This document shows, piece after piece, positions 1 to 64,000 of a DNA stretch of 64,000 nucleotides (position 1 is the first letter of the stretch; every line of letters starts with the position of its first letter). The DNA comes from Gammaproteobacteria bacterium. Lineage in GTDB: Bacteria > Pseudomonadota > Gammaproteobacteria > Burkholderiales > Gallionellaceae. The translations under genes were made by a program, and so were the position numbers. Below the pieces are notes generated by a model that did not search any database, had not been told where the DNA came from, and saw only the letters and a list, made by a program, of their open reading frames with translations. The stretch covers positions 310,001-374,000 of the forward strand of contig JAHJNJ010000036.1 of the NCBI GenBank assembly GCA_018820925.1, given 5' to 3'.

Positions 1-543
1 GCCGCCAAGAAATTCATCCGCATCAAGAAAGTAGTGGAAGTAAAAGACGGCGACAAATGGGTGCGTTTCGAGCCGTATAACGGCTACAAATTGAACTTCA
101 CCATCAATTTTGCCCACCCGGTGTTTGCCAATACCAAACAGGATGTGACGGTGGATCTGGGCTCGCAGTCCTATATCAAGGAAGTGAGCCGTGCCCGCAC
201 CTTCGGTTTCATGCAGGAAGTCGAATATATGCGTTCACAGGGCCTGGCGCTGGGCGGCAGCCTGGATAACGCCATCGTGATGGACGAATACCGCGTGATC
301 AATCCGGACGGTCTGCGTTTTGAGGACGAATTCGTCAAACACAAGGTACTGGATGCCATCGGCGACCTGTACCTGCTCGGTCACCCGCTGATCGGTGCGT
401 TCTCCGGCCACAAATCCGGCCACGCCTTGAATAACGCGCTGTGCCGGGCTTTGCTGGCCGATGAAACGGCGTGGGAGTTCACCACATTCGAAAAGCCGGA
501 AGAAGCTCCCGACTTCCTGCGTTTGCAATTACAGGCGGCTTGA
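1..543 (+). CDS. lpxC: UDP-3-O-acyl-N-acetylglucosamine deacetylase LpxC, 3' part
   Basis: This is the C-terminal 180 residues or so of LpxC, the zinc hydrolase that performs the committed deacetylation step of lipid A synthesis in the cytoplasm. The reading frame is open from base 1, so the start lies outside the window. Visible family landmarks are the RARTFGF stretch, GGSLDNAIV, the HKVLDAIGD segment (zinc ligands H and D) and the catalytic/ligand motif [11 protein letters not shown] near the end. Position next to dciA, the M23 peptidase and secA is the usual betaproteobacterial order, with lpxC ending the division/cell-wall cluster. Identification is secure; only the 5' part is missing. 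Confidence 0.97.
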
Positions 544-556
544 TCGGGCGTCAGCG

Positions 557-748
557 ATGCTTATCCGCTTCGCCTTGCTGATCTCCCTGCTGCTGATTTC
601 CGCGTCCGCCGTCATGTTCCTGCTTACCCGGGATGCGCGATATTCGCGATTTGCCTGGCAAGTGGCGCGTTTCATTGTTTATGTGCTGCTGGTGTTCGGG
701 GTGTTGTATCTGTTGGAGCGTTTCGGGCTGGCAGCCTGGGTGCTGTGA
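557..748 (+). CDS. small two-helix membrane protein
   Basis: The gene begins at an ATG 13 bases after the lpxC stop and encodes 63 residues. The product has two hydrophobic segments (about residues 2-21 and 38-54) joined by a short Arg-rich loop (TRDARYSRFAWQVARF), so it is predicted to be an inner-membrane hairpin. I do not know its function. Close spacing on the same strand suggests co-transcription with lpxC. A longer frame opens inside lpxC, but the ATG at 557 gives a clean membrane protein with no overlap. Confidence 0.7.
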   Translation: MLIRFALLISLLLISASAVMFLLTRDARYSRFAWQVARFIVYVLLVFGVLYLLERFGLAAWVL

Positions 749-758
749 TTACAATGGG

Positions 759-1178
759 TTAGGGGCGTCTGCCCAGACGGTGCAATGCGGCTTTGAGCGG
801 GGAATCCGGCAGATTTTCGTCGAGTTTGTTCAGTGCATCCCGCGCCGCTTTTCCCAAGATGAGCGGTTTGTGGGGGACGACGGGCGGCGGGGCGTAGACT
901 TGCACCTTGATTTGAATTCCAGTAACCTCGCATCCCCTTGCTTGGAAAAGGGAAATTAATTCCGAGGTCATCTGGCGCAGTTTGGTGGCTACCGCGCCGT
1001 TGTTAGCTGCGATGACTACGGTTTGTTGATCCAGCTTCAAGACATGGCTGTTGTGTGCGAGGCCGGACGGAGTGATGGATTCAAAGTGCTGTTGCAAGGT
1101 TGTGAGTTGCTCAGCTTTTCTCGAAAGCTGTCGTAATTCTGTATTGGAGGCCAGGATGGCTTTTAGTCGGTGCGACAC
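759..1178 (-). CDS. dciA: DciA-like DUF721 protein
   Basis: This 139-residue protein belongs to the DUF721 family; DciA members are the ancestral loaders of the replicative helicase DnaB. The N-terminal half is helical, and the KH-like core is visible as DQQTVVIAANNGAVATKLRQM, which alternates strand and helix. The start is a GTG (SHRLKAI follows). It faces away from the M23 peptidase gene with only 36 bases between the starts, so their promoters must overlap. Convergence with the small membrane gene upstream leaves about 10 bases. Location between lpxC and secA is typical for betaproteobacteria. Family assignment is good; the specific DciA role is inferred. Confidence 0.8.
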   Translation of the reverse strand: MSHRLKAILASNTELRQLSRKAEQLTTLQQHFESITPSGLAHNSHVLKLDQQTVVIAANNGAVATKLRQMTSELISLFQARGCEVTGIQIKVQVYAPPPVVPHKPLILGKAARDALNKLDENLPDSPLKAALHRLGRRP

Positions 1179-1214
1179 GGTGGGTTCGGGGAGTGCGTCA
1201 TTTTAGGGGGTTGC

Positions 1215-2138
1215 ATGAATGTTATTCTAGTATCCAATCGGTTTGCAAAGGCTCGCAGTATTACACTGACCGGTGTGCATCTGGCATTGTTGGCATTGTT
1301 GGCCGCAGTATTGTTTGTCGGTGCGGTCGCCGCGGCGCAATACGCCATTGTACGTTTTCAGCCGGGGTTGATGAGTAACGAGATGCGTGCCTGGATGGCC
1401 AGTGCACAGCAGGATGAACAGCAAAAGCAGCAGGCTTACCTGCGCAAAAGCCTGGATACCCTGGCAATTCATCTGGGGCGGATGCAGGCCCAGGTATTGC
1501 GACTGGATGGTCTTGGAGCGCGTCTGGCCAAGCTGACCGGCATGAAACCGCAGGAGTTCTCGTTCGACAAGCCGCCCTCGCAGGGCGGACCCTACATGCC
1601 GGCCCCCTTGCAGCAGGAACTTTCACTGTCCGGCATGGAACAGCAAATGACAGAATTGAATGCGCTGCTGAGTGATCGCAGCGACAAGCTGGTGGCACTG
1701 GAAACCATGCTGATGCAGGACAAGATGAGCAAGAAATTGCTGCCTTCTGTAGCCCCGATCAAGGATGCCTGGTATTCCTCCAATTTCGGCTGGCGCATTG
1801 ATCCGTTTACCGGAAAGAATGCCATGCACGAAGGGGTGGACTACATGGTTCCGGAGGGCACACCTATCCACGCTTCGGCCGGCGGCATGGTGGTGTATGC
1901 GGATATGCATCCGCAGTATGGTAATATGGTTGAAATTGACCACGGCAATCAGGTGATTACGCGCTATGCGCATGCCTCCAGCCTGGAGGTCAAGGTTGGG
2001 CAGATGGTGCGGCGCGGGCAGGAAATCGCCATATCGGGCAGCACAGGCCGCTCTACCGGTCCGCACCTGCACTTTGAAGTAAGGTACAAAGGCATCGCCC
2101 AGAACCCGGTTCGCTTCCTGGAAAACGCCAGGAGTTGA
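1215..2138 (+). CDS. M23-family peptidoglycan endopeptidase, membrane-anchored
   Basis: The product has 307 residues with one N-terminal transmembrane anchor (about 16-42), a coiled-coil region (about 55-175) and a C-terminal LytM/M23 domain. The zinc site looks intact: HEGVD (first His and Asp) and HLHFEV (last His), with the YGNMVEIDHG strand in between. An intact site argues for an active cell-wall hydrolase rather than a degenerate LytM factor such as EnvC. The start chosen is the ATG at 1215; an upstream in-frame codon would push the frame into the dciA promoter region. A strong terminator follows, so it is probably transcribed alone. Known family role: cleaving peptide cross-links in the periplasm during growth or division. 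Confidence 0.9.
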   Translation: MNVILVSNRFAKARSITLTGVHLALLALLAAVLFVGAVAAAQYAIVRFQPGLMSNEMRAWMASAQQDEQQKQQAYLRKSLDTLAIHLGRMQAQVLRLDGLGARLAKLTGMKPQEFSFDKPPSQGGPYMPAPLQQELSLSGMEQQMTELNALLSDRSDKLVALETMLMQDKMSKKLLPSVAPIKDAWYSSNFGWRIDPFTGKNAMHEGVDYMVPEGTPIHASAGGMVVYADMHPQYGNMVEIDHGNQVITRYAHASSLEVKVGQMVRRGQEIAISGSTGRSTGPHLHFEVRYKGIAQNPVRFLENARS

Positions 2139-2155
2139 CCATACAGGTTTTGCAG

Positions 2156-2185
2156 AAGGGTGAGGTATGTGCCTCACCCTTTTTT
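2156..2185 (+). terminator. Rho-independent terminator after the M23 peptidase
   Basis: A perfect 10-bp stem (AAGGGTGAGG pairing with CCTCACCCTT) with a 6-base loop is followed by a T run. It separates the peptidase from secA and rules out a secA start upstream of about 2186. Confidence 0.9.
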
Positions 2186-2219
2186 ATTTGTTCGTAACAG
2201 AAGCAGAAGAAAATACAGC

Positions 2220-4934
2220 ATGATTTCCAAAATATTGAAGTCCGTGTTCGGCAGTCGTAACGACCGCTTGCTCAAACAGTATCGTCAGACCGTCACGCGC
2301 GTGAATGAACTGGAAGCCCGGACGGCGGCATTGTCGGACGATGAATTGCGCGCCAAAACGGCTGCATTCAAGCAACGCGTGCAACAGGGCGAGTCGCTGG
2401 ATGCGCTGTTGCCGGAAGCCTTCGCCGTGGTGCGCGAAGGCAGCAAACGCGCCTTGCAGATGCGCCACTTTGATGTGCAACTGATCGGCGGCATGGTGCT
2501 GCATTACGGCAAGATCGCCGAAATGCGCACCGGCGAAGGCAAGACGTTGATGGCGACTTTGCCCGCTTACCTGAATGCCTTGTCCGGCAAGGGCGTGCAC
2601 GTGGTGACCGTGAACGACTACCTGGCGGCGCGCGATGCCGAGTGGATGGGCAAGCTGTACAAATTCCTCGGCCTGAGCGTCGGCGTCATCCTGACCAGCA
2701 TGGAACACGCGGACAAGCAGGCGGCTTATGCTGCGGACATCACCTACGGTACCAACAACGAATTCGGCTTCGATTACCTGCGCGACAACATGGCGGCGAA
2801 CGCCGAGGACAGGTTCCAGCGCGGGCTTAACTTCTCGATCGTCGATGAAGTGGACTCCATCCTGATCGACGAGGCGCGTACCCCGCTCATCATCTCCGGC
2901 CAGGCGGAAGATAATCTCGATATTTATACGGCGATGGACAAGCTGGCGCCCAAGCTGACGCGCCAGGCCGACGAGAATGCGCCGGGCGATTACCATGTCG
3001 ACGAAAAGAACCACCAGATATTGCTGAGCGAAATCGGGCACGAGCATGCCGAGCGCTTGCTGGCCCAAGCCGGGATGTTGCCGGTCGGCGGCAGCCTGTA
3101 CGATCCGGCCAACATCACGCTGATCCATCATTTGTATGCTGCCTTGCGCGCGCATAACCTGTTCCTGCGCGACCAGCACTACGTGGTGCAAAACGGCGAA
3201 GTGGTGATCGTGGATGAATTCACCGGACGCCTGATGTCGGGACGGCGCTGGTCGGACGGTCTGCACCAGGCGGTGGAAGCCAAGGAAGGCGTGGCGATCC
3301 AGAAAGAGAACCAGACGCTGGCCTCGATCACCTTCCAGAATTACTTCCGCATGTACAACAAACTGTCCGGCATGACCGGAACGGCGGACACCGAAGCTTA
3401 CGAATTCCAGTCCATCTACAACCTGGAAACGGTCATTATTCCGCCGCATCGCCCGACCATCCGCAAGGACCTGATGGACAAGGTGTATCTCAGTACCGGC
3501 GAAAAATTCAGGGCAGTTATCGTGGATATCCGCGATTGCTACGAGCGCGGGCAACCGGTGCTGGTGGGCACGACTTCCATCGAGACATCTGAACTGCTTT
3601 CGGGAATGCTGGACAAGCAAAAGTTGCCGCACCAGGTATTGAATGCCAAGCAGCATGCGCGTGAGGCCGAGATCGTGGCGCAGGCGGGCAGCCCGAAAAT
3701 GATCACGATTGCCACGAATATGGCGGGACGCGGTACCGACATCGTGCTGGGCGGCAACGTCGAAAAACCCATCGAGCTGGTGCGCATGGACGACAGCCTG
3801 GATGCGGCAACCAAGGAACAGCGCATTGCACAACTGCGCGCCGAGTGGCAACCGATCCACGAGCAAGTCATCGCCAGCGGCGGCCTGCATATCATCGGCA
3901 CCGAGCGCCACGAGTCGCGGCGCGTGGACAACCAGTTGCGCGGCCGTTCCGGCCGCCAGGGCGATCCCGGTTCCAGCCGTTTCTACCTGTCGCTGGAAGA
4001 TCCGCTGTTGCGCATTTTCGCCTCCGACCGCGTGGCGGCGATCATGAACAAGTTCAAACTGCCGGAAGGCGAAGCCATCGAGCACACCTGGGTGACGCGT
4101 GCCATCGAAAATGCCCAGCGCAAAGTGGAAGCGCGCAACTTCGATATGCGCAAACAGATTCTGGAATACGACGATGTCGCCAACGACCAGCGCAAGGTGA
4201 TCTACCAGCAGCGTGCCGAATTACTGGAAAGCACGGATATTTCGGAAACGATCAGCGCAATGCGCGAGGGCGTGCTGTCCGATACGGTTGCCGAGCATAT
4301 CCCGCCCGGCAGCATGGAAGAACAATGGGATGCGCCAAGTCTGGAAAAAGCCTTGGCGATCGAGTTCCAACTGCATCTGCCGGTGGTGCAGTGGCTGGAG
4401 CAGGACAAGACACTGGATGAGAACGGTTTGCGCGCGCGCGTGGCTGAAACCGCACAACAGCAATATCAGGTCAAGGTCGACCAGGTTGGCGGCGAGGTGA
4501 TGCACGGCTATGAACGCATCGTCATGCTGCAAAGCCTGGACCAGCACTGGCGCGAGCATCTGGCGGCACTGGACCATTTGCGCCAGGGTATCCACCTGCG
4601 CGGCTATGCGCAGAAGAATCCCAAGCAGGAATACAAACGCGAAGCATTCGAACTGTTCTCCACCATGCTGGAAGCGATCAAGCGCGATGTGACGCTGACC
4701 CTGATGAATGTGCAGATCCGCAGCGAGGCGGATGTGGCAGCGGCGGAAGCCCCCCACGCGCCGGAAAATGTGCAGTATCATCACGCCGATTACGAGGAGG
4801 CACTGGCATCCTCAGACCAGCAGGCTGCCGAGCACAAACCTTATGTTCGTGGCAGCGAAAAAGTGGGGCGCAACGATCCCTGTCCGTGCGGTTCGGGAAA
4901 AAAATATAAACAATGCCATGGCAGATTGAACTGA
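2220..4934 (+). CDS. secA: Preprotein translocase ATPase SecA
   Basis: SecA is the motor that drives unfolded preproteins through SecYEG using ATP. The 904-residue length fits the family. Seen in order: Walker A-type [11 protein letters not shown], the [17 protein letters not shown]-box region, [20 protein letters not shown] and the [13 protein letters not shown] helicase motifs, and the C-terminal zinc tail [14 protein letters not shown] that binds SecB. The ATG at 2220 lies after the upstream terminator and gives the canonical N-terminus ([13 protein letters not shown]). A longer in-frame start at 2160 falls inside that terminator and is rejected. secA is followed closely by a cNMP-domain gene and argJ, a common betaproteobacterial order. 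Confidence 0.98.
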
Positions 4935-4960
4935 TGCAACCAACTTCAGGGGAGACAAAA

Positions 4961-5458
4961 ATGACAAAAGAAGACTTGATCATGCAAACCTTGCACAACT
5001 CCACGCTGACGGAGGAGTTGCGCGATTCCGAGATCGATCAACTGGCAAGCCTGATTACCGTGCGCGACTACAAGGCGGGGGAATACCTGCTGAAGCCCGG
5101 TGATGCGGTGCTGAAGGACGCGCTGCTGATTCTGGGCAGCGGCGACGTGGAAGCGACCGCCAACACGGGCGGTGAGGAAATGACGCTGCATATGCTGCAG
5201 CCCGGTGACCTGGCCGGAATCATCGGTTTTGTGGGTGGTAATGTGATGCAAATCAGTGCGGTCACCCAGGCAAAGACAGACAGCAAAGTGCTGGTGCTGG
5301 AGCGTTCCAAGTTCGAGTCGCTGATCAACTCCAACCCGGCCATCGTGTATTACGTGATGCGCGGCATCGTGCGCTATGTGCATGGCATCGTGCGCCGCAT
5401 GAACACCCAGTCGGTTGAAATGAGCAACTATATCTACAAAACCAAAGGCCGTTTCTGA
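4961..5458 (+). CDS. cyclic nucleotide-binding-domain protein
   Basis: This 165-residue protein consists almost entirely of a Crp-type cyclic nucleotide-binding beta barrel (residues about 25-140: YKAGEYLLKPGD, LHMLQPGDLAGIIGFVGG) and a short helical tail. It has no helix-turn-helix, so it is not a Crp-like DNA binder by itself. The phosphate-binding cassette is not canonical (no clear GE...R pattern), so ligand binding is doubtful. The start at 4961 has a good GGGGAG Shine-Dalgarno sequence. It sits between secA and argJ, 26 bases after secA, probably in the same transcript. Function is unknown. Confidence 0.75.
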   Translation: MTKEDLIMQTLHNSTLTEELRDSEIDQLASLITVRDYKAGEYLLKPGDAVLKDALLILGSGDVEATANTGGEEMTLHMLQPGDLAGIIGFVGGNVMQISAVTQAKTDSKVLVLERSKFESLINSNPAIVYYVMRGIVRYVHGIVRRMNTQSVEMSNYIYKTKGRF

Positions 5459-5468
5459 AGGAAATTAG

Positions 5469-6686
5469 ATGCCGGTGAATTTATCCACGCCCGTCGCGGC
5501 ACAACTGTTGCCCGTTGCGGGCGTTTCTTTGGGTATCGCGGAAGCGGGCATCAAATATCCCGATCGCAAGGATTTGCTGGTCATCAGACTGGATGAGGGC
5601 ACGACCGTTGCGGGCGTATTCACAACCAACCGCTTTTGCGCAGCCCCTGTAACTCTGGCACGCGAACACCTTGCGGCGAGCAAAGGCATCCGCGCTTTGG
5701 TGGTGAATACCGGCAACGCCAATGCAGGAACCGGCGAGCAGGGCATGAATGCAGCACGCACCACTTGTGCCGAATTGGCGAAGCTGCTGGGGTGCGCGCC
5801 AGAGCAGGTGCTGCCTTACTCCACCGGCGTCATCATGGAGCCGCTGCCGGTCGGGAAAATCGTCGCCGGTATGCCGCACGCCATTGCCGACCTCAAGGCG
5901 GATAACTGGTTCGATGCCGCCCACGCCATCATGACCACCGATATCGTTGCCAAGGCTGTATCGAGGCAAGTGCAAATCGGCGGCAAGACCGTTACCGTTA
6001 CCGGCATGTCCAAAGGTTCCGGCATGATCCATCCCAACATGGCCACCATGCTGGGTTACATCGCCACCGATGCGGCCATCCCGCAACCGCTGTTGCAGCA
6101 GATGGTGAGCGAAGCTGCCAACCGCTCGTTCAACTGCATCACCGTGGATGGCGACACTTCCACCAACGATGCGCTCATGCTGATTGCTACCGGCAGGAGT
6201 GGCGCCGTCATCGATGCTGCGAGCCGTGTCGCCATGCAGGCCGTGATCACCGAAGTTGCAACCCTGCTGGCGCAAGCCATCGTGCGCGATGGCGAAGGTG
6301 CAACCAAGTTCATCACCATTCAGGTCGAAGGCGGCAAGGATGAAACCGAGTGCAAAATGATCGGTTATGCCATCGCGCATTCTCCTCTGGTTAAAACCGC
6401 CTTCTTCGCCTCCGATCCCAACCTCGGGCGTATTCTGGCTGCGATTGGTTATGCCGGTGTTACAGACCTCGACGTTGATGTGCTCAAGCTGTATCTGGAC
6501 GATGTGCTGGTGGCAGAGAGCGGCGGACGTGCTGCGAGCTACCGGGAAGAAGACGGACAGCGCGTGATGCAGCAGAACGACATTACCGTCCGCGTCGTAC
6601 TGAATCGCGGTGCTGTGAATGCCACCCTCTGGACGTGCGACTTTTCTTACGATTACGTGAAAATCAACGCCAGTTACAGAAGTTGA
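5469..6686 (+). CDS. argJ: Bifunctional glutamate N-acetyltransferase / N-acetylglutamate synthase ArgJ
   Basis: ArgJ recycles the acetyl group between N-acetylornithine and glutamate in arginine synthesis and, in bifunctional forms, also uses acetyl-CoA. The 405-residue precursor shows the autoprocessing site [12 protein letters not shown], where cleavage before the Thr of ATML makes alpha and beta chains and that Thr becomes the nucleophile. Further family motifs are [14 protein letters not shown] at the N-side and [16 protein letters not shown] at the C-terminus. The start codon follows AAGGAAATTAG, a usable ribosome site, 10 bases after the previous gene. Confidence 0.97.
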
Positions 6687-6722
6687 TTTCAACTCCCGTG
6701 CGGGAGAGGATGAAAAGGTGTT

Positions 6723-7580
6723 ATGGATAAGTTGGACAAATTTCTTGCCCGCGCCGAAGGCATACTCTCCCGCCTGGAAAATATCCTGCCTGGAGCACAA
6801 CTGCCAGCGCCAGACTGGAAATCAGCCGCCGCCTTCCGCTGGGATCACCAGCAACGCACGCTGCATCCCGTTCCCAACTTCCAGCGCATCGCGCTCACCG
6901 ACTTGCTCGGGATTGACGACCAGAAGCAGCGTGTCCGGCAGAACACCCTGCAATTCGTGCGCGGCGGTACGGCAAACAACGTGCTGCTTTCCGGCGCGCG
7001 CGGCACGGGCAAGTCGTCGCTGGTGAAAGCGCTGTTGAACGAATACGCCGGACAAGGCCTGCGCGTGATCCAGATCGACAAGCAGGGTTTGATCGATTTG
7101 TCGCACATCGTCGGCCTGGTGCAGGGGCGCGACGAGCGCTTCATCCTGTATTGCGACGATCTCTCCTTCAATGCTGACGAGCCCGGCTACCAATCGCTCA
7201 AGGCCGCGCTGGATGGCGATCTGGTGGCGTTTTCCGATAACCTGCTCATTTATGCGACTTCCAACCGCCGTCATCTGATGCCGCAATCCATGCAGGACAA
7301 TCTCGCCACCCAATACGTCGGCGATGAAGTGCATCCGGCGGAAAGCGTGGAAGAGAAAGTGTCATTATCCGAGCGCTTCGGTTTGTGGATTTCGTTTTAT
7401 CCGTTCACGCAGGATGAATATCTGGCAATAGCTGTGCACTGGCTGGCGCATCATGGCTGGAAACAGGGAATGACGGATGAAGTGCGCACTGCGGCTTTGC
7501 AGTGGTCGCTGATGAGAGGATCCAGAAGTGGCCGGGTGGCGGGGCAGTTTGCAAGGGATTGGTGCGGAAGGAATTCGTAG
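6723..7580 (+). CDS. DUF815-family AAA ATPase
   Basis: A 285-residue ATPase of the DUF815 family. The Walker A motif GARGTGKSSLVKA lies near residues 92-104, and a Walker B-like strand FILYCDDLSF is near 140. The YATSNRRHLMP segment is typical of the family. The biological role of the family is not established. It is 36 bases downstream of argJ and preceded by AAAAGG at the right distance; a small CTCCCG/CGGGAG hairpin without a T-run lies between the two. The same order (argJ, DUF815, Nudix) recurs in betaproteobacteria. Confidence 0.85.
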   Translation: MDKLDKFLARAEGILSRLENILPGAQLPAPDWKSAAAFRWDHQQRTLHPVPNFQRIALTDLLGIDDQKQRVRQNTLQFVRGGTANNVLLSGARGTGKSSLVKALLNEYAGQGLRVIQIDKQGLIDLSHIVGLVQGRDERFILYCDDLSFNADEPGYQSLKAALDGDLVAFSDNLLIYATSNRRHLMPQSMQDNLATQYVGDEVHPAESVEEKVSLSERFGLWISFYPFTQDEYLAIAVHWLAHHGWKQGMTDEVRTAALQWSLMRGSRSGRVAGQFARDWCGRNS

Positions 7581-7626
7581 TGGGGTTGCCCATTCCGGAT
7601 GAAGTTGATTTTGCGAGGAAGATACG

Positions 7627-7950
7627 ATGAAGAAAATAGTCTTGACGCTGATAGCGATTGCCATGCTGGCAAGTATTACGATGAATGCGAATGCCTCCGT
7701 AACGGTAAAGGATGCTCCCTCATGTGCCGAATGGAACCCAAACAAAGCAACGCATAGAATATGGATAGAAGCTTTTTTATCCGGAATTGCGATTGAGAGG
7801 AACGATGATTTTCTAGATAAAAACAGCCTCATGAAAATCATTCAGTGGGTAAACAACTATTGCAAAGCCAATCCCAAGGGGGAGGTGACCGTGGCGGGGG
7901 TTCAATTTTCGTTGGAGTTTACGACGCTACATCAATCTGCTCTCCATTAA
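7627..7950 (+). CDS. small secreted protein of unknown function
   Basis: The 107-residue product has a clear Sec signal peptide (KKIVLTLIAIAMLASITMNANA, cleavage near residue 23) and a short mature domain with two cysteines (SCAEWN and NNYCKANP) that could form one disulfide. The spacing of Cys, Trp and the YC..NP motif resembles small periplasmic HdeA/Rap1a-like helical proteins, but I cannot assign a family. Base composition is visibly AT-richer than argJ, the DUF815 gene and the Nudix gene around it, which hints at later acquisition. A GAGGAAG ribosome site precedes the ATG. Confidence 0.65.
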   Translation: MKKIVLTLIAIAMLASITMNANASVTVKDAPSCAEWNPNKATHRIWIEAFLSGIAIERNDDFLDKNSLMKIIQWVNNYCKANPKGEVTVAGVQFSLEFTTLHQSALH

Positions 7951-7989
7951 CTGGAAAAGCCCGGGCGGACGGACGAGGATGATGTTCCA

Positions 7990-8946
7990 TTGAATAAACC
8001 AACTGAAGAAGCAAAAATCCTCGAAGTTTCCGCCGCCGTCCTTCAGCGTTCGGATGGGACCTTCCTCCTTGCCCAACGCCCGCCCGATAAAATATGGGCA
8101 GGCTACTGGGAGTTTCCCGGCGGCAAGATCGAGCCGGGCGAGACGCCGTACCATGCGCTGGTGCGCGAACTGCGCGAGGAGCTCGGCATCACCGTTCAGA
8201 CCGCCTATCCCTGGCTTAGCCGCGTGTTCGCCTATCCGCATGCCACCGTGCGCCTCAATTTTTTCCGTGTGACGGAATGGTCAGGTGAGCTGCACCCGCA
8301 TGAAGGACAGCAATTCTCCTGGCAAAATTCTGCGCGCGTAGTCGTCGATCCCATTCTCCCCGCCAATGCTCCCATCCTGCGCGCACTGGAATTGCCCTTT
8401 CTTTACGCCATCAGCAATGCTGCCGAGCTGGGAGTTGAATTGTTCCTGAAGCGGCTGGAAGCAAGGCTGGAGATGGGCCTGCGGCTGATTCAGTTGCGCG
8501 AAAAAGACCTGCCGCGCAACGAATTGCGCGCACTGGCGCAGCAGGTCACAACGATGGCTCACGCGCATGGAGCAAAAGTGTTGCTCAATAGCGATGTGGC
8601 ATTGGTTCAGGAGGTGAGTGCGGACGGCGTGCAATTGGCTTCGGTGCAACTCGCGGAGCTGCGGCAGCGTCCCGCGGTGGATTGGTGTGCAGCTTCCTGC
8701 CATTCTGCGGAGGAGTTGCGCCGGGCTGAAGCTTTGGGGTGCGACTTTGCATTATTGAGTCCGGTACTGCCGACCCAATCCCATCCGGGTGCGCCGCATC
8801 TGGGTTGGGACAATTTTGCGGCCGTTGCGGCGGGCTCGACTATTCCGGTGTATGCCCTGGGTGGTTTGAAACACGATGATTTGCAGACCGCCTGGCAACA
8901 CGGTGCGCACGGTATTGCCTTGCTGCGTCAGGCCTGGGTTCCCTGA
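7990..8946 (+). CDS. Nudix hydrolase fused to a ThiE-like domain (MutT-TMP synthase fusion)
   Basis: Residues 10-130 form a MutT-type Nudix domain with a complete Nudix box (GGKIEPG...RELREELG), predicted to hydrolyse oxidised nucleotides such as 8-oxo-dGTP. Residues 140-318 form a TIM-barrel domain resembling thiamine-phosphate synthase ([20 protein letters not shown]-like strand, ALGGL near the end). This fusion is known in beta- and gammaproteobacteria, and the second domain's activity is uncertain. The start appears to be TTG at 7990, because the two nearby ATGs are in another frame and hit a stop at once. The 3' end overlaps the convergent yacG gene by 19 bases. Confidence 0.88.
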
Positions 8947-9113
8947 TCGCCCGAATCACGTTCGCGTTGTTCGACGCGATATTCCTCGTTTGCCCATTTC
9001 CCCAGATCGATGAGTTTGCAGCGTTCGCTGCAGAACGGGCGAAAGCGGTTGTTGGTGTCCCATACATGTTCCTTGCCACAAGTCGGGCAATTGACGACGG
9101 GGGCTTTGCTCAT
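8928..9113 (-). CDS. yacG: DNA gyrase inhibitor YacG
   Basis: YacG is a 61-residue zinc protein that binds GyrB and inhibits gyrase. The four zinc cysteines are visible as CPTCGK and [14 protein letters not shown]. The ATG at 9113 overlaps the zapD stop (ATGA), so the two are translationally coupled. Its end overlaps the Nudix gene on the other strand tail to tail. Confidence 0.93.
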
Positions 9114-9868
9114 TGCAGCGAACAGAAGATGAGGTCGAAGGCAACATCCTGATCGTAGAGCGAGGTTTTGGCCGTGTACTTGGCCTCGACGAAACGGATG
9201 TTGAGGGCATATTTGTTGGCGCTGATTTCGGGAATGCAGGGCTGTTCGGCTTTTAGAGTGATTCGCAACATCTGTGCCACGCGGCCGCCCTGCATTTGTT
9301 GGAAACTGCCGTGGAAGGCGGTGAAATGATGAACCTTGCCGCTTTCGCGCAGCAGTTTGAGCAGGATGGTGATGCCGTCGCGCAAAGGCAGCATGGGGCC
9401 GAGCCAGGCATCCAGACTCTGGCGGCGATGTTCCGCACTCTGGTGTTGCCAGTAGTGATAGGAGGGGAGGTCGAATTCGCATACGCCGCCGGGGATGCAC
9501 GCGCGCTGCTTGATGGCCATCAGCCATTCGTCGTCGCGCAAATGCTGGCCGATCTTGCCGCTCATTTGCTTCAGGCCGGTGCAGGCGTTTTCGATATCGC
9601 CGAGCAGGGTATCCAGTGCTTCTTCCAGTATTTCCGGGTTGTCATGCAGCGCGTTCAGCGCTTTCTTCTGCCGATCCAGTTCCAGGAGGAGGTCTGCTTT
9701 GAGGTCGGCGCGGCAGGCGACTTCGAGTATCTCGAACAGCACACCCAAGGCGGCATGATGGTCGGGACTCTCGTCGCTGTCGATGAAACGGCCGATGCGG
9801 AAGAAGAGATCCTCCAGCCGTAGCATGGTTCGCACACGTTCATTGAGAGGAAACTCGTAGCTGATCAC
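9110..9868 (-). CDS. zapD: Cell division protein ZapD
   Basis: ZapD (YacF) cross-links FtsZ filaments at the division ring. The family N-terminus [20 protein letters not shown] is clear, and the body carries the usual helical then beta-strand layout ending near [10 protein letters not shown] place the start at a GTG at 9868 because homologues begin at this point, giving 252 residues. A TTG at 9934 that overlaps the coaE stop (TTGA) would add 22 residues and cannot be excluded. It lies between coaE and yacG, as in many proteobacteria. Confidence 0.9.
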
Positions 9869-9930
9869 TTTCGCCTGGCAGGGACTGGGGTTGAATTGAT
9901 TGCTAACGATATAGGCAGAGCCGCGTATCG

Positions 9931-10542
9931 TCAATTGCTTTCCGCCGCCAATGCGGATAAACGGCGATGCATTTCGACAACCTGCGCCTTCAGATCCTCG
10001 ATGCTGCCATTGTTATGGATTACTTCGTCAGATAGTGACAGACGTGACTTCCGGTCGAGTTGCTGCGACATGATGGCGCGTACTGCAACCTCATCCAGCT
10101 TGCTGCGTTGCATGGTGCGCCGGATCTGGGCATCTTCCGGACAGTCTACGGTAATAACCCTATGCAGCCAGTCGGAATAGCGGCGATTCTCGAACAAGAG
10201 GGGGACGACGACCAGGGTGTAGGGCGCGTCGGTAGGACAAGCAGACTGTTGTTTGGCTTGCGCGAGAATGAGCGGATGCAGAAGGGCTTCGAGTCGTTTC
10301 TTCTCTTCGGGATGGCTGAAGATGAGCTCGCGCATCGCGGCCCGATCCAGCGCGCCATGGGCATTGATAATGCGCGCCCCGAATGCATCGCGCAAAGCCG
10401 GAATAGCTTCACCATTGGGCTGGGTCAGTTGGTGTGAAATGAGGTCGGTGTCGACGATGCGTGCACCCAGCGCGGCAAACATGTCCGCGACAGTGCTTTT
10501 GCCGCTGCCGATGCCGCCAGTCAGTCCAACCAGATAGTTCAC
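9931..10542 (-). CDS. coaE: Dephospho-CoA kinase CoaE
   Basis: CoaE phosphorylates dephospho-CoA, the last step of coenzyme A synthesis. The 203-residue protein starts with the P-loop GLTGGIGSGKSTV and shows the DTDLISHQL and VPLLFENRRYSDW family motifs. It begins with GTG overlapping the pilD stop (GTGA). The order pilD-coaE-zapD-yacG is conserved in beta- and gammaproteobacteria. Confidence 0.96.
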   Translation of the reverse strand: MNYLVGLTGGIGSGKSTVADMFAALGARIVDTDLISHQLTQPNGEAIPALRDAFGARIINAHGALDRAAMRELIFSHPEEKKRLEALLHPLILAQAKQQSACPTDAPYTLVVVPLLFENRRYSDWLHRVITVDCPEDAQIRRTMQRSKLDEVAVRAIMSQQLDRKSRLSLSDEVIHNNGSIEDLKAQVVEMHRRLSALAAESN

Positions 10543-11408
10543 GGCGCCAGCAGTTGCAGATAATTCTGGGTCAGGGTCTGTCCCCAGAACAGCGCGATCA
10601 GTCCGCCTCCGGCCAGGTAGGGGCCAAACGGGATGGGGATGTTGCGGCCATGCCTGGCGAACACGATGAGCATAATGCCGACCACTGCGCCGACCACGGA
10701 GGAGAGCATGATGACCAGCGGCAACATCGTCCAGCCCAGCCACGCACCGATGGCGGCGAGCAACTTGAAATCGCCAAAGCCCATGCCTTCCTTGCCGGTG
10801 GTGAGCTTGAACACCCAGTACACGCTCCACAGAACAAGATAGCCGGCCACTGCGCCGATGACGGCATTCGGCAACGACGTGAATGCGCCATTCAGATTGA
10901 GCAACAAGCCCATCCACAGCAATGGCAACGTGATATCGTCGGGCAGCAGTTGGGTGTCGAAGTCGATGAAGGTAAGCGCGATGAGCGCCCACACGAACAC
11001 AATGGCGGCGAGTCCGGGCAGCCCGAAGCCGAAATGCCAGGCGGCATAGGCACTCAATATCCCGCTGATCGCCTCGACGATGGGATAGCGCGGCGAGATG
11101 GCCGCGCCGCAACCTTTGCATTTTCCGCGCAGGAACAGATAGCTCAGTACCGGGATATTTTCTGCGGCAGTGATGGCGTGACCGCAATGCGGGCAGGCTG
11201 AGCGCGGTGCCAGCAGGTTGTAGCGGGGAGCTTTCTCCGCCGTCTGGCCGCTCAGTTCTGCGCATTGCGCTTGCCAGTCACGTTCCATCATCTTCGGCAG
11301 GCGATGAATGACGACGTTGAGAAAACTGCCGACAACCAAGCCCAGCATTGAGCAGGCAATGGTGAATATGATCGGTTCTGTTTTAAAAAGATGGAATAGT
11401 TCGGTCAT
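10539..11408 (-). CDS. pilD: Type IV prepilin peptidase PilD
   Basis: PilD cleaves the leader peptide of type IV prepilins (and type II pseudopilins) and methylates the new N-terminus. The 289-residue protein has the N-terminal zinc motif CPHCGH plus CKGCG, several membrane helices, and both catalytic aspartates: IDFDTQLLPDD and the GFGDFKLLAA motif. A terminator lies between pilC and this gene, so pilD probably has its own promoter in the 11409-11550 gap, unlike the usual pilBCD operon. Confidence 0.96.
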   Translation of the reverse strand: MTELFHLFKTEPIIFTIACSMLGLVVGSFLNVVIHRLPKMMERDWQAQCAELSGQTAEKAPRYNLLAPRSACPHCGHAITAAENIPVLSYLFLRGKCKGCGAAISPRYPIVEAISGILSAYAAWHFGFGLPGLAAIVFVWALIALTFIDFDTQLLPDDITLPLLWMGLLLNLNGAFTSLPNAVIGAVAGYLVLWSVYWVFKLTTGKEGMGFGDFKLLAAIGAWLGWTMLPLVIMLSSVVGAVVGIMLIVFARHGRNIPIPFGPYLAGGGLIALFWGQTLTQNYLQLLAP

Positions 11409-11550
11409 GACGATGCATCCGGTGAGAAATTGCCTATTGCGTTTTGTCGGCGCCAGAGCATGCCGACATGCAGACCAAATCTACTGGCGCATATGGCGAA
11501 ACTCGGCAAAGTGTTTCGCAACAGAATCGAGATCAAATCACCCTGCCTAC

Positions 11551-11578
11551 AAAAAAAGGCGCGGACATTGCCGCGCCT
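11551..11578 (-). terminator. Rho-independent terminator after pilC
   Basis: On the minus strand an 8-bp GC-rich stem (AGGCGCGG/CCGCGCCT, 6-base loop) is followed by seven T. It ends pilC transcription before pilD. Confidence 0.85.
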
Positions 11579-11595
11579 AGATAGCTGGAGGTTGC

Positions 11596-12813
11596 CTAAA
11601 CCACCGAACCCAACTTGAAAATTGGTAGGTACATCGCTACCACCATGCCGCCGATAAGCGTACCCAATACCACCATGATGACAGGCTCCATCAAGCTTGA
11701 AATCGCTGCAACTGCGTCATCTACTTCACCTTCAAAGAAGTCAGCCACCTTGGATAGCATGCTGTCCAGCGCGCCGGACTCTTCGCCGATGGCAACCATC
11801 TGCAATACCATACTGGGGAACTGGTCGGTATTCTGCATGGCGACGGTGAGACTGGTGCCGGAAGTGACTTCGCGCTGAATAGATTTTGTGGCGTCATAAT
11901 AAACCGCGTTACCGGCGGCACCCGCCACCGAGTCAAACGCTTCGACCAACGGAACACCGGCAGCAAACATGGTGGATAGCGTGCGCGACCATCGTGCAAT
12001 CGAGGCTTTGCGCACCAGCGGGCCGAATACAGGGATTCTGAGCATCAACTGATCCATGCGGCGCTGCATGGTCTTGTTGCGCTTCCAGGCATAGAAGAAA
12101 CCATAAACAACTCCACCAATCCCGCCAAATATTGCCCACCACCATTCCACGAAGATATCGGAGATGGCCATTACCACCAGGGTGGGCGTTGGTAAGTCAG
12201 CGCCAAAATTGGAAAAAAGTTGCTTAAAGGCAGGAATCACGAAGATCATGATGACAGCGGTAATGATAAAGGCTACGACAATGATGGCGACCGGGTAGAA
12301 CAATGCGGATTTGATCTTGCTCTTGATGGCAAGAATTTTCTCCTTATATGTAGCTAGACGATCCAATAGGGTATCAAGGATACCGGCTGCCTCGCCTGCG
12401 CCAAGCAAATTGCAATACAGGTCGTCGAAGTATAGCGGAAATTTGCGGAAAGACTGTTGCAGGCTGCTACCGGTTTCCACATCGGTTTTGATATCGAAAA
12501 GCAAGCGTGCAACGGCAGGATTGTCGTGCCCTTTGCCCACGATATCGAAGGCTTGCAACAGCGGCACACCGGATTTCAGCATGGTGGCGAGCTGGCGGGT
12601 AAACAGAGTGATATCTTTCTCGGTGACCCTGCCGCCGCCTGTGGAGGATTTCTTGATCTTGGTGACTGTGATGCCCTGGCGACGCAAGTGCGCGGAAACG
12701 CTGGCCTCACCCGCGCTACGCATCTCGCCCTTGATCACTTTGCCTGCTTTGTCCTTGCCTACCCAGCTGTACTGGAATTCCTTGATTTTGTCCGGTTTTG
12801 CTCTAGTAGCCAT
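11596..12813 (-). CDS. pilC: Type IV pilus inner-membrane platform protein PilC
   Basis: PilC is the membrane platform on which the PilB and PilT motors act. The 405-residue protein has the two-fold repeated type II secretion F domain: first repeat around residues 70-200 (FTRQLATMLKSGVPLLQAFD), second around 270-395 (WSRTLSTMFAAGVPLVEAFD). Three membrane helices sit at the usual places. pilB, normally adjacent, is absent; the next gene upstream is a CorC-like gene 103 bases away. Confidence 0.96.
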   Translation of the reverse strand: MATRAKPDKIKEFQYSWVGKDKAGKVIKGEMRSAGEASVSAHLRRQGITVTKIKKSSTGGGRVTEKDITLFTRQLATMLKSGVPLLQAFDIVGKGHDNPAVARLLFDIKTDVETGSSLQQSFRKFPLYFDDLYCNLLGAGEAAGILDTLLDRLATYKEKILAIKSKIKSALFYPVAIIVVAFIITAVIMIFVIPAFKQLFSNFGADLPTPTLVVMAISDIFVEWWWAIFGGIGGVVYGFFYAWKRNKTMQRRMDQLMLRIPVFGPLVRKASIARWSRTLSTMFAAGVPLVEAFDSVAGAAGNAVYYDATKSIQREVTSGTSLTVAMQNTDQFPSMVLQMVAIGEESGALDSMLSKVADFFEGEVDDAVAAISSLMEPVIMVVLGTLIGGMVVAMYLPIFKLGSVV

Positions 12814-12916
12814 CCTGTGACCTCGATTCAGGTGCGGTCATGGCGGACTTCCCGCCAATCGTTAATATAATATCCGATGCAACAGATTATTAAGGGCTTT
12901 TGCATGATGCATGGCT

Positions 12917-14206
12917 TTACTCCCTTTGTAAAGGCGGGGACGGCTGTGCCGGGAACAGCCGCGCAACTTTGACTGCGCGATCCTGCGTCTGGATGATTTC
13001 GATGGGATAGTTGCCGATTTTCAGGCTGGTGCCCGCTTCCGGGATGTCTTGCAGGTGTTCGAGGATCAGGCCGTTCAGGGTTTTTGCCTCGCCCAGCGGC
13101 AAATGCAGGCCCAGCTTGCGGTTGAGGTCGCGCAGGCTGCTGCTGCCCTCGAGCAGGAGGCTGCCGTCGTCCTGGCGCAGGAATTTGCCGGTCTGCGCGG
13201 GGGATTGCGTCGTGAAATCGCCGACAATTTCTTCCAGGATATTCTCCAGCGTCACTAATCCCAGTAACTCGCCGTATTCGTCCACCACCAGCCCCATACG
13301 GACATGGCGTTCCTGGAATTGCTGCAATTGTTTGAGCAAAGGGGTATCGGACGGAACGAAATATGCTTCCTGCAGGATTTCCCGCAATTGCGCAATATCC
13401 AGCGCCTCGGTCAGCAGCAGGGGAAGGATGCGTTTGATATGCAGGATGCCGATGATGTTGTTGGGCGCATCCGTATAGACCGGCAGCAGTGTGTGGTGGC
13501 AGGTAATGATCTGCTGGCGCAATTCGGCAGGATCGGCTTCGATGTCCAGGGCTTCGATCTGGTTGCGCGGGATCATCACATCGTTAACCGTGGTGCGCTC
13601 GAGGTCGACCAGGTTGAGCAGCATCTTCTGGTGCTTGCGCGGCATGAAATGTTCGGCGTCCAGCACCAGGCCGCGCAACTCCTCCAAGGTCATTTTCTGT
13701 TTGCTCTGATCGGTCTGGATATTGATGCGCAGTATCCGCAATATGCCTTTTACCAGTCCGGTGGCGACGGAAACAACCGGGTGGAACAGTGTGATGAGCG
13801 GGGCGAGCAGATAGCTGGAGGGCAACGCAACGCGCTCCGGGTAGGTTGCGGCGATGACCTTGGGCATGATCTCGCTGAACACCAGCAGCACGAAAGTGAT
13901 TGCCAGCGTGCCGAACAGGATGGCCAAGTCGTTGGTGCCGAACAGACGCAGGATCACGATGTTGGTGACGGCGGCGGCGGCGACATTGAGCAGGGTGTTT
14001 CCGAACAGGATGGAACCCAGCAGCTTGTCCACCTTGGACAGCAGCCGTCCGGTCAGCTTCGCGCTGCGGTTGCCTTTGCGGATCAGGTGGTTCAGGCGAT
14101 AGCGGTTGATCGCCATCATGCTCGTCTCTGCTCCAGAAAACCATGCGCCGACTACCACCAGCAAAAACAGGATGACAAGCAGGGCGTTTAGTGAGAGATC
14201 GTCCAA
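12917..14206 (-). CDS. CNNM/CBS-domain transporter, HlyC/CorC family
   Basis: The 429-residue protein has an N-terminal DUF21 (CNNM) membrane domain (residues 1-190, with the SGAETSMMAINRYR motif), two CBS domains (about 205-330: MIPRNQIEALD, GLVVDEYGELLGLVTLEDI-like ENILEEIVGD) and a C-terminal CorC_HlyC domain. Relatives are implicated in Mg/Co efflux or cation homeostasis. 'Haemolysin' names in this family are historical. The start is TTG at 14206 with a weak ribosome site. Confidence 0.9.
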   Translation of the reverse strand: MDDLSLNALLVILFLLVVVGAWFSGAETSMMAINRYRLNHLIRKGNRSAKLTGRLLSKVDKLLGSILFGNTLLNVAAAAVTNIVILRLFGTNDLAILFGTLAITFVLLVFSEIMPKVIAATYPERVALPSSYLLAPLITLFHPVVSVATGLVKGILRILRINIQTDQSKQKMTLEELRGLVLDAEHFMPRKHQKMLLNLVDLERTTVNDVMIPRNQIEALDIEADPAELRQQIITCHHTLLPVYTDAPNNIIGILHIKRILPLLLTEALDIAQLREILQEAYFVPSDTPLLKQLQQFQERHVRMGLVVDEYGELLGLVTLENILEEIVGDFTTQSPAQTGKFLRQDDGSLLLEGSSSLRDLNRKLGLHLPLGEAKTLNGLILEHLQDIPEAGTSLKIGNYPIEIIQTQDRAVKVARLFPAQPSPPLQRE

Positions 14207-14276
14207 AATGCAATTTTGAGTGATGTGATGCGCAGAGTATCGTGGCGCGGGATGGCAGTGTCAACCGTGCCGGGCG

Positions 14277-15257
14277 CTACCATTCCTTGAACACAACGCC
14301 GATGCCGAGCGTCGTCTGCCAATAGTTGTAGTCGATCAGGCTGTCGCCGTAACCGGTGGTCAACTGGAAATTGAGTTGGGAAGATTTGCCGATCTTGAAT
14401 GGACTGGCCCAGTCCAGTTGCATGAAGCCCTTGTGTCCATGCGGGTCGAGATTGCTGCGCAGCAGCATGATGACCTCGTCGTCACGTTCCGGCAGCCAGT
14501 GAACGACCAGTTCCGCACGGCCCATATAGCGCGTCAGATCGGGATTGTCATCCTTGGCCGGGCTCTCCGGCAAACGCCACCAACCCCGTCCCATTACATA
14601 GACATCTTCCCATTCCCAGCCGCCCTGCAAGTAAAACCGGTTCCAACTGCGGGAATCCGGATTGCTGCGGCCGTTCGATTGATGTGAAAAGCCGAGATTG
14701 AGCAATTTCCAACCTTGCGCGTTTCCCGTGCCAAAGGTGCCGATAAGCTCGGGCTCATAGTTTGATTCACGGAAAGGCGATGAATTTCTCACGTTAAACG
14801 CCTGCCAATAGGCCTGCTGGGTGAAGGCGCCCCAAAGCCGAAAATCTTTGAAACCCAGAAATTCCAGATCGCGGTAATTGCCTGCCTCCGATTTTGCGCT
14901 GAACTGAAATTTCATCTCAGTGTTCTGATAGGGGTAGGGCGCTAGCGCCGAGTGTTCGGGCGAAGGGGAGGTTGGCGACTTGTTGATGTTGGAAGTATGG
15001 CGGATCAACATATAGTTTTTGCGATACGGCTCCAGATGGCGTATGCCACCGGTATCGGGGTTTCCCTGTCCATCCAGATCCCAGGCCTGAGTCAGGTAGC
15101 TGCGTGGTGGCGGCTTGATATTGGTGGCCATGTCATAGCATCTCAGGCGGGCATTTTTGTTCACGATGCTGGAGCAGGCCTCCATGGCGGAAATCTCTGC
15201 ATGCGCGGGGCTGACAGTGAATGCGCAAAGAAAAACAAAGGCAAGAATGCAACGCAT
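14277..15257 (-). CDS. pldA: Outer-membrane phospholipase A
   Basis: PldA is a calcium-dependent beta-barrel phospholipase that removes mislocalised phospholipids from the outer leaflet. The protein has a signal peptide (RCILAFVFLCAFTVSPAHA), a short cysteine-containing N-terminal segment and the catalytic region GFSHQSNGRSNPDSRSWNR, holding the His and Ser of the family. The last residue of the barrel is aromatic followed by short tail (VVFKEW), as in many outer-membrane barrels. The ATG at 15257 is chosen because it gives the signal peptide directly. It follows lgt by 8 bases, so both lipid-related genes are likely co-transcribed. Confidence 0.92.
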   Translation of the reverse strand: MRCILAFVFLCAFTVSPAHAEISAMEACSSIVNKNARLRCYDMATNIKPPPRSYLTQAWDLDGQGNPDTGGIRHLEPYRKNYMLIRHTSNINKSPTSPSPEHSALAPYPYQNTEMKFQFSAKSEAGNYRDLEFLGFKDFRLWGAFTQQAYWQAFNVRNSSPFRESNYEPELIGTFGTGNAQGWKLLNLGFSHQSNGRSNPDSRSWNRFYLQGGWEWEDVYVMGRGWWRLPESPAKDDNPDLTRYMGRAELVVHWLPERDDEVIMLLRSNLDPHGHKGFMQLDWASPFKIGKSSQLNFQLTTGYGDSLIDYNYWQTTLGIGVVFKEW

Positions 15258-15265
15258 GAAAGTTA

Positions 15266-16054
15266 TTAACGGGCGGCGCGACGATACGCCCAAACCATCA
15301 TTGCGATGCCCGCCAACACCATCGGCAGACTCAGCCACTGCCCCATGCTGATACCGAAAGTCATCAATCCGAAAATGCCGTCATCCGGATTGCGTGTGAA
15401 TTCGCCGATGAAGCGGAAACTGCCGTAGCCGATGAGGAACAGGCCGGACACGGCACCCATCGGACGCGGTCTATTCGAGAACAACCACAGCAAGGTGAAC
15501 AAGGCGACCCCTTCCAGCGCGAACTCATATAGCTGCGAAGGATGGCGCGGGATATTGTCCGCTTGCGGGAATATCATGGCCCATGGCACGTCGGTGGGGC
15601 GTCCCCATAATTCGCCGTTGATAAAATTGCCGAGCCGCCCGAAGGCCAGGCCGGGCGGTACCAGCGGCGCGATGAAATCCATCAGCGCCAGCCACTCAAT
15701 TTTGCAGCTACGCGCAAACAGCACCATCGCCGCCAGCACGCCGAGAAAGCCGCCATGGAACGACATGCCGCCCTCCCACACCGCGAGGATTTTCAGCGGA
15801 TGCGAAAAGTAATAAGCGGGGTTGTAGAACAACACTTCGCCCAAACGCCCGCCCAGCACCACGCCAAGCACACCGTAGAACAGCAGGTCGTCGAGGAACT
15901 TCTCGTCCCAGCCGGGCCGGTTCAGTTTGCGCAGACGCATCCGGCCCAGCCAGATGAAGACGACGAAGCCGAGCAGATACATCAGCCCGTACCAGTGGAT
16001 GCCGAAAGGCCCAAGGTGGATGGCGACAGGGTCGAATTGGGGATGAACGAGCAT
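15266..16054 (-). CDS. lgt: Prolipoprotein diacylglyceryl transferase Lgt
   Basis: Lgt attaches diacylglycerol to the lipobox cysteine of prelipoproteins in the inner membrane. The 262-residue protein has seven membrane helices and the Lgt signature region [17 protein letters not shown], with HGGFLG and [12 protein letters not shown] also present. It is divergent from ilvD with a 62-base gap. Confidence 0.97.
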
Positions 16055-16116
16055 AGGGCGAATCGGTTAGAATTGGTCTGCAGATTATACGTGCAACATT
16101 ACATTAGAGAGACATC

Positions 16117-17967
16117 ATGCCTGCTTATCGCTCCCGCACCTCCACCCACGGCCGCAACATGGCCGGCGCGCGCTCCCTGTGGCGCGCCACCGGTATGACC
16201 GAAGGCGACTTCGGCAAGCCTATCATCGCCATCGCCAATTCCTTCACCCAGTTCGTGCCCGGTCATGTGCACCTCAAGGATATGGGCCAATTGGTCGCGC
16301 GCGAGATCGAGAAGGCGGGCGGCATTGCCAAGGAATTCAACACCATTGCCATTGATGACGGCATCGCCATGGGGCACGACGGCATGCTGTATTCGCTCCC
16401 CAGCCGCGACCTCATCGCCGACTCGGTGGAATACATGGTCAACGCGCACTGCGCCGATGCGCTGGTGTGCATCTCCAATTGCGACAAGATCACCCCAGGC
16501 ATGCTGATGGCTGCGATGCGCTTGAACATTCCCGTCATCTTCGTTTCCGGCGGGCCCATGGAAGCGGGCAAGGTAAATTGGCAGGGCAAGGTCAAAGGCC
16601 TCGACTTGGTCGATGCAATGGTTGCGGCAGCAGACAGTCGTGTGAGCGACGAAGAGGTGGAAGCCATCGAGCGTTCCGCTTGTCCGACCTGCGGTTCCTG
16701 CTCCGGCATGTTCACCGCCAATTCGATGAACTGTTTGACCGAGGCATTGGGCCTGTCGTTGCCGGGTAACGGTTCGCTGGTGGCGACGCATGCCGAACGC
16801 AAGCAACTGTTCCTGCGCGCCGGTCGCCTGATCGTCGAACTCGCCAAACGCTATTACGAACAGGACGACGCATCCATCCTGCCGCGCAGCATCGCGACCT
16901 TCGAGGCGTTCGAGAACGCGATGACGCTGGATATCGCCATGGGCGGCTCGACCAACACCGTGCTGCACCTGCTGGCCATCGCGCGCGAGGCGGAAGTGAA
17001 TTTCACCATGAAGGACATGGATCGCCTGTCGCGCCATGTGCCGACGCTGTGCAAAGTCGCGCCGTCGTCCGAATACCACATGGAAGATGTGCATCGCGCG
17101 GGCGGCATCGTCGCCATCCTCGGCGAACTGGATCGCGCCGGGCTGCTGCACGGCGAAGTGGGTTCGGTGCACAGCAAAAACTTGCGCGAAGGACTCAAGC
17201 AGTGGGACATCGCGCAGACCAAAGACGAAGAGGTGAAGAAGTTCTACCGTGCGGCACCCGGCGGCATCGTCACAACCATCGCGTTCTCGCAATCCATGCT
17301 CTATCCCGAGCTGGATGCCGACCGCGCCACGGGTTGCATCCGCGACAAGGCGCATGCTTATTCGCAGGATGGTGGTCTCGCCGTGCTGCACGGCAACATC
17401 GCGCTCGACGGCTGTATTGTGAAGACCGCAGGTGTGGACGAGAGCATCCTCAAATTCAGCGGACGCGCGCGCGTGTTCGAAAGCCAGGACGCGGCGACTG
17501 CGGGCATCCTCGCCGACCAGATCGTTGCGGGCGATGTGGTCATCATCCGCTATGAAGGCCCCAAGGGCGGCCCCGGCATGCAGGAGATGTTGTACCCGAC
17601 TTCCTACCTGAAATCGAAAGGCTTGGGTAAAGCCTGCGCCTTGCTCACCGACGGGCGCTTCTCCGGCGGCACCTCGGGTCTCTCCATCGGGCATGCCTCG
17701 CCGGAAGCAGCCAGCGGGGGCGCGATCGGCCTGGTGCAGGAAGGCGACCGCATCGAGATCGACATCCCGAACCGCACCATCAACTTGGCAGTCAGCGATG
17801 CAGAGCTGGCCAAGCGCCGTGCGGCGATGGAGGCCAAAGGCAAGCAGGCATGGAAGCCGACCGAAGTCCGTCAACGCAAAGTGTCTGCCGCGCTACGTGC
17901 CTACGCGGCGATGGTAACCAGTGCCGACAAAGGTGCAGTACGCGACGTGTCGCAAGTGGAGAATTAA
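16117..17967 (+). CDS. ilvD: Dihydroxy-acid dehydratase IlvD
   Basis: IlvD dehydrates dihydroxy acids in isoleucine/valine synthesis. The 616-residue protein has the three Fe-S cysteine contexts ([27 protein letters not shown]) of the enterobacterial-type, oxygen-sensitive 4Fe-4S enzyme, and ends with the [10 protein letters not shown] segment near the C-terminal domain. It starts at ATG 16117 after GAGAGAC. Other ilv genes are not in the window. Confidence 0.98.
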
Positions 17968-17998
17968 ACAGCAATACGAATCGTAAGGGGTAGGTAGC

Positions 17999-18616
17999 GT
18001 GAAAGCCATACTGATTGCGAATCCCAAAGGCGGCAGCGGCAAGACCACGCTGTCCACCAACATCGCGGGCTATCTGGCCGCGCGCGGGCAACGTGTGGCG
18101 ATACTGGATCTCGACCGGCAAAAATCGGCGACGCAGTGGTTGGCGAATCGGCCGATGGGTTTGTCCAGCATCGAACTCATGCAGTCCGAGGGCGAAAAAA
18201 ATGCCCCGGTGGACTGGCTGGTGATCGATTCCCCGGCAGGCCTGCACGGCAAGAATCTCGATCACGCATTGAAACTGGTACACCGGGTGATCGTGCCGAT
18301 TGCGCCTTCCGCCTTTGACATCCAGGCCAGCCGCGAATTTCTGGAAGTGCTGCATCACGAAAAAACCGTTCGCAAGGGCAAGATATTCGTCGGTGTGGTG
18401 GGCATGCGCATGGATCCGCGCACGCGCGCGGCACTCACGCTGGAACAATTCCTGAAAGGGCTGGATTTGCCGATCCTGGCCTATCTGCGCGAAGCACAGG
18501 TTTATGTCAACGCGGCATTCGAGGGCAAAACCCTGTTCGATCTGGCGCCGTCACAAGCGCAACGCGAACTTGAACAGTGGGCTTATATGTTGAACTGGCT
18601 GGAACAATCCGACTGA
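17999..18616 (+). CDS. orphan ParA-family ATPase
   Basis: The 205-residue protein has a deviant Walker A motif, KGGSGKTTLSTN, at residues 10-21, plus the Walker B-like region DWLVIDSPAG near residue 78. Small ParA/MinD-like ATPases position plasmids, chromosomes or protein complexes on the nucleoid or membrane. No parB or other partner is nearby, so its cargo is unknown. The start is GTG at 17999 with AAGGGGTAGG upstream. It follows ilvD by 31 bases. Confidence 0.88.
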   Translation: MKAILIANPKGGSGKTTLSTNIAGYLAARGQRVAILDLDRQKSATQWLANRPMGLSSIELMQSEGEKNAPVDWLVIDSPAGLHGKNLDHALKLVHRVIVPIAPSAFDIQASREFLEVLHHEKTVRKGKIFVGVVGMRMDPRTRAALTLEQFLKGLDLPILAYLREAQVYVNAAFEGKTLFDLAPSQAQRELEQWAYMLNWLEQSD

Positions 18617-18641
18617 AATCTTCCAACGAAAGAGGAATGAC

Positions 18642-19127
18642 ATGACAAGAAAACATACTGCAGTTTTGCTGATTTCTCCACTGGTGTTGCTACTGTACGG
18701 TTGCCAGCCGGACACCCCGGCAAAACAGGCCATGCCTGCGCCTGCCAATGATGTATCGCCCGCAGCCAGCCAGGCGACGGCAGCGCCCCAGCCTGTTACG
18801 CCAACAGTTCCAGATGCGAAGCCTGTCGCGGCAACCAAACCGGAGGCCAAGCCTGCAACTGCGTCAAGCGGGGGAGATGGACGCGCACTTGCACAAAAGA
18901 ACGGCTGTTTTACCTGTCACGCGATAGACAAGAAACTCGTCGGACCCGCCTGGAACGATATCGCGGCAAAATACCGCGGACAGAAAGATGCAGAAACCAT
19001 GTTGGTGACCAAGGTGGCCAAGGGCGGCAGCGGGGTGTGGGGCACCGTACCCATGCCGCCCAATGCTCCCCGTATAAATGACAATGACATCAAATCCTTA
19101 GTGCGCTTCATTCTGACTTTGAAATAA
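18642..19127 (+). CDS. lipid-anchored cytochrome c
   Basis: This 161-residue preprotein has a lipoprotein signal with lipobox LLYGC (Cys at residue 21), a Pro/Ala/Thr-rich linker (about 22-75) and a C-terminal class I cytochrome c domain with CFTCH haem site and the Met-ligand region VPMPPNAPR. It should be tethered to a membrane with the haem domain in the periplasm. The haem domain is closely related to the soluble cytochrome encoded next door, indicating a duplication. Partner oxidase or reductase is not known. Confidence 0.9.
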   Translation: MTRKHTAVLLISPLVLLLYGCQPDTPAKQAMPAPANDVSPAASQATAAPQPVTPTVPDAKPVAATKPEAKPATASSGGDGRALAQKNGCFTCHAIDKKLVGPAWNDIAAKYRGQKDAETMLVTKVAKGGSGVWGTVPMPPNAPRINDNDIKSLVRFILTLK

Positions 19128-19190
19128 ACCGGTGGGGCAATGTCAACGCTGGAGCAGACGCCGGCGTTATTGACTTGGCGCCCCGCAGGT

Positions 19191-19218
19191 TTGCAAATCA
19201 GGCGGGGTTGTTTAGAAT
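19191..19218 (+). promoter_or_regulatory. candidate sigma70 promoter for the soluble cytochrome
   Basis: A TTGCAA -35-like hexamer and TAGAAT -10-like hexamer are separated by 16 bases and lie about 60 bases upstream of the start codon. It would allow the soluble cytochrome to be expressed independently of its membrane paralogue. Confidence 0.45.
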
Positions 19219-19281
19219 GCCAAAGGGTAGTTGTTCAGCTCGTTTCAAATTCCAGTAGTCAAACTTATAAATGGAGAGAAA

Positions 19282-19599
19282 ATGAAATCAATCGTTATCA
19301 GCATGATCGCCGCTGCCGGCCTGATGGTTGCCGGTTCTGCCATGGCAGTCGAAATGTCGCCTTTGGCCAAGAAGAACGGCTGCTCCGCTTGCCACACAAT
19401 CGACAAGAAGCTGGTTGGCCCTTCCTACATGGAAGTGGCCAAGAAGTACAAAGGTGACAAGGGTGCAGCAGCCAAGCTGGAAGCCAAGGTTGCCAAGGGT
19501 GGCGCCGGAGTCTGGGGCACCATGCCCATGCCGCCAAATGCCCCGAAGGTCCCTGCAGCAGAAATCAAGGAACTGGTTAAGTGGGTTCTGAGCCTGTAA
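19282..19599 (+). CDS. soluble cytochrome c (c551/c552 type)
   Basis: A 105-residue precursor with a Sec signal (MKSIVISMIAAAGLMVAGSA, cleaved near AMA) and an approximately 80-residue class I cytochrome c: haem site CSACH, and Met ligand in MPMPPNAPK. It is a probable periplasmic electron carrier. The ATG at 19282 has a GGAGAGAA ribosome site; an upstream in-frame start would add 17 residues before the signal peptide and is rejected. A terminator follows directly. Sequence similarity to the lipid-anchored paralogue upstream is strong along the whole haem domain. Confidence 0.93.
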   Translation: MKSIVISMIAAAGLMVAGSAMAVEMSPLAKKNGCSACHTIDKKLVGPSYMEVAKKYKGDKGAAAKLEAKVAKGGAGVWGTMPMPPNAPKVPAAEIKELVKWVLSL

Positions 19600-19622
19600 T
19601 TTCCAGGTTCGCAAACAGTCCG

Positions 19623-19650
19623 AAAAAGCCGGCGCAAGCCGGCTTTTTTT
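19623..19650 (+). terminator. Rho-independent terminator after the cytochrome c gene
   Basis: GCCGGC/GCCGGC stem with a GCAA tetraloop, extended by A and T runs on both sides, followed by TTTTTTT. The A/T flanks would let it work in both directions. Confidence 0.9.
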
Positions 19651-19733
19651 ATTGTCCCGGCCGCCCCCAAATTGACAAGGTATAGGGTGCTCCGCATAAT
19701 CGGGCCATTCCGTTAACTTTGCTGGATTTCAAT

Positions 19734-20912
19734 ATGGTTTCGATCAACAGATTGCCCCTGCTTGTCGTGCTGGGCATTGCACTCGTCGCATGCGGCAAAA
19801 GCGAAACAACATCGACAGCCGCTTCGGACGAACTCATCGTCAAGATCGGAGCCGCCGGACCGCTCACCGGCCCGCAAGCGCATATCGGCAAGGACAACGA
19901 AAACGGCACGCGCATGGCGATCGACGATGCCAATGCCAAGGGTGTGATGATCGGCGGCAAGAAGGCGCGCTTCGAACTGCTGAGCGAAGACGACCAGACC
20001 GACCCGAAGACGGCGACCATCGTGGCGCAAAAACTGATCGACGATAAAGTGAATGGTGTGATCGGCCACCTCAACTCCGGCACAAGCATTCCCGCTTCGT
20101 CCATCTACTTCAAGAACGGCATCCCGCAAATCTCGCCGTCCGCCACCGCCGTCAAATTCACCGCACAGGGTTACAACACTGCTTTTCGCGTGATGACCAA
20201 CGATGCCCAGCAGGGCAAGGCGCTCGGGGAGTTCGCAACCAGGGTGTTGGGTGAAAAAACCATCGCGGTGATCGATGATCGCACTGCTTACGGCCAGGGT
20301 CTGGCGGACGAATTTGTGAAGTCCGCCGAAGCCAACGGTGCCAAGATCATCGCGCGCGAATACACCACCGACAAATCGGTGGATTTCACCGCCGTGCTGA
20401 CCTCGATCAAAGGCAAACAGCCCGACCTGCTGTTCTTCGGCGGCATGGATCCGCAGGGCGTGCCCATGGTCAAGCAACTCCGATCTCTCGGTATGAAGAC
20501 GCAATTCATGATGGGCGACGGCGGCTACACGCCGAAACTGATCGAACTCGGGGGCGGCGCGGAAGAAGGAACGTATGCATCCCTGCCCGGCGTGCCGCTG
20601 GACAACATGCCCAGCGGACGCGATTTTGCCAAACGCTATGAAGCGCGCTTCCACCAGCCCATCCAGCTCTATGCGCCGTATTGTTACGATGCCGTCAACG
20701 TAATGATCGCCGCCATGCAAAAAGCCGGTTCCGCCGAGCCCGCGAAATATCTGCCGGAGGTCGGCAAAGTCGAGCTCAAAGGCGTGACCGCGAAAATCGC
20801 CTTCGACGAAAAAGGCGACATCAAGGGCGGCGCGGTCACCGTGTATCAAGTGCGCAAGGGCCAGTGGCACGCCGTACAGACGATGGGCGGTACGCCCGCA
20901 GCCAAGCCGTGA
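19734..20912 (+). CDS. branched-chain amino acid/amide ABC transporter substrate-binding lipoprotein
   Basis: The 392-residue product is a periplasmic-binding protein of the LivJ/LivK type (Peripla_BP_6). A lipobox (LVAC) marks residue 19-22 as a lipoprotein anchor. Family motifs are IGAAGPLTGPQAHIGKDNEN near the start, DDQTDPKTA and DDRTAYGQGLADEF in the body. It opens the five-gene importer. The ATG at 19734 is preferred to a TTG 15 bases upstream because it begins the lipoprotein signal. Ligand (Leu/Ile/Val, or an amide or urea) cannot be told from sequence. Confidence 0.92.
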   Translation: MVSINRLPLLVVLGIALVACGKSETTSTAASDELIVKIGAAGPLTGPQAHIGKDNENGTRMAIDDANAKGVMIGGKKARFELLSEDDQTDPKTATIVAQKLIDDKVNGVIGHLNSGTSIPASSIYFKNGIPQISPSATAVKFTAQGYNTAFRVMTNDAQQGKALGEFATRVLGEKTIAVIDDRTAYGQGLADEFVKSAEANGAKIIAREYTTDKSVDFTAVLTSIKGKQPDLLFFGGMDPQGVPMVKQLRSLGMKTQFMMGDGGYTPKLIELGGGAEEGTYASLPGVPLDNMPSGRDFAKRYEARFHQPIQLYAPYCYDAVNVMIAAMQKAGSAEPAKYLPEVGKVELKGVTAKIAFDEKGDIKGGAVTVYQVRKGQWHAVQTMGGTPAAKP

Positions 20913-20930
20913 AACGGATTGCAGTCATGG

Positions 20931-20960
20931 AAAGCGACACCGAACGTGTCGCTTTTTCTT
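20931..20960 (+). terminator. intra-operon hairpin terminator/attenuator
   Basis: A perfect 10-bp stem (AAAGCGACAC/GTGTCGCTTT, 5-base loop) followed by TTCTTTAT lies between the binding-protein gene and livH. It probably lowers transcription of the permease genes relative to the binding protein. Confidence 0.75.
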
Positions 20961-20982
20961 TATATAGGCTGCCGCAATAACC

Positions 20983-21906
20983 GTGGACATTCTCTTTCAG
21001 CAAATCATCAACGGTCTTGTTCAAGGCAGTGTGTATGCCCTGGTGGCCTTGGGCTACACCATGGTGTACGGTATCCTCGGCCTCATCAACTTCGCGCACG
21101 GCGAAGTGGTGATGATAGGCGCGATGGTGGCGCTTACCGCGTTGCAGGCTTTGCTGGCTGCTGCGTTTGCTCCCGTGCTTGCGGTGTTGCTCAGCCTGCT
21201 GGTCGCTGTTGTCGCCTGCATGGCACTCGGCTACAGCATTGAACGTATCGCCTATCGCCCCCTGCGCAACGCGCCGCGCCTGGCGCCGCTCATCACCGCT
21301 ATCGGCGTTTCCATTGTGCTGCAGAATCTGGCGATGATGATCTGGGGCCGCGAATATCATTCCTTTCCCCTGCCGTTCAACAGCATCTCGCACCACTTCG
21401 GTGGCGCGGTGGCAAACGACGTACAGATCGGCATCGTTGTTGTTGCACTCATCATCATGCTGGGTTTGATGTGGCTGGTGCACCACACGCGCATGGGCCG
21501 GGCGATGCGCGCCGTGGCCGAGAATCCTGCCGCTGCCACCCTGATGGGCGTAAACATCAACCGCGTCATCTCCGTCACCTTCATGCTCGGCTCGGCGCTG
21601 GCCGCCGTCGCCGGCTTCATGGTCAGCGCCAACTACGGCATCGTGCATTACTACATGGGCTTCATGCTCGGCCTCAAAGCGTTTACTGCGGCAGTGCTCG
21701 GCGGCATCGGCAACCTGCGCGGGGCGATGCTGGGTGGTGTGCTGCTGGGCTTGATCGAGAGCCTGGGCGCGGGCTATGTCGGCGATCTCACCGGCGGCTT
21801 CCTCGGCAGCAACTATCAGGATGTGTTCGCGTTCTTCGTGCTGATCGCCGTGCTGGTGTTCCGTCCGTCCGGGTTGCTGGGCGAGAAACTGGCGGAGCGG
21901 GCATGA
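20983..21906 (+). CDS. livH: branched-chain amino acid ABC permease LivH-like
   Basis: The 307-residue integral membrane protein matches the LivH family: eight or so hydrophobic helices, YTMVYGILGLINFAHGEV near the N-terminus and the loop AVAENPAAATLMGVNINRVI that contacts the ATPase. The start is GTG at 20983. Its stop overlaps the livM start (ATGA), indicating translational coupling. Confidence 0.95.
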   Translation: MDILFQQIINGLVQGSVYALVALGYTMVYGILGLINFAHGEVVMIGAMVALTALQALLAAAFAPVLAVLLSLLVAVVACMALGYSIERIAYRPLRNAPRLAPLITAIGVSIVLQNLAMMIWGREYHSFPLPFNSISHHFGGAVANDVQIGIVVVALIIMLGLMWLVHHTRMGRAMRAVAENPAAATLMGVNINRVISVTFMLGSALAAVAGFMVSANYGIVHYYMGFMLGLKAFTAAVLGGIGNLRGAMLGGVLLGLIESLGAGYVGDLTGGFLGSNYQDVFAFFVLIAVLVFRPSGLLGEKLAERA

Positions 21907-22997
21907 AGCTGCATCGTTCCTCCGGCCACCTCACGCTCGCCATCGCCCTGCTGGCACTGCCCTTCATCATCGACGCCCTGTTCGGCCACGGCTGGGTGCG
22001 CATCACCGATTTTGCGCTGCTCTACATCATGCTCGCACTGGGCCTGAACATCGTGGTCGGCTACGCGGGCCTGCTCGACCTGGGCTACATTGCGTTCTAC
22101 GCCGTGGGTGCCTACACCTATGCGCTGCTCGGCTCGCCGCAGTTCGGCATCCACTGGCCGATGTACGTGGTGCTGCCGCTGGGCGCGCTGATCGCCTGCG
22201 GCTTCGGCGTGCTGCTCGGTGCGCCCACGCTCAAGTTGCGCGGCGACTACCTCGCCATCGTCACGCTCGGCTTCGGCGAGATCATCCGCATCTTCCTCAA
22301 TAACCTCAATGCCCCGGTCAACATCACCAACGGCCCGCAAGGCATCAGCGCCATCGACCCGTTACAGGTCGGCGCCTTCTCCTTCGGCAGTTCCTATGAG
22401 TGGATGGGCATACGTATCGACGATGTGCACCTGCACTACTACCTGTTCCTTGGCTTTACCCTGCTGGTGATCTTCGTCTCGCGCCGCCTCGAAGATTCAC
22501 GCATCGGCCGCGCCTGGGTGGCGATACGCGAAGACGAAGTCGCCGCCTCGGCGATGGGCATCAACACGCGCAACATCAAACTGCTCGCCTTTGCCATGGG
22601 TGCGACCTTCGGCGGCATCTCCGGCGGCTTGTTCGCGGGCTTCCAGGGCTTCGTGAGCCCAGAGAGCTTCAGTCTCATGGAGTCCATCATGGTGCTGTGC
22701 ATGGTGGTGCTGGGCGGCATGGGCAACGTCGGCGGCGTGGTGCTGGGCGGCGTGCTGCTGGTGGCGCTGCCGGAACTGTTCCGCAATGCGGCCGGGCCGG
22801 TGCAGCAAGCGCTGATCGGCAAGGTCATCGTCGACCCGGAAAGTCTGCGCATGCTGATGTTCGGCCTCGCGCTGATACTGGTCATGCTGTGGCGGCCCGC
22901 CGGGATATGGCCTTCCACGCAGCGCCGCCGCGAATTCGCGGCCGACGACAGCGTGCTGCATCAGGAACAGGAGACGGTGTATGACGCCTCCAAGTGA
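21903..22997 (+). CDS. livM: branched-chain amino acid ABC permease LivM-like
   Basis: The 364-residue membrane protein shows the LivM hallmarks ALGLNIVVGYAGLLDLGYIA, LRGDYLAIVTLGFGEIIRI and the ATPase-contact loop AIREDEVAASAMGINTRNIK. It starts within the livH stop codon and ends 17 bases inside livG. A longer frame to the left belongs to the shifted livH sequence and is not coding. Confidence 0.95.
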   Translation: MKLHRSSGHLTLAIALLALPFIIDALFGHGWVRITDFALLYIMLALGLNIVVGYAGLLDLGYIAFYAVGAYTYALLGSPQFGIHWPMYVVLPLGALIACGFGVLLGAPTLKLRGDYLAIVTLGFGEIIRIFLNNLNAPVNITNGPQGISAIDPLQVGAFSFGSSYEWMGIRIDDVHLHYYLFLGFTLLVIFVSRRLEDSRIGRAWVAIREDEVAASAMGINTRNIKLLAFAMGATFGGISGGLFAGFQGFVSPESFSLMESIMVLCMVVLGGMGNVGGVVLGGVLLVALPELFRNAAGPVQQALIGKVIVDPESLRMLMFGLALILVMLWRPAGIWPSTQRRREFAADDSVLHQEQETVYDASK

Positions 22998-23760
22998 TCA
23001 CCTGATCGAACTCTCCGGCGTCGGCAAACACTTCGGCGGCGTGATCGCACTGGCCGATGTTTCGTTGCACATCAAGCAAGGCGAGATCTACGGCCTCATC
23101 GGCCCCAACGGTGCGGGCAAGACCACGCTGTTCAACGTCGTCACCGGGCTATATCAACTCGACAGCGGCTCCTTCGATTTCGCCGGGCAACGTTACACAC
23201 AATGCAAACCGCACCTGCTGGCACAGGCCGGCATCGCGCGCACCTTCCAGAACATCCGCCTGTTCGCCAACATGAGCGCGCTGGAGAACATCATGGTCGG
23301 CCGTCACCTGCGCACGCGCACCGGCATCTGGGGCGCCCTCACCAGAAATGCCGCCGCCCGCGCCGAAGAACGCGCCACCGTGCAGCGCGCGCGCGAGTTG
23401 CTGGATTACGTTGGTATCAGTTCCGCGCACCAGACGCTGGCGAAACATCTCTCCTATGGCGAACAACGCCGCCTCGAGATCGCGCGCGCACTCGCCACCG
23501 AACCCAAACTCCTCGCGCTCGACGAACCTGCCGCCGGCATGAACGCCACCGAGACCGTAGCGCTCAAAGCCCTGCTGCAAAAGATCCGCGCCAGCGGTAT
23601 CACCGTGCTGCTCATCGAACATGACGTCAAACTCATCATGGGGTTGTGTGATCGAGTTGCAGTACTCGACTATGGCAAAAAGATCGCCGAAGGCGCCCCC
23701 GAAGAAGTACGGCGCGACCCGGCCGTGATCGCCGCCTATCTCGGCGGGGAGGCGGCATGA
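22981..23760 (+). CDS. livG: ABC transporter ATPase LivG-like
   Basis: The 259-residue ATPase has Walker A GPNGAGKTTLFN, the LivG-specific insertion with GIARTFQNIRLF, signature LSYGEQRRLEIARAL and Walker B LLALDEPAAGMN. It pairs with LivF in the cytoplasm to power the importer. It overlaps livM by 17 bases. Confidence 0.96.
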   Translation: MTPPSDHLIELSGVGKHFGGVIALADVSLHIKQGEIYGLIGPNGAGKTTLFNVVTGLYQLDSGSFDFAGQRYTQCKPHLLAQAGIARTFQNIRLFANMSALENIMVGRHLRTRTGIWGALTRNAAARAEERATVQRARELLDYVGISSAHQTLAKHLSYGEQRRLEIARALATEPKLLALDEPAAGMNATETVALKALLQKIRASGITVLLIEHDVKLIMGLCDRVAVLDYGKKIAEGAPEEVRRDPAVIAAYLGGEAA

Positions 23761-23778
23761 AAAGTCAAAACCAAAAAC

Positions 23779-23854
23779 GTAGGGTGGGCACGTTCCATGT
23801 GCCCACGCTGTCCATCGCTATCAACCGCGTGGGCACAAGAACGTGCCCACCCTA
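23779..23854. repeat. 76-bp nested palindromic intergenic repeat
   Basis: The outer arms GTAGGGTGGGCACGTTC and GAACGTGCCCACCCTAC are perfect inverted copies, and inner arms TGTGCCCACGC/GCGTGGGCACA continue the stem with an 18-base loop. Each arm is itself a near palindrome. Related copies lie at 26276-26302, 41020-41096 and 46823-46853. It interrupts the livG-livF spacing; just downstream is a second short palindrome (CTCCCCTCGCCC...GGGAGAGGGG). Confidence 0.85.
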
Positions 23855-23911
23855 CAGCATCATCTCCCCTCGCCCACAGGCGGGAGAGGGGCTGGGGGTG
23901 AGGGTCGACGT

Positions 23912-24631
23912 ATGACGCAAACTAATCTTCTTGAAGTTGAGAACCTCAAAGTCTCCTACGGCGGCATCCAGGCGCTCAAAGGCATCAGCCTCACCATCGC
24001 CCAGGGCGAACTCGTCACCCTCATCGGCAGCAACGGCGCAGGCAAAACCACCACCCTCAAAGCGCTGTCCGGACTGCTGCATCCCGCCTCCGGCAAAGTC
24101 GAATATCAGGACAAGTCGCTGCTGCACATCCCCGCACACCAGCGCGTCGCCAACGGCATCTCGCTCGTGCCGGAAGGCCGCGGCATCTTCGCGCGCCTCA
24201 CTGTGGCAGAGAACCTGCTGATGGGCGCCTACGTGCGCAGCGACAAGGCCGAGACCGCCGCCGACCTCGAACGCCAATACGAATTATTTCCGCGCCTGGC
24301 CGAACGCCGCACCCAACTCGCAGGCACGCTCTCCGGCGGTGAACAGCAAATGGTCGCCATGGCGCGCGCGCTGATGAGCCATCCCACCCTGCTCATGCTC
24401 GACGAACCCAGCATGGGCCTCGCCCCTTTGATGGTGGAAAAGATCTTCGAGACCATCCGCGACATCTCCGCGCAAGGCGTCACCATCCTGCTGGTCGAAC
24501 AGAACGCCAAACTGGCGCTGGAAGCCGCGCAACGCGGCTATGTGCTGGAGAGCGGGGCGATTACCCTGTCGGGTGCGGCGGGTGAGTTGCTGGGGAGTGA
24601 TGCGGTGCAGCGGGCGTATCTGGGGGCTTAG
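23912..24631 (+). CDS. livF: ABC transporter ATPase LivF-like
   Basis: The 239-residue ATPase has Walker [33 protein letters not shown] and [13 protein letters not shown], all typical of LivF. The start at ATG 23912 gives the family N-terminus ([15 protein letters not shown]); a longer frame would translate the repeat upstream. It is separated from livG by 151 bases of repeat, unlike the tightly packed genes before it. Confidence 0.95.
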
Positions 24632-24643
24632 GTTCTCACCATT

Positions 24644-24674
24644 CCGTTCGTGCTGAGCTTGTCGAAGCATGAAC
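24644..24674. repeat. short REP-like repeat (GCTTGTCGAAG type)
   Basis: The CCGTTCGTGCTGAGCTTGTC...GAAC motif is shared with copies at 47766-47859 and 60489-60510. It is a small dispersed palindromic element with CCGTTC/GAAC ends. Confidence 0.7.
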
Positions 24675-24710
24675 AGATTCAGCGCTCATCTTTCAATTCA
24701 AAACCAACAC

Positions 24711-24781
24711 CGTCGGGGGTTGCCCGACAGTAAGTCACTTTTCTCGTCTTGCCGAGAAAAGTAACCAAAAGAGGGCGCCCC
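24711..24781. repeat. left half of a long intergenic repeat split by the IS
   Basis: The segment holds two hairpins (GTCGGGggttgCCCGAC and CTTTTCTCG...CGAGAAAAG) and ends GAGGGCGCCCC. Its continuation resumes at 26116. This is a common non-coding repeat type in betaproteobacterial genomes (recognised from memory). Confidence 0.7.
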
Positions 24782-26092
24782 TGTACGGATCATACTCATC
24801 GGTAACACATTAGTACAAGGACATGGGTAACAGTGATTACCCTCATAGGAACAGCCGAAAGGAGGTTCCTATGCCGTGGAGAGATGTGAAACCGATGGAC
24901 GAGAAGATACTGTTTATAGCCGACCACCTGCGCGAGGCAGGCAGTTTCATCCAGTTGTGCGAACGTTACGGCATCAGCCGCAAGACGGGGTACAAGTGGG
25001 TAGAGCGCTATCAGGCCGAAGGCATGGCAGGCCTGGAAGAACGCAGCCGCAGGCCACATGTCACGGCCGGAGAAATTCCGTACGCCATAAGCAAAGCGGT
25101 CATCGAACTGCGTCGCCAAGGACGCGAACCGCTCGGCCCGAAGAAGATACAAGCACTCCTCGGTCAACGATTCCCCGATCAGCCCGTTCCCTCGAAGACC
25201 AGTATCTACAACGTGCTGAAACGGGAAGGCATGCTGGAGCCGAAACGACGTCGACGCCGGGTGCAGCCTTCCTTCCATCGTCTGGCGACTGCAACAGCCC
25301 CCAACGAATTGTGGAGCGCCGACTACAAGGGGCAATTCAAGTTGGGCAACGGTCGCTGGTGTTATCCCCTGACCGTCATGGATCACGCCAGCCGCTACCT
25401 GTTGGCATGCCAAGGCCTGGACGGCCCCCGCCTCGCGGAAACCAAGGCCGTATTTGAACGGCTGTTCAGGGAATACGGGCTACCCGACCGCATGCGTACC
25501 GACAACGGCGTGCCGTTCGCCAGCACGGCGACAGGAGGCCTGTCGCAACTGTCGGTATGGTGGATACGGCTGGGCATTTTGCCGGAACGCATCGAGCCTG
25601 GGCATCCGCAGCAAAACGGCCGTCACGAGCGTATGCATCGCACGCTGAAACGGGCTGTCACCCATCCACCTGCTGCAAACCAATCCGCACAGCAGGCGCA
25701 ATTCGACAGCTTCTGCACGCATTACAACGAGCAACGTCCTCATGAAGGACTAGGACAGCGCAGCCCGCAAAGCTGCTATCGCCCTTCAGAGCGCCCATAT
25801 CCGGAACGTCTGCCCGAGTTGGAATACCCCGGCTACTTTCACTGCCAGAAAGTATCGGCCAATGGCATTACGTACTGGACAGGACGGCGCATCTACGTCG
25901 GGTATTTGCTGGCCGGTGAGCGAGTCGGATTGGAGGAAGTGGGCGATGGTATCTGGGCAGTGTATTTCGGAGCGGTGCGCCTGGGGACGTTTGACGAGCG
26001 TCAAACCAAAGGGCGTCTGGATGATTATCTGACGCTAAAGGTGTAACCCATGTCCTTGTACTAAAGTGTTACCGATGTCCTTGACTCGTACA
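24782..26092 (+). mobile_element. IS481-family insertion sequence, 1311 bp
   Basis: The ends are imperfect inverted repeats of about 49 bp: left starts TGTACGGATCATACTCATCG, right (reverse complement) starts TGTACGAGTCAAGGACATCG; the inner 30 bp are nearly identical (GGTAACACATTAGTACAAGG against GGTAACACTTTAGTACAAGG). TGT...ACA termini fit IS481. It carries one intact transposase gene. Flanks read GCGCCCC on the left and CCCCCGGTG on the right after a 23-bp end duplication, consistent with a short CCCC target duplication. Confidence 0.9.
24871..26046 (+). CDS. IS481-family transposase
   Basis: The 391-residue protein has an N-terminal helix-turn-helix (FIQLCERYGISRKTGYKWVERY, residues about 25-47) and an rve-type DDE integrase core: WSADYKGQFK (first Asp), MRTDNGVPFA (second Asp) and PQQNGRHERMHRTLK (Glu). 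A C-terminal segment follows. The ATG at 24871 has a near-perfect AAAGGAGG ribosome site. The frame is intact, so the element may be active. Confidence 0.95.
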   Translation: MPWRDVKPMDEKILFIADHLREAGSFIQLCERYGISRKTGYKWVERYQAEGMAGLEERSRRPHVTAGEIPYAISKAVIELRRQGREPLGPKKIQALLGQRFPDQPVPSKTSIYNVLKREGMLEPKRRRRRVQPSFHRLATATAPNELWSADYKGQFKLGNGRWCYPLTVMDHASRYLLACQGLDGPRLAETKAVFERLFREYGLPDRMRTDNGVPFASTATGGLSQLSVWWIRLGILPERIEPGHPQQNGRHERMHRTLKRAVTHPPAANQSAQQAQFDSFCTHYNEQRPHEGLGQRSPQSCYRPSERPYPERLPELEYPGYFHCQKVSANGITYWTGRRIYVGYLLAGERVGLEEVGDGIWAVYFGAVRLGTFDERQTKGRLDDYLTLKV

Positions 26093-26115
26093 TACCGATG
26101 TCCTTGACTCGTACA
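26070..26115. repeat. tandem 23-bp duplication of the IS right end
   Basis: TACCGATGTCCTTGACTCGT plus ACA occurs twice without mismatch at 26070-26092 and 26093-26115. The first copy is the right terminus of the IS; the second is an extra copy outside it. Confidence 0.9.
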
Positions 26116-26262
26116 CCCCCGGTGCGCCGCCCCTTCGGGGTTCCCTGCGTTGCTCGACTGGTCAGGCGGCTGCGGAACTCGCGCTACGCGCTCAGACAGT
26201 CCTCGCCGACATCCCCTGACCAGCCTGTGCTACTCGGCGGCGCACAGGGGAAAGCAAAAGCG
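26116..26262. repeat. right half of the long intergenic repeat
   Basis: Begins CCCCCGGTGCGCCGCCCCTT and continues with CTGGTCAGGCGGCTGCGG and GAACTCGCGCTACGCGCTC, the usual downstream part of the repeat whose left half is 24711-24781. No gene is seen here. Confidence 0.65.
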
Positions 26263-26275
26263 AAAATCAAAAACA

Positions 26276-26302
26276 AAGGGTGGGCACGTCGTGCCCACCC
26301 TT
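26276..26302. repeat. short copy of the GTGGGCAC palindrome
   Basis: AAGGGTGGGCAC and GTGCCCACCCTT form a perfect 12-bp inverted repeat with a 3-base spacer (GTC). It is a compact form of the element at 23779. Confidence 0.8.
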
Positions 26303-26327
26303 CTCGACTATGAACCACAATCCAAAT

Positions 26328-26412
26328 GTAGGGTGCAATAAGCGTAGCGCATTGCACCAGATGTTTTGATGAACTACATACGGCGCAATGCCCGTTGGTT
26401 ATTGCGCCCTAC
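26328..26412. repeat. palindromic repeat GTAGGGTGCAATAAGCG type
   Basis: The element starts GTAGGGTGCAATAAGCGTAG and ends TTATTGCGCCCTAC, with inverted GCGCATTGCACC and GGCGCAATGCC parts inside. A second copy, interrupted by another repeat, is at 60473-60525. Confidence 0.75.
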
Positions 26413-26483
26413 GCGAGCTGCGGTCGCGTTGGAAATGATTTCGAAAAAGCAGGAATAAAGTCCGAGCAAATTGGTCTGGCCAG

Positions 26484-26897
26484 CTATTGCGAACCCGACC
26501 CCTTATTACAACCCGACCCCTTATTACAACCCCTTATTACAGGGTCGGCTTTGAATTCGAGCAGGAGTTTCAGGATCTCCGGCACATCTTTCCTGCCGGG
26601 CGAGCCAGGATGCGCGTGGCTGCATGAAAGCGCGGCGATGAGGGGAGGGAAGCCGATGTGATCTTCGGAGTTCGGGTCGGCGCCGATCTCCAGCAGCGTG
26701 CGGATGAACGGCAGGGGGCTGTGATAGATCGCATATTCGAGGCAGCGGCCTATCGTCATCGGCATGGTGCCGTTCGGGATGTCGGCGGGGTCGTCGACGG
26801 CGTTGCGCAGTGCGGCGAGATCGCCGGCGCGGAAAGCTGCATCGATCAACTTGAACTTCCGGTGTTCGGCGCAACGCGCGTCGTTCGAATCGCTCAC
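26484..26897 (-). pseudogene. ankyrin-repeat protein, 3' truncated
   Basis: The 137-residue frame begins like a family of about 180-residue ankyrin proteins (FRAGDLAALRNAVDDPADIP, PFIRTLLEIGADPNSEDHIG) and breaks off after LLLEFKADPVIRG. The last residues (GCNKGSGCNKGSGSQ) are translated from a tandem DNA repeat, not from the family's final ankyrin repeats. The start at 26897 overlaps the stop of the intact ankyrin gene upstream (ATGA). The N-terminal repeats may still fold, but the original C-terminus is lost. The truncation is inferred from remembered family length. Confidence 0.7.
26493..26541. repeat. 18-bp tandem repeat at the end of the ankyrin gene
   Basis: ACCCGACCCCTTATTACA occurs twice, followed by a 13-base partial copy and GGGTCGG. 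It replaces the 3' end of the ankyrin gene. Confidence 0.85.
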
Positions 26898-27295
26898 GGT
26901 CTCGATGGGTCGGGTTCGGGTATCAATATTTTCGCCAACTCCTGCATGCCGCGTTCCACGGCAAGATCGTATGCGGTCTTGCCTGCGAATCCGGGTGCGC
27001 CGCTGCCGCGCAGCGACAGGTCGGCACCCGCGCCGGCGAGCAGGATGGCGATCTCTTCATGACCGGCCACGATGGCGAGCATCAATGCACTCAGGCCGAA
27101 TTTGGCAGTGACATTCAGGTTGGCGCGATGGGCGATGAGCAGTTCGACCACCTCACGATGACCGGCATGCGCGGCGAGCATGAGTGCGGTCTGGTCGTGG
27201 TTGTCGCGGGCGTCGATGTTTGTTCCCTGTGCAAGGAGTGAGTGCAGCGCCTGGGCATCGTTGCGCTTGATCGCGTCTTCCCATCTGGCATGCAT
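26894..27295 (-). CDS. ankyrin-repeat protein
   Basis: The 133-residue protein consists of about four ankyrin repeats (for example DNHDQTALMLAAHAGHREVV and FGLSALMLAIVAGHEEIA), with no signal peptide. It is a likely protein-binding scaffold with unknown partner. It overlaps the truncated ankyrin gene by four bases, so both were one operon. Confidence 0.85.
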   Translation of the reverse strand: MHARWEDAIKRNDAQALHSLLAQGTNIDARDNHDQTALMLAAHAGHREVVELLIAHRANLNVTAKFGLSALMLAIVAGHEEIAILLAGAGADLSLRGSGAPGFAGKTAYDLAVERGMQELAKILIPEPDPSRP

Positions 27296-27322
27296 TGTCC
27301 TTTCCTTTCCGGTTCGTAGCGC

Positions 27323-28087
27323 CTATTGCCAGTTGATTTCCTGTGCGGTCAAGCCCCCTATTACCACGTCGTTCAGACTCTCGGGGATCGTGGCTTCGGT
27401 CTGTGAAACGGGCGTGCGTCCCGCCATGATCTCGGCGTGGCGTTGCGGCACGAGTGGTTGCAGGTCGGGATTGGCGTAGCCATCCGGATACGCCGGCTGG
27501 TTGGTTGCCGGGTCGTATTTGTCGGTGGCGCCCAGTGTGTGCAGGAATTCATGGGTAATGATCACATTGTTTTGCTTGGCCATATCGTAAGAGGCGAAGA
27601 CATTGACCCGCCCGATCAGCCCATTCTGCAAGCCGGTGGAATGATCCAGTCGACTGGTTTGTGCCGGATCGAAATACACCAGGAACATCCTCACTTGCGG
27701 GCCGGGTCCGGTCATGTCGGCATTGCGGAATGCCCACCAGCGCATTCTTAAACTCCAGGAAATTGCTTCCAGGGCGTTGCCGTTGCGTGGCGGAGCGGGC
27801 GGTACTGCCTCTATGATTTCTCCCAGCCTGATTTCGATGGAGGCACTGGATGCGAGATCGTAACGATCGGCTTCTTCGCGCATGAATGTTTTGATCGGCT
27901 TGAAATCATTCGCAGTCAGGGTGCGCAAAAACTGCTTCACGTTTTCGCTGCCATCACCGTTGACCGGATAAATATTGACCGGCAGATCGTACTTCCACTC
28001 AACTGAACGAGTTTTGCTGCGCCAGGCGCCAAGCGCAACACCGGCAAGGATTAACAGCAGAATCAGGATGCGGAATGCTTTGAACAT
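27323..28087 (-). CDS. putative membrane-anchored zinc metallopeptidase
   Basis: The 254-residue protein has an N-terminal hydrophobic segment (residues 6-22) serving as signal or anchor, then a domain with HEFLHTLGATDKYD near residue 180: an HExxHxxGxxD pattern as in gluzincin/metzincin-type zinc peptidases. I do not recognise the family beyond this motif. The WWAFRNADMTGPGPQVRMFL stretch precedes it. It follows the GMC oxidoreductase on the same strand by 48 bases. Substrate is unknown. Confidence 0.7.
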   Translation of the reverse strand: MFKAFRILILLLILAGVALGAWRSKTRSVEWKYDLPVNIYPVNGDGSENVKQFLRTLTANDFKPIKTFMREEADRYDLASSASIEIRLGEIIEAVPPAPPRNGNALEAISWSLRMRWWAFRNADMTGPGPQVRMFLVYFDPAQTSRLDHSTGLQNGLIGRVNVFASYDMAKQNNVIITHEFLHTLGATDKYDPATNQPAYPDGYANPDLQPLVPQRHAEIMAGRTPVSQTEATIPESLNDVVIGGLTAQEINWQ

Positions 28088-28135
28088 GGCAATAGACTAC
28101 CGGAGAATGAGTGAAAGGTGGCGGGCTATTCGCAC

Positions 28136-29740
28136 TCAGTTATTTGAACGAATCAGGTCGCTGGCTTTCTCGCCGACCATGATGGCGGGGGCATTGGTGT
28201 TGCCGCTGATCAGTTCGGGGAAGATGGAGGCATCGGCGACGCGCAACCCTTCCATGCCTTTCACCCGCAGTTGCGCATCCACCACCGCGAGCGGATCGCT
28301 GCCGGGTCCCATTCTGCATGTCCCCGCCGGGTGATACTGCGTGTCGGCGCGATTGCGGATGTCGGCTTCCATTGCAGCAACATCGTCGCTGCGCACCGGA
28401 TAGAGCATCTCGCCGCGCACGGAATCGAACGGTCTGGATTCGATGATGCGCTGCTGTATCTGCCCGCCTTTCACCAGCATGTGCAGGTCGCGCTCGTCGG
28501 ACAGGAATCCCGGATCGATCAGGAGCGCATCGCGCGGGTCGGTACTGCGCAGTGCCACTGTTCCGCGGCTGTATGGATGCAGCACATCGACGTGGGTGGA
28601 AATGCCGTGCCCCAGATGCAGCTTGCGCGCGTGGTCATCGACAATCGCGAGGACGAATATCAACTGCAGGTCGGGGGTTGCAAGCTCCGGCGAGGAACGG
28701 ATGAAGGCGCCCGCCGTGGCGTAGGCGCTGCTGATCATGCCGGTGCGCTGCCTGTGCCATTCCGGCATTGCGGCAGCGACCTTGGCAATACCGCGCACGG
28801 AAATGCCGAACGAGGCGGTGTCGTCGGGCACGCGCCACGCCTGGACGTAATCAAGGTGATCCTGCAGGTTCTTGCCCACGCCGGGCAGATGCTGCACGAC
28901 GGGAATACCGAACTTCTGCAATTCGCTGCTATCGCCGACGCCGGACAGCATGAGCAACTGCGGCGAGCCGAACGCGCCCGCGGACAGGATGACTTCGCGG
29001 CGTGCGTGGATTTGTTTGAGTTCATTCCCCCGGTAATAACTCACCCCCGTGGCGCGGCGGCCTTCAAAATTCACTTTGGCGGTCACGGCATGCGTGAGCA
29101 CCTGCAGATTGGGGCGCGACAGGTTGGGCGTGAGGTAGGCTTTCGCCGCACTGCAGCGCTCACCGTTGATATGGGTGACCTGATACAGGAATGCACCTTC
29201 CTGTGCTGTGCCGTTGTAATCCGGATTCAGCGGAATGCCGTTCAGTGCCGCCGCTTGCAGGAAAAGATCGCTGAGCGGGCTCTGGTAGCGCTGATACGTT
29301 ACGTTCAGCGGCCCCTGCTGTCCGTGGAAATTGTCGCTGAATTGTTCATTGTGTTCGCAGCGCTTGAACAGTGGCAACACGTCGTCGTACGACCAACCGG
29401 GATTGCCGAGCGCCGCCCAGTGGTCGTAATCCCATTTGTTGCCGCGCACATAGAGCATGGCATTAACTGAGCTGGAGCCGCCCAGTGTCTTGCCGCGCGG
29501 CTGGTAGCCGCGTCTGCCGTTGAGTCCCGGTTGCGGTACGGTTTCAAAAGCGTAGTTGTACTTGGTTATCCATGTCATCGTTGCCACACCCGCCGGTGCC
29601 TGGATCAGCACGCTGTCGTCGGAGCCGCCCGCTTCCAGCAGGCAGACGCTGACGTCCGGGTCTTCGCTCAGGCGGGCGGCGATCACGCATCCGGCGGAAC
29701 CGGCGCCGACGACGATGTAGTCGAAGGTTTGTTCACTCAT
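28136..29740 (-). CDS. GMC-family FAD-dependent oxidoreductase
   Basis: The 534-residue flavoprotein shows the N-terminal ADP-binding motif DYIVVGAGSAGCVIAARL, the GMC signature region RGKTLGGSSSVNAMLYVRG and the C-terminal YHPAGTCRMGPGSDP with the catalytic His and a following Asn (SGNTNAP). Members oxidise alcohols such as choline or long-chain alcohols to aldehydes. With the aldehyde dehydrogenase upstream on the same strand, the pair could convert an alcohol to an acid. Choline dehydrogenase is the nearest label, but the substrate is unproven. Confidence 0.93.
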   Translation of the reverse strand: MSEQTFDYIVVGAGSAGCVIAARLSEDPDVSVCLLEAGGSDDSVLIQAPAGVATMTWITKYNYAFETVPQPGLNGRRGYQPRGKTLGGSSSVNAMLYVRGNKWDYDHWAALGNPGWSYDDVLPLFKRCEHNEQFSDNFHGQQGPLNVTYQRYQSPLSDLFLQAAALNGIPLNPDYNGTAQEGAFLYQVTHINGERCSAAKAYLTPNLSRPNLQVLTHAVTAKVNFEGRRATGVSYYRGNELKQIHARREVILSAGAFGSPQLLMLSGVGDSSELQKFGIPVVQHLPGVGKNLQDHLDYVQAWRVPDDTASFGISVRGIAKVAAAMPEWHRQRTGMISSAYATAGAFIRSSPELATPDLQLIFVLAIVDDHARKLHLGHGISTHVDVLHPYSRGTVALRSTDPRDALLIDPGFLSDERDLHMLVKGGQIQQRIIESRPFDSVRGEMLYPVRSDDVAAMEADIRNRADTQYHPAGTCRMGPGSDPLAVVDAQLRVKGMEGLRVADASIFPELISGNTNAPAIMVGEKASDLIRSNN

Positions 29741-29745
29741 CTTTA

Positions 29746-29886
29746 GGGAGCCTCTAAAAATCCAAATTTCGTCGCAATACTGCGTTGCTCACAAAAAATT
29801 ACTCCTTACATATCACACATATGCCGCGTCGCAATTTTTTGCTCGCGCCTTGTCTTGCTTAGAACTTTGAATTTTTAGAGGCTCCC
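29746..29886. mobile_element. 141-bp MITE-like element with 21-bp inverted ends
   Basis: The termini GGGAGCCTCTAAAAATCCAAA and its inverse at the right differ at one base of 21. The interior is AT-rich, has no coding capacity and contains GTCGCAA-type internal repeats. It lies between the aldehyde dehydrogenase and GMC genes and its right end provides the dehydrogenase stop codon. No copy elsewhere in the window was noticed. Confidence 0.75.
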
Positions 29887-31353
29887 TTTGTTCTTCAGCG
29901 ACGCATCCGCCTTGCCGAGAAAAAATCCAAGCGTCAGGCGCTGCACGAATTTGCCGTACGGCGGATAAAACCAGTGCGTGGGGAAAAAGCGCTGGCGCTT
30001 GAACACGGTCCTAGCGTGAGACAACTCGCGGAAGCCTTCCGCGCCGTGGTAGTTGCCCATGCCCGAATTGCCGATGCCGCCGAACGGCGCATCGTGGTTC
30101 ATTACATGCAAGGACCAGTCGTTCAGCGTAACCCCGCCGGAATGGGTGCGGAGCAACAGGTTCTGCCGTTCGGCCGCGTCGTGGCTGAAGCAATACAGGG
30201 CGAGCGGACGGTCGCCCGTATTGATGAAACGGATGGCGTCATCCAGGGTGTCGTAGGGCACTACCGGCAGGATGGGGCCAAACAATTCTTCCTGCATGAC
30301 ACGCATGTCGGCAGTGCAGCCGGTGACGATATGCAGTGGTATCTGCCGCCCGTCGCGCTCGGCGAGATAGTTTGCGCAGGGGATCACCTTGGCACCCTTG
30401 GCGCGGGCATCGGCCAGCAGTTCGTTGATGCGGGCCAGGTGGCGGTCGTTCACGATCCAGGTGCAGTCGTCGTTGCCGTTGACCGTCTTGCCGAACAGGG
30501 CGGTGAAGCTGGTTTTGACGCTGTTGACGAACTCATCGACGTGTTCGCGCGGTACCAGCGCGTAATCGGGCGCAACGCAGATCTGTCCGCAGTTGCTGGC
30601 TTTGCCGTGGGTGATGCGCTGTGCCGCGTCGGCCAGAGGATAGTTGCGCGTGACCACTGCCGGCGACTTGCCGCCGAGTTCCAGGGTGACCGGCGTCAGG
30701 CTTTCCGCCGCCGTGCGCATGACGATCTTGCCGACGGCGGGCGAACCGGTGAATACGATGTGGTCAAAGGGCTGCGAGGTGAAGACATTCGGGTCGTCCA
30801 ACTCTTCGCCCACCACGGCGACTTCGTCTTCGCCGAATATTTCGCCGAGCATGCGCACCAGCACGGCATTGGTCGCCGGGGTGATCTCCGGCATTTTGAT
30901 CATCACGCGGTTGCCCGCTGCCAGCGCCGCGATGAGCGGGCCCAGCGCGAGATAGATGGGGAAATTCCACGGCACGATGACACCCACCACGCCCTTGGGC
31001 TGATAAGTCACCCGCAGGCTGTTGGAGAAGAACAGCAACTCGGTGCTGCGCCGGCTCGGCTTCATCCAGCGTCTGACATGGGCAATGGCGTGATTGACAT
31101 CGAGCATGGAGCTCAGCAGATCAAGAATCTTCGATTCGGTGTGCGAGCGGTGACCGAAGTCTTTACTCATGGCATCGGCGAGCAAATCCTGGTAGCGGCC
31201 GATCTGCTTCTTGAGCGCCTTGAGTTTGGCCAGTCGCTCGTTTGCGGCGGGATATGGCGCTGCCTGAAAGGCGGCATGCTGCAGGGCGAAGAGCCGGGCG
31301 ATGCGCGCTGGGGCATCGTTTGCCGGGCGGGATGGGCGGGTGAGGCCGTTCAT
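29875..31353 (-). CDS. aldehyde dehydrogenase (coniferyl-aldehyde-dehydrogenase-like)
   Basis: The 492-residue enzyme has the NAD-binding region GVVGVIVPWNFPIYLALGP, the TGSPAVGK motif, catalytic Glu in LELGGKSP and catalytic Cys in SNCGQICVAPDY. The shape (short N-terminus, C-terminal hydrophobic FFPTHWFYPPYGKF) fits the class that includes coniferyl and fatty aldehyde dehydrogenases. The ATG at 31353 has GGGGAG upstream. The last three codons and the stop come from the adjacent MITE-like element, so the native C-terminus was probably altered. Confidence 0.93.
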   Translation of the reverse strand: MNGLTRPSRPANDAPARIARLFALQHAAFQAAPYPAANERLAKLKALKKQIGRYQDLLADAMSKDFGHRSHTESKILDLLSSMLDVNHAIAHVRRWMKPSRRSTELLFFSNSLRVTYQPKGVVGVIVPWNFPIYLALGPLIAALAAGNRVMIKMPEITPATNAVLVRMLGEIFGEDEVAVVGEELDDPNVFTSQPFDHIVFTGSPAVGKIVMRTAAESLTPVTLELGGKSPAVVTRNYPLADAAQRITHGKASNCGQICVAPDYALVPREHVDEFVNSVKTSFTALFGKTVNGNDDCTWIVNDRHLARINELLADARAKGAKVIPCANYLAERDGRQIPLHIVTGCTADMRVMQEELFGPILPVVPYDTLDDAIRFINTGDRPLALYCFSHDAAERQNLLLRTHSGGVTLNDWSLHVMNHDAPFGGIGNSGMGNYHGAEGFRELSHARTVFKRQRFFPTHWFYPPYGKFVQRLTLGFFLGKADASLKNKGSL

Positions 31354-31482
31354 GGAAATCTCCCCAAGACAAATCAAGGATCAGTTGTTGGCTGACTCCG
31401 GATGCAAAATATCACATGCATGCGCTCTGGGGGTAATCCGGCTCCTGTTTCATGGCAGGGTAGTGCATGAACGAACGGAGAA

Positions 31483-31737
31483 TTACGAAAGCTTCAACTG
31501 GGACTTTGATTTTCTGCCCGGCGCGGCGGGCGGAATATAGCCGGCCAAACGGCATTTGATGCCCTCGATTTTCTTGCCTTTTTCGTACCGGGTTGAATGG
31601 CAGGCCATCACTTCCCCTTTGGCGGCGAGTTCCGCCAGTTGGATTCGAACATTGGCTAATGAGACGCCAATAGCGGCAGCGATCTCGGTATCAGCCTGTT
31701 CGCCATGCGTTTTTAAGTACTTCAAGATTGCATTCAT
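31483..31737 (-). CDS. small winged-helix DNA-binding protein
   Basis: The 84-residue product has an N-terminal helix-turn-helix (GEQADTEIAAAIGVSLANVR, then IQLAELAAKGEVMACHSTRY as wing) and a basic tail ending KSKSQ. It resembles small winged-helix regulators; partner genes and target are unknown. It stands alone between the aldehyde dehydrogenase and the methyltransferase. Confidence 0.7.
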   Translation of the reverse strand: MNAILKYLKTHGEQADTEIAAAIGVSLANVRIQLAELAAKGEVMACHSTRYEKGKKIEGIKCRLAGYIPPAAPGRKSKSQLKLS

Positions 31738-31842
31738 AGTCTTTTACCACACCCTCAATGGTGCCTAGGGTGCTAACTGTACAGGTATGGTCGGCATAGG
31801 ACAATTATTAATGAAAACGCGTTAACGTCCTGAAAAAGTCGG

Positions 31843-32472
31843 TTATCCCGATTTGCGCAGCACGATCCCGCGAAACCAGCCATTTGCCAGCATCGGTATA
31901 TCGCTGACAATCTCCAAATCAGGCGCTGCTCGCAGCACTTCTTCGAACACAACATCCATACGCGTGGCAAAACGGCGGGTGAGTGTATTGAACATGCGGC
32001 GAATCGGCGCGTGTTGCTGCGGGTGCAGGAATTTGTCGAACAGGATGATGGTTCCGCCGGGTTTGAGCATGCGCGCGGCTTCGCTCAGACAGCGTTCCGG
32101 TTCCGGTACCACGGCCACAATGAGGTGCAAGACCACATGATCGAACTGGCCGTCGGCAAACGGCAGCGCCATGCAGTCGCCCAGCACGAATTCAACATTC
32201 ATATCTTTGCCGCGCGGTATGGCGTGCGTCAGCATGGCCCGGTTGAAATCCAGCGCAGTGTAGCGATGCAGTGCGGGCAGCAAGGGCAAGTCCAGCCCGG
32301 TTCCCGCGCCGCTGATCAGGACACGCTTGCCGCTATTGGTCGGCAATGCGCGCAGCGATTGCCGGCGAAACTCGCGCATCGCGCGCTCGATAAGCACGTC
32401 GTAAACCGGTGCGGCCAAGCTGTAACTCAGTCGTAGCAACGGATGCTGGCTGTAGGGTTGATGGGGGTGCAT
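31843..32472 (-). CDS. SAM-dependent methyltransferase, class I
   Basis: The 209-residue protein has motif I as VLISGAGTGLDLPLL (a GxGxG variant with SGAGTG), an acidic residue after the next strand (TALDFNRAM) and the post-II/III regions GDCMALPFADGQFDHVV and ARMLKPGGTIILFD. These fit the Methyltransf_11/UbiE type. The acceptor is not known. Its start lies two bases from the oxyR stop, so the two probably form one transcript. Confidence 0.85.
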   Translation of the reverse strand: MHPHQPYSQHPLLRLSYSLAAPVYDVLIERAMREFRRQSLRALPTNSGKRVLISGAGTGLDLPLLPALHRYTALDFNRAMLTHAIPRGKDMNVEFVLGDCMALPFADGQFDHVVLHLIVAVVPEPERCLSEAARMLKPGGTIILFDKFLHPQQHAPIRRMFNTLTRRFATRMDVVFEEVLRAAPDLEIVSDIPMLANGWFRGIVLRKSG

Positions 32473-32474
32473 GC

Positions 32475-33380
32475 TCAGGGCAAATGCTTGATGCCGGTTA
32501 TTTTGGCCTGGGCGACTGCCTGCGCCAGCGCCTCGATGGCCTGGGTGCGTGCGAAGCTTTTGCGCCAGGCCAGCGCGATGCGCCGCGACGGCGCCGGTTT
32601 GGTGAACGGGATCACTTTCAGCAGACGGCTGCGATAGCGCGCGCTGTTGGCCGAAGCGGGCAGCACGGTGATGCCGTGGCCGGAGGCGACCATGTTGCGG
32701 ATGGTTTCCAGCGAGGTGCCTTGCTGGATGTCCGCGCCTTTGCGGTTCAGGTCGGGGCAGGCTTCCGCCACCTGGTTGCTGAAACAGTGTCCGGAATTCA
32801 ACAGCAACACATGTTCTTCCGACAACTCCGGCGCCTTGATGCTGCGCCGCGCTTCCCAGCGATGGTCTGAATTGACCACGACTTCAAACGGCTCATCATA
32901 TAAAGGCTGGGTGAGGATGCTTGCGTCACCGAAGGGCAGCGCAATGACAATGACATCCAGCTTGCCGTTGCGCAACAGGGTCTCCAGGTTCGCGGTGATG
33001 TTCTCTTCCACTTCCAGCGGCATCTGCGGTGCGACCTTCTTCAGGGCGGGGATGAGGTCGGGCAGCAGATAGGGGCCGACACTATGGATGACGCCGACGC
33101 GTAACGGTGCGGCGAGCTGGTTCATTCCCTGGGTGGCAATTTCGCGGATGCGCTCCGCTTCTTCCAGTACGCGCTGCGCCTGCTCGACGATGGCAGTGCC
33201 GACGGGGGTGACGGTGATCTCATTCTTGCCGCGTTCGAATATTTTCAGCCCCAGCTCTTCTTCCAGCTTCTGTATTGCCAGTGACAGTGCGGGCTGGCTG
33301 ATAAAAGACTTCTCGGCGGCGCGGCGGAAATTGCGTTCCTGTGCCACGGCGACGATGAAGCGCAGTTCGTTAAGTGTCAT
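32475..33380 (-). CDS. oxyR: peroxide-sensing LysR-type regulator OxyR
   Basis: The 301-residue LysR protein starts with the HTH (FRRAAEKSFISQPALSLAIQ). It carries cysteines at 199 (NSGHCF) and 208 (AEACPD), the same numbers as the redox pair of E. coli OxyR, and the adjoining GTSLETIRNMVASGHGITVL segment is OxyR-like. It should activate peroxide defence when this pair oxidises to a disulfide. It is divergent from rubrerythrin and followed by the methyltransferase. Confidence 0.93.
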   Translation of the reverse strand: MTLNELRFIVAVAQERNFRRAAEKSFISQPALSLAIQKLEEELGLKIFERGKNEITVTPVGTAIVEQAQRVLEEAERIREIATQGMNQLAAPLRVGVIHSVGPYLLPDLIPALKKVAPQMPLEVEENITANLETLLRNGKLDVIVIALPFGDASILTQPLYDEPFEVVVNSDHRWEARRSIKAPELSEEHVLLLNSGHCFSNQVAEACPDLNRKGADIQQGTSLETIRNMVASGHGITVLPASANSARYRSRLLKVIPFTKPAPSRRIALAWRKSFARTQAIEALAQAVAQAKITGIKHLP

Positions 33381-33425
33381 GATTGCCTCCAGTGATTTGC
33401 ATAATAAATCAACAATAGGTGAGCA

Positions 33426-33440
33426 ATCAATTGGATTGAT
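33426..33440. promoter_or_regulatory. palindromic candidate OxyR site near oxyR
   Basis: ATCAAT-TGG-ATTGAT is a perfect palindrome 46 bases upstream of oxyR and fits the spacing of LysR-type T-N11-A sites. It may serve autoregulation. The ATCAATTGG core recurs at 33706 near rubrerythrin. It does not match the full E. coli OxyR consensus. Confidence 0.4.
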
Positions 33441-33705
33441 GTGTGGATCCGGGTCTCATTCAGGTGTGCCAATTGAAGCGACTCCACAAGGGAGTGGCGG
33501 CGGGCAAGGAGTAGGTGTTCTTACGTATTGATAAATAAATGCCGCCCTTTCATTGTTCAACAATGGTTCGCAAAAACAGGGGGCTTAACAGGCGCTTCCC
33601 CGGCGGCTGACCCGCTGCGCTGCCGCAGCAACGCAATTCGTTCCGGGGCATGCCTGCGCCCCACGCACCGGATGATTTAGGAAACAAATCGCAGCGGTTA
33701 ATTAA

Positions 33706-33720
33706 ATCAATTGGTTTTAT
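33706..33720. promoter_or_regulatory. candidate OxyR site upstream of rubrerythrin
   Basis: ATCAATTGGTTTTAT shares its first nine bases with the palindrome near oxyR and lies about 86 bases before the rubrerythrin start. The 425-base divergent gap otherwise shows no gene; a GC-rich stretch (33571-33680) has no clear function. Confidence 0.3.
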
Positions 33721-33805
33721 CGGGCTGGGGAGTCTACATTGCGTCCGTGGACAAACAGCCACCCTCGAAGTTTTACCGCAACCCACTTAACCAAGGAGAA
33801 CGACC

Positions 33806-34222
33806 ATGCAACTTAAAGGATCGAAAACCGAGAAGCACCTGAAGGACGCGTTTGCCGGCGAATCGCAGGCCAACCGCCGTTACCTGTATTTCGCAAACAA
33901 GGCCGACATCGAAGGCTATGCCGACGTGGCGTCCCTGTTCCGCTCCACTGCGGAAGGCGAGACCGGCCACGCCCACGGCCATCTGGAATATCTGGAGCAG
34001 TGCGGCGACCCGGCCACCGGCCTGCCCTTCGGCAGCACCAAGGACAACCTGAAGACCGCCGTCGCCGGCGAGACCCACGAGTACACCGACATGTACCCCG
34101 GCATGGCCAAGGACGCGCGCGCCGAAGGGTTCGACGAAGTGGCCGACTGGTTCGAGACGCTGGCCAAGGCCGAGCGTTCCCACGCCAACCGCTACCAGAA
34201 GGCGCTGGGCGAACTGGGCTGA
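33806..34222 (+). CDS. rubrerythrin (diiron peroxidase, no rubredoxin domain)
   Basis: The 138-residue ferritin-like protein has the diiron ligands in two helical pairs: [14 protein letters not shown] / [14 protein letters not shown] and [14 protein letters not shown] / [15 protein letters not shown]. The C-terminal rubredoxin domain of classical rubrerythrin is absent, so electrons must come from another donor. It starts at ATG 33806 after AAGGAGAACGACC. It heads the operon with the Fe-S oxidoreductase and DUF3501, a known association for peroxide reduction. Confidence 0.95.
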
Positions 34223-34298
34223 TGCGTAACACCCGGCGCGGATCGCCCACGGCGGTTCGTGCCGGATTTTTCCCGAATTCAAATACGAGGAACAAGAC

Positions 34299-35633
34299 AT
34301 GGCCGACACGCCGCGCGAAGGAAATCTGAAAGCCCCCATCCGCCATCCGCTGGATTGGCAGAATCCGGATTTCTACAACGAGGAATCCCTGTTCAAGGAA
34401 ATGGAACGGGTGTTCGACATCTGTCACGGTTGCCGCCGTTGCGTCAGCCTGTGCCAGTCGTTCCCGAGCCTGTTCGACCTGATCGACGAATCCGAGTCGA
34501 TGGAGGTGGACGGCGTCAGGAAAGAAGATTACTGGAAGGTCGTCGACCATTGCTATCTGTGCGACCTCTGCTACATGACCAAGTGTCCCTACGTTCCACC
34601 GCACGAGTGGAACCTCGATTTCCCGCACCTGATGCTGCGCGCCAAGGCCGTGCACTACAAGCACCACAATACAAAATTGCGCGACCGCGTGCTCACCAGC
34701 ACCGACGCCGTCGGCCGTCTGGCCGGCATTCCGGTGGTGGCGCAAGTCATCAACGCCGTGAACAAGATCGGCCCGGCGCGCAAGGTGCTCGAGGCGGTGG
34801 GCGAAGTGCACAGCGAAGCCTGGCTGCCGGAATTTTCCTCCAGGCCGCTGCGCAGCCGCCTCAAGAAGTTGCCCGCGAATACGGCGGGCGAGCCCGCAGG
34901 AAAAACCACAGGCAAGATCGCGCTGTTCGCCACCTGCTACATGAACCGCAACGAACCCGGCCCCGGCGAAGACCTGGTTGCGGTGTTCGAACACAACGGT
35001 ATCCCGGTGACGCTGGCCGAGAAGGAGCAGTGCTGCGGCATGCCCAAGCTGGAACTGGGCAATCTCGAGGCGGTGCGCGAGGCCAAGGAAGCCAACATCC
35101 CGGTGTTGGCGAAACTGGTCGATGAAGGATGGGACCTGACCGCGCTGGTGCCCTCCTGCGTCCTGATGTTCAAACAGGAACTGCCGCTGATGTTTCCGGA
35201 CGACGCGGACGTGATGAAGGTGAAGAACGCCTTTTTCGACCCGTTCGAATACCTGATGCTGCGCCACAAGGAAGGCAAGCTCAACACAGGCTTCAAGTCC
35301 GGCCTCGGCAAGGTGTCCTATCACGCCGCCTGTCACCAGCGCGTGCAGAACATCGGCCCCAAGACGCGCGAGGTGCTGGCGCTGATCCCCGGTACCGAGG
35401 TCGACATCATCGAGCGCTGCTCCGGCCATGACGGCACCTACGCGGTGAAGAAGGAGTTCCACCAGTACGCGATGAAGATCGTCAAGCCGGTGGTGGGCCG
35501 GGTGAACCAGAACCAGCCCGACCACTACGGCAGCGATTGCGCGATGGCCGGACACCACATCGCCCATGCGCGCGCCGACGGCACTGCGCCGGAGCACCCG
35601 ATTACGCTGCTGCGCAAAGCCTACGACATTTAA
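34299..35633 (+). CDS. Fe-S oxidoreductase with two cysteine-rich (CCG) domains, GlpC-like
   Basis: The 444-residue protein begins with two 4Fe-4S motifs ([11 protein letters not shown] at about residue 42 and [13 protein letters not shown] at about 85), then two cysteine-rich domains. The first has a normal CCGMPKLE ending. In the second the motif reads [11 protein letters not shown] with Ser replacing the second Cys, as in this rubrerythrin-linked subfamily. Known relatives are GlpC and HdrD, which carry electrons from a membrane or flavin donor. The likely job is delivery of electrons to rubrerythrin. No membrane helix is present. Confidence 0.9.
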
Positions 35634-35644
35634 GGAGAAACGAC

Positions 35645-36226
35645 ATGCTTACACACGACACACTTTACAGTCTCGAACAATATGCGCGCGCGCGTCCCGA
35701 GTTCCGCAGCAAGGTCATGGCGCACAAGAAGAACCGCACGGTGCAGCTGGGCGACCACGTCAGCCTGCTGTTCGAGGATGCGCTGACCATGCAATACCAG
35801 GTACAGGAGATGCTGCGGCTGGAACGCATGTTCGAGCCTGAGCCCATCCAGGAAGAACTCGACGTTTACAATCCGTTGATCCCGGACGGCAGCAACTGGA
35901 AGGCGACCATGATGATCGAATACCCGGACATCACGGAACGCCAGCGCAAACTGGGCGAACTGATCGGTATCGAAGACCGCACCTGGGTGCAGGTCGCCGG
36001 GCACGAACGTGTCTATGCCATCGCCGACGAAGACCTGGACCGCGCCACCGAAGAAAAGACCTCGGCAGTGCACTTCCTGCGCTTCGAGCTGACGCCGCCC
36101 ATGATCGCAACGCTAAAACAGGGCGCCGACCTGGGCATGGGAATCGATCATGCACGCTACCAGGCGCATGTGGAGCCGGTGCCGTCCGCCGTGCATATGG
36201 AGCTGCTGAACGACCTTCACGGATGA
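35645..36226 (+). CDS. DUF3501 family protein
   Basis: The 193-residue soluble protein matches DUF3501, seen mostly next to rubrerythrin and GlpC-like Fe-S proteins. Family segments are RVVRPGDHVSLLFED-like QLGDHVSLLFEDALTMQYQVQE and ELDVYNPLIPDGSNWKATMM. Function is not known; the constant neighbours point to a role in peroxide reduction or assembly. The ATG at 35645 has AAGGAGAAACG at good distance, 11 bases after the previous stop. Confidence 0.9.
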   Translation: MLTHDTLYSLEQYARARPEFRSKVMAHKKNRTVQLGDHVSLLFEDALTMQYQVQEMLRLERMFEPEPIQEELDVYNPLIPDGSNWKATMMIEYPDITERQRKLGELIGIEDRTWVQVAGHERVYAIADEDLDRATEEKTSAVHFLRFELTPPMIATLKQGADLGMGIDHARYQAHVEPVPSAVHMELLNDLHG

Positions 36227-36268
36227 GTGTAAACTAGACACGAATCAAACCACGACAAGGAGAACACC

Positions 36269-36748
36269 ATGAAAGCCCAACCCATCAATATCGGCATCGC
36301 CGAAAAGGATCGCAAGAAGATCGTCGACGGCTTGTCACGCATGCTGGCCGACACCTACACGCTGTATCTCAAGACACACAACTTTCACTGGAATGTCACC
36401 GGCCCCATGTTTCAGACATTGCACATCATGTTCATGACGCAGTACACCGAGACCTGGAACGCCGTGGATCTGGTGGCCGAACGCATCCGCGCTCTGGGAT
36501 ATCCCGCCCCCGGCAGCTACAAGGAATTCGCCTCGCTTACCAGCATCAAGGACAGCGGCGGCAGCGTGAGCGCGAAAGAGATGATCAAGCAACTCGTCGT
36601 CGGCCAGGAAACGGTGGTGCGCACCGCACGCGAAGTGCTGCCCGTTGCAGAAAAAGCGGGCGATCAGCCGACCGTTGACCTGCTCTCCGCGCGCATGGAA
36701 GTGCATGAAAAGAACGCCTGGATGCTAAGAAGTCTGTTGGAGGAATAG
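36269..36748 (+). CDS. dps: Dps-family ferritin (DNA-protecting protein)
   Basis: The 159-residue protein has the Dps ferroxidase residues in [14 protein letters not shown] (His pair) and the acidic stretch [14 protein letters not shown]. Dps oxidises Fe2+ with H2O2, stores iron and shields DNA. It ends with [14 protein letters not shown], a normal Dps C-terminus. Together with the OxyR-rubrerythrin genes upstream it forms a peroxide and iron protection set. AAGGAGAACACC precedes the ATG. Confidence 0.95.
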
Positions 36749-36971
36749 GTGGACTGTGCATTTCACTACGTTGGCGTTCTTTCGGTGAAGACTCATGCGG
36801 CGTTTTTTGCCGCGTGATGCCGGTGCCAACAGGAATGCGAAAAATTTTGAGCCTGCCCCTGATTTCGTGCGTGGTGGCAGGAAGATTTCGGCCCCCGGGA
36901 AAGTTCGCCCGCGTCTGCCGCGAGTGATCACGGAACGGCGCACCCATTTCAATCTATCGAGGAGAACCGCA

Positions 36972-37412
36972 ATGAAATTAGTCAATACATTCCGACCTTT
37001 CATGATTGCTCAAGTCCTGCTCATTTCGACATGCGTGTTTCCCGCCCATGCCGCCGACACGCCGGTGGATGTCGGCAAGGGCGAATACGATTCGGCTTGT
37101 GCCGTATGTCATGGTCTGAATGGCAAGGGCGATGGATACATGGCGACGCAACTGACGGCTCGCGTACCCGACTTGACGCTACTCGCCAAGCATAACAAGG
37201 GCATATTTCCATTTGATCGCGTGTACCAGGTGATCGACGGTCGCCAGGAAGTGAAGGCGCACGGAACGCGCGAGATGCCCATTTGGGGAAGGGCATTCAA
37301 CCGGCAAACCTCCATCTACTTCGAGAATTATCCTGCGCAAGACATGGAGTCATCCGCCCGCAGCCGGATCCTGGCACTGACCGAATATCTGTATCGTTTG
37401 CAGGGCAAATAA
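36972..37412 (+). CDS. periplasmic c-type cytochrome
   Basis: The 146-residue precursor has a Sec signal (residues 1-27, ending AHA) and one haem site CAVCH, followed by a class I cytochrome c fold with YMATQLTARVPDLTLL and a probable Met ligand in TREMPIWGRAF. It resembles single-haem cytochromes of the cbb3 or sulfur oxidation types, but no definite match. The ATG at 36972 follows CGAGGAGAACC. The 223-base gap after dps has a short GCGGC/GCCGC hairpin and nothing else clear. Confidence 0.88.
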   Translation: MKLVNTFRPFMIAQVLLISTCVFPAHAADTPVDVGKGEYDSACAVCHGLNGKGDGYMATQLTARVPDLTLLAKHNKGIFPFDRVYQVIDGRQEVKAHGTREMPIWGRAFNRQTSIYFENYPAQDMESSARSRILALTEYLYRLQGK

Positions 37413-37549
37413 GCGACAGCCAAATTCTTGCATGGTGAAGGCGGCAACTGGCTATGCGCTCACTTTGGTTGATGACATACCGGTTTGCACCCGCACACCC
37501 GGTGCCCGCGATGCAGGGCCGCGCATGAAATAGGGTTGAGGTACACAGA

Positions 37550-38287
37550 ATGATATTCTGGATAATCGGATTCAGTATTCTGGGCAGCATTGGTGCAATC
37601 GCCTGTGCCTCCCTGTTCCTGTTTTTCCCGCAAGGCATCCGCAGGATTCTTGTTCCCTGTCTCATCAGTTACGCCACCGGCACGCTGCTTGGCGCGGCCT
37701 TTCTCGGCATGATTCCCGCCGGGCTGAAACAGGCCCCGGCGACTGAGGTCCTGGCAACAGTACTGGCCGGCATGGTGCTGTTCTTTGTGCTGGAAAAGCT
37801 GGTGCTCTGGCGGCATTGCCACGATAGCGAGTGCGAAGTGCACGGGCGCCCCGTCCCGTTGATCCTGATCGGCGACGCCTTCCATAACTTCGTGGACGGC
37901 GTGGTGATCGCCGCCGCTTTCCTCACTTCCATTCCGCTCGGTATTGCCGCCGCGTTCGCCGTGATCGCGCATGAGATACCGCAGGAAGTCGGCGATTTCG
38001 CCATCCTGCTCGACAGCGGCTATGGGCGCATGAAGGCGTTGCTGCTTAACGGGCTATCGTCTGCAGCCACGCTGCCCGGTGCTCTGGTGGCATATTTCTG
38101 GCTCGATGAAACGCGCGCGGCGGTGCCCTACATCCTGGCAATTTCCGCCTCCAGCTTCATCTATATCGCGGCGGCAGACCTCATCCCCGGACTGCACCGG
38201 CAAACAACCCTTGGCGCATCCTTGCGCCAGTTCGCGCTGCTGCTCGCGGGGATCGGCACCATCGCTATTTTTCACCACGGGGGCTGA
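37550..38287 (+). CDS. ZIP-family metal transporter
   Basis: The 245-residue membrane protein has eight hydrophobic segments and the ZIP metal-binding motifs HNFVDGVVIAAAF in helix IV and HEIPQEVGDFAILL in helix V. A short His/Cys loop (WRHCHDSECEVHGR) lies between helices III and IV. ZIP proteins import Zn or other divalent cations. The aminotransferase gene begins four bases later. Confidence 0.92.
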   Translation: MIFWIIGFSILGSIGAIACASLFLFFPQGIRRILVPCLISYATGTLLGAAFLGMIPAGLKQAPATEVLATVLAGMVLFFVLEKLVLWRHCHDSECEVHGRPVPLILIGDAFHNFVDGVVIAAAFLTSIPLGIAAAFAVIAHEIPQEVGDFAILLDSGYGRMKALLLNGLSSAATLPGALVAYFWLDETRAAVPYILAISASSFIYIAAADLIPGLHRQTTLGASLRQFALLLAGIGTIAIFHHGG

Positions 38288-38290
38288 ACC

Positions 38291-39295
38291 GTGAGCACGA
38301 TGGCGGAAAAAGGCGGCGGCACTTTCCGGGGCATCAAACTGTTGTTGTGCGAAAACCCGCTGCCCCCGATTGAAGAGGCCATCGCGGCGGCCCAGGCCGA
38401 AGTACCGCACAGCAACTATTACACCGAACCCTATTCGGCGCCGTTGCGGCAACTCATCGGCGAGCAGATCGGCGTGCCCGAGCGGCTCATACACATCAAT
38501 GCCGGATCGGAATTGATCCTGCGCCAGATATTTGACCGCTTCGGCCAGCAGGTGCATCTGCTGACCCCGACCTATGTGCTCTTTCCCGAAATCGCCAGAC
38601 ACTACACCGAGACCCGCCTGCTTCCCGGGCAGGATTTTGCGTTTGACCTTAAGCAACTGGTGATTCCGGACGGCACCACGCTGGCGGTGATCGTGAACCC
38701 CAACAATCCCAACGGCGGTATCTTCGATATGGCGCCGCTGCCGGAACTGTTGCGCCGCTACCCGCAGACGCGCTTCCTGGTCGACGAAGCTTTCATCGGC
38801 CTGGCAGGCGAATCTGTGGCGCATCTGGTTCCGCACTTTTCCAACCTGCTGGTGACGCGCACCTTGTCCAAGGCGCACAGCCTGGCGGGCTTCCGGGTCG
38901 GTTATGGCATCTTTCCCGAGGCCATTGCCGACGACCTGAACAATCGTAACGACGCCTACCCGCTCGCCCGTCCCAGTCAGGCGGCGGCAGTCGCCACCCT
39001 GCAAAACGAAGACAGGATTCATGCCCGTGCCGCGCAGTTGCGCGTCTGGACCGGAGAGCTCGCGGCGCAGTTGCGCGCCATGGGCGTGCGCACCTATCCG
39101 ACCGAGACCTATTTTTTCCTGGCCGATTTCGCGCCCCGCGATGCAACACAGTTGGCGGAAGCGCTCAAGGCGCAGGGAATTCTGGTCAAGCCGCTGAAGG
39201 ACCCGGTTCTTGGTGCGGGGTTTATGCGCATCACCACGGCGCTGCCCGAAGACAACCTGCGCTTTGTTGCCGTGCTTCACACAATGCTGACGTGA
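38291..39295 (+). CDS. PLP-dependent aminotransferase, class I/II (HisC-like)
   Basis: The 334-residue enzyme has the PLP lysine in TLSKAHSLAGFRVGYG, the NPNNPNGGIF and VDEAFIGLAG motifs, and resembles histidinol-phosphate or related aminotransferases. It is shorter than HisC by about 20 residues and lies outside any his operon, so its substrate is uncertain. It begins with GTG at 38291, right behind the ZIP gene. Confidence 0.88.
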   Translation: MSTMAEKGGGTFRGIKLLLCENPLPPIEEAIAAAQAEVPHSNYYTEPYSAPLRQLIGEQIGVPERLIHINAGSELILRQIFDRFGQQVHLLTPTYVLFPEIARHYTETRLLPGQDFAFDLKQLVIPDGTTLAVIVNPNNPNGGIFDMAPLPELLRRYPQTRFLVDEAFIGLAGESVAHLVPHFSNLLVTRTLSKAHSLAGFRVGYGIFPEAIADDLNNRNDAYPLARPSQAAAVATLQNEDRIHARAAQLRVWTGELAAQLRAMGVRTYPTETYFFLADFAPRDATQLAEALKAQGILVKPLKDPVLGAGFMRITTALPEDNLRFVAVLHTMLT

Positions 39296-39332
39296 CAAGA
39301 GGGAGAAGTGAGCAAAACCCCGGACGCGCATC

Positions 39333-39338
39333 TATAAT
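39333..39338 (+). promoter_or_regulatory. consensus -10 box upstream of dgcZ-like gene
   Basis: A perfect TATAAT sits 35 bases before the diguanylate cyclase start. No matching -35 box is evident at 16-18 bases, so an activator or weak promoter is possible. Confidence 0.35.
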
Positions 39339-39373
39339 GGGGCGGTTGCAATCACATCGAAACACAGGTGCTT

Positions 39374-40279
39374 ATGTCGCGTTCTGCCTTGCAATCCTCT
39401 TCCTCCCTGATGAAAGTTCTGCGAGAACTGGATGCCGGGTTGATGGACCACACCTCATGGCTGAAGGTGCTGCACCGCGCCATGGTGAGCGGAAGCACGC
39501 CCACACCGAGCGACCTGCTGCCCGATGCGCACTGCCGTTGTCATTTCGGATTGTGGTATTACGGCAAGGAACACCCGGAACTGCAGGATGGGCCGTGGTT
39601 CAGGAATATCGGGATATTCCACGAGAACATGCACGAGCAGGCGCGCCGGTTGTTGCTGAAAAGGAATACCGGCGAGCCGGTCACGCCGGATGAATACGAC
39701 CAATTCATGGATATGGCGATTCACTTCAAACTGGAAGTGCGCGGCCTGCAAACCGATATCATCAACCGGGTCTGCGAGGTTGATCACCTGACCGGCGCGC
39801 GCAACCGCAACAGCATGAATTTCAAATTGCTCGAAGAGCATGATCGCATGTCGCGCAATGACCAGCCCTGCTGCCTGTGCATGATGGACATCGACCATTT
39901 CAAGCAAGTCAACGATACCTACGGCCATGTTGCGGGGGATAGTGTGCTGCATGGTGCCGTCCAGTTTCTGGGCAAGAAGATGCGGCGCTACGACACGATT
40001 TTCCGTTTCGGCGGCGAGGAGTTTCTGTTCAGCCTGCCCAACACCGGGATGCAGGAGGCCTTTGCCATCGTGGACCGGTTGCGTGTCGAGTTGGCGGAGT
40101 TGCCAATCGGGCTCAAGGGGCACGGCGACATTTCTGTCACGGCGTCTTTCGGCATTGCCAGCATGAATCCGGATGAGCCGGTGGATGACGCCATCCAGAA
40201 AGCGGATCACGCGCTGCTGTGTGCCAAAGCGGGCGGGCGCAACCGGGTCTGTTTGTGGGATATTCAAACCGGGGGCTGA
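39374..40279 (+). CDS. DgcZ-like diguanylate cyclase with zinc-sensing CZB domain
   Basis: The 301-residue protein has an N-terminal chemoreceptor zinc-binding (CZB) domain and a C-terminal GGDEF domain. CZB ligands are all present: His26 (MDHTSW), Cys56 (CRCHFG), His83 and His87 (FHENMH), each exactly four residues later than the zinc ligands of E. coli DgcZ. The cyclase site is RFGGEEFLF. By analogy, zinc binding should inhibit c-di-GMP synthesis. Start chosen at ATG 39374; GTG at 39368 is possible. The ZIP transporter two genes upstream may be related through zinc supply. Confidence 0.92.
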   Translation: MSRSALQSSSSLMKVLRELDAGLMDHTSWLKVLHRAMVSGSTPTPSDLLPDAHCRCHFGLWYYGKEHPELQDGPWFRNIGIFHENMHEQARRLLLKRNTGEPVTPDEYDQFMDMAIHFKLEVRGLQTDIINRVCEVDHLTGARNRNSMNFKLLEEHDRMSRNDQPCCLCMMDIDHFKQVNDTYGHVAGDSVLHGAVQFLGKKMRRYDTIFRFGGEEFLFSLPNTGMQEAFAIVDRLRVELAELPIGLKGHGDISVTASFGIASMNPDEPVDDAIQKADHALLCAKAGGRNRVCLWDIQTGG

Positions 40280-40396
40280 TCTGTTTGGGACGAATTCGCG
40301 AACCCTGATCATTTGCAGCACAAATTCGGTGTCGTAGCGCTGTTTGCAATTGTCGTCGCGTTGGCAATCGGTGTGTACCTTTTTGCCAACGCATAA
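40280..40396 (+). other. in-frame hydrophobic extension after the cyclase stop
   Basis: After the TGA of the diguanylate cyclase the same frame stays open for 38 codons to a TAA at 40394. The last 22 codons encode a near-perfect membrane helix (GVVALFAIVVALAIGVYLFA). There is no ATG; only a TTG at 40313 could start a 27-residue peptide, and it lacks a ribosome site. It may be a remnant, a tiny membrane protein or a readthrough tail. Confidence 0.35.
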
Positions 40397-40414
40397 CCAA
40401 CCGGAGGAAATATC

Positions 40415-40984
40415 ATGATCACAAGCAAAGCAATCCGTGCTCTCACACTGGGTGTGGCAATCGGAGGCATTTCATTTTCAACGATTGCGTTAGCCGAAGA
40501 AATTCCGGCGCGCGGCCCGTTGCCATTTTCCGCGTACGACCAGAACGGGGATGGCTTCGTCAGTCAGGAAGAGTTCAATGCCGTACGTGAAAAACGCAAA
40601 GCCGAAGGCATGCCGATGCGCAATGCACTGTCTTTTGCTGACCTTGACCAGAACCAGGACGGGAAACTGTCTGTGGAAGAGTTTGCCGCACGGCGGACGG
40701 GGCGAATGGGCAATGCCCCCGGAGCCGGTCCGGGGGCCGGAATGCGGGGGATGATGCCCACCTTTTCGGAATTCGATCTGAACAAAGATGGGAAAATCAC
40801 CGAAGCGGAATTTACCGATGCCCGCACCGCGCGGATCACCAAGCGCCTGCAGGAAGGTTATCAGATGCGTGGGCTAGCCAATGCGGCCGCGTTCGAGGAT
40901 ATCGATACGAACCATGACGGCGCACTGTCTCCGGAAGAATTTACCGCGCAGCAGGCGATGCATCGGCAACAAATGCGTCAATAA
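40415..40984 (+). CDS. secreted EF-hand calcium-binding protein (copy 1)
   Basis: The 189-residue precursor has a signal peptide (residues 1-27, ending ALA) and four EF-hand loops: DQNGDGFVSQEE, DQNQDGKLSVEE, DLNKDGKITEAE and DTNHDGALSPEE, each with usable Ca2+ ligands. A Gly/Met/Pro-rich linker separates the pairs. It should be a periplasmic calcium buffer or sensor. A paralogue lies at 45467-46036, beyond the ATPase-MscS pair. AACCGGAGGAAATATC precedes the ATG. Confidence 0.9.
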   Translation: MITSKAIRALTLGVAIGGISFSTIALAEEIPARGPLPFSAYDQNGDGFVSQEEFNAVREKRKAEGMPMRNALSFADLDQNQDGKLSVEEFAARRTGRMGNAPGAGPGAGMRGMMPTFSEFDLNKDGKITEAEFTDARTARITKRLQEGYQMRGLANAAAFEDIDTNHDGALSPEEFTAQQAMHRQQMRQ

Positions 40985-41019
40985 CTGGTTTGCTTCGGCG
41001 GGAGGATTCTGGCAACCAA

Positions 41020-41096
41020 GTAGCGTGGGTACGCTTCTGTGCCCGCGCGGCAAATGAAAAGTGTCTCAGCGTAGGCGCAGAAGCGTGCCCGCCCTA
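41020..41096. repeat. diverged 77-bp nested palindromic repeat
   Basis: Starts GTAGCGTGGGTACGCTTCTG and ends GAAGCGTGCCCGCCCTA; the arms pair as in the 76-bp element at 23779, with different substitutions. It lies in the 400-base gap between the EF-hand and ATPase genes; the rest of that gap shows only a TATAAT at 41279-41284, about 100 bases before the ATPase start. Confidence 0.7.
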
Positions 41097-41384
41097 TTGC
41101 CCGCCATGCAATTTTGCCATACCCAATAATCCGTCACCCATCCCGCAAACACTGCGGCAAGCATAGCCGGGATGGAATGCAATGGAACCCGGGGTGTTCT
41201 GAAATGAAACGCTTCCCGGATTACGCTGCGGGCTGGCCACCTCGTTCCCTGCCAGGCAAGCCGCCGCCGCAACAGGGATATAATGCAGCGAGAATCATGG
41301 GGGCTATGTCGGAAACACCGGCGAGCCTTCGTTGATGTCGATCACAGTCGCAAGCATTCCGACGCGCGATGCAAGGGAAACGTT

Positions 41385-44300
41385 ATGCCGATACCGCAAC
41401 AATTCGCATCGATAGCGCTCTCACTCAGCCTGGTCTTGTTCCAGGCCACCCCTGCCGTCGCAGCCAGGCAGGTTGACAGCTGTCCGCCTGGACTGAATCT
41501 GGAGGCAAAGCAACGTCTGGCTCAACTGGAGGGCGTGCGGCAGAACATCGGTGATCTCATGTCCGGTGAGTTGGCCGTGGATACGCCGCTTGCCGCACTG
41601 TTTGCAGTCGACCTGAACAACGAAACCGCAGTCGCCAACCGCATCAAGGAATTGCAGGCGCTGAAAGCCGAGGGCAGGGGTTCGGCAGACTCGTCCGCAG
41701 CATATCGTGATTGTGCCAAGGCGGGTTCCGCACTGGCGACGCTGGTGGAAAAGCTGGATAACCAGCAACTGCTACTGGATCAGCAGCGGCTCGAGTTTCT
41801 TGCGCTGCCGCAAGATTCGCGCAGGGGGGTGATCAATGCGCTCAATGTTCGCAAGCAGCAGGTAGTCGCCGTTGCCGGGCTGGCCGAGGAGCGAAGTGCG
41901 GCCGACAAGCTGCAGAACGAGGCGGTACTCTCAGGAGCGAGCGCGGAAGAACGCGCGAAGAGTGCGGCCAGCCAGGATTTGCGCGAGATCGCTGCGCAAC
42001 GGGTGCTGTTGGAAAAGGCGCGTGAAACACTGGCGCGTTTGCAGGCGGAAATGGTTGCCGAGCTACAGGAGCGTGTTCAGTTCTACCAGCGCACTTCCGA
42101 CCAATTGTCGGTTTTGACTGCCGAGACGTTGAAGGGTGCGGCGGCCAAGCCCCTGCCTGAGGTCTACCGGGAATCCGTTGCGATCTGGCGCGAGTTGGTA
42201 GACCGGGTCTTCGAGCGCATAGCAGTGCCGGAAAAGAGTGTAGCCGTGCCTGACATCCCGCAGCTGCCGGACGAACTGCTTGCGAGGCTGAAAGGTACGG
42301 CGGAGGAAGCGCAATACCTGAGTGCATACCGCGAAACCGAGGCACTCAAAGCCGAGCTTGAACGTTCGCGCTTGCAGCGTTTCGAACAAGGCAGAAACGA
42401 TCTTTACCAGCTGCTGCAGACTGCGGGGCAGATGCGTTCTTCTCTCATGCAACAGAATCTGCAAGCCGGAAACGATGAGATTCTGAAGGTCTCATCGGAA
42501 TATTTTCAGGATATCGGGCGCGAAATTCGCATCGTGCCTTATCGGGTACTCGCGATCTTCTATAGCAAAGCGCTGGATTTTCGCCACAAGGCCAGCGCCG
42601 GCATCGACGGCTGGCTGGATATCGCCAGGCAGTCCTTCAACTTCCTGTTGCTCGTGGCGGTGTTCTTTGCCGCCTACACCGGGCTGCACCGCGTAAGTAG
42701 TGCGCTGGAACGTTTGCGCAATCATCTGGTACGGGAAAAATACAATCATGCCTATGCCCGGACGCTGGCGCACTGGATACGGCGGGGCAATGTCTATGTG
42801 CCCTGGGTGATCATGTTGCTCGCCGTGTATATCGCCGAGGATCTGGTGGCCGGGACCGCCATCACCCAGATCGGGCTGATCCTGCCCTACATCGCGTTCT
42901 ACCTGTGGTACCGGATTTCACTGAATCTGGCCTTGTCCATCATGGGGCTGGTGGCCTTCTCCGGCTCAATCCAGTCGTCCATGGCCGAGAAGCAGCGTCT
43001 GCTGCGTACCGTCCGGCTGGTCGGCATCTTTTTCTTCGTATTGATCGCCATTCTGCATGCCACGCAGGATGCTGTTGGCGAAGCACTGGTCTACCGGCTG
43101 GTATACGGGTTTGTGGTTTACGTGGGTATTGTGGTGTGCGCCTATGCGGCGCGCGAATGGCAACCGGAGATCGCCGCTGCGGCGAAGGAGTTGTTACCGG
43201 AACGCATCCATCTGGGCATAAGCAGGTTGGGCAAGAACGGCCTCTGGTCATGGTTCATCAGTCTGCCCGCGCTCCTGCTGTTGATCGTCACCCGGCTTGC
43301 GATCCGCGTTAAAAAATGGGCTGGCGAGTTCGACTTCTTCAAGCGAATCAGCGCAGCGCTGTTCTTGCGCCGGATTGAACATGCCAACAAGTCCGGCGGC
43401 CAAACAGATGCTGCCAATCAGCAACCGCCGCAATTGTCCCAGGATTATCTGCGCTGGTTCAAGCTCGAAGACATGGAAGACAAGACACTGTTGATCGAGC
43501 TTGAAAGTGACCTCCCTGCCGAGATCAAGTCGATCCTGAGCGCGTGGTCGGACAACAGTTCTCTCGATCACTCGCTGGCGCTGTATGGCGAGAAAGGCTG
43601 TGGGAAATCCAGCTTGCTGGACATGATCGAAATGCGTTACGAGAAATGTGCAGTGCGGCGTATCAACATTCCGCCCAAGCTGATTACACGCGAAGCGGTG
43701 CTCGGGTTCTTTGGCAAGGAGCTGGGAATGGATCTGTCGCTGGGTGCCGAGTCCCTGCTCAAGGCCGATGAGGGCAAGGAAGATGCTGTGCTGCTCATCG
43801 ACAATGCGCAGAACCTGTTTCTCGGCCAGCTGGGCGGGTTCGAAGGCTATCGCACCTTTGCCGAATTGATGAACAGCGGCACCGAGCATCTGTTCTGGTG
43901 CGTGACGTTCAATCTGCGTTCCTGGCATTACCTGCGCGCGGTATTCGGCGGCATGCCACTGTTCCGGCGCGCGATCGAGATCGAGGATTTTTCCGAGAAG
44001 GACATCATGAACCTGATTGTGGCGCGGCATCAGCGCACCGATGCCAAACTTGCCTACGACGACATCATTCGCGCGACGCAGAGCGAGGATGACCTGATGG
44101 GCGAGCATCAGGTGGAGAAACAATTCTTTCGTCTGCTGTGGGGGCAATCGAACGGCAATCCGCGCGCGGCACTCATGCTGTGGACGGCCTCACTGACCCC
44201 GCTGAGCGATGATCGCATGAAGGTCGGACTGCCCAAATATCCCAAAATCATCATCAACGAAAAATGGGGCGATGAGGCGCTGTTCGTCTATGCCGCGATC

Positions 44301-44498
44301 ATGCGCCATGAGAATCTGACGCAGGATGAAGTCGTTGCCGTTACCAACCTGCCGGAAAACATCGTGATCAATGCACTGGGCACCGGCTACGATGGCCACC
44401 TGCTGGATTGCGGCACTGACGGACGTTACCGCATTACCGCGATTGCCCAGGCCAGTGTGACCCGACTCCTGTTAGGAAAGAATTTCATCTATGAATGA
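41385..44498 (+). CDS. large exported-coil, multi-TM protein with P-loop ATPase domain
   Basis: The 1037-residue protein has a signal peptide (1-27), a long helical/coiled-coil region (about 40-400, rich in Glu, Gln, Leu and Arg), about seven membrane helices (first at 417-437, last at 620-640) and a cytoplasmic P-loop domain. Walker A is GEKGCGKSS at 735-743; Walker B is AVLLIDNAQ near 800-808. A winged-helix-like end (LTQDEVVAVTNLPENIVINA) follows. The N-terminal layout is like MscK/KefA channels, but where those have MscS, this has an ATPase; a separate MscS gene overlaps its end by 8 bases. I know no named family. The ATG at 41385 gives the signal peptide; an upstream start would destroy it. 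Confidence 0.85.
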   Translation: MPIPQQFASIALSLSLVLFQATPAVAARQVDSCPPGLNLEAKQRLAQLEGVRQNIGDLMSGELAVDTPLAALFAVDLNNETAVANRIKELQALKAEGRGSADSSAAYRDCAKAGSALATLVEKLDNQQLLLDQQRLEFLALPQDSRRGVINALNVRKQQVVAVAGLAEERSAADKLQNEAVLSGASAEERAKSAASQDLREIAAQRVLLEKARETLARLQAEMVAELQERVQFYQRTSDQLSVLTAETLKGAAAKPLPEVYRESVAIWRELVDRVFERIAVPEKSVAVPDIPQLPDELLARLKGTAEEAQYLSAYRETEALKAELERSRLQRFEQGRNDLYQLLQTAGQMRSSLMQQNLQAGNDEILKVSSEYFQDIGREIRIVPYRVLAIFYSKALDFRHKASAGIDGWLDIARQSFNFLLLVAVFFAAYTGLHRVSSALERLRNHLVREKYNHAYARTLAHWIRRGNVYVPWVIMLLAVYIAEDLVAGTAITQIGLILPYIAFYLWYRISLNLALSIMGLVAFSGSIQSSMAEKQRLLRTVRLVGIFFFVLIAILHATQDAVGEALVYRLVYGFVVYVGIVVCAYAAREWQPEIAAAAKELLPERIHLGISRLGKNGLWSWFISLPALLLLIVTRLAIRVKKWAGEFDFFKRISAALFLRRIEHANKSGGQTDAANQQPPQLSQDYLRWFKLEDMEDKTLLIELESDLPAEIKSILSAWSDNSSLDHSLALYGEKGCGKSSLLDMIEMRYEKCAVRRINIPPKLITREAVLGFFGKELGMDLSLGAESLLKADEGKEDAVLLIDNAQNLFLGQLGGFEGYRTFAELMNSGTEHLFWCVTFNLRSWHYLRAVFGGMPLFRRAIEIEDFSEKDIMNLIVARHQRTDAKLAYDDIIRATQSEDDLMGEHQVEKQFFRLLWGQSNGNPRAALMLWTASLTPLSDDRMKVGLPKYPKIIINEKWGDEALFVYAAIMRHENLTQDEVVAVTNLPENIVINALGTGYDGHLLDCGTDGRYRITAIAQASVTRLLLGKNFIYE

Positions 44499-45321
44499 AG
44501 CCGACCTGAATCAAATCACCGATATGGCGACCCTGTTCAGGCTGGATCGCCTCTTCCTGCTAGTGCTGGCGTTGCTGGCACTGGTGCTGGTGGTCAAGGG
44601 CATCACCCAGGTGGGCGATGCCCTGTACCGGCGCATTCCGCGGCGACGCATTCTGATCTCGCAGATCGCCACCACGCTGAACTTTTCCATCTACATCTTC
44701 GGCGGCCCCTACATTTTCTACGCCATCCTGCAGCCGCCGCGTGAAGTCATGCTGGCGGCGACCGGCAGTATCGCCGTCGCACTCGGTCTCTCCATGAAGG
44801 ATCTGGTGGCGTCGGTGATCGCGGGTTTCATCCTGCTGTTCGACCGGCCCTTCCAGGTTGGCGACCGTGTCTCTTTCGGTGATGTGTATGGCGAGATCGA
44901 GAGCATAGGCCTGCGTTCGGTGCGGCTGGTCACGCTGGACGACAATCTGGTCACCATCCCCAACAACCGTTTCATGTCTGATGTCGTTGCTTCCGGTAAT
45001 GCCGGTGCGCTGGACATGATGCTGGTATTCGATTTTTACATCGCACTCGATGCCGATATCCGTCTGGCGCGCGACCTGCTTTATGAAGTGGTCGTCACCA
45101 GCCGCTATGCCTACCTGAAAAAGCCGGTGATGATCGTGATGAAGGAAATGCCCATCGCCGAGCGGCTGGCATTGCAACTCAAGGCGAAAGCTTATGTAAT
45201 CGACGTGCGCTTCGAAAAAGCGTTCCAGACCGACGTGGTGCTGCGCGCCACCGAGGCCTTCAATCGCCACCACGTTAAACGTCCGCCTGTGGGTGTGGGA
45301 CAGTTCAAGTCCGCGATATAG
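44491..45321 (+). CDS. MscS-family small-conductance mechanosensitive channel
   Basis: The 276-residue protein has two N-terminal helices, then the pore helix and beta domain of MscS: ALGLSMKDLVASVIAGFILLF and DRPFQVGDRVSFGDVYGEIE, followed by TLDDNLVTIPNNRFMSD. It forms heptameric channels that release solutes under tension. It starts inside the last codons of the ATPase gene, so translation is coupled. The C-terminus is short, ending VGQFKSAI. Confidence 0.93.
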   Translation: MNEADLNQITDMATLFRLDRLFLLVLALLALVLVVKGITQVGDALYRRIPRRRILISQIATTLNFSIYIFGGPYIFYAILQPPREVMLAATGSIAVALGLSMKDLVASVIAGFILLFDRPFQVGDRVSFGDVYGEIESIGLRSVRLVTLDDNLVTIPNNRFMSDVVASGNAGALDMMLVFDFYIALDADIRLARDLLYEVVVTSRYAYLKKPVMIVMKEMPIAERLALQLKAKAYVIDVRFEKAFQTDVVLRATEAFNRHHVKRPPVGVGQFKSAI

Positions 45322-45466
45322 GCCGCCACGAAGCTGCTCGATCCGCCCGGACATGCCGCGTCTGCTTGCGGGATGTGCCGGTCGGCGATTGATCTCATAC
45401 AGGCGCCCCGATTACGCCGGCCGTCGGGGACTGCCGTTTTGTCCATGCAAAACCAGAGGAAACATC

Positions 45467-46036
45467 ATGAACTCGCGCAAGACAATCTGCTCCCTGACCG
45501 TTGTTGCCGCAATCGGCAGTGCAGTCCTGGCAATGGCGGCACATTCCGAACAACTCCCCGCCCGCAGCCCGGTCCCGTTCTCCGCCTATGACCAGAATGG
45601 CGACGGCGTAATCGGTAAGGCGGAATTCGATGCGGTGCGTGAACAGCGCAAAGCCGAAGGCAGGCCCATGCGCAACGCGCTGTCTTTTACCGATCTGGAC
45701 CAGAATCGTGACGACAAGATAACGGCGGAAGAATTTGCGGCAGCGCACTCGGCGCAATCTGCAAGACCGCGCGGGCCTGGCATGGGCGGCGGGATGCAGG
45801 GGAACATGCCCGAATTCTCCGAATTCGACCTGAACAAGGACGGCAAGGTCACCGAGGCGGAATTCACCGATGCCCGCACCGCGCGCATCACCAAGCGCCT
45901 GCAGGAAGGCTACCAGATGCGCGGCCTAGCCAACGCGCCGTCATTCGAAGATATCGACACAAGCCATGATGGCGCGATATCGCCGGAAGAGTTTGCCGTA
46001 CAGCGGGCGGAGCATCAGAAGCAGATGCGGCAGTGA
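45467..46036 (+). CDS. secreted EF-hand calcium-binding protein (copy 2)
   Basis: The product has 189 residues, the same as copy 1 at 40415, with a signal peptide and four EF loops: DQNGDGVIGKAE, DQNRDDKITAEE, DLNKDGKVTEAE and DTSHDGAISPEE. Loop 2 has Asp for the usual Gly at position 6 and may bind Ca2+ weakly. The region TEAEFTDARTARITKRLQEG is identical in both copies. It is 145 bases after the MscS gene, on the same strand. The ATG at 45467 follows AGAGGAAA. Confidence 0.9.
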   Translation: MNSRKTICSLTVVAAIGSAVLAMAAHSEQLPARSPVPFSAYDQNGDGVIGKAEFDAVREQRKAEGRPMRNALSFTDLDQNRDDKITAEEFAAAHSAQSARPRGPGMGGGMQGNMPEFSEFDLNKDGKVTEAEFTDARTARITKRLQEGYQMRGLANAPSFEDIDTSHDGAISPEEFAVQRAEHQKQMRQ

Positions 46037-46081
46037 TGTAGTCTGAGTATTTGCATGTTGCTTAGTATAAGGGGAAGAGGA

Positions 46082-46813
46082 ATGGAGCGATTTCTTGGCA
46101 TGATTTTTTGTTGGATGGTGTTGCTTCCCGCCTATGCAGCATCACCGAGTTATGAAGCCAGAATGGAGCAGATGCTGCGGGAGTATCGCCAGATTCAGGC
46201 CGCTCCCGATGTGGGAAAACTTGTGCGGATAGATGACAAGATGCGCGATCTGATTGAGGAGATGCAGAGCGAACACAGGCAAAGCTTGGGATGGGATAGT
46301 AAATATGCGGTTATTGGAGTGGATCAAGGTGACGGTTTGCTGGTCTATTCAGGAAAACTGCTAGCCGAAGCTCACCGGCTCAACCCCAATTCCCCATATC
46401 GGGACCGGACGCTTTGCTCGAAGATTATCGACCACGGTGGTTATGGTGCAATGCCTGATCTGAAAGCCCTCAATGTTTATCTGAAAGAATTCCCCGAGGG
46501 TTATTGTGCTCGTGATGCACAACGAAACCTTGCCACTTTTTTCTCAGACTTGCATGCTGTTCTAGTTGAGCTTCAAGATCCAAAATACGAGAAAGATTAC
46601 AAATACGAATGCTTTGCGCCGTACATCAATAAGCTGCCTTATAAACAGCAGGAGCAGCGTGCTAGGACAAGCGCCATCGCACACTTTAAGAAAGTATTGG
46701 CAAGCAAGAAATTACGCAGAAGCGTTTATTGGTCCGATGAATACGTGCGCGAGAAACTAAACGGATTGACAAACGGTGAAGAATTTCACGGATGGTTCTG
46801 GTGTGCTGATTAA
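46082..46813 (+). CDS. secreted protein of unknown function
   Basis: The 243-residue precursor has a signal peptide (ERFLGMIFCWMVLLPAYA, cleaved near AYA-AS) and no domain I recognise. A His-Gly-Gly turn (DHGGYGAMPDLKALNVYLKE) and cysteine pairs (CSK, YCARD, FWCAD) are visible. Composition is more AT-rich toward the 3' end than in neighbouring genes. The ATG at 46082 has GGGGAAGAGG upstream. It follows EF-hand copy 2 by 45 bases and could share its transcript. Confidence 0.6.
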   Translation: MERFLGMIFCWMVLLPAYAASPSYEARMEQMLREYRQIQAAPDVGKLVRIDDKMRDLIEEMQSEHRQSLGWDSKYAVIGVDQGDGLLVYSGKLLAEAHRLNPNSPYRDRTLCSKIIDHGGYGAMPDLKALNVYLKEFPEGYCARDAQRNLATFFSDLHAVLVELQDPKYEKDYKYECFAPYINKLPYKQQEQRARTSAIAHFKKVLASKKLRRSVYWSDEYVREKLNGLTNGEEFHGWFWCAD

Positions 46814-46822
46814 ACTGGCCAA

Positions 46823-46853
46823 GTAGGGTGGGCACGGAAACGTGCTCACCTAC
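46823..46853. repeat. short GTAGGGTGGGCACG hairpin repeat
   Basis: GTAGGGTGGGCACG / CGTGCTCACCTAC form a stem with a GAAA loop and minor mismatch. It is a short member of the 23779 family, sitting between convergent genes. Confidence 0.75.
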
Positions 46854-46857
46854 AGAT

Positions 46858-47721
46858 TCACCACAGCAAATAATCCCCCACCACCCCCACAAACACCGCC
46901 GCCCCGAACCAGTTGTTGTGCAGGAATGCCTTGAAGCATTTCTCGCGGCTTCTGTCCTTGATGAGTCGGTAGTGATACAGCGCGATGCCTTCCGCGACGA
47001 CTAGCCCGGTGAAGTAGACGATCCCCAACCCCGCCATCAACCCAGCCACTGCCAGCAACAGCAGGGTGACGGTGTAGCAGGCCATCACCGCCGCGACATC
47101 GAACTTGCCAAACAGCAGCGCGGAGGAGTGAATGTCGAGGTGGATGTCGTCGTCGCGATCCACCATTGCATATTCGGTGTCATAGGCAATGGCCCAGAAC
47201 ACGTTGGCGGACATCAGTATCCATGCCACTGGAGGCACATGACCCAGCGTGGCGGCAAAGGCCATGGGGATGCCGAAGCCGAAGGCGATGCCGAGATAGG
47301 CTTGCGGGATGGCGAAGAAGCGCTTGGTGAACGGGTAACTGACGGCGAGAAACAGGGCGGGGAAGGACATTACCCAGGTTAACGGATTCAGCGGCAGAAT
47401 TAGTGCGAAGGAGATGAGCGCCAGCGCGACGGCAACCCATAGCGCTTCGCGTTCACTGATCTTGCCGCTGGTAAGCGGTCGGTCACATGTGCGCTTAACG
47501 TGTTTGTCAATGTGGCGGTCGGCGTAGTCGTTCACGGCGCAACCGGCAGAGCGCATCAATGCAGTGCCGAGCGTGAAGATGAACACGATGAGCCACGACG
47601 GATGGCCGTTGCCCGCGATCCACACGCCCCATAGCGTCGGCCACAACAGCAGCAGGATGCCGATGGGGCGGTGCAGGCGGGTGAGCTGGATGTAGAGGTG
47701 CAGGCGTTCGGTGAGGTTCAT
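46858..47721 (-). CDS. ubiA: 4-hydroxybenzoate polyprenyltransferase UbiA
   Basis: UbiA attaches the polyprenyl tail to 4-hydroxybenzoate in ubiquinone synthesis. The 287-residue membrane protein has nine helices and both aspartate motifs: NDYADRHIDKHVKRTCDRPL and AYDTEYAMVDRDDD. The product of ispB at 60772 would supply the polyprenyl diphosphate. It is the last gene of the minus-strand group that starts at the kinase genes, separated from recG by a repeat. Confidence 0.95.
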   Translation of the reverse strand: MNLTERLHLYIQLTRLHRPIGILLLLWPTLWGVWIAGNGHPSWLIVFIFTLGTALMRSAGCAVNDYADRHIDKHVKRTCDRPLTSGKISEREALWVAVALALISFALILPLNPLTWVMSFPALFLAVSYPFTKRFFAIPQAYLGIAFGFGIPMAFAATLGHVPPVAWILMSANVFWAIAYDTEYAMVDRDDDIHLDIHSSALLFGKFDVAAVMACYTVTLLLLAVAGLMAGLGIVYFTGLVVAEGIALYHYRLIKDRSREKCFKAFLHNNWFGAAVFVGVVGDYLLW

Positions 47722-47765
47722 GGGTGGATTTTACGCTATTGAGGCGGTGCGGATAAAACATGAAG

Positions 47766-47859
47766 CCGTTCGTGTTGACCATTCGACAAGCTCAGGCCTT
47801 GTCGAAATATGAACGGTCCGGCACGCCGTTCCTTCCTTCGACAGGCTCAGGACGAACGG
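47766..47859. repeat. pair of REP-like repeats in the ubiA-recG gap
   Basis: Two CCGTTC...GAACGG units lie side by side (47766-47817 and 47826-47859), each holding the TTCGACAAGCTCAG or TTCGACAGGCTCAG core. They can fold as adjacent hairpins in transcripts of either strand. Confidence 0.75.
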
Positions 47860-47894
47860 GGTTGAAGAGTGTCTGGTGGATGGTAAAAAGAAAT

Positions 47895-49916
47895 TCAGGT
47901 CCGCAAATAGTCCGGCTCGTTCGCCATCCACCGTTGCAGATGCGCCTGCGCCTCTACGGGGAAATCGCGCAGCATCTCGTCGGCGATGTCGCGCGCCTTG
48001 TTAAGCAGCTTGTCGTCTTCGGCCAGATCGGCGAAGCGCAGCATGGGTACGCCGCTCTGCCGTGCGCCCAGTAGTTCGCCGGGGCCGCGCAGGCGCAGGT
48101 CCTGTTGCGCAATTTCGAAGCCGTCGGTGTTCTCGTAGATGATCTTGAGTCTTGCCCTCGCGAGTTCGGACATCGGCTGCTGGAACAGCAGCACGCACAT
48201 GCTTTCCGCCGCGCCACGTCCGACACGGCCGCGCAACTGGTGCAATTGCGCCAGCCCCATGCGCTCGGCGTGGTCTATCACCATCAGGCTGGCGTTGGGC
48301 ACGTCCACGCCGACTTCGATGACGGTAGTGGCGACCAGCAGTTGCAGTTCGCCTGCCTTGAATGCGGCCATGGTCTCGGCTTTTTCGGCGCTGCTCAACT
48401 TGCCGTGGGCGAGGCCGATGCGCAGTTCGGGGAATATATGGGTGAGCGTGGCGTGGGTCTCCAGCGCGGTCTGCAATTGCAGCGCTTCACTTTCATCGAT
48501 GAGCGGGCACACCCAGTAAGCCTGACGACCTTCGAGACAGGCGGCGCGCACACGCTCGAATACTTCCTCGCGCCGCGCATCGCTGACCAGTTTGGTGACG
48601 ATGGGCGTGCGGCCCGGCGGCAGTTCATCGATGACGGAGACGTCGAGGTCGGCGTAGTAGCTCATCGCCAATGTGCGCGGGATGGGGGTGGCGCTCATCA
48701 TGAGTTGGTGGGGTTCTGCACCCTTGCCGCGCAAGGCCAGCCGCTGCTGCACACCGAACTTGTGCTGTTCGTCCACAATGACCAATCCCAGTTTTTTGAA
48801 CTCGACCGAAGTCTGGAACAGCGCATGCGTGCCGATGGCGAGCATGGTCTCACCGCTGGCGATGCGCTCGGCAGCGGCGGTCTTGTCTTTCTTCTTCAGA
48901 CTGCCGGAGAGCCACACCGGTTCAATGCCGAGCGGTTTCAGCCAGTCCCGCAGCTTGAGGTAATGCTGTTCGGCCAGTATCTCGGTCGGCGCCATGAAAG
49001 CGACCTGGAAACCGTTCTCGATTGCCTGCAAGGCCGCGAGTGCGGCGACCACGGTCTTGCCGCTGCCGACATCGCCTTGCAGCAGGCGCTGCATGGGGTG
49101 CGGGCGCGCCAGGTCGTTGCTGATCTCGTGCCAGACCTTCTTTTGCGCGTTGGTGAGTGCGAAGGGCAGGTCTTTCAGCAAGCCGTCCGTGAGTTTGTTG
49201 TGCGCGCCAAGTTTTGGTGCGACTCGCAAGCTGCGCTCGCGGTAATGCACCCGCATGGAGAGTTGCTGCGCCAGCAATTCGTCGAACTTGATGCGCATCC
49301 AGGCGGGATGCGCACGGGCAAGCAAAGTATCCTCGTCGATGTTCGGCGGCGGCTGGTGCAGCAGTTTTACGCTGGCGTCGAAGTCGGGCAGGTGCAGTCT
49401 TTTCTTGATCGCCTCCGGCAGTGTGTCGTCGAGCGGCAGTTCGTTCAGCGCGGCGTGGATATGTTTGGTCAACGTGGCTTGCGGCAGCCCGGCGGTGGTC
49501 GGGTAAATGGGGGTGAGCGCCTGCTTGAGCGGTGTGGCTTCGCCCGCACTGCGGCACTTGGGATGCACCATTTCGTCGCCGAAAAACCCCATGCGCGGTT
49601 CGCCCAGCGCGCGGATCCTTTTTCCGACGGCGAGTTGCTTCTGCTGGCTGGGATAGAAATTGAGGAAGCGCAAATACAGAATCCCGCTGTCGTCCTGCAA
49701 CTGGCACACCAGGCTGCGGCGCGGGCGATACATGACTTCGCTGTGGATGATCTCGCCCTCCACCTGCGCTGCTTCGCCGGGCTTGAGGTCGGCGATGCGC
49801 GTGATCCGCGTCTCGTCCTCATAGCGCAGCGGCAGGTGCAGCACCAGGTCGAACGGGGTGTGGATGCCGAGTTTGGCAAATTTGCTTTGCGTGGCGGTGG
49901 CGATCTTCAGCGGCAC
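47895..49916 (-). CDS. recG: ATP-dependent DNA helicase RecG
   Basis: RecG reverses stalled forks and migrates Holliday junctions. The 673-residue protein has the wedge/OB domain (GEAAQVEGEIIHSE), Walker A LLQGDVGSGKTVVA, the VDEQHKFGV DEAD-like motif, MSATPIPRTLAMSYYAD, and LHQLRGRVGRG with the C-terminal TRG-like region. It starts with GTG at 49916, 32 bases after the kinase gene on the same strand. Confidence 0.97.
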   Translation of the reverse strand: MPLKIATATQSKFAKLGIHTPFDLVLHLPLRYEDETRITRIADLKPGEAAQVEGEIIHSEVMYRPRRSLVCQLQDDSGILYLRFLNFYPSQQKQLAVGKRIRALGEPRMGFFGDEMVHPKCRSAGEATPLKQALTPIYPTTAGLPQATLTKHIHAALNELPLDDTLPEAIKKRLHLPDFDASVKLLHQPPPNIDEDTLLARAHPAWMRIKFDELLAQQLSMRVHYRERSLRVAPKLGAHNKLTDGLLKDLPFALTNAQKKVWHEISNDLARPHPMQRLLQGDVGSGKTVVAALAALQAIENGFQVAFMAPTEILAEQHYLKLRDWLKPLGIEPVWLSGSLKKKDKTAAAERIASGETMLAIGTHALFQTSVEFKKLGLVIVDEQHKFGVQQRLALRGKGAEPHQLMMSATPIPRTLAMSYYADLDVSVIDELPPGRTPIVTKLVSDARREEVFERVRAACLEGRQAYWVCPLIDESEALQLQTALETHATLTHIFPELRIGLAHGKLSSAEKAETMAAFKAGELQLLVATTVIEVGVDVPNASLMVIDHAERMGLAQLHQLRGRVGRGAAESMCVLLFQQPMSELARARLKIIYENTDGFEIAQQDLRLRGPGELLGARQSGVPMLRFADLAEDDKLLNKARDIADEMLRDFPVEAQAHLQRWMANEPDYLRT

Positions 49917-49948
49917 GGATGCGGCATTCCGGGAAAACGCGGACCGGC

Positions 49949-51235
49949 CTACAACTGATGGCCGGGCATGCTGGCGACCCTGTCATCCGCGATGCGCAGC
50001 CGGTCGGCCAGCGTGTGCAGGAAGGCCTGCAGGAAATGCAGCTGGCAGCGGTCGGAGAGTTTGTCGAGCTGGTCGGGCATGATCTTCATGACGGTGATGT
50101 CGGTATTGGCCGAGATGGTGGCGGAACGCGGCATCTTTTTGCGGCTGACGTAGGCCATCTCGCCGACGCAGTCGCCGACGCCCAGCGTGTTGAGCAGACG
50201 GTTGTTGCGCGTCACATTGACGCCGCCTTCGATCAGGATATAGAACGCGTCGCCCATGTCGTTCTCGCGCAACAGCACGGTTTTGGCCGGCTGTTTTTGC
50301 CATTCTCCTATGCGCAGCAACTCCCACAATTCGAGATCGGCGAATTCCTCGAACATTTTAAGGTTGCGCAGTGCAATGAATTTTTCGCTCTCGTTGATTT
50401 CCAGGTCGCTTTTTTCGAAGTGGCCGAGTTCCGCCAGTTCGTTGCCGAAATCGCGCCAGGTGGGGAAGCGGTCTGCGGGATTTTTCTGCATGGCGCGCAT
50501 GACGATGCGCTCCAGTTGCGGCGGCAGGTCGCTGCGCAGTTCGGTCGGGGCTATGGGTGTTTCGTTCAGGATCTGTTGATACAGATGGGCCAGGTTCTTC
50601 GGGGTGTAAGGCGAGCGCCCGGTCAGCAGGCGATACATCACGACGCCCAGTGAATAAATGTCGGTGTGGTGCGAGACCTCGTCGCCGCGCACCTGCTCCG
50701 GCGACATATAGTTGGGCGAGCCGACGCTGCCGTGGGTCTGCTCGAGATCAAGCCGGATGGCCGCCCCCAGGTCGGTAATCTTGATCTCGTTGGGCCTGTC
50801 CAGCAGCAGGTTGGCCGGTTTGATGTCGCGGTGGATGACGCCTTTGAACTGCGCGTAATTGAGCGCGCGGCAGCACTTGAACATGTATTCCACCACACGA
50901 TCGAGCGGCAGCAGGTTTTCCTGGTAGATGAATTTTTCCAGCGTGCCGCCGCCCACATATTCCATCACGATGTAGTTCGCTTCGTCGCTGAGCACCGCTT
51001 CGAAGGTTTTCACGATGTTCGGATGGATGAGCTTGCCCGCCAGCGCGGCTTCGTTTTCCAGCTGTTTGCGGTTCTGCCTGCCCAGTCGCGGGTCGTCGAG
51101 AAATTCCTGTTTGATGATCTTGATGGCGACTTCAATGTCCTTGAATGGGTCATAGGCAAGATAGACCTTGCTGGTTCCGCCCTGCCCCAGTTTCCTGATC
51201 AGGCGATAGGTGCCGAGATAGGTTTCTTTGCTCAT
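49949..51235 (-). CDS. Ser/Thr protein kinase with C-terminal cyclic nucleotide-binding domain (copy A)
   Basis: Residues 1-270 form a Hanks-type kinase: glycine loop KLGQGGTSKVYL, catalytic Lys in [22 protein letters not shown] and a DLG (TDLGAAIR) where DFG is usual, with SPNYMSPEQV as activation segment end. Residues 290-410 form a cNMP-binding domain with the cassette GVGDCVGEMAYVSRKKMPRSAT, which keeps the Gly-Glu and Arg contacts expected for cyclic nucleotide binding. No membrane helix is present. It could phosphorylate targets in response to cAMP or cGMP; this is inference. It lies 26 bases after ridA. Confidence 0.9.
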   Translation of the reverse strand: MSKETYLGTYRLIRKLGQGGTSKVYLAYDPFKDIEVAIKIIKQEFLDDPRLGRQNRKQLENEAALAGKLIHPNIVKTFEAVLSDEANYIVMEYVGGGTLEKFIYQENLLPLDRVVEYMFKCCRALNYAQFKGVIHRDIKPANLLLDRPNEIKITDLGAAIRLDLEQTHGSVGSPNYMSPEQVRGDEVSHHTDIYSLGVVMYRLLTGRSPYTPKNLAHLYQQILNETPIAPTELRSDLPPQLERIVMRAMQKNPADRFPTWRDFGNELAELGHFEKSDLEINESEKFIALRNLKMFEEFADLELWELLRIGEWQKQPAKTVLLRENDMGDAFYILIEGGVNVTRNNRLLNTLGVGDCVGEMAYVSRKKMPRSATISANTDITVMKIMPDQLDKLSDRCQLHFLQAFLHTLADRLRIADDRVASMPGHQL

Positions 51236-51261
51236 TGGAAATTGACCGTCAGTGGTTGCGT

Positions 51262-51648
51262 TCAGTCTTGCAGAAACAGCACGCCGTCGGCTTCCACCAA
51301 TGCATTGCGCGGCAGCGAAGCGACTCCCACGGCGGCGCGTGCCGGGTAGGGCTGGTGAAAATAAGTCGCCATGATTTCGTTCACCTTGGCGAAATGGGCG
51401 AGGTCGGTGAGGTAGATATTCAACTTCACCATGTCGTTCAGGCTGCTGCCGGCCGCAGCGGCGACCGCGCGCAGGTTCTGGAAAACGCGGTGAATCTGTG
51501 CCTCGATACCTTCAACCATGGCCATGGTGTTGGGGTCGAGGCCGATCTGGCCGGACAGGTACACGGTGCTGTCCACGCGTACCGCTTGTGAATAGGTGCC
51601 GATGGCGGCAGGGGCATCCGGGGTTTGGACTACGAATTTGTTCGACAT
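51262..51648 (-). CDS. ridA: RidA-family enamine/imine deaminase
   Basis: RidA hydrolyses reactive 2-aminoacrylate and similar enamines. The 128-residue protein has [14 protein letters not shown] at the N-terminus, [13 protein letters not shown], and the active-site Arg in [13 protein letters not shown] followed by [10 protein letters not shown]. It is unusual in lying between two paralogous kinase genes, 22 and 26 bases from each. The ATG at 51648 has AGGAGA upstream; a longer frame is rejected. Confidence 0.95.
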
Positions 51649-51670
51649 GATGTTCTCCTTCTGTTTTTGT

Positions 51671-52951
51671 CTAATTGGCGAGCTTGGCGAACCGGTCATC
51701 TGCCATTCTGAGCCGATCCGCCATGACGCGCAAAAATGCCTGGTTGAAATGCAGCTGGCAATGGTCGGACAGTTTGGCGAGTTGTACCGGCAAAATTTTC
51801 AGCAGGGTGACTTCCGTTCCGGCAGTGATCGTGGCCGAGCGCGCGACGACCCGTCCGCTGATATAAGCCATTTCGCCAAAACAGTCGTCGCTGCGGATCA
51901 GGTTGAGCAGGCGCCCGTTCTTGGTCACGCTCACGCTGCCGCTGACAATGACATAAAAAGCATCGCCCATCTCGTCTTCGCGCATCAGCACGGTTTGCGG
52001 CGGCTGTTTTTGCCATTCGCCCACCTGCAGTATCTCCCACAGTTCGGTATCGGTGAAGTCCTTGAACAGGGACATCTCGCGCAACGTGGTGAATTTCACG
52101 GTCTGGTTGATATCAATCGTGCTGTGTTCGAATCGCCCCAGTGCGGCCAGGTCGCGACCGAAATCCTTCCAGTCCTGATAGCGCTCCTGCTTGTCCTTGC
52201 GCATGGCGGTCAACACGACGCGTTCCAGTTCGGCGGGAATGTCGGATCGCAACGAACGCGGGGTCGGCGGCTCGTTATGCAGGATCAGTTGGCACAGCGC
52301 GGCCAGATTTTGTGCATGAAACGGAGCGTGTCCGGTCAGCAGGCGGTACATCACCACGCCCAGGGAATAGATGTCTGTCTGGTGCGTCAGCACTTCGCCG
52401 CGCAACTGTTCCGGGGACATATAGCCGGGCGAGCCGATATTGCTGACTTGTGTCTGCTCGATGTCCAGCAGCAGGGCCGCGCCCATGTCGGAGATCTTGA
52501 TGTCGCCGTCTTCGGTGAGCAGCATGTTGGCGGGTTTGATGTCGCGATGGATGACGCCATTGAATTGCGCATAGTTCAGCGCGCGGCAGCACTTGAACAT
52601 GTATTCCACCACGCGGTCAATGGGCAGCAGGTTGCCCGGTTCGGCATATTTATCCAGCGTGCCGCCGCTGATGTATTCCATCACGATGTAGCTGGTTTCA
52701 TCCCCGATCACCGCGTCGTAGATCGTCACGATGTGCGGATGCGACAGTTTGCCCGCCAGCGAGGCCTCGTTATCCAGTTGCCGCTGGTACAGCTTGCCCA
52801 TTCTGGGGTCGTTCAGTATCTCCTGCTTCAATATCTTGATCGCCACTTCGCGCTTGGCGAACGGGTCGAAACCGAGATACACGGTACTGGTGGCGCCTTG
52901 CCCGAGTTTTTTGGTGAGCAAGTATTTGCCGAGTGTTTCGGGAAGCTTCAT
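51671..52951 (-). CDS. Ser/Thr protein kinase with C-terminal cyclic nucleotide-binding domain (copy B)
   Basis: This 426-residue paralogue of copy A has the same layout: [38 protein letters not shown], a DMG (SDMGAALL) in place of [13 protein letters not shown], and a cNMP domain with [20 protein letters not shown]. Both paralogues share [11 protein letters not shown]-type linkers before the cNMP domain. ATG at 52951 is chosen ([14 protein letters not shown] follows); a TTG 12 bases upstream is less likely. It is the promoter-proximal gene of the kinase-ridA-kinase-recG group. Confidence 0.9.
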
Positions 52952-53265
52952 GTGCCTTACCAAGGGAATCGCCGAGTGAACCGGGGCGAATTTACACCAA
53001 CAAGCGGGGGGAGAACAGCGTCAAAAGGGGATTGGGGTCAATATCTGCGTTATTTCGATTGGATTTTGTTTGAAGTGCCAGGTTGCCGGAGGCGTCCGTA
53101 TTGGCTGGAGAAGAGGTTATTGTCGTGGTCGTGTTGCTTAAAATCGTTTGGTCACAGGCAGGTTTAGCGTACCGATGAGGTGGGGCCCGGGTTGTTCAAA
53201 GCCCAGCTTTGGCCGATAATGCGCGGCCTTGCCAGAGTCCAAACCCCACTACCGGATATGCTCCT
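52952..53265. other. 314-base divergent intergenic region
   Basis: No gene, RNA or clear promoter could be recognised between the kinase operon (minus) and the glycan cluster (plus). It is more AT-rich than its neighbours (for example GCGTTATTTCGATTGGATTT) and must contain promoters for both. Confidence 0.5.
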
Positions 53266-54480
53266 TTGAACATTAAATTCCAACGCGCAGTCGATCATTG
53301 GGCCGGGATGCCGATTTGCTGGATGCTTTCGCTGCTCGAACGGGTTCGGCGCATGTTTGCCGGCCACTCAACTGTCCAACCCAGGCGCATTCTCATCGTC
53401 CTGCTCTCGGAAATGGGCAGCCTGGTGCTGGCGCAGCCGATGTTTGCCGATTTGCGCAAACGTTATCCCGGGGCTTCCCTGCATATCCTGATGTTCGCCA
53501 AGAACCGCGAAGTGCTCGACCTGCTGGGCGTGATGCCGCCCGAAAACGTGATCACCATCCGCGACAAGTCGCTGGGTGGCTTCGTGGCGGATACCTTGCG
53601 CGCACTCCTGACCATGCGCCGTATCGGTTTCGATGTGGTGATCGACTGCGAGCTGTTCTCGCGGGTGAGCGCGATTTTTTCCTATTTGTCCGGTGCCGCG
53701 ATTCATGTGGGCTTCCAGCCGCACACGCAGGAAGGGTTGTATCGCGGTTCGTTCATCAACCGGCCGGTGCTGTACAACCCCTACCGCCATTTGTCGCAGC
53801 AGTTCCTGACCATGGTCGCGGCCATCGAGTCGGTCAGCCGCCCCACCGCCAAGGCGCTGGCGGCGGAATTGTCCGCGCCGCCGTTGCTGCAGTTTGCCGA
53901 AGGGGAGCTGAAACAGATCGAAACTGTGTTGCATGCAGATTTTCCGGTGCTGCCAAACAAGAAGCTGGTGCTGGTCTATCCCGGCGGGGGCATCCTGCCG
54001 ATTCGCGCCTGGCCGCCGGAAAACTACAAGCAGTTGTGTGTCACGCTGTTGAACGATGGTTACGTGGTGGCGGTGATCGGGCTGCGCGAAGACAAGCCGC
54101 TGGCGCAGGAAGTGGTGGCGCATTGCAATCACCCGAACTGCATCGACCTGACCGGCTACACCAAATCCGTGCGCCATTTGCTGGCCATATTCCACCGCGC
54201 GTCCTTGCTGATCACCAACGACGGCGGACCCGGGCAGTTCGCGGCGCTGACGCCGTTGCAGACCATGGTGTTCTTCGGCCCGGAGACGCCGGCGTTGTAC
54301 AGCCCGCTGGCGCCCAATATCCATTGCCTCTATTCGGCGCTGTCCTGCTCGCCCTGCCTGACGGCGTATAACCACCGCAATTCGCCCTGCGACGGCGACA
54401 ACCAATGCCTGAAGCAGATCGGCACCGAACAGGTGTTGCGCAAGGCGCGCGAGTTGCTGCAAACGGAAGGCCGCGCATGA
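53266..54480 (+). CDS. glycosyltransferase family 9 (heptosyltransferase-like)
   Basis: The protein resembles LPS heptosyltransferases: an N-terminal Rossmann half (RRILIVLLSEMGSLVLAQPM) and a C-terminal half with LVYPGGGILPIRAWP and the donor-binding loop TNDGGPGQFAALTPLQTMVFF. The GDGDN-Cys-rich end (CSPCLTAYNHRNSPCDGDNQ) is typical of the family. Start is uncertain: TTG at 53266 gives the homologous N-terminus (NIKFQRAVDHWAG), while TTG at 53209 would add 19 residues. It leads a coupled cluster; its stop overlaps gtrA. Sugar donor and acceptor are unknown. Confidence 0.88.
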   Translation: MNIKFQRAVDHWAGMPICWMLSLLERVRRMFAGHSTVQPRRILIVLLSEMGSLVLAQPMFADLRKRYPGASLHILMFAKNREVLDLLGVMPPENVITIRDKSLGGFVADTLRALLTMRRIGFDVVIDCELFSRVSAIFSYLSGAAIHVGFQPHTQEGLYRGSFINRPVLYNPYRHLSQQFLTMVAAIESVSRPTAKALAAELSAPPLLQFAEGELKQIETVLHADFPVLPNKKLVLVYPGGGILPIRAWPPENYKQLCVTLLNDGYVVAVIGLREDKPLAQEVVAHCNHPNCIDLTGYTKSVRHLLAIFHRASLLITNDGGPGQFAALTPLQTMVFFGPETPALYSPLAPNIHCLYSALSCSPCLTAYNHRNSPCDGDNQCLKQIGTEQVLRKARELLQTEGRA

Positions 54481-54971
54481 GTACGCTTTTTAATCTGCAC
54501 CTTTCGCTGGCGTCCCTGTTGCGCCGTGTATTTTCCCGGCGTTTCCTGAAATTCGGCACGGTGGGCGCCTCGGGAACGGTGGTCAATCTCAGTGTCCTGT
54601 ACGTCGGGCAGGAATTTATTTTCAATGCGGTGCAGCAACAGCAGATCAGGCTCAACCTGTCGCTGGCGCTGGCCATTTTCCTGGCGACGGTGAACAATTT
54701 TCTGTGGAACCGCCTGTGGACCTGGGTGGATCGCAAGCAGCAGCACCACAAGCCGTTGCTGGTGCAGTTCTGGCAATACACGTTGGCGTGCGGGCTGAGC
54801 ATCGCCCTGCAGATCGTGTTCACCAACCTGCTGGCGCCGCATTTCTATTACCAGATTGCCAACCTCATCGCGATCGGGTTGACCAGTATCCTGAACTTTG
54901 TGCTGAACGACATCTGGACGTTTGGCCGCTTGAAATTGATACGGCATGACGAGCCGCATCACGGCGACTGA
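54477..54971 (+). CDS. GtrA-family membrane protein
   Basis: The 164-residue protein has four membrane helices and the GtrA pattern: KFGTVGASGTVVNLSVLYV at the start and NFVLNDIWTFG at the end. GtrA-like proteins are thought to flip lipid-linked sugars across the inner membrane. Start overlaps the GT9 stop (ATGA). Its neighbour GT39 needs lipid-linked donors on the periplasmic side, which fits. Confidence 0.9.
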   Translation: MSTLFNLHLSLASLLRRVFSRRFLKFGTVGASGTVVNLSVLYVGQEFIFNAVQQQQIRLNLSLALAIFLATVNNFLWNRLWTWVDRKQQHHKPLLVQFWQYTLACGLSIALQIVFTNLLAPHFYYQIANLIAIGLTSILNFVLNDIWTFGRLKLIRHDEPHHGD

Positions 54972-54973
54972 GC

Positions 54974-56683
54974 ATGAACCGGCGGCTGGGCGGGGTGAGT
55001 TTGCTGTGGTACGTGCTGGCACTCGCGCTCGCTGTCGTCACCTATTTCTACGGCCTCGACAGCCAGCATATTCCCAAGAACGGCGACGAATATCCGTATG
55101 CCCACATCACGCGGCTGACGGCGGCCAGCGGACATTTGCTGCCGCTGCAATCCGAACTCGACGGCATGCGCAACACCAAGCCGCCGCTGTTGTTCTGGCA
55201 GGGTATTGAGTCTACGCACTGGGGGCAGGACTGGGACCTGTGGCATCTGCGCTATCCCAGTGTGATCTACACGCTGCTTACTGCGATGCTGGTATTCCTG
55301 TTGGCAAGAAAACTGTCCGGGCAGTTGGAGGACGGGTTTGTTGCAGCGCTGACTTTCCTGGCTTTCTTCAGCACCTATCGCTATGGCAGGCCGTTCCTGG
55401 TCAACCCGCCCGAGGTGTTCTGGTTCTTCCTGCCATTCTTTACGCTGCTGTACTGGCGCCCGTTCAGTTTTGAATCCAGATGGATGGTGCCGCTGTTGCT
55501 GGGTGTGGAGATCGGCATCGGGCTGCTGTACAAATCATTTGCCTTGCTGGCGCCGATCGGCCTGGTGCTGGTGTGGTGGTATTTGCACCAGCGCCAGTAT
55601 CGCTGGCGCGAGTTTCTGGTACAGGATTCCTTCAAGCCGGTATTGACGGGGATCGTGGCGCTGTCCTTGTTCGCATTGTGGTTTGCGCTGGATCCCGATC
55701 CGCAATCGGTATGGCGCGAATTTGTGGTCGGCGAGAACGCGGGCAAGTTCGAGGCGCACGGCGGCAGCTATTGGATGAAACTGTTGTGGGGCGGCAGCAG
55801 CATCTGGGCGTTGCTATTGGGCTACCCCATGAATGCGGGCTTGCTGGCTTTTCCGGTGGCGGCATTGTTCGTCGTGGCGTACCGGCGCCGCTATCAACTG
55901 GTTGCCACGGAAAACATGCTGTGGATATGGATGATCGTCCTGTTCGTCGTGTTCGCCGTGCCCAGCCAGCGTTCCGCGCGCTATTTGCTGGAAGCGATGC
56001 CGGGCGTCGCGGTGCTGTGTGCCCTGAACTGGCAGCGCATTCCGCGCTGGGTATTCATGCTTACGCTGGTTGCGGCGGGCGCGGTGCTCGCGCTGCTCGT
56101 CTTTCTGGCGCGCAGCCTGCAAGCGGAGGCGGCGGGAATGTACGGTTGGGATTTCTGGCTGTTGTCGGGCGCGACGTTGGCGCTGGCATTGTTTGGATTG
56201 TTAAGTGCCAAGGCCATCCGCAACGTGGTCAATGTGGTGGCGCTGCTCACCTTGCTCGCGCTGGCCGTTTTTTTGCGGCCGTTTGACGGCGCGCTGGGCA
56301 CGTATAGCGAAGCCACTCAAGAATACGTTCAAAACAAGGACGTGTGGGTATCGTGCAACTTCCGCGCGCATGACGAAGGACAGCGCTTCCTGCTTCCCAA
56401 GGCGCGGGTGCATGGTTACGATGAGGGCTGGAACCTGACGCCGGACGAGCTGGCGGCGCGCTACAAGTTATTTGCACTGCAACTGCCGTTGAACGGCGAG
56501 CCCTGCACGGGCTGCAAAATTATCGGGCAGCGACTGGATATTCGCGGCCGGCAGAGTTCGCAGGAATTGCAGGCGATGCTCAAGGGGGATGTGTTTCAAC
56601 ATCTGTTTGTGAAGGAATTGCTGGTCGAGTCACCCAATGCGGATATCAATGTGCTTAATGCGAACAAGGAAGGGTGCCGTTGA
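54974..56683 (+). CDS. glycosyltransferase family 39 (ArnT/PMT-like) membrane protein
   Basis: The 569-residue protein has about eleven helices and the GT39/83 first periplasmic loop with the catalytic acidic pair (KNGDEYPYAHI), then NTKPPLLFWQGI as in ArnT-type enzymes. It would move a sugar from a polyprenyl-phosphate donor to an acceptor such as lipid A, protein or glycan in the periplasm. It ends TGATG with the next gene. Confidence 0.88.
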   Translation: MNRRLGGVSLLWYVLALALAVVTYFYGLDSQHIPKNGDEYPYAHITRLTAASGHLLPLQSELDGMRNTKPPLLFWQGIESTHWGQDWDLWHLRYPSVIYTLLTAMLVFLLARKLSGQLEDGFVAALTFLAFFSTYRYGRPFLVNPPEVFWFFLPFFTLLYWRPFSFESRWMVPLLLGVEIGIGLLYKSFALLAPIGLVLVWWYLHQRQYRWREFLVQDSFKPVLTGIVALSLFALWFALDPDPQSVWREFVVGENAGKFEAHGGSYWMKLLWGGSSIWALLLGYPMNAGLLAFPVAALFVVAYRRRYQLVATENMLWIWMIVLFVVFAVPSQRSARYLLEAMPGVAVLCALNWQRIPRWVFMLTLVAAGAVLALLVFLARSLQAEAAGMYGWDFWLLSGATLALALFGLLSAKAIRNVVNVVALLTLLALAVFLRPFDGALGTYSEATQEYVQNKDVWVSCNFRAHDEGQRFLLPKARVHGYDEGWNLTPDELAARYKLFALQLPLNGEPCTGCKIIGQRLDIRGRQSSQELQAMLKGDVFQHLFVKELLVESPNADINVLNANKEGCR

Positions 56684-58068
56684 TGGTGGATACTAAGCGC
56701 GCCATTACGCTCGGCATCGTGATGCTGGCTTTCGGTTTTGGTCTGTGCAAGGCATGGCACCAGCCCGCCCCGGTCTTGGGCTTCAGGATGCCGGTCATCG
56801 AACCGGTCGCGGCACAGCCCGAGGCGGCAGTACCGCCGGTGCAGCGCCGCCGTTACGGCCGCGACAACGAACCGAATGTAAATGTGGGCACTTTCAGCAG
56901 CTATTTCGCGTCTTCCAGACAGAGCGCGCAGGTCCATGCGTCTTCCATCGTGGAGCTCAAGGATGGTCGCACCCGCGCATTCTGGTTTTCCGGCAGCCGC
57001 GAAGGCGCTTCCGATGTGACCATCAATAGCGCCGTGTTTGATCCGGCAAGCGGCGAGTGGAGTACCGAACAGGTCATCGCCGACCGTTCGGGCACGCAAC
57101 GCGCGTTGCACCGCTATATTGCCAAGCTGGGCAATCCGGTGGCAGGGCAGGCGGCGGACGGCACGCTGCGCCTGTTTTATGTGACGGTGTCGCTGGGTGG
57201 CTGGGCGGGAAGTTCCATCACCATGCTGACCTCGAAGGATGAGGGCGAGACCTGGAGCGCACCGCGCCGCCTGATCACTTCGCCCTTCATCAATATCAGC
57301 ACGCTGGTGAAAGGCACGCCATTCCTGTATGCCGACGGGACGATGGGGCTGCCGGTGTATCACGAGTTTGTCACCAAATTTGCCGAGATACTGCGTCTGG
57401 ATGCAGCCGGCAATGTGATCGACAAGCAGCGTCTGGCGCGGGGCGGGCAGGGAACCCTGCAACCCGTGGTGCTGGTGAAGAGCCCGGACGAAGCGCTGGT
57501 GTTGACGCGCTATGCCGGCAAGGACAATCCGCATCTGGCGCGCCGGATTTCCACGGCAGATGGCGGGCGGCACTGGGGACCGGTGGAAAAATCGTCCTTC
57601 CCCAATCCGGACGCGGCGCTGTCCGGCGTGGCGCTGGCGGATGGCCGTTTGCTGGCGGTATTGAACCATCAGGAGCAGGGGCGCGACAGTCTGTCGCTGA
57701 TGCTGTCGACGGATGGCGGCAACGACTGGAAGGAAATCCACCGGCTGGAGGAAATGCGCGTTATCCGCGACAAGAACCTGGATGAGAAGCAATGCCTGCG
57801 CATTGTGCACGGCTTGTTGCTGAATTCGGACAAGACTCTCGCGCAAGCACCTGCAGCAACGCTGGACGCCTATGTCGATTCCGCCAAAGCCTGGGTGCTG
57901 GCGAATGGCAACTGCCGTTTTGAATTTTCCTACCCGTACATGATCCAGGCGAGCAACGGCGATATTCATCTTGCTTATACCTGGAACCGGGTGTTCATCA
58001 AACATGTCACGTTCGACCAGACCTGGTTGAACCGTCGTTCGAAAAAGGGTGCCGATGCCAAACACTGA
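56683..58068 (+). CDS. sialidase-like (BNR/Asp-box) exported protein
   Basis: The 461-residue protein has an N-terminal signal or anchor (TLGIVMLAFGFGLC) and a six-bladed-propeller-type sequence with three Asp-boxes: SKDEGETW, TADGGRHW and STDGGNDW. The region HASSIVELKDGRTRAFWFSG matches the start of bacterial sialidase-like domains. Actual sialic-acid cleavage is unproven, since a general glycan-binding or hydrolase role is equally possible. The start ATG at 56683 shares a base with the GT39 stop. Its presence in a biosynthetic cluster suggests trimming of the glycan or release. Confidence 0.85.
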   Translation: MVDTKRAITLGIVMLAFGFGLCKAWHQPAPVLGFRMPVIEPVAAQPEAAVPPVQRRRYGRDNEPNVNVGTFSSYFASSRQSAQVHASSIVELKDGRTRAFWFSGSREGASDVTINSAVFDPASGEWSTEQVIADRSGTQRALHRYIAKLGNPVAGQAADGTLRLFYVTVSLGGWAGSSITMLTSKDEGETWSAPRRLITSPFINISTLVKGTPFLYADGTMGLPVYHEFVTKFAEILRLDAAGNVIDKQRLARGGQGTLQPVVLVKSPDEALVLTRYAGKDNPHLARRISTADGGRHWGPVEKSSFPNPDAALSGVALADGRLLAVLNHQEQGRDSLSLMLSTDGGNDWKEIHRLEEMRVIRDKNLDEKQCLRIVHGLLLNSDKTLAQAPAATLDAYVDSAKAWVLANGNCRFEFSYPYMIQASNGDIHLAYTWNRVFIKHVTFDQTWLNRRSKKGADAKH

Positions 58069-58651
58069 TCTGACAGGTTTGTTCGGCGTGACCCTGGCCC
58101 TGTTTGCGCTGCTGGTCAGGGTGCCGCGAGTACAGGCTTTCCCCGTGCGCCAGAGAATGGCGCTATGGGCGGCGGCGGTCGTCGTCGCGTCGATTCCGTT
58201 GTGGGGCTTGTCGCTGGCCGGCTTCGCGCGCGGCATCACCGGCGATCTGAGCATCACGACATTGCTGGTGCTGGCGTTGGCCACAGCGCGCACCCTGTCC
58301 GGGTGTGAATTGATCGAAGAAGAGAATCGCCTGCGCATACTGCGGGCGGTTGCCATCGCCGCAGTCGTGCTCTATCCCTTCGCCCTGGGTTTCACTCTGT
58401 TCGACCCGTACCGGCTGGGTTACGGCAACCTGTGGTTCATGTTGGCGTTGCTGGGCTTTACGCTGTGGTCGATATTGCGTTATTCGATGTTGCTGGCCCT
58501 GGTCATCGCGCTGGCGGTGGCGGCATGGAGTGCGGGCTGGTACGAGTCGCCCAATCTCTGGGATTATCTGTTTGACCCGTGGCTGGCGGTCTACGCGATT
58601 GTCGTGCAGGGGAAATATTGGTGGGCACAAAGGGGGGAAATCGATGCCTAG
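58055..58651 (+). CDS. multi-spanning membrane protein of unknown function
   Basis: The 198-residue product has five or six hydrophobic helices and ends with a periplasmic or cytoplasmic segment YESPNLWDYLFDPWLAVYAI. I do not recognise a family. It overlaps the sialidase-like gene by 14 bases and the MFS gene by 8, so it is part of the coupled cluster. AAAAGGG lies 5 bases before ATG 58055. Confidence 0.75.
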   Translation: MPNTDLTGLFGVTLALFALLVRVPRVQAFPVRQRMALWAAAVVVASIPLWGLSLAGFARGITGDLSITTLLVLALATARTLSGCELIEEENRLRILRAVAIAAVVLYPFALGFTLFDPYRLGYGNLWFMLALLGFTLWSILRYSMLLALVIALAVAAWSAGWYESPNLWDYLFDPWLAVYAIVVQGKYWWAQRGEIDA

Positions 58652-59912
58652 TTTGAAGCGCGGCGATTACCGCACATTGACGCTGGCCGCGCTGGGCGGC
58701 ACGCTGGAGTTTTACGATTTCGTCATTTTCGTGTTCTTTGCCGGGGTAATCGGGCAACTGTTTTTCCCGCCCGATATGCCCGACTGGCTGCGCCAGGTGC
58801 AGACCTTCGGCATTTTCGCCGCCGGGTATTTCGCGCGGCCGCTGGGCGGCATCATCATGGCGCATTTCGGCGACCTGTTCGGGCGCAAGCGCATGTTCAT
58901 GCTGAGCATTCTCATGATGGCGCTGCCGACACTGCTTATTGGCCTGTTGCCGACTTATGCGCTCATTGGTATCTGGGCGCCCTTGCTGTTGCTGGCCTTG
59001 CGCGTGTTGCAAGGGGCGGCCATCGGCGGCGAAATTCCGGGGGCGTGGGTGTTCGTGGCCGAACACGTGCCGCCGCGCCATATTGGCTTCGCCTGCGGTA
59101 CGCTGACGGCCGGGTTGACCGGTGGCATCCTGCTCGGCTCGCTGGTGGCGGGCGCGGTGACGCGCAGTTATGCGCCCGACGAATTATTGGCGATAGGCTG
59201 GCGCATGCCCTTTATCCTCGGTGGCGCGTTCGGGCTGGTTTCGGTGTGGCTGCGCCAGTATCTGCAAGAGACCCCGGTGTTCAAGGAAATGCAGGAGCGC
59301 CAGCAACTGGCCGATGAATTGCCGCTGAAAACGGTGGTGCGTGCGCATCGTCCTGCGGTTGTGCTCACCATGCTCATGACCTGGCTGCTTTCCGCTGCCA
59401 TCGTGGTGATGATCCTGATGACGCCGACGCTGGTGCAGAAGCTATACCACATCCCCGCCGCGGTCGCCCTGCAGGCGAACAGTATCGCGACCCTGTTTTT
59501 GAGTATCGGCTGCATTGTGTTTGGAGCGCTGGCGGATCGTTTTGGCGCGGGGCGCGTCATGGCGACGGGCTGCGTGGCGCTGGGCGCGGTTTCCTGGCTG
59601 TTTTACCGGCAGATGGGCGTGGCACCAGAACATATCGACGCATGGTATGCGCTGGTCGGCTTCTGCGTCGGCGTGATCGGCGTGGTTCCCGGCAGCGCGG
59701 TGCAACTGTTCCCTGCGGCAGTGCGTTTCTCCGGATTGTCGTTTGCCTATAACGTGGCGTATGCCGTGTTTGGAGGATTGACGCCGGTGCTGGTGAGTCT
59801 GATGTTGCCGCTGGATGCCATGGCGCCGGCGCATTATGTGGTGGCGCTGAGTGTGGTGGGTGTAGGGATTGGGGTGTATTTGCGGGGGCGGGAGGCACAA
59901 GGCAAGACTTGA
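58644..59912 (+). CDS. MFS transporter, metabolite:H+ symporter type
   Basis: The 422-residue protein has 12 helices and MHS-family motifs: GGTLEFYDFVIFVFFAGVIG at the start, GDLFGRKRMFMLSI in loop 2-3 and the GGEIPGAWVFVAEHVP stretch. Relatives (ProP, KgtP, ShiA) import organic acids, betaine or similar solutes with protons. In this cluster it may import a product released by the sialidase-like protein, but the substrate is not known. It ends the overlapping gene series. Confidence 0.9.
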   Translation: MPSLKRGDYRTLTLAALGGTLEFYDFVIFVFFAGVIGQLFFPPDMPDWLRQVQTFGIFAAGYFARPLGGIIMAHFGDLFGRKRMFMLSILMMALPTLLIGLLPTYALIGIWAPLLLLALRVLQGAAIGGEIPGAWVFVAEHVPPRHIGFACGTLTAGLTGGILLGSLVAGAVTRSYAPDELLAIGWRMPFILGGAFGLVSVWLRQYLQETPVFKEMQERQQLADELPLKTVVRAHRPAVVLTMLMTWLLSAAIVVMILMTPTLVQKLYHIPAAVALQANSIATLFLSIGCIVFGALADRFGAGRVMATGCVALGAVSWLFYRQMGVAPEHIDAWYALVGFCVGVIGVVPGSAVQLFPAAVRFSGLSFAYNVAYAVFGGLTPVLVSLMLPLDAMAPAHYVVALSVVGVGIGVYLRGREAQGKT

Positions 59913-59993
59913 TCCGATTCTTGTCCATTCCGGATGTTGCGCAAACGTAGGTACTTAAGTTATTGTGAATAAAATTACCAGGGGGAGTGGATT

Positions 59994-60413
59994 ATGAAAT
60001 CCAAAATAACGCTGTTTGTGGAATTGACCATTTCGCTGTTCATTGTAGCTTTGCTTGCTGGCTGCTTCGGGGACGGCGGCAGCAGTTCAGCATACGATGG
60101 AGCTTGGATAGCGGTTTTTGCCGATTCGGGTGCTGGGCTGCCTCCCGCTGCAAGTGGTGCAACGGTGTCATGCACACTGCCAACTACCCTTCCCTCAATA
60201 ACGCTTGAGAATGGAATAGGCTCGACCAGCCAAATCAATCCCTGTACTGGTACCGGAGGGGTAGACGCTATTTATCTCATTAGCGTTGCCATAACACCTT
60301 CAACTGGTGCCGTAAAAGCCATCGTGAACGGCGGCACGCTTTCCGGGCAATGCATCAGTACCCATGGATGTCCGGCGACTGGAACAATGGGGTCTCTTAG
60401 CATGACTCGCTAG
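59994..60413 (+). CDS. small lipoprotein of unknown function
   Basis: The 139-residue precursor has a lipobox (LLAGC, Cys near residue 23) and a Ser/Thr/Gly-rich mature part with cysteines (VSCTLPT, NPCTGTGG, GQCISTHGCPATG). No family is recognised; the low-complexity, disulfide-capable sequence suggests a surface or periplasmic protein. GGGGGAG lies before the ATG. Confidence 0.65.
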   Translation: MKSKITLFVELTISLFIVALLAGCFGDGGSSSAYDGAWIAVFADSGAGLPPAASGATVSCTLPTTLPSITLENGIGSTSQINPCTGTGGVDAIYLISVAITPSTGAVKAIVNGGTLSGQCISTHGCPATGTMGSLSMTR

Positions 60414-60472
60414 ATCAAGCTTTTCAATATCAACCTTCAGTGCTTAGAACACAACCCGCGCAAGGCGCACAA

Positions 60473-60525
60473 GTAGGGCGTCAATAAGCCTGTCCTGAGC
60501 TTGTCGAAGGGCGTAGCGCATTGCG
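60473..60525. repeat. GTAGGG..CAATAAG repeat interrupted by a REP-like unit
   Basis: GTAGGGCGTCAATAAG (60473-60488) and GCGTAGCGCATTGCG (60511-60525) match the uninterrupted element at 26328, but a 22-base CCTGTCCTGAGCTTGTCGAA-GG unit sits between them. It lies in a 358-base gap between the lipoprotein and ispB that otherwise shows no gene. Confidence 0.75.
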
Positions 60526-60771
60526 TCGTATGAATTTGTGATACATCACCTCCGGCGCTGCCCGCTGCCCTGCCACAGGAGAGCGTTATTGTCCTGCCGG
60601 AGAATTCCGCCTGGACATACCCAGCTATCGCTTGACAGCCGGCTTGGTCGGCCAAAATCCCTCTAAGCTGCAACCGCTTATCAGCCACCGCCACTTTATG
60701 CGACAATGCGCCCCCCAAAAGAGCGCCTGAACGCGCCGAGCAGTAGCCCACATTCAGAACAGGAAGAGTCA

Positions 60772-61734
60772 TTGGACAATCTCAAGCGATTAATCGCCTC
60801 GGATATGGCGGCGGTGGATGCGGTGATCCGCGCCCGTCTGCATTCCGAAGTGGCCTTGGTCAACCAGGTCGGCGAATACATTATCAACAGCGGCGGCAAG
60901 CGGCTGCGTCCGGCGCTGGTGTTGCTTTCCGCGCAGGCTTTCGGCTATTCCGGCAAGCATCATCACGATCTGGCGGCGGTGGTGGAGTTCATCCATACCG
61001 CCACTTTGCTACACGACGATGTGGTGGACGAGTCTGAATTGCGGCGCGGGCGCGAGACGGCAAACGCGCTGTTCGGCAACGCGGCCAGTGTGCTGGTCGG
61101 CGATTTTCTGTATTCGCGGGCTTTCCAGATGATGGTGGACGTGGGCGAGATGCGTGTGATGCAGACGCTGGCCGATGCAACCAATGTCATCGCCGAGGGC
61201 GAGGTGTTGCAGTTGCTCAACTGCCACGATGCAAGCGTGGATATCCCCAACTATATGCGCGTCATTCATTGCAAGACCGCCAAGTTGTTCGAGGCGGCGA
61301 TGCGTCTGGGGGCGATTATCTGCCAGGCGTCTGCCGCCGACGAAGAGGCGGTATCGAAATACGGTATGCACCTTGGTACCGCGTTCCAGTTGATCGACGA
61401 TGTGCTGGACTATTCCGCCGACGAGGCGCAGACCGGCAAGCATCTGGGCGACGATCTGGCCGAGGGCAAACCCACGCTGCCGCTGATTTATGCGATGCAG
61501 CACGGCACGAGCGAACAGGCGTCGGTCGTGCGCGGAGCCATCGAACAGGGCGATGTGAACAAGTTTGCGCAGGTATTGGAGATTATTCATGCAACGGGCG
61601 CGCTGGAGTTCACGCGCCAGCAGGCTTTGCACGAAGCCGAACAGGCTTGTACGGCGATTGCATCGCTTGCCGATTCTAAATACAAGCAGTGTCTGCTAGA
61701 ATTGGCGCACTTTGCCGCAACGCGGCAATTTTAA
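60772..61734 (+). CDS. ispB: Octaprenyl diphosphate synthase IspB
   Basis: IspB makes the C40 (or similar) polyprenyl diphosphate side chain for quinones. The protein has both aspartate-rich motifs: LLHDDVVDES and LIDDVLDY, with GGKRLRPALVLL near the N-terminus. I choose TTG at 60772 because it follows AGGAAGAG at the right spacing and gives 320 residues, the family length. The ATG at 60706 would add 22 unsupported residues. It could feed UbiA at 46858. Confidence 0.95.
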   Translation: MDNLKRLIASDMAAVDAVIRARLHSEVALVNQVGEYIINSGGKRLRPALVLLSAQAFGYSGKHHHDLAAVVEFIHTATLLHDDVVDESELRRGRETANALFGNAASVLVGDFLYSRAFQMMVDVGEMRVMQTLADATNVIAEGEVLQLLNCHDASVDIPNYMRVIHCKTAKLFEAAMRLGAIICQASAADEEAVSKYGMHLGTAFQLIDDVLDYSADEAQTGKHLGDDLAEGKPTLPLIYAMQHGTSEQASVVRGAIEQGDVNKFAQVLEIIHATGALEFTRQQALHEAEQACTAIASLADSKYKQCLLELAHFAATRQF

Positions 61735-61774
61735 TGTGGAAGTCGCATAGCGACGTCCATTAACTTTATCAATT

Positions 61775-61851
<77 letters not shown>

Positions 61852-61891
61852 AATTTGCCGCCTGTGTGCGGCGTTCTGTGGAGTAAGACGC

Positions 61892-62110
61892 ATGAGTCGC
61901 TTACTTTTTCTGCTGGCAGTGGTTTTGGCCGTCTACCTGTTGCTGAGATCGTTTCGCAGGAAAACGCCCAAACAGGACGTATCCGCTGCGGCAGAGGAGA
62001 TGGTGCGTTGCGCGCAATGCGGCGTGCATCTGCCTAAAAGCGAAAGCATATTGGCGGACGGCAATTTTTATTGCAGCGATGTGCATCGTCGCGAGCATTC
62101 CTCCAGGTAG
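61892..62110 (+). CDS. PP0621-type small zinc-ribbon membrane protein
   Basis: The 72-residue product has one N-terminal membrane helix (SRLLFLLAVVLAVYLLL) and a cysteine pair RCAQCGVHLP followed by YCSDVHRREH, suggesting a metal site. The family is usually adjacent to pilS. Function is unknown. Its stop lies five bases before the pilS start. Confidence 0.85.
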   Translation: MSRLLFLLAVVLAVYLLLRSFRRKTPKQDVSAAAEEMVRCAQCGVHLPKSESILADGNFYCSDVHRREHSSR

Positions 62111-62115
62111 GCCCG

Positions 62116-63738
62116 ATGCGGGATAGCGCATCCCTCACCGGTACTTTCCCTTTCTTGCAGGCGGTCGCGCCGCTGTCGCAGGAAAGTCTGTGGCGTTCCA
62201 TCAGCTTTTTCAATCTCTATCGCCTGATCCTCGGCGGGCTGTTGCTGCTGATGGCGGCAATCTTCGGCAGCGCTTTGTCGTTGAGCGCGCAAAATCAATC
62301 ATGGTTTTTCTGGGTCAGCGCCGTATACACCATGCTGGTGCTGGTTTCCGTCGCGGCGGTCAATTTCCGCAAGCCGCGAACCGGGCTGCAACTGGCGTTC
62401 CAGGTTTGTACCGATATTGCCGCGGTTGCGTTGCTGATCTATTTCAGCGGCGGGGTGCAAAGCAATATTGGCCTGTTGATGCTGGTTTCGCTGGCATTGG
62501 CGGGAATGATCAGCCGCGGCCGCATCACCCTGCTTTACGCCGCGCTCGCCAGCATAGCGGTGCTGCTGGAACACAGTTACGCAGTGTTGACCTCCGAGGC
62601 GACCGAAGCGCAGTTTTTCCAGGCCGGCATCCTGAGCGCCTCGTATTTTGCGGTGGCCTGGCTGGCGCATGCGCTGTCCAGATATGCCATCGCCAACGAG
62701 AAGCTGGCCTCCTTGCGTGGCGTGGATCTGTCCAATATGGCCGAGGCCAACCGCCTGATGATCCAGGATATGCCGGATGGCGTGCTGGTGGTGGACGAGC
62801 GCGGCATGGTGCGTCAATCCAATCCCGGCGCCGAAAAGTTGCTCGGGTATACCTTTGCCGTGGGCGGCAAATCCCATTTGTCCGAATGTTCGCCGTTGCT
62901 GGAGGCGATGTTTGCCGCCTGGCGGCAGAACAAGGCGCTCGGCAACGAGGTGCTGCGCCTGCCGGGTTCGACCCACCCGGTGCGCGTGCGCTTTCTGCCG
63001 GTTCAGCGCGAAGGCTTCTGGGGGGCGGTGGTGGTGCTGGAAGACGTACACCGGGTGCAGGAGCAGGCACAACAGGTCAAGCTGGCCGCGCTGGGACGCC
63101 TGACCGCGAACATCGCGCACGAGGTGCGCAATCCGCTGTCATCCATCAGCTATGCAACCGAGCTGCTCAAGGAACAGAAACATGACGAATCGCAGGCGCG
63201 CTTGTTCCAGATCATTCTGGATAACACCGCGCGCCTGAATCGCATCATTCAGGATGTGATGCAGGTCAACCGCCGCGACCGCTTGCAGGCGGAGACCATT
63301 AGTCTGGCGGCATGCCTGGAGGATGTGCTCGAAAACCTGAGCCAGGTCGAGCAGGTGCCGCGAACCGTGTTCGAGTTGCGCGTCGATCCGGCGGGCAAGG
63401 CGCGTTTCGATCGCGGGCATTTCGAACAGGTGATGTGGAATCTGTGCCGCAACGCATTGCGTTACAGCCAGCGGCTAACTGGGAGCGTCCGCTTGCGCAC
63501 CACGATCGAAGACGGGCGAACGGTACTTGAGGTATCGGATGACGGAACGGGTGTGCCGGCTGACGCGCTGCAAAAGCTGTTTGAACCTTTTTTTACCACG
63601 GATGAGGGCGGAACCGGCTTGGGGTTGTATATTGCGCGCGAATTATGCGAGGCCAATGGGGCGACGATTGAATACAAGCGAGCGCTGGATGGCGGTGCCT
63701 GTTTCCGCATTATTTTCGGGAGCAATGATGAGTCCTGA
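62116..63738 (+). CDS. pilS: sensor histidine kinase PilS
   Basis: PilS controls type IV pilin transcription through PilR. The 540-residue protein has about six membrane helices (residues 35-195), a PAS domain (about 215-325, DMPDGVLVVDERGMVRQSN), HisKA with the phospho-accepting His335 in IAHEVRNPLSS and HATPase motifs (NLCRNAL, VSDDGTGVP, GGTGLGLYIARE). The start follows the PP0621-type gene by five bases. It links with the pilC and pilD genes at 10.5-12.8 kb. Confidence 0.94.
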   Translation: MRDSASLTGTFPFLQAVAPLSQESLWRSISFFNLYRLILGGLLLLMAAIFGSALSLSAQNQSWFFWVSAVYTMLVLVSVAAVNFRKPRTGLQLAFQVCTDIAAVALLIYFSGGVQSNIGLLMLVSLALAGMISRGRITLLYAALASIAVLLEHSYAVLTSEATEAQFFQAGILSASYFAVAWLAHALSRYAIANEKLASLRGVDLSNMAEANRLMIQDMPDGVLVVDERGMVRQSNPGAEKLLGYTFAVGGKSHLSECSPLLEAMFAAWRQNKALGNEVLRLPGSTHPVRVRFLPVQREGFWGAVVVLEDVHRVQEQAQQVKLAALGRLTANIAHEVRNPLSSISYATELLKEQKHDESQARLFQIILDNTARLNRIIQDVMQVNRRDRLQAETISLAACLEDVLENLSQVEQVPRTVFELRVDPAGKARFDRGHFEQVMWNLCRNALRYSQRLTGSVRLRTTIEDGRTVLEVSDDGTGVPADALQKLFEPFFTTDEGGTGLGLYIARELCEANGATIEYKRALDGGACFRIIFGSNDES

Positions 63739-64000
63739 GCTGAAACATATTCCGTGCGTGCTGGTGGTCGACGATGAGGCCGACATTCTCGAACTGCTGG
63801 AACTGGCGCTGGTGCGCATGGGGCTGGAAGTGGTGCGCGCGAGCGGCGTGCAACAGGCCAAACAGCGTCTCGATACCGGCAAATTCGATCTGTGTCTCAC
63901 AGATATGCGTATGCCGGACGGCGAAGGGCTGGAGGTGGTGCGCCATATTTCCGAGCGCGGACTGGATGTGCCGGTGGCGGTGATTACGGCGCATGGCAAT
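63728..64000 (+). CDS. pilR: response regulator PilR, 5' part
   Basis: The open frame overlaps the pilS stop by 11 bases and runs off the window after about 91 codons. It encodes a receiver domain with the acidic pair VVDDEAD near residue 15 and the phospho-acceptor Asp59 in TDMRMPDGEG, then VAVITAHGN at the end. The downstream AAA+ and Fis domains of a sigma54 activator are expected outside the window. GGGAG fits the ATG at 63728 best; an adjacent ATG at 63725 is possible. Confidence 0.9.
   Translation, partial: MSPELKHIPCVLVVDDEADILELLELALVRMGLEVVRASGVQQAKQRLDTGKFDLCLTDMRMPDGEGLEVVRHISERGLDVPVAVITAHGN

Follow-up and report, generated by a model that had tools for sequence, protein, structure and literature searches.

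A candidate nucleotide-binding switch protein encoded in a conserved pair with an MscS-family channel

Why should a large membrane-anchored protein ending in an ATPase-like domain be encoded directly beside an MscS-family channel, and do the EF-hand proteins encoded on either side belong to the same system? The question is raised by a locus in a Gallionellaceae genome, within a window of 64,000 nucleotides, by which we mean the whole stretch of DNA that was analysed. An initial annotation had joined all four genes into one candidate mechanosensing system, in which channel gating might be coupled to ATP and to periplasmic Ca2+. The features of the locus are as follows, with residue numbers referring to the protein concerned.

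40415..40984, + strand: EF-hand protein 1 (EF1), 189 residues, four EF-hand stretches; judged to lie outside the system
41385..44498, + strand: platform/ATPase open reading frame, 1037 residues; called as an ORF, with Pfam AAA_22 on residues 730-830 and homologues
41385..41465, + strand: probable signal peptide, residues 1-27, judged by eye and from a hydropathy peak
41466..42614, + strand: long helical coil region, presumed periplasmic, about residues 28-410, from AlphaFold2 models
42627..43307, + strand: six or seven hydrophobic membrane helices, residues 415-641, from hydropathy and AlphaFold2 models
43587..43613, + strand: Walker A, GEKGCGKSS, residues 735-743, from alignment A3
43785..43805, + strand: Walker B region, residues 801-807, LLIDN with D806, from A3 and a modelled strand at 801-806
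44142..44165, + strand: GQSNGNPR motif, residues 920-927, within the nearly invariant QFFRLLWGQSxGNPR of A3
44271..44498, + strand: predicted winged-helix-like C-terminal domain, about residues 963-1037, from the helix/strand order of the model and Cdc6/Orc1-type alignment
44491..45321, + strand: MscS-family channel subunit, 276 residues; PF00924 at E=3.4e-20, and solved MscS channels, best 3udc at E=7.2e-15
44491..44498, + strand: 8-base overlap of ATPase stop and MscS start
45187..45219, + strand: KAYVIDVRFEK motif of ATPase-linked MscS
45467..46036, + strand: EF-hand protein 2 (EF2), taken from the ATG at 45467; judged to lie outside the system

Gene arrangement and the EF-hand neighbours

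The open reading frames bear out the arrangement first described, namely a platform gene that overlaps an MscS gene by 8 bases between two EF-hand genes on the same strand; EF1 and EF2 share about 67% identity. Two of the starts have alternatives: an in-frame ATG further upstream, at 41283, would lengthen the platform protein to 1071 residues, and the longest EF2 reading frame begins at 45293.

The idea that the EF-hand proteins, the platform ATPase and the MscS channel form a single Ca2+-dependent mechanosensing unit draws on the adjacency and shared strand of the EF-hand genes in the window, but these genes do not travel with the pair. In a syntenic locus of the window's genus, one EF-hand gene stands without the ATPase/MscS pair. 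The most similar pair (67% identity) is flanked by no EF-hand homologue in the 10 kb to its left or right, and within the set L001-L020, where the flanks of L002-L008 are short, the window's locus alone yielded EF homologues. The EF-hand genes, which we rejected as a part of the system on these grounds, look like chance neighbours of the pair, and coupling to periplasmic Ca2+ now seems very improbable indeed.

Linkage of the ATPase and MscS genes

The pairing of ATPase and channel genes, on the other hand, survived in all sets examined the check set by the initial annotation, which had named an ATPase occurring widely without MscS as the outcome that would count against it. The class sample of 369 genomes held at least eight strong ATPase matches and the phylum sample of 398 genomes at least 16, with MscS adjoining in 8/8 and 16/16, respectively; MscS was likewise adjacent in 12/12 loci from a genome-contig search and on 3/3 plasmids. 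With the broad ATPase profile A6, at least 111 of the 369 class genomes pass E<=1e-8, the eight strong matches scoring at least 133 bits and the remainder at most 48 bits, mainly over the P-loop region. Since none of the 22 weak A6 loci that were fetched carries an MscS of the linked type, only eight class genomes were counted; across the low-scoring P-loop matches fetched, an MscS neighbour occurred in 0/22 and 0/1. Two of the 18 phylum matches to profile A5, L037 and L038 (at most 39 bits), are without MscS and were set aside as non-members; they are presumably ExeA/XrtA-type ATPases.

The junction between the two genes is also conserved. The 8-base overlap is retained at equal length in 16/16 long-form loci, including relatives at 24-28% identity to the window protein, as well as in L022; an overlap kept over such divergence is not due to chance. 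For L003, L010 and L016, which have other in-frame starts upstream, the ATG nearest the ATPase stop was adopted. Distances between ATPases and between their MscS partners are correlated over 34 pairs (Spearman 0.872, with 0/2000 permutations as high), a value to which common descent contributes in part. The pair occurs together in Beta-, Gamma- and Alphaproteobacteria and in Bdellovibrionota, and a Gallionellaceae locus, L019, is placed among Bdellovibrionota by both the ATPase and the MscS trees. Locus L012 groups with Bdellovibrionota in the ATPase tree and falls outside them in the MscS tree, at a branch (85/59) that lacks strong support. Taken at the level of sequence and gene order, these observations support the view that the two genes constitute a conserved pair.

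The channel subunit itself is a clear member of its family. It scores 72.4 bits against PF00924, for which the curated cut-off is 20.2, aligns with 3udc over residues 13-265, and shows the three membrane helices of MscS, of which the last continues into the beta-domain, as hydropathy segments at 16-38, 59-75 and 90-117 (13 members). A branch with support of 95/81, recovered in 93% of bootstrap trees, sets the linked MscS proteins apart. The KAYVIDVRFEK motif, a pattern composed after inspection of the linked set, is present in 35/35 linked MscS and 0/32 others, 30 of these comparison proteins belonging to the window's genus and the other two to its order. Nearly all of the linked MscS were located via their ATPase, and ATPase-free members of the clade were sought in 41 relatives, where the clade was found in two genomes (434 bits each, next best 85.5), both of which carry the platform gene. 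By these phylogenetic and motif criteria, the linked MscS proteins are a single clade with a common motif in their C-terminal part.

The distribution of the pair is patchy (2/61 relatives and at least 8/369 class genomes), as might be expected of a defence or abortive infection system in which MscS would act as a membrane-leak effector, opened when a STAND-like ATPase detects a phage cue. Weak Pfam similarity to STAND-type proteins, a copy adjoining T4SS genes on a Caulobacter plasmid, and another copy flanked on both sides by recombinase-like fragments all fit such a role. However, the PADLOC matches were weak and mainly on the P-loop (best at 0.015 for the window protein, P0001, to LmuB in the coil region; 5.5e-7 for L017, residues 715-756; and 2.5e-5 for L005, residues 454-495), with no defence-family match to PADLOC that reaches beyond the P-loop. 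The ATPase has no match in phage records or PHROGs, and no defence family was present among the eleven neighbour proteins scanned. In addition, at least eight matching genomes of the phylum sample fall within a single genus, g319, a hint of stable inheritance, although g319 genomes without a match would have gone unlisted. A defence role is, therefore, weakly supported at best, and we regard it as improbable.

The nucleotide-binding domain and a candidate switch

The Walker motifs that had been noted in the platform protein hold up, with GEKGCGKSS beginning at residue 735 and D806 lying within LLIDN. Pfam AAA_22 was matched in 13/13 members, and Foldseek returned 2qby (8.7e-7), 1fnn (3.1e-6) and 2qen (1.9e-5), so that, going by the models, the ATPase resembles AAA+ proteins of the Cdc6/Orc1 type, albeit with low full-length TM-scores. 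The GQSNGNPR motif is possibly sensor-2-like. The secondary-structure order of the C-terminus fits a winged helix, and the Cdc6/Orc1 alignments cover about 400 columns, but again TM-scores are low. Among the curated families searched, none extends past the P-loop domain of the ATPase.

In alignment A3, 13/13 long-form rows retain the Walker A lysine, the window protein being among those intact, and the long forms thus probably still bind nucleotide. Across the wider family, the lysine is present in 21/35 members and replaced in 14/35, requiring three changes on the ATPase tree and hence at least three losses, with the MscS neighbour kept throughout. ATP use, therefore, cannot be general, contrary to the general ATP coupling proposed initially, and the repeated loss leads us to prefer a nucleotide-binding switch to an obligatory motor. 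Loss of the lysine in several branches that retain their MscS partner would also suit a protein that is a structural or assembly partner of the MscS ring, such as a chaperone, anchor or clamp, in which nucleotide is vestigial or used in assembly alone and tension by itself gates the channel. The fixed overlap of the two genes suggests coupled translation and assembly, in keeping with this alternative, whereas the strict conservation of the lysine in the long forms argues against it; on balance we think it rather unlikely.

The coil region, modelled by AlphaFold2 as long helices over about residues 36-404, is presumed periplasmic on account of the probable signal peptide. The initial count of about seven membrane helices stands by single-sequence hydropathy, which splits 491-527, whereas averaging hydropathy over the family yields six clear helices within 415-641, as does the model. 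If the N-terminus is periplasmic, a count of six would leave the ATPase on the outer side of the membrane, and a cytoplasmic ATPase requires seven. Two ATPase forms, L024 and L025, have no predicted membrane helix and yet are paired with an identical kind of MscS, which favours a cytoplasmic ATPase.

We consider it rather probable, on the basis of these comparisons, that the locus encodes a two-gene module in which an AAA+/STAND-like nucleotide-binding switch alters the opening of a dedicated MscS channel. MscS subunits would form the usual MscS ring, and the ATPase domain, in the cytoplasm, would contact the channel's cytoplasmic vestibule. Nucleotide binding, with hydrolysis where Walker A is intact, may then shift the switch and alter the timing of channel opening. 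In the long form found in the window, an envelope signal or the state of the membrane could reach the switch through the coil and membrane helices of the N-terminal part, and the soluble ATPase forms could respond to a cue in the cytoplasm; neither EF-hand gene would play a part. It is tempting to speculate further that one lineage of MscS is more than a tension valve, its gating driven by nucleotide through a separate AAA+/STAND-like protein, and so serves as an energy- or signal-controlled pore, its anchored forms reading the envelope and its soluble forms the cytoplasm, a proposal that we hold as possible but short of probable. A conserved partner of this kind, seen in Bdellovibrionota as well as in three classes of Proteobacteria (Beta, Gamma and Alpha), would put part of the MscS family under nucleotide-switch control, and it offers a lead to the function of proteins whose annotation goes no further than "ATP-binding protein" or "AAA family ATPase".

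Comparison with known systems

MscS channels are the textbook model of passive tension sensing. Like E. coli MscS and YnaI, the channel described here belongs to PF00924 and can be aligned with solved MscS structures along most of its chain; it differs in its separate clade, its C-terminal motif and the ATPase-like gene that adjoins it.

MscK (KefA) joins an extended N-terminal region and additional membrane helices to an MscS channel, and the locus had been read as a split version of this architecture. MscK is, however, a single polypeptide (1120 residues in 7uw5), whereas both in the window and across the 16 long-form loci the platform and MscS are separate open reading frames, and the partner ends in an ATPase. 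The porin-like and transmembrane families of MscK, which we take to be PF12795 and PF12794, were absent from the 25 of 28 Pfam families listed for 13 members at E<=0.1, as well as from the nine Pfam matches of the window protein at E<=1. The modelled N-terminal part (pLDDT 76.8) retrieved MscK 7ux1 at rank 2 with E=0.43, probability 0.13, TM 0.11 and rmsd 28.6. The coil and membrane part of the platform are, thus, not detectably like MscK, and the split-MscK reading gains no support. No description of an ATPase-MscS gene pair was found in the literature as searched by titles and abstract openings, with most subscription journals outside its scope, and PMC8195603 makes no mention of MscS.

With Cdc6/Orc1-type and STAND-like NTPases, the platform ATPase has AAA_22 and its Foldseek matches in common. 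The full-length model, however, reaches a TM-score of only 0.16-0.20 by query, with rmsd of 12-19 and identity of 14-15%, and the platform ATPase is without an observed replication context or C-terminal repeats.

In MscS channels of the bCNG type, the nucleotide-binding regulator is a fused cyclic-nucleotide-binding domain. A nucleotide-binding regulator would be common to both systems, but in the pair described here it would be a separate AAA+/STAND-like protein rather than a domain fused to the channel.

Conservation of the ATPase–MscS pair

The gene positions given in the initial annotation were borne out by ORF and Pfam analyses, and the locus in the window comprises the following features:

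40415–40984, EF-hand gene 1 (EF1)
41385 (start), ORF of the ATPase-like platform protein, 1037 aa, or 1071 aa if an upstream ATG at 41283 is used
44491–45321, MscS ORF, overlapping the platform ORF by 8 bases
45467–46036, EF-hand gene 2 (EF2)

Residues 730–830 of the platform protein correspond to AAA_22 (Pfam). The MscS ORF product carries an MscS beta-domain (Pfam, E=3.4e-20) and matches MscS channels among PDB sequences, in which the platform protein found no match up to E=10.

Whether MscS always accompanies the ATPase had been posed at the outset, and it does for every strong homologue in the sets examined. In the relatives set, 2 of the 61 genomes, counting the window's own, contain platform relatives, and one scan of genome contigs yielded 12 loci: L009 and L019 (Gallionella/Gallionellaceae), L010, L011 and L020 (MAGs of Gammaproteobacteria or unplaced Proteobacteria), and L012–L018 (Bdellovibrionota; L013 and L014 are almost identical). 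An MscS gene lies immediately downstream in all 12. The 8-base overlap recurs in 16/16 loci (L001–L004, L009–L020), taking the ATG closest to the ATPase stop (in-frame MscS starts further upstream exist in L003, L010 and L016) and counting L002, L003 and L004, which are presumably the same loci as L019, L010 and L011, given their equal match scores. The same overlap is seen in L022, which lacks the coil, and the distant ATPases of L005–L008, from a class search, also adjoin MscS.

The wider family was surveyed with a profile (A6) built from 22 ATPase domains. In a sample of the class, as defined by the genome collection and apparently including Betaproteobacteria, 8 of 369 genomes scored at least 133 bits, with MscS adjacent in 8/8, compared with 0/22 lower-scoring loci fetched. 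Of 398 genomes sampled across the phylum, 17 matched at E<=1e-12; 16 reached at least 258 bits, all with MscS adjacent (16/16), and the seventeenth (50.5 bits) had no adjacent MscS. Since both samples contain the window genome, the strong matches come from 23 different genomes. ATPase relatives are also carried by three plasmids, one from Caulobacter and two from Novosphingobium (one record unannotated), with MscS in 3/3; phage records gave no match. On pNIBR24541, the Caulobacter plasmid, the linked MscS gene is directly followed by another MscS-domain gene that differs from it (L073 7333–8271).

Several other features were observed at relatives' loci. Of ten loci tested, one, L013 (Bdellovibrio MAG), has the pair between two copies of a 300-nt direct repeat (78%; 8431–8730 and 14369–14668). 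The repeat overlaps small ORFs that match Recombinase (PF07508); in L017, a recombinase-like ORF lies upstream of the pair. A Phenol_MetA_deg (PF13557) gene, whose product is possibly an outer-membrane barrel, closely follows MscS in L017 (13890–14696) and L019 (3738–4466; assigned on its L002 copy).

EF-hand genes beside the pair

The EF-hand genes had also been proposed as part of the system, a proposal that the comparisons largely refute. In tblastn searches of L001–L020 with both EF proteins, no homologs were found outside the window's own locus; flanks are short in L002–L008, and the closest relative of the pair, L009 from a Gallionella MAG (67%), has flanks of 10 kb in both directions. 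Of 41 genomes compared, 40 relatives plus the window's own, only two encode the EF protein: the window genome twice and G003, of the same genus, once (69%). The G003 locus, which lacks the ATPase/MscS pair, retains a GGDEF gene, its single EF gene, and the ubiA-like and recG-like genes (named by eye) that come next in the window; no platform match was found in this genome (89% complete). These comparisons make a local accident in the window genome the best reading of the EF bracket. EF1 and EF2 share 67% identity, and each is 69–70% identical to the G003 copy; their sequences therefore indicate that they are not a fresh duplication.

Immediately upstream of EF1 lies a diguanylate cyclase gene with a chemoreceptor zinc-binding (CZB) domain (39368–40279). 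Between EF1 and the platform gene is a palindromic repeat (41010–41110; DNA hairpin z-score -3.4), with four further matching places in the genome.

Evolution of the ATPase and its MscS partner

The pairing is constant in the sets examined, the overlap is constant in the long (window-type) form, and the MscS partners form one clade. An MscS tree set the 35 linked proteins against 32 others, of which 30 come from the window's genus and two from its order. All linked MscS lie on the same side of a branch with support 95/81, recovered in 93% of bootstrap trees; the program cautions on long branches, chiefly gen_L104, which joins beside the linked group. A motif derived from the linked set itself occurs in 35/35 linked MscS versus 0/32 others, and among 41 relatives the linked clade is present only in the two genomes that have the platform gene. 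ATPase and MscS distances are correlated (Spearman 0.872, 34 pairs), partly through common descent. L019, from a Gallionellaceae MAG, is placed among Bdellovibrionota in both trees, which suggests joint transfer, although its contig, just 5 kb long, may be misbinned. Agreement is not perfect: the ATPase tree puts L012 with Bdellovibrionota, and the MscS tree, where the branch is weak, does not.

Three architectures have the ATPase–MscS core in common: the long platform of the window; a shorter N-terminus with membrane helices (L023, L026–L036, plasmid copies); and a form without predicted membrane helices (L024 and L025, by helix count), with which L005–L008 and L050 cluster in the ATPase tree. 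Among 35 tabulated members, 21 retain the Walker A lysine, including 13/13 long forms, and 14 have another residue there, a pattern that takes three or more changes on the ATPase tree. In eight proteins (L027–L029, L031–L033, L035, L036) it is T, A or S, and the MscS neighbor is retained.

A putative channel partner and its relation to known systems

Hydropathy and models give the platform protein six clear membrane helices, perhaps seven; with a periplasmic N-terminus, seven are required for a cytoplasmic ATPase. A cytoplasmic location appears probable from ATP use, from the existence of soluble forms, and from a basic stretch following the final membrane helix. The ATPase and MscS may form a physical complex, in which the ATPase would contact MscS on the cytoplasmic side and nucleotide would control gating. 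Because the Walker A lysine has been lost repeatedly, we prefer a nucleotide-binding switch or scaffold over a motor.

No description of an ATPase–MscS pair was found in the literature searched, and scans of the ATPases against Pfam, NCBIfam, PADLOC and PHROGs gave no family that describes them beyond the P-loop domain. The pair had initially been likened to a split MscK. Modeled alone (pLDDT 76.8, pTM 0.60), the N-terminal 660-residue stretch of the platform protein (residues 28–687) has no structural match at E<=0.001. MscK appears only at E=0.43, a value that carries no weight as evidence, and the split-MscK reading is thus unsupported. For the AlphaFold2 model of the whole platform protein (13 sequences, pLDDT 75.8, pTM 0.46), the best structural matches are AAA+ proteins, Cdc6/Orc1 among them, starting at E=8.7e-7; their TM-scores are low.
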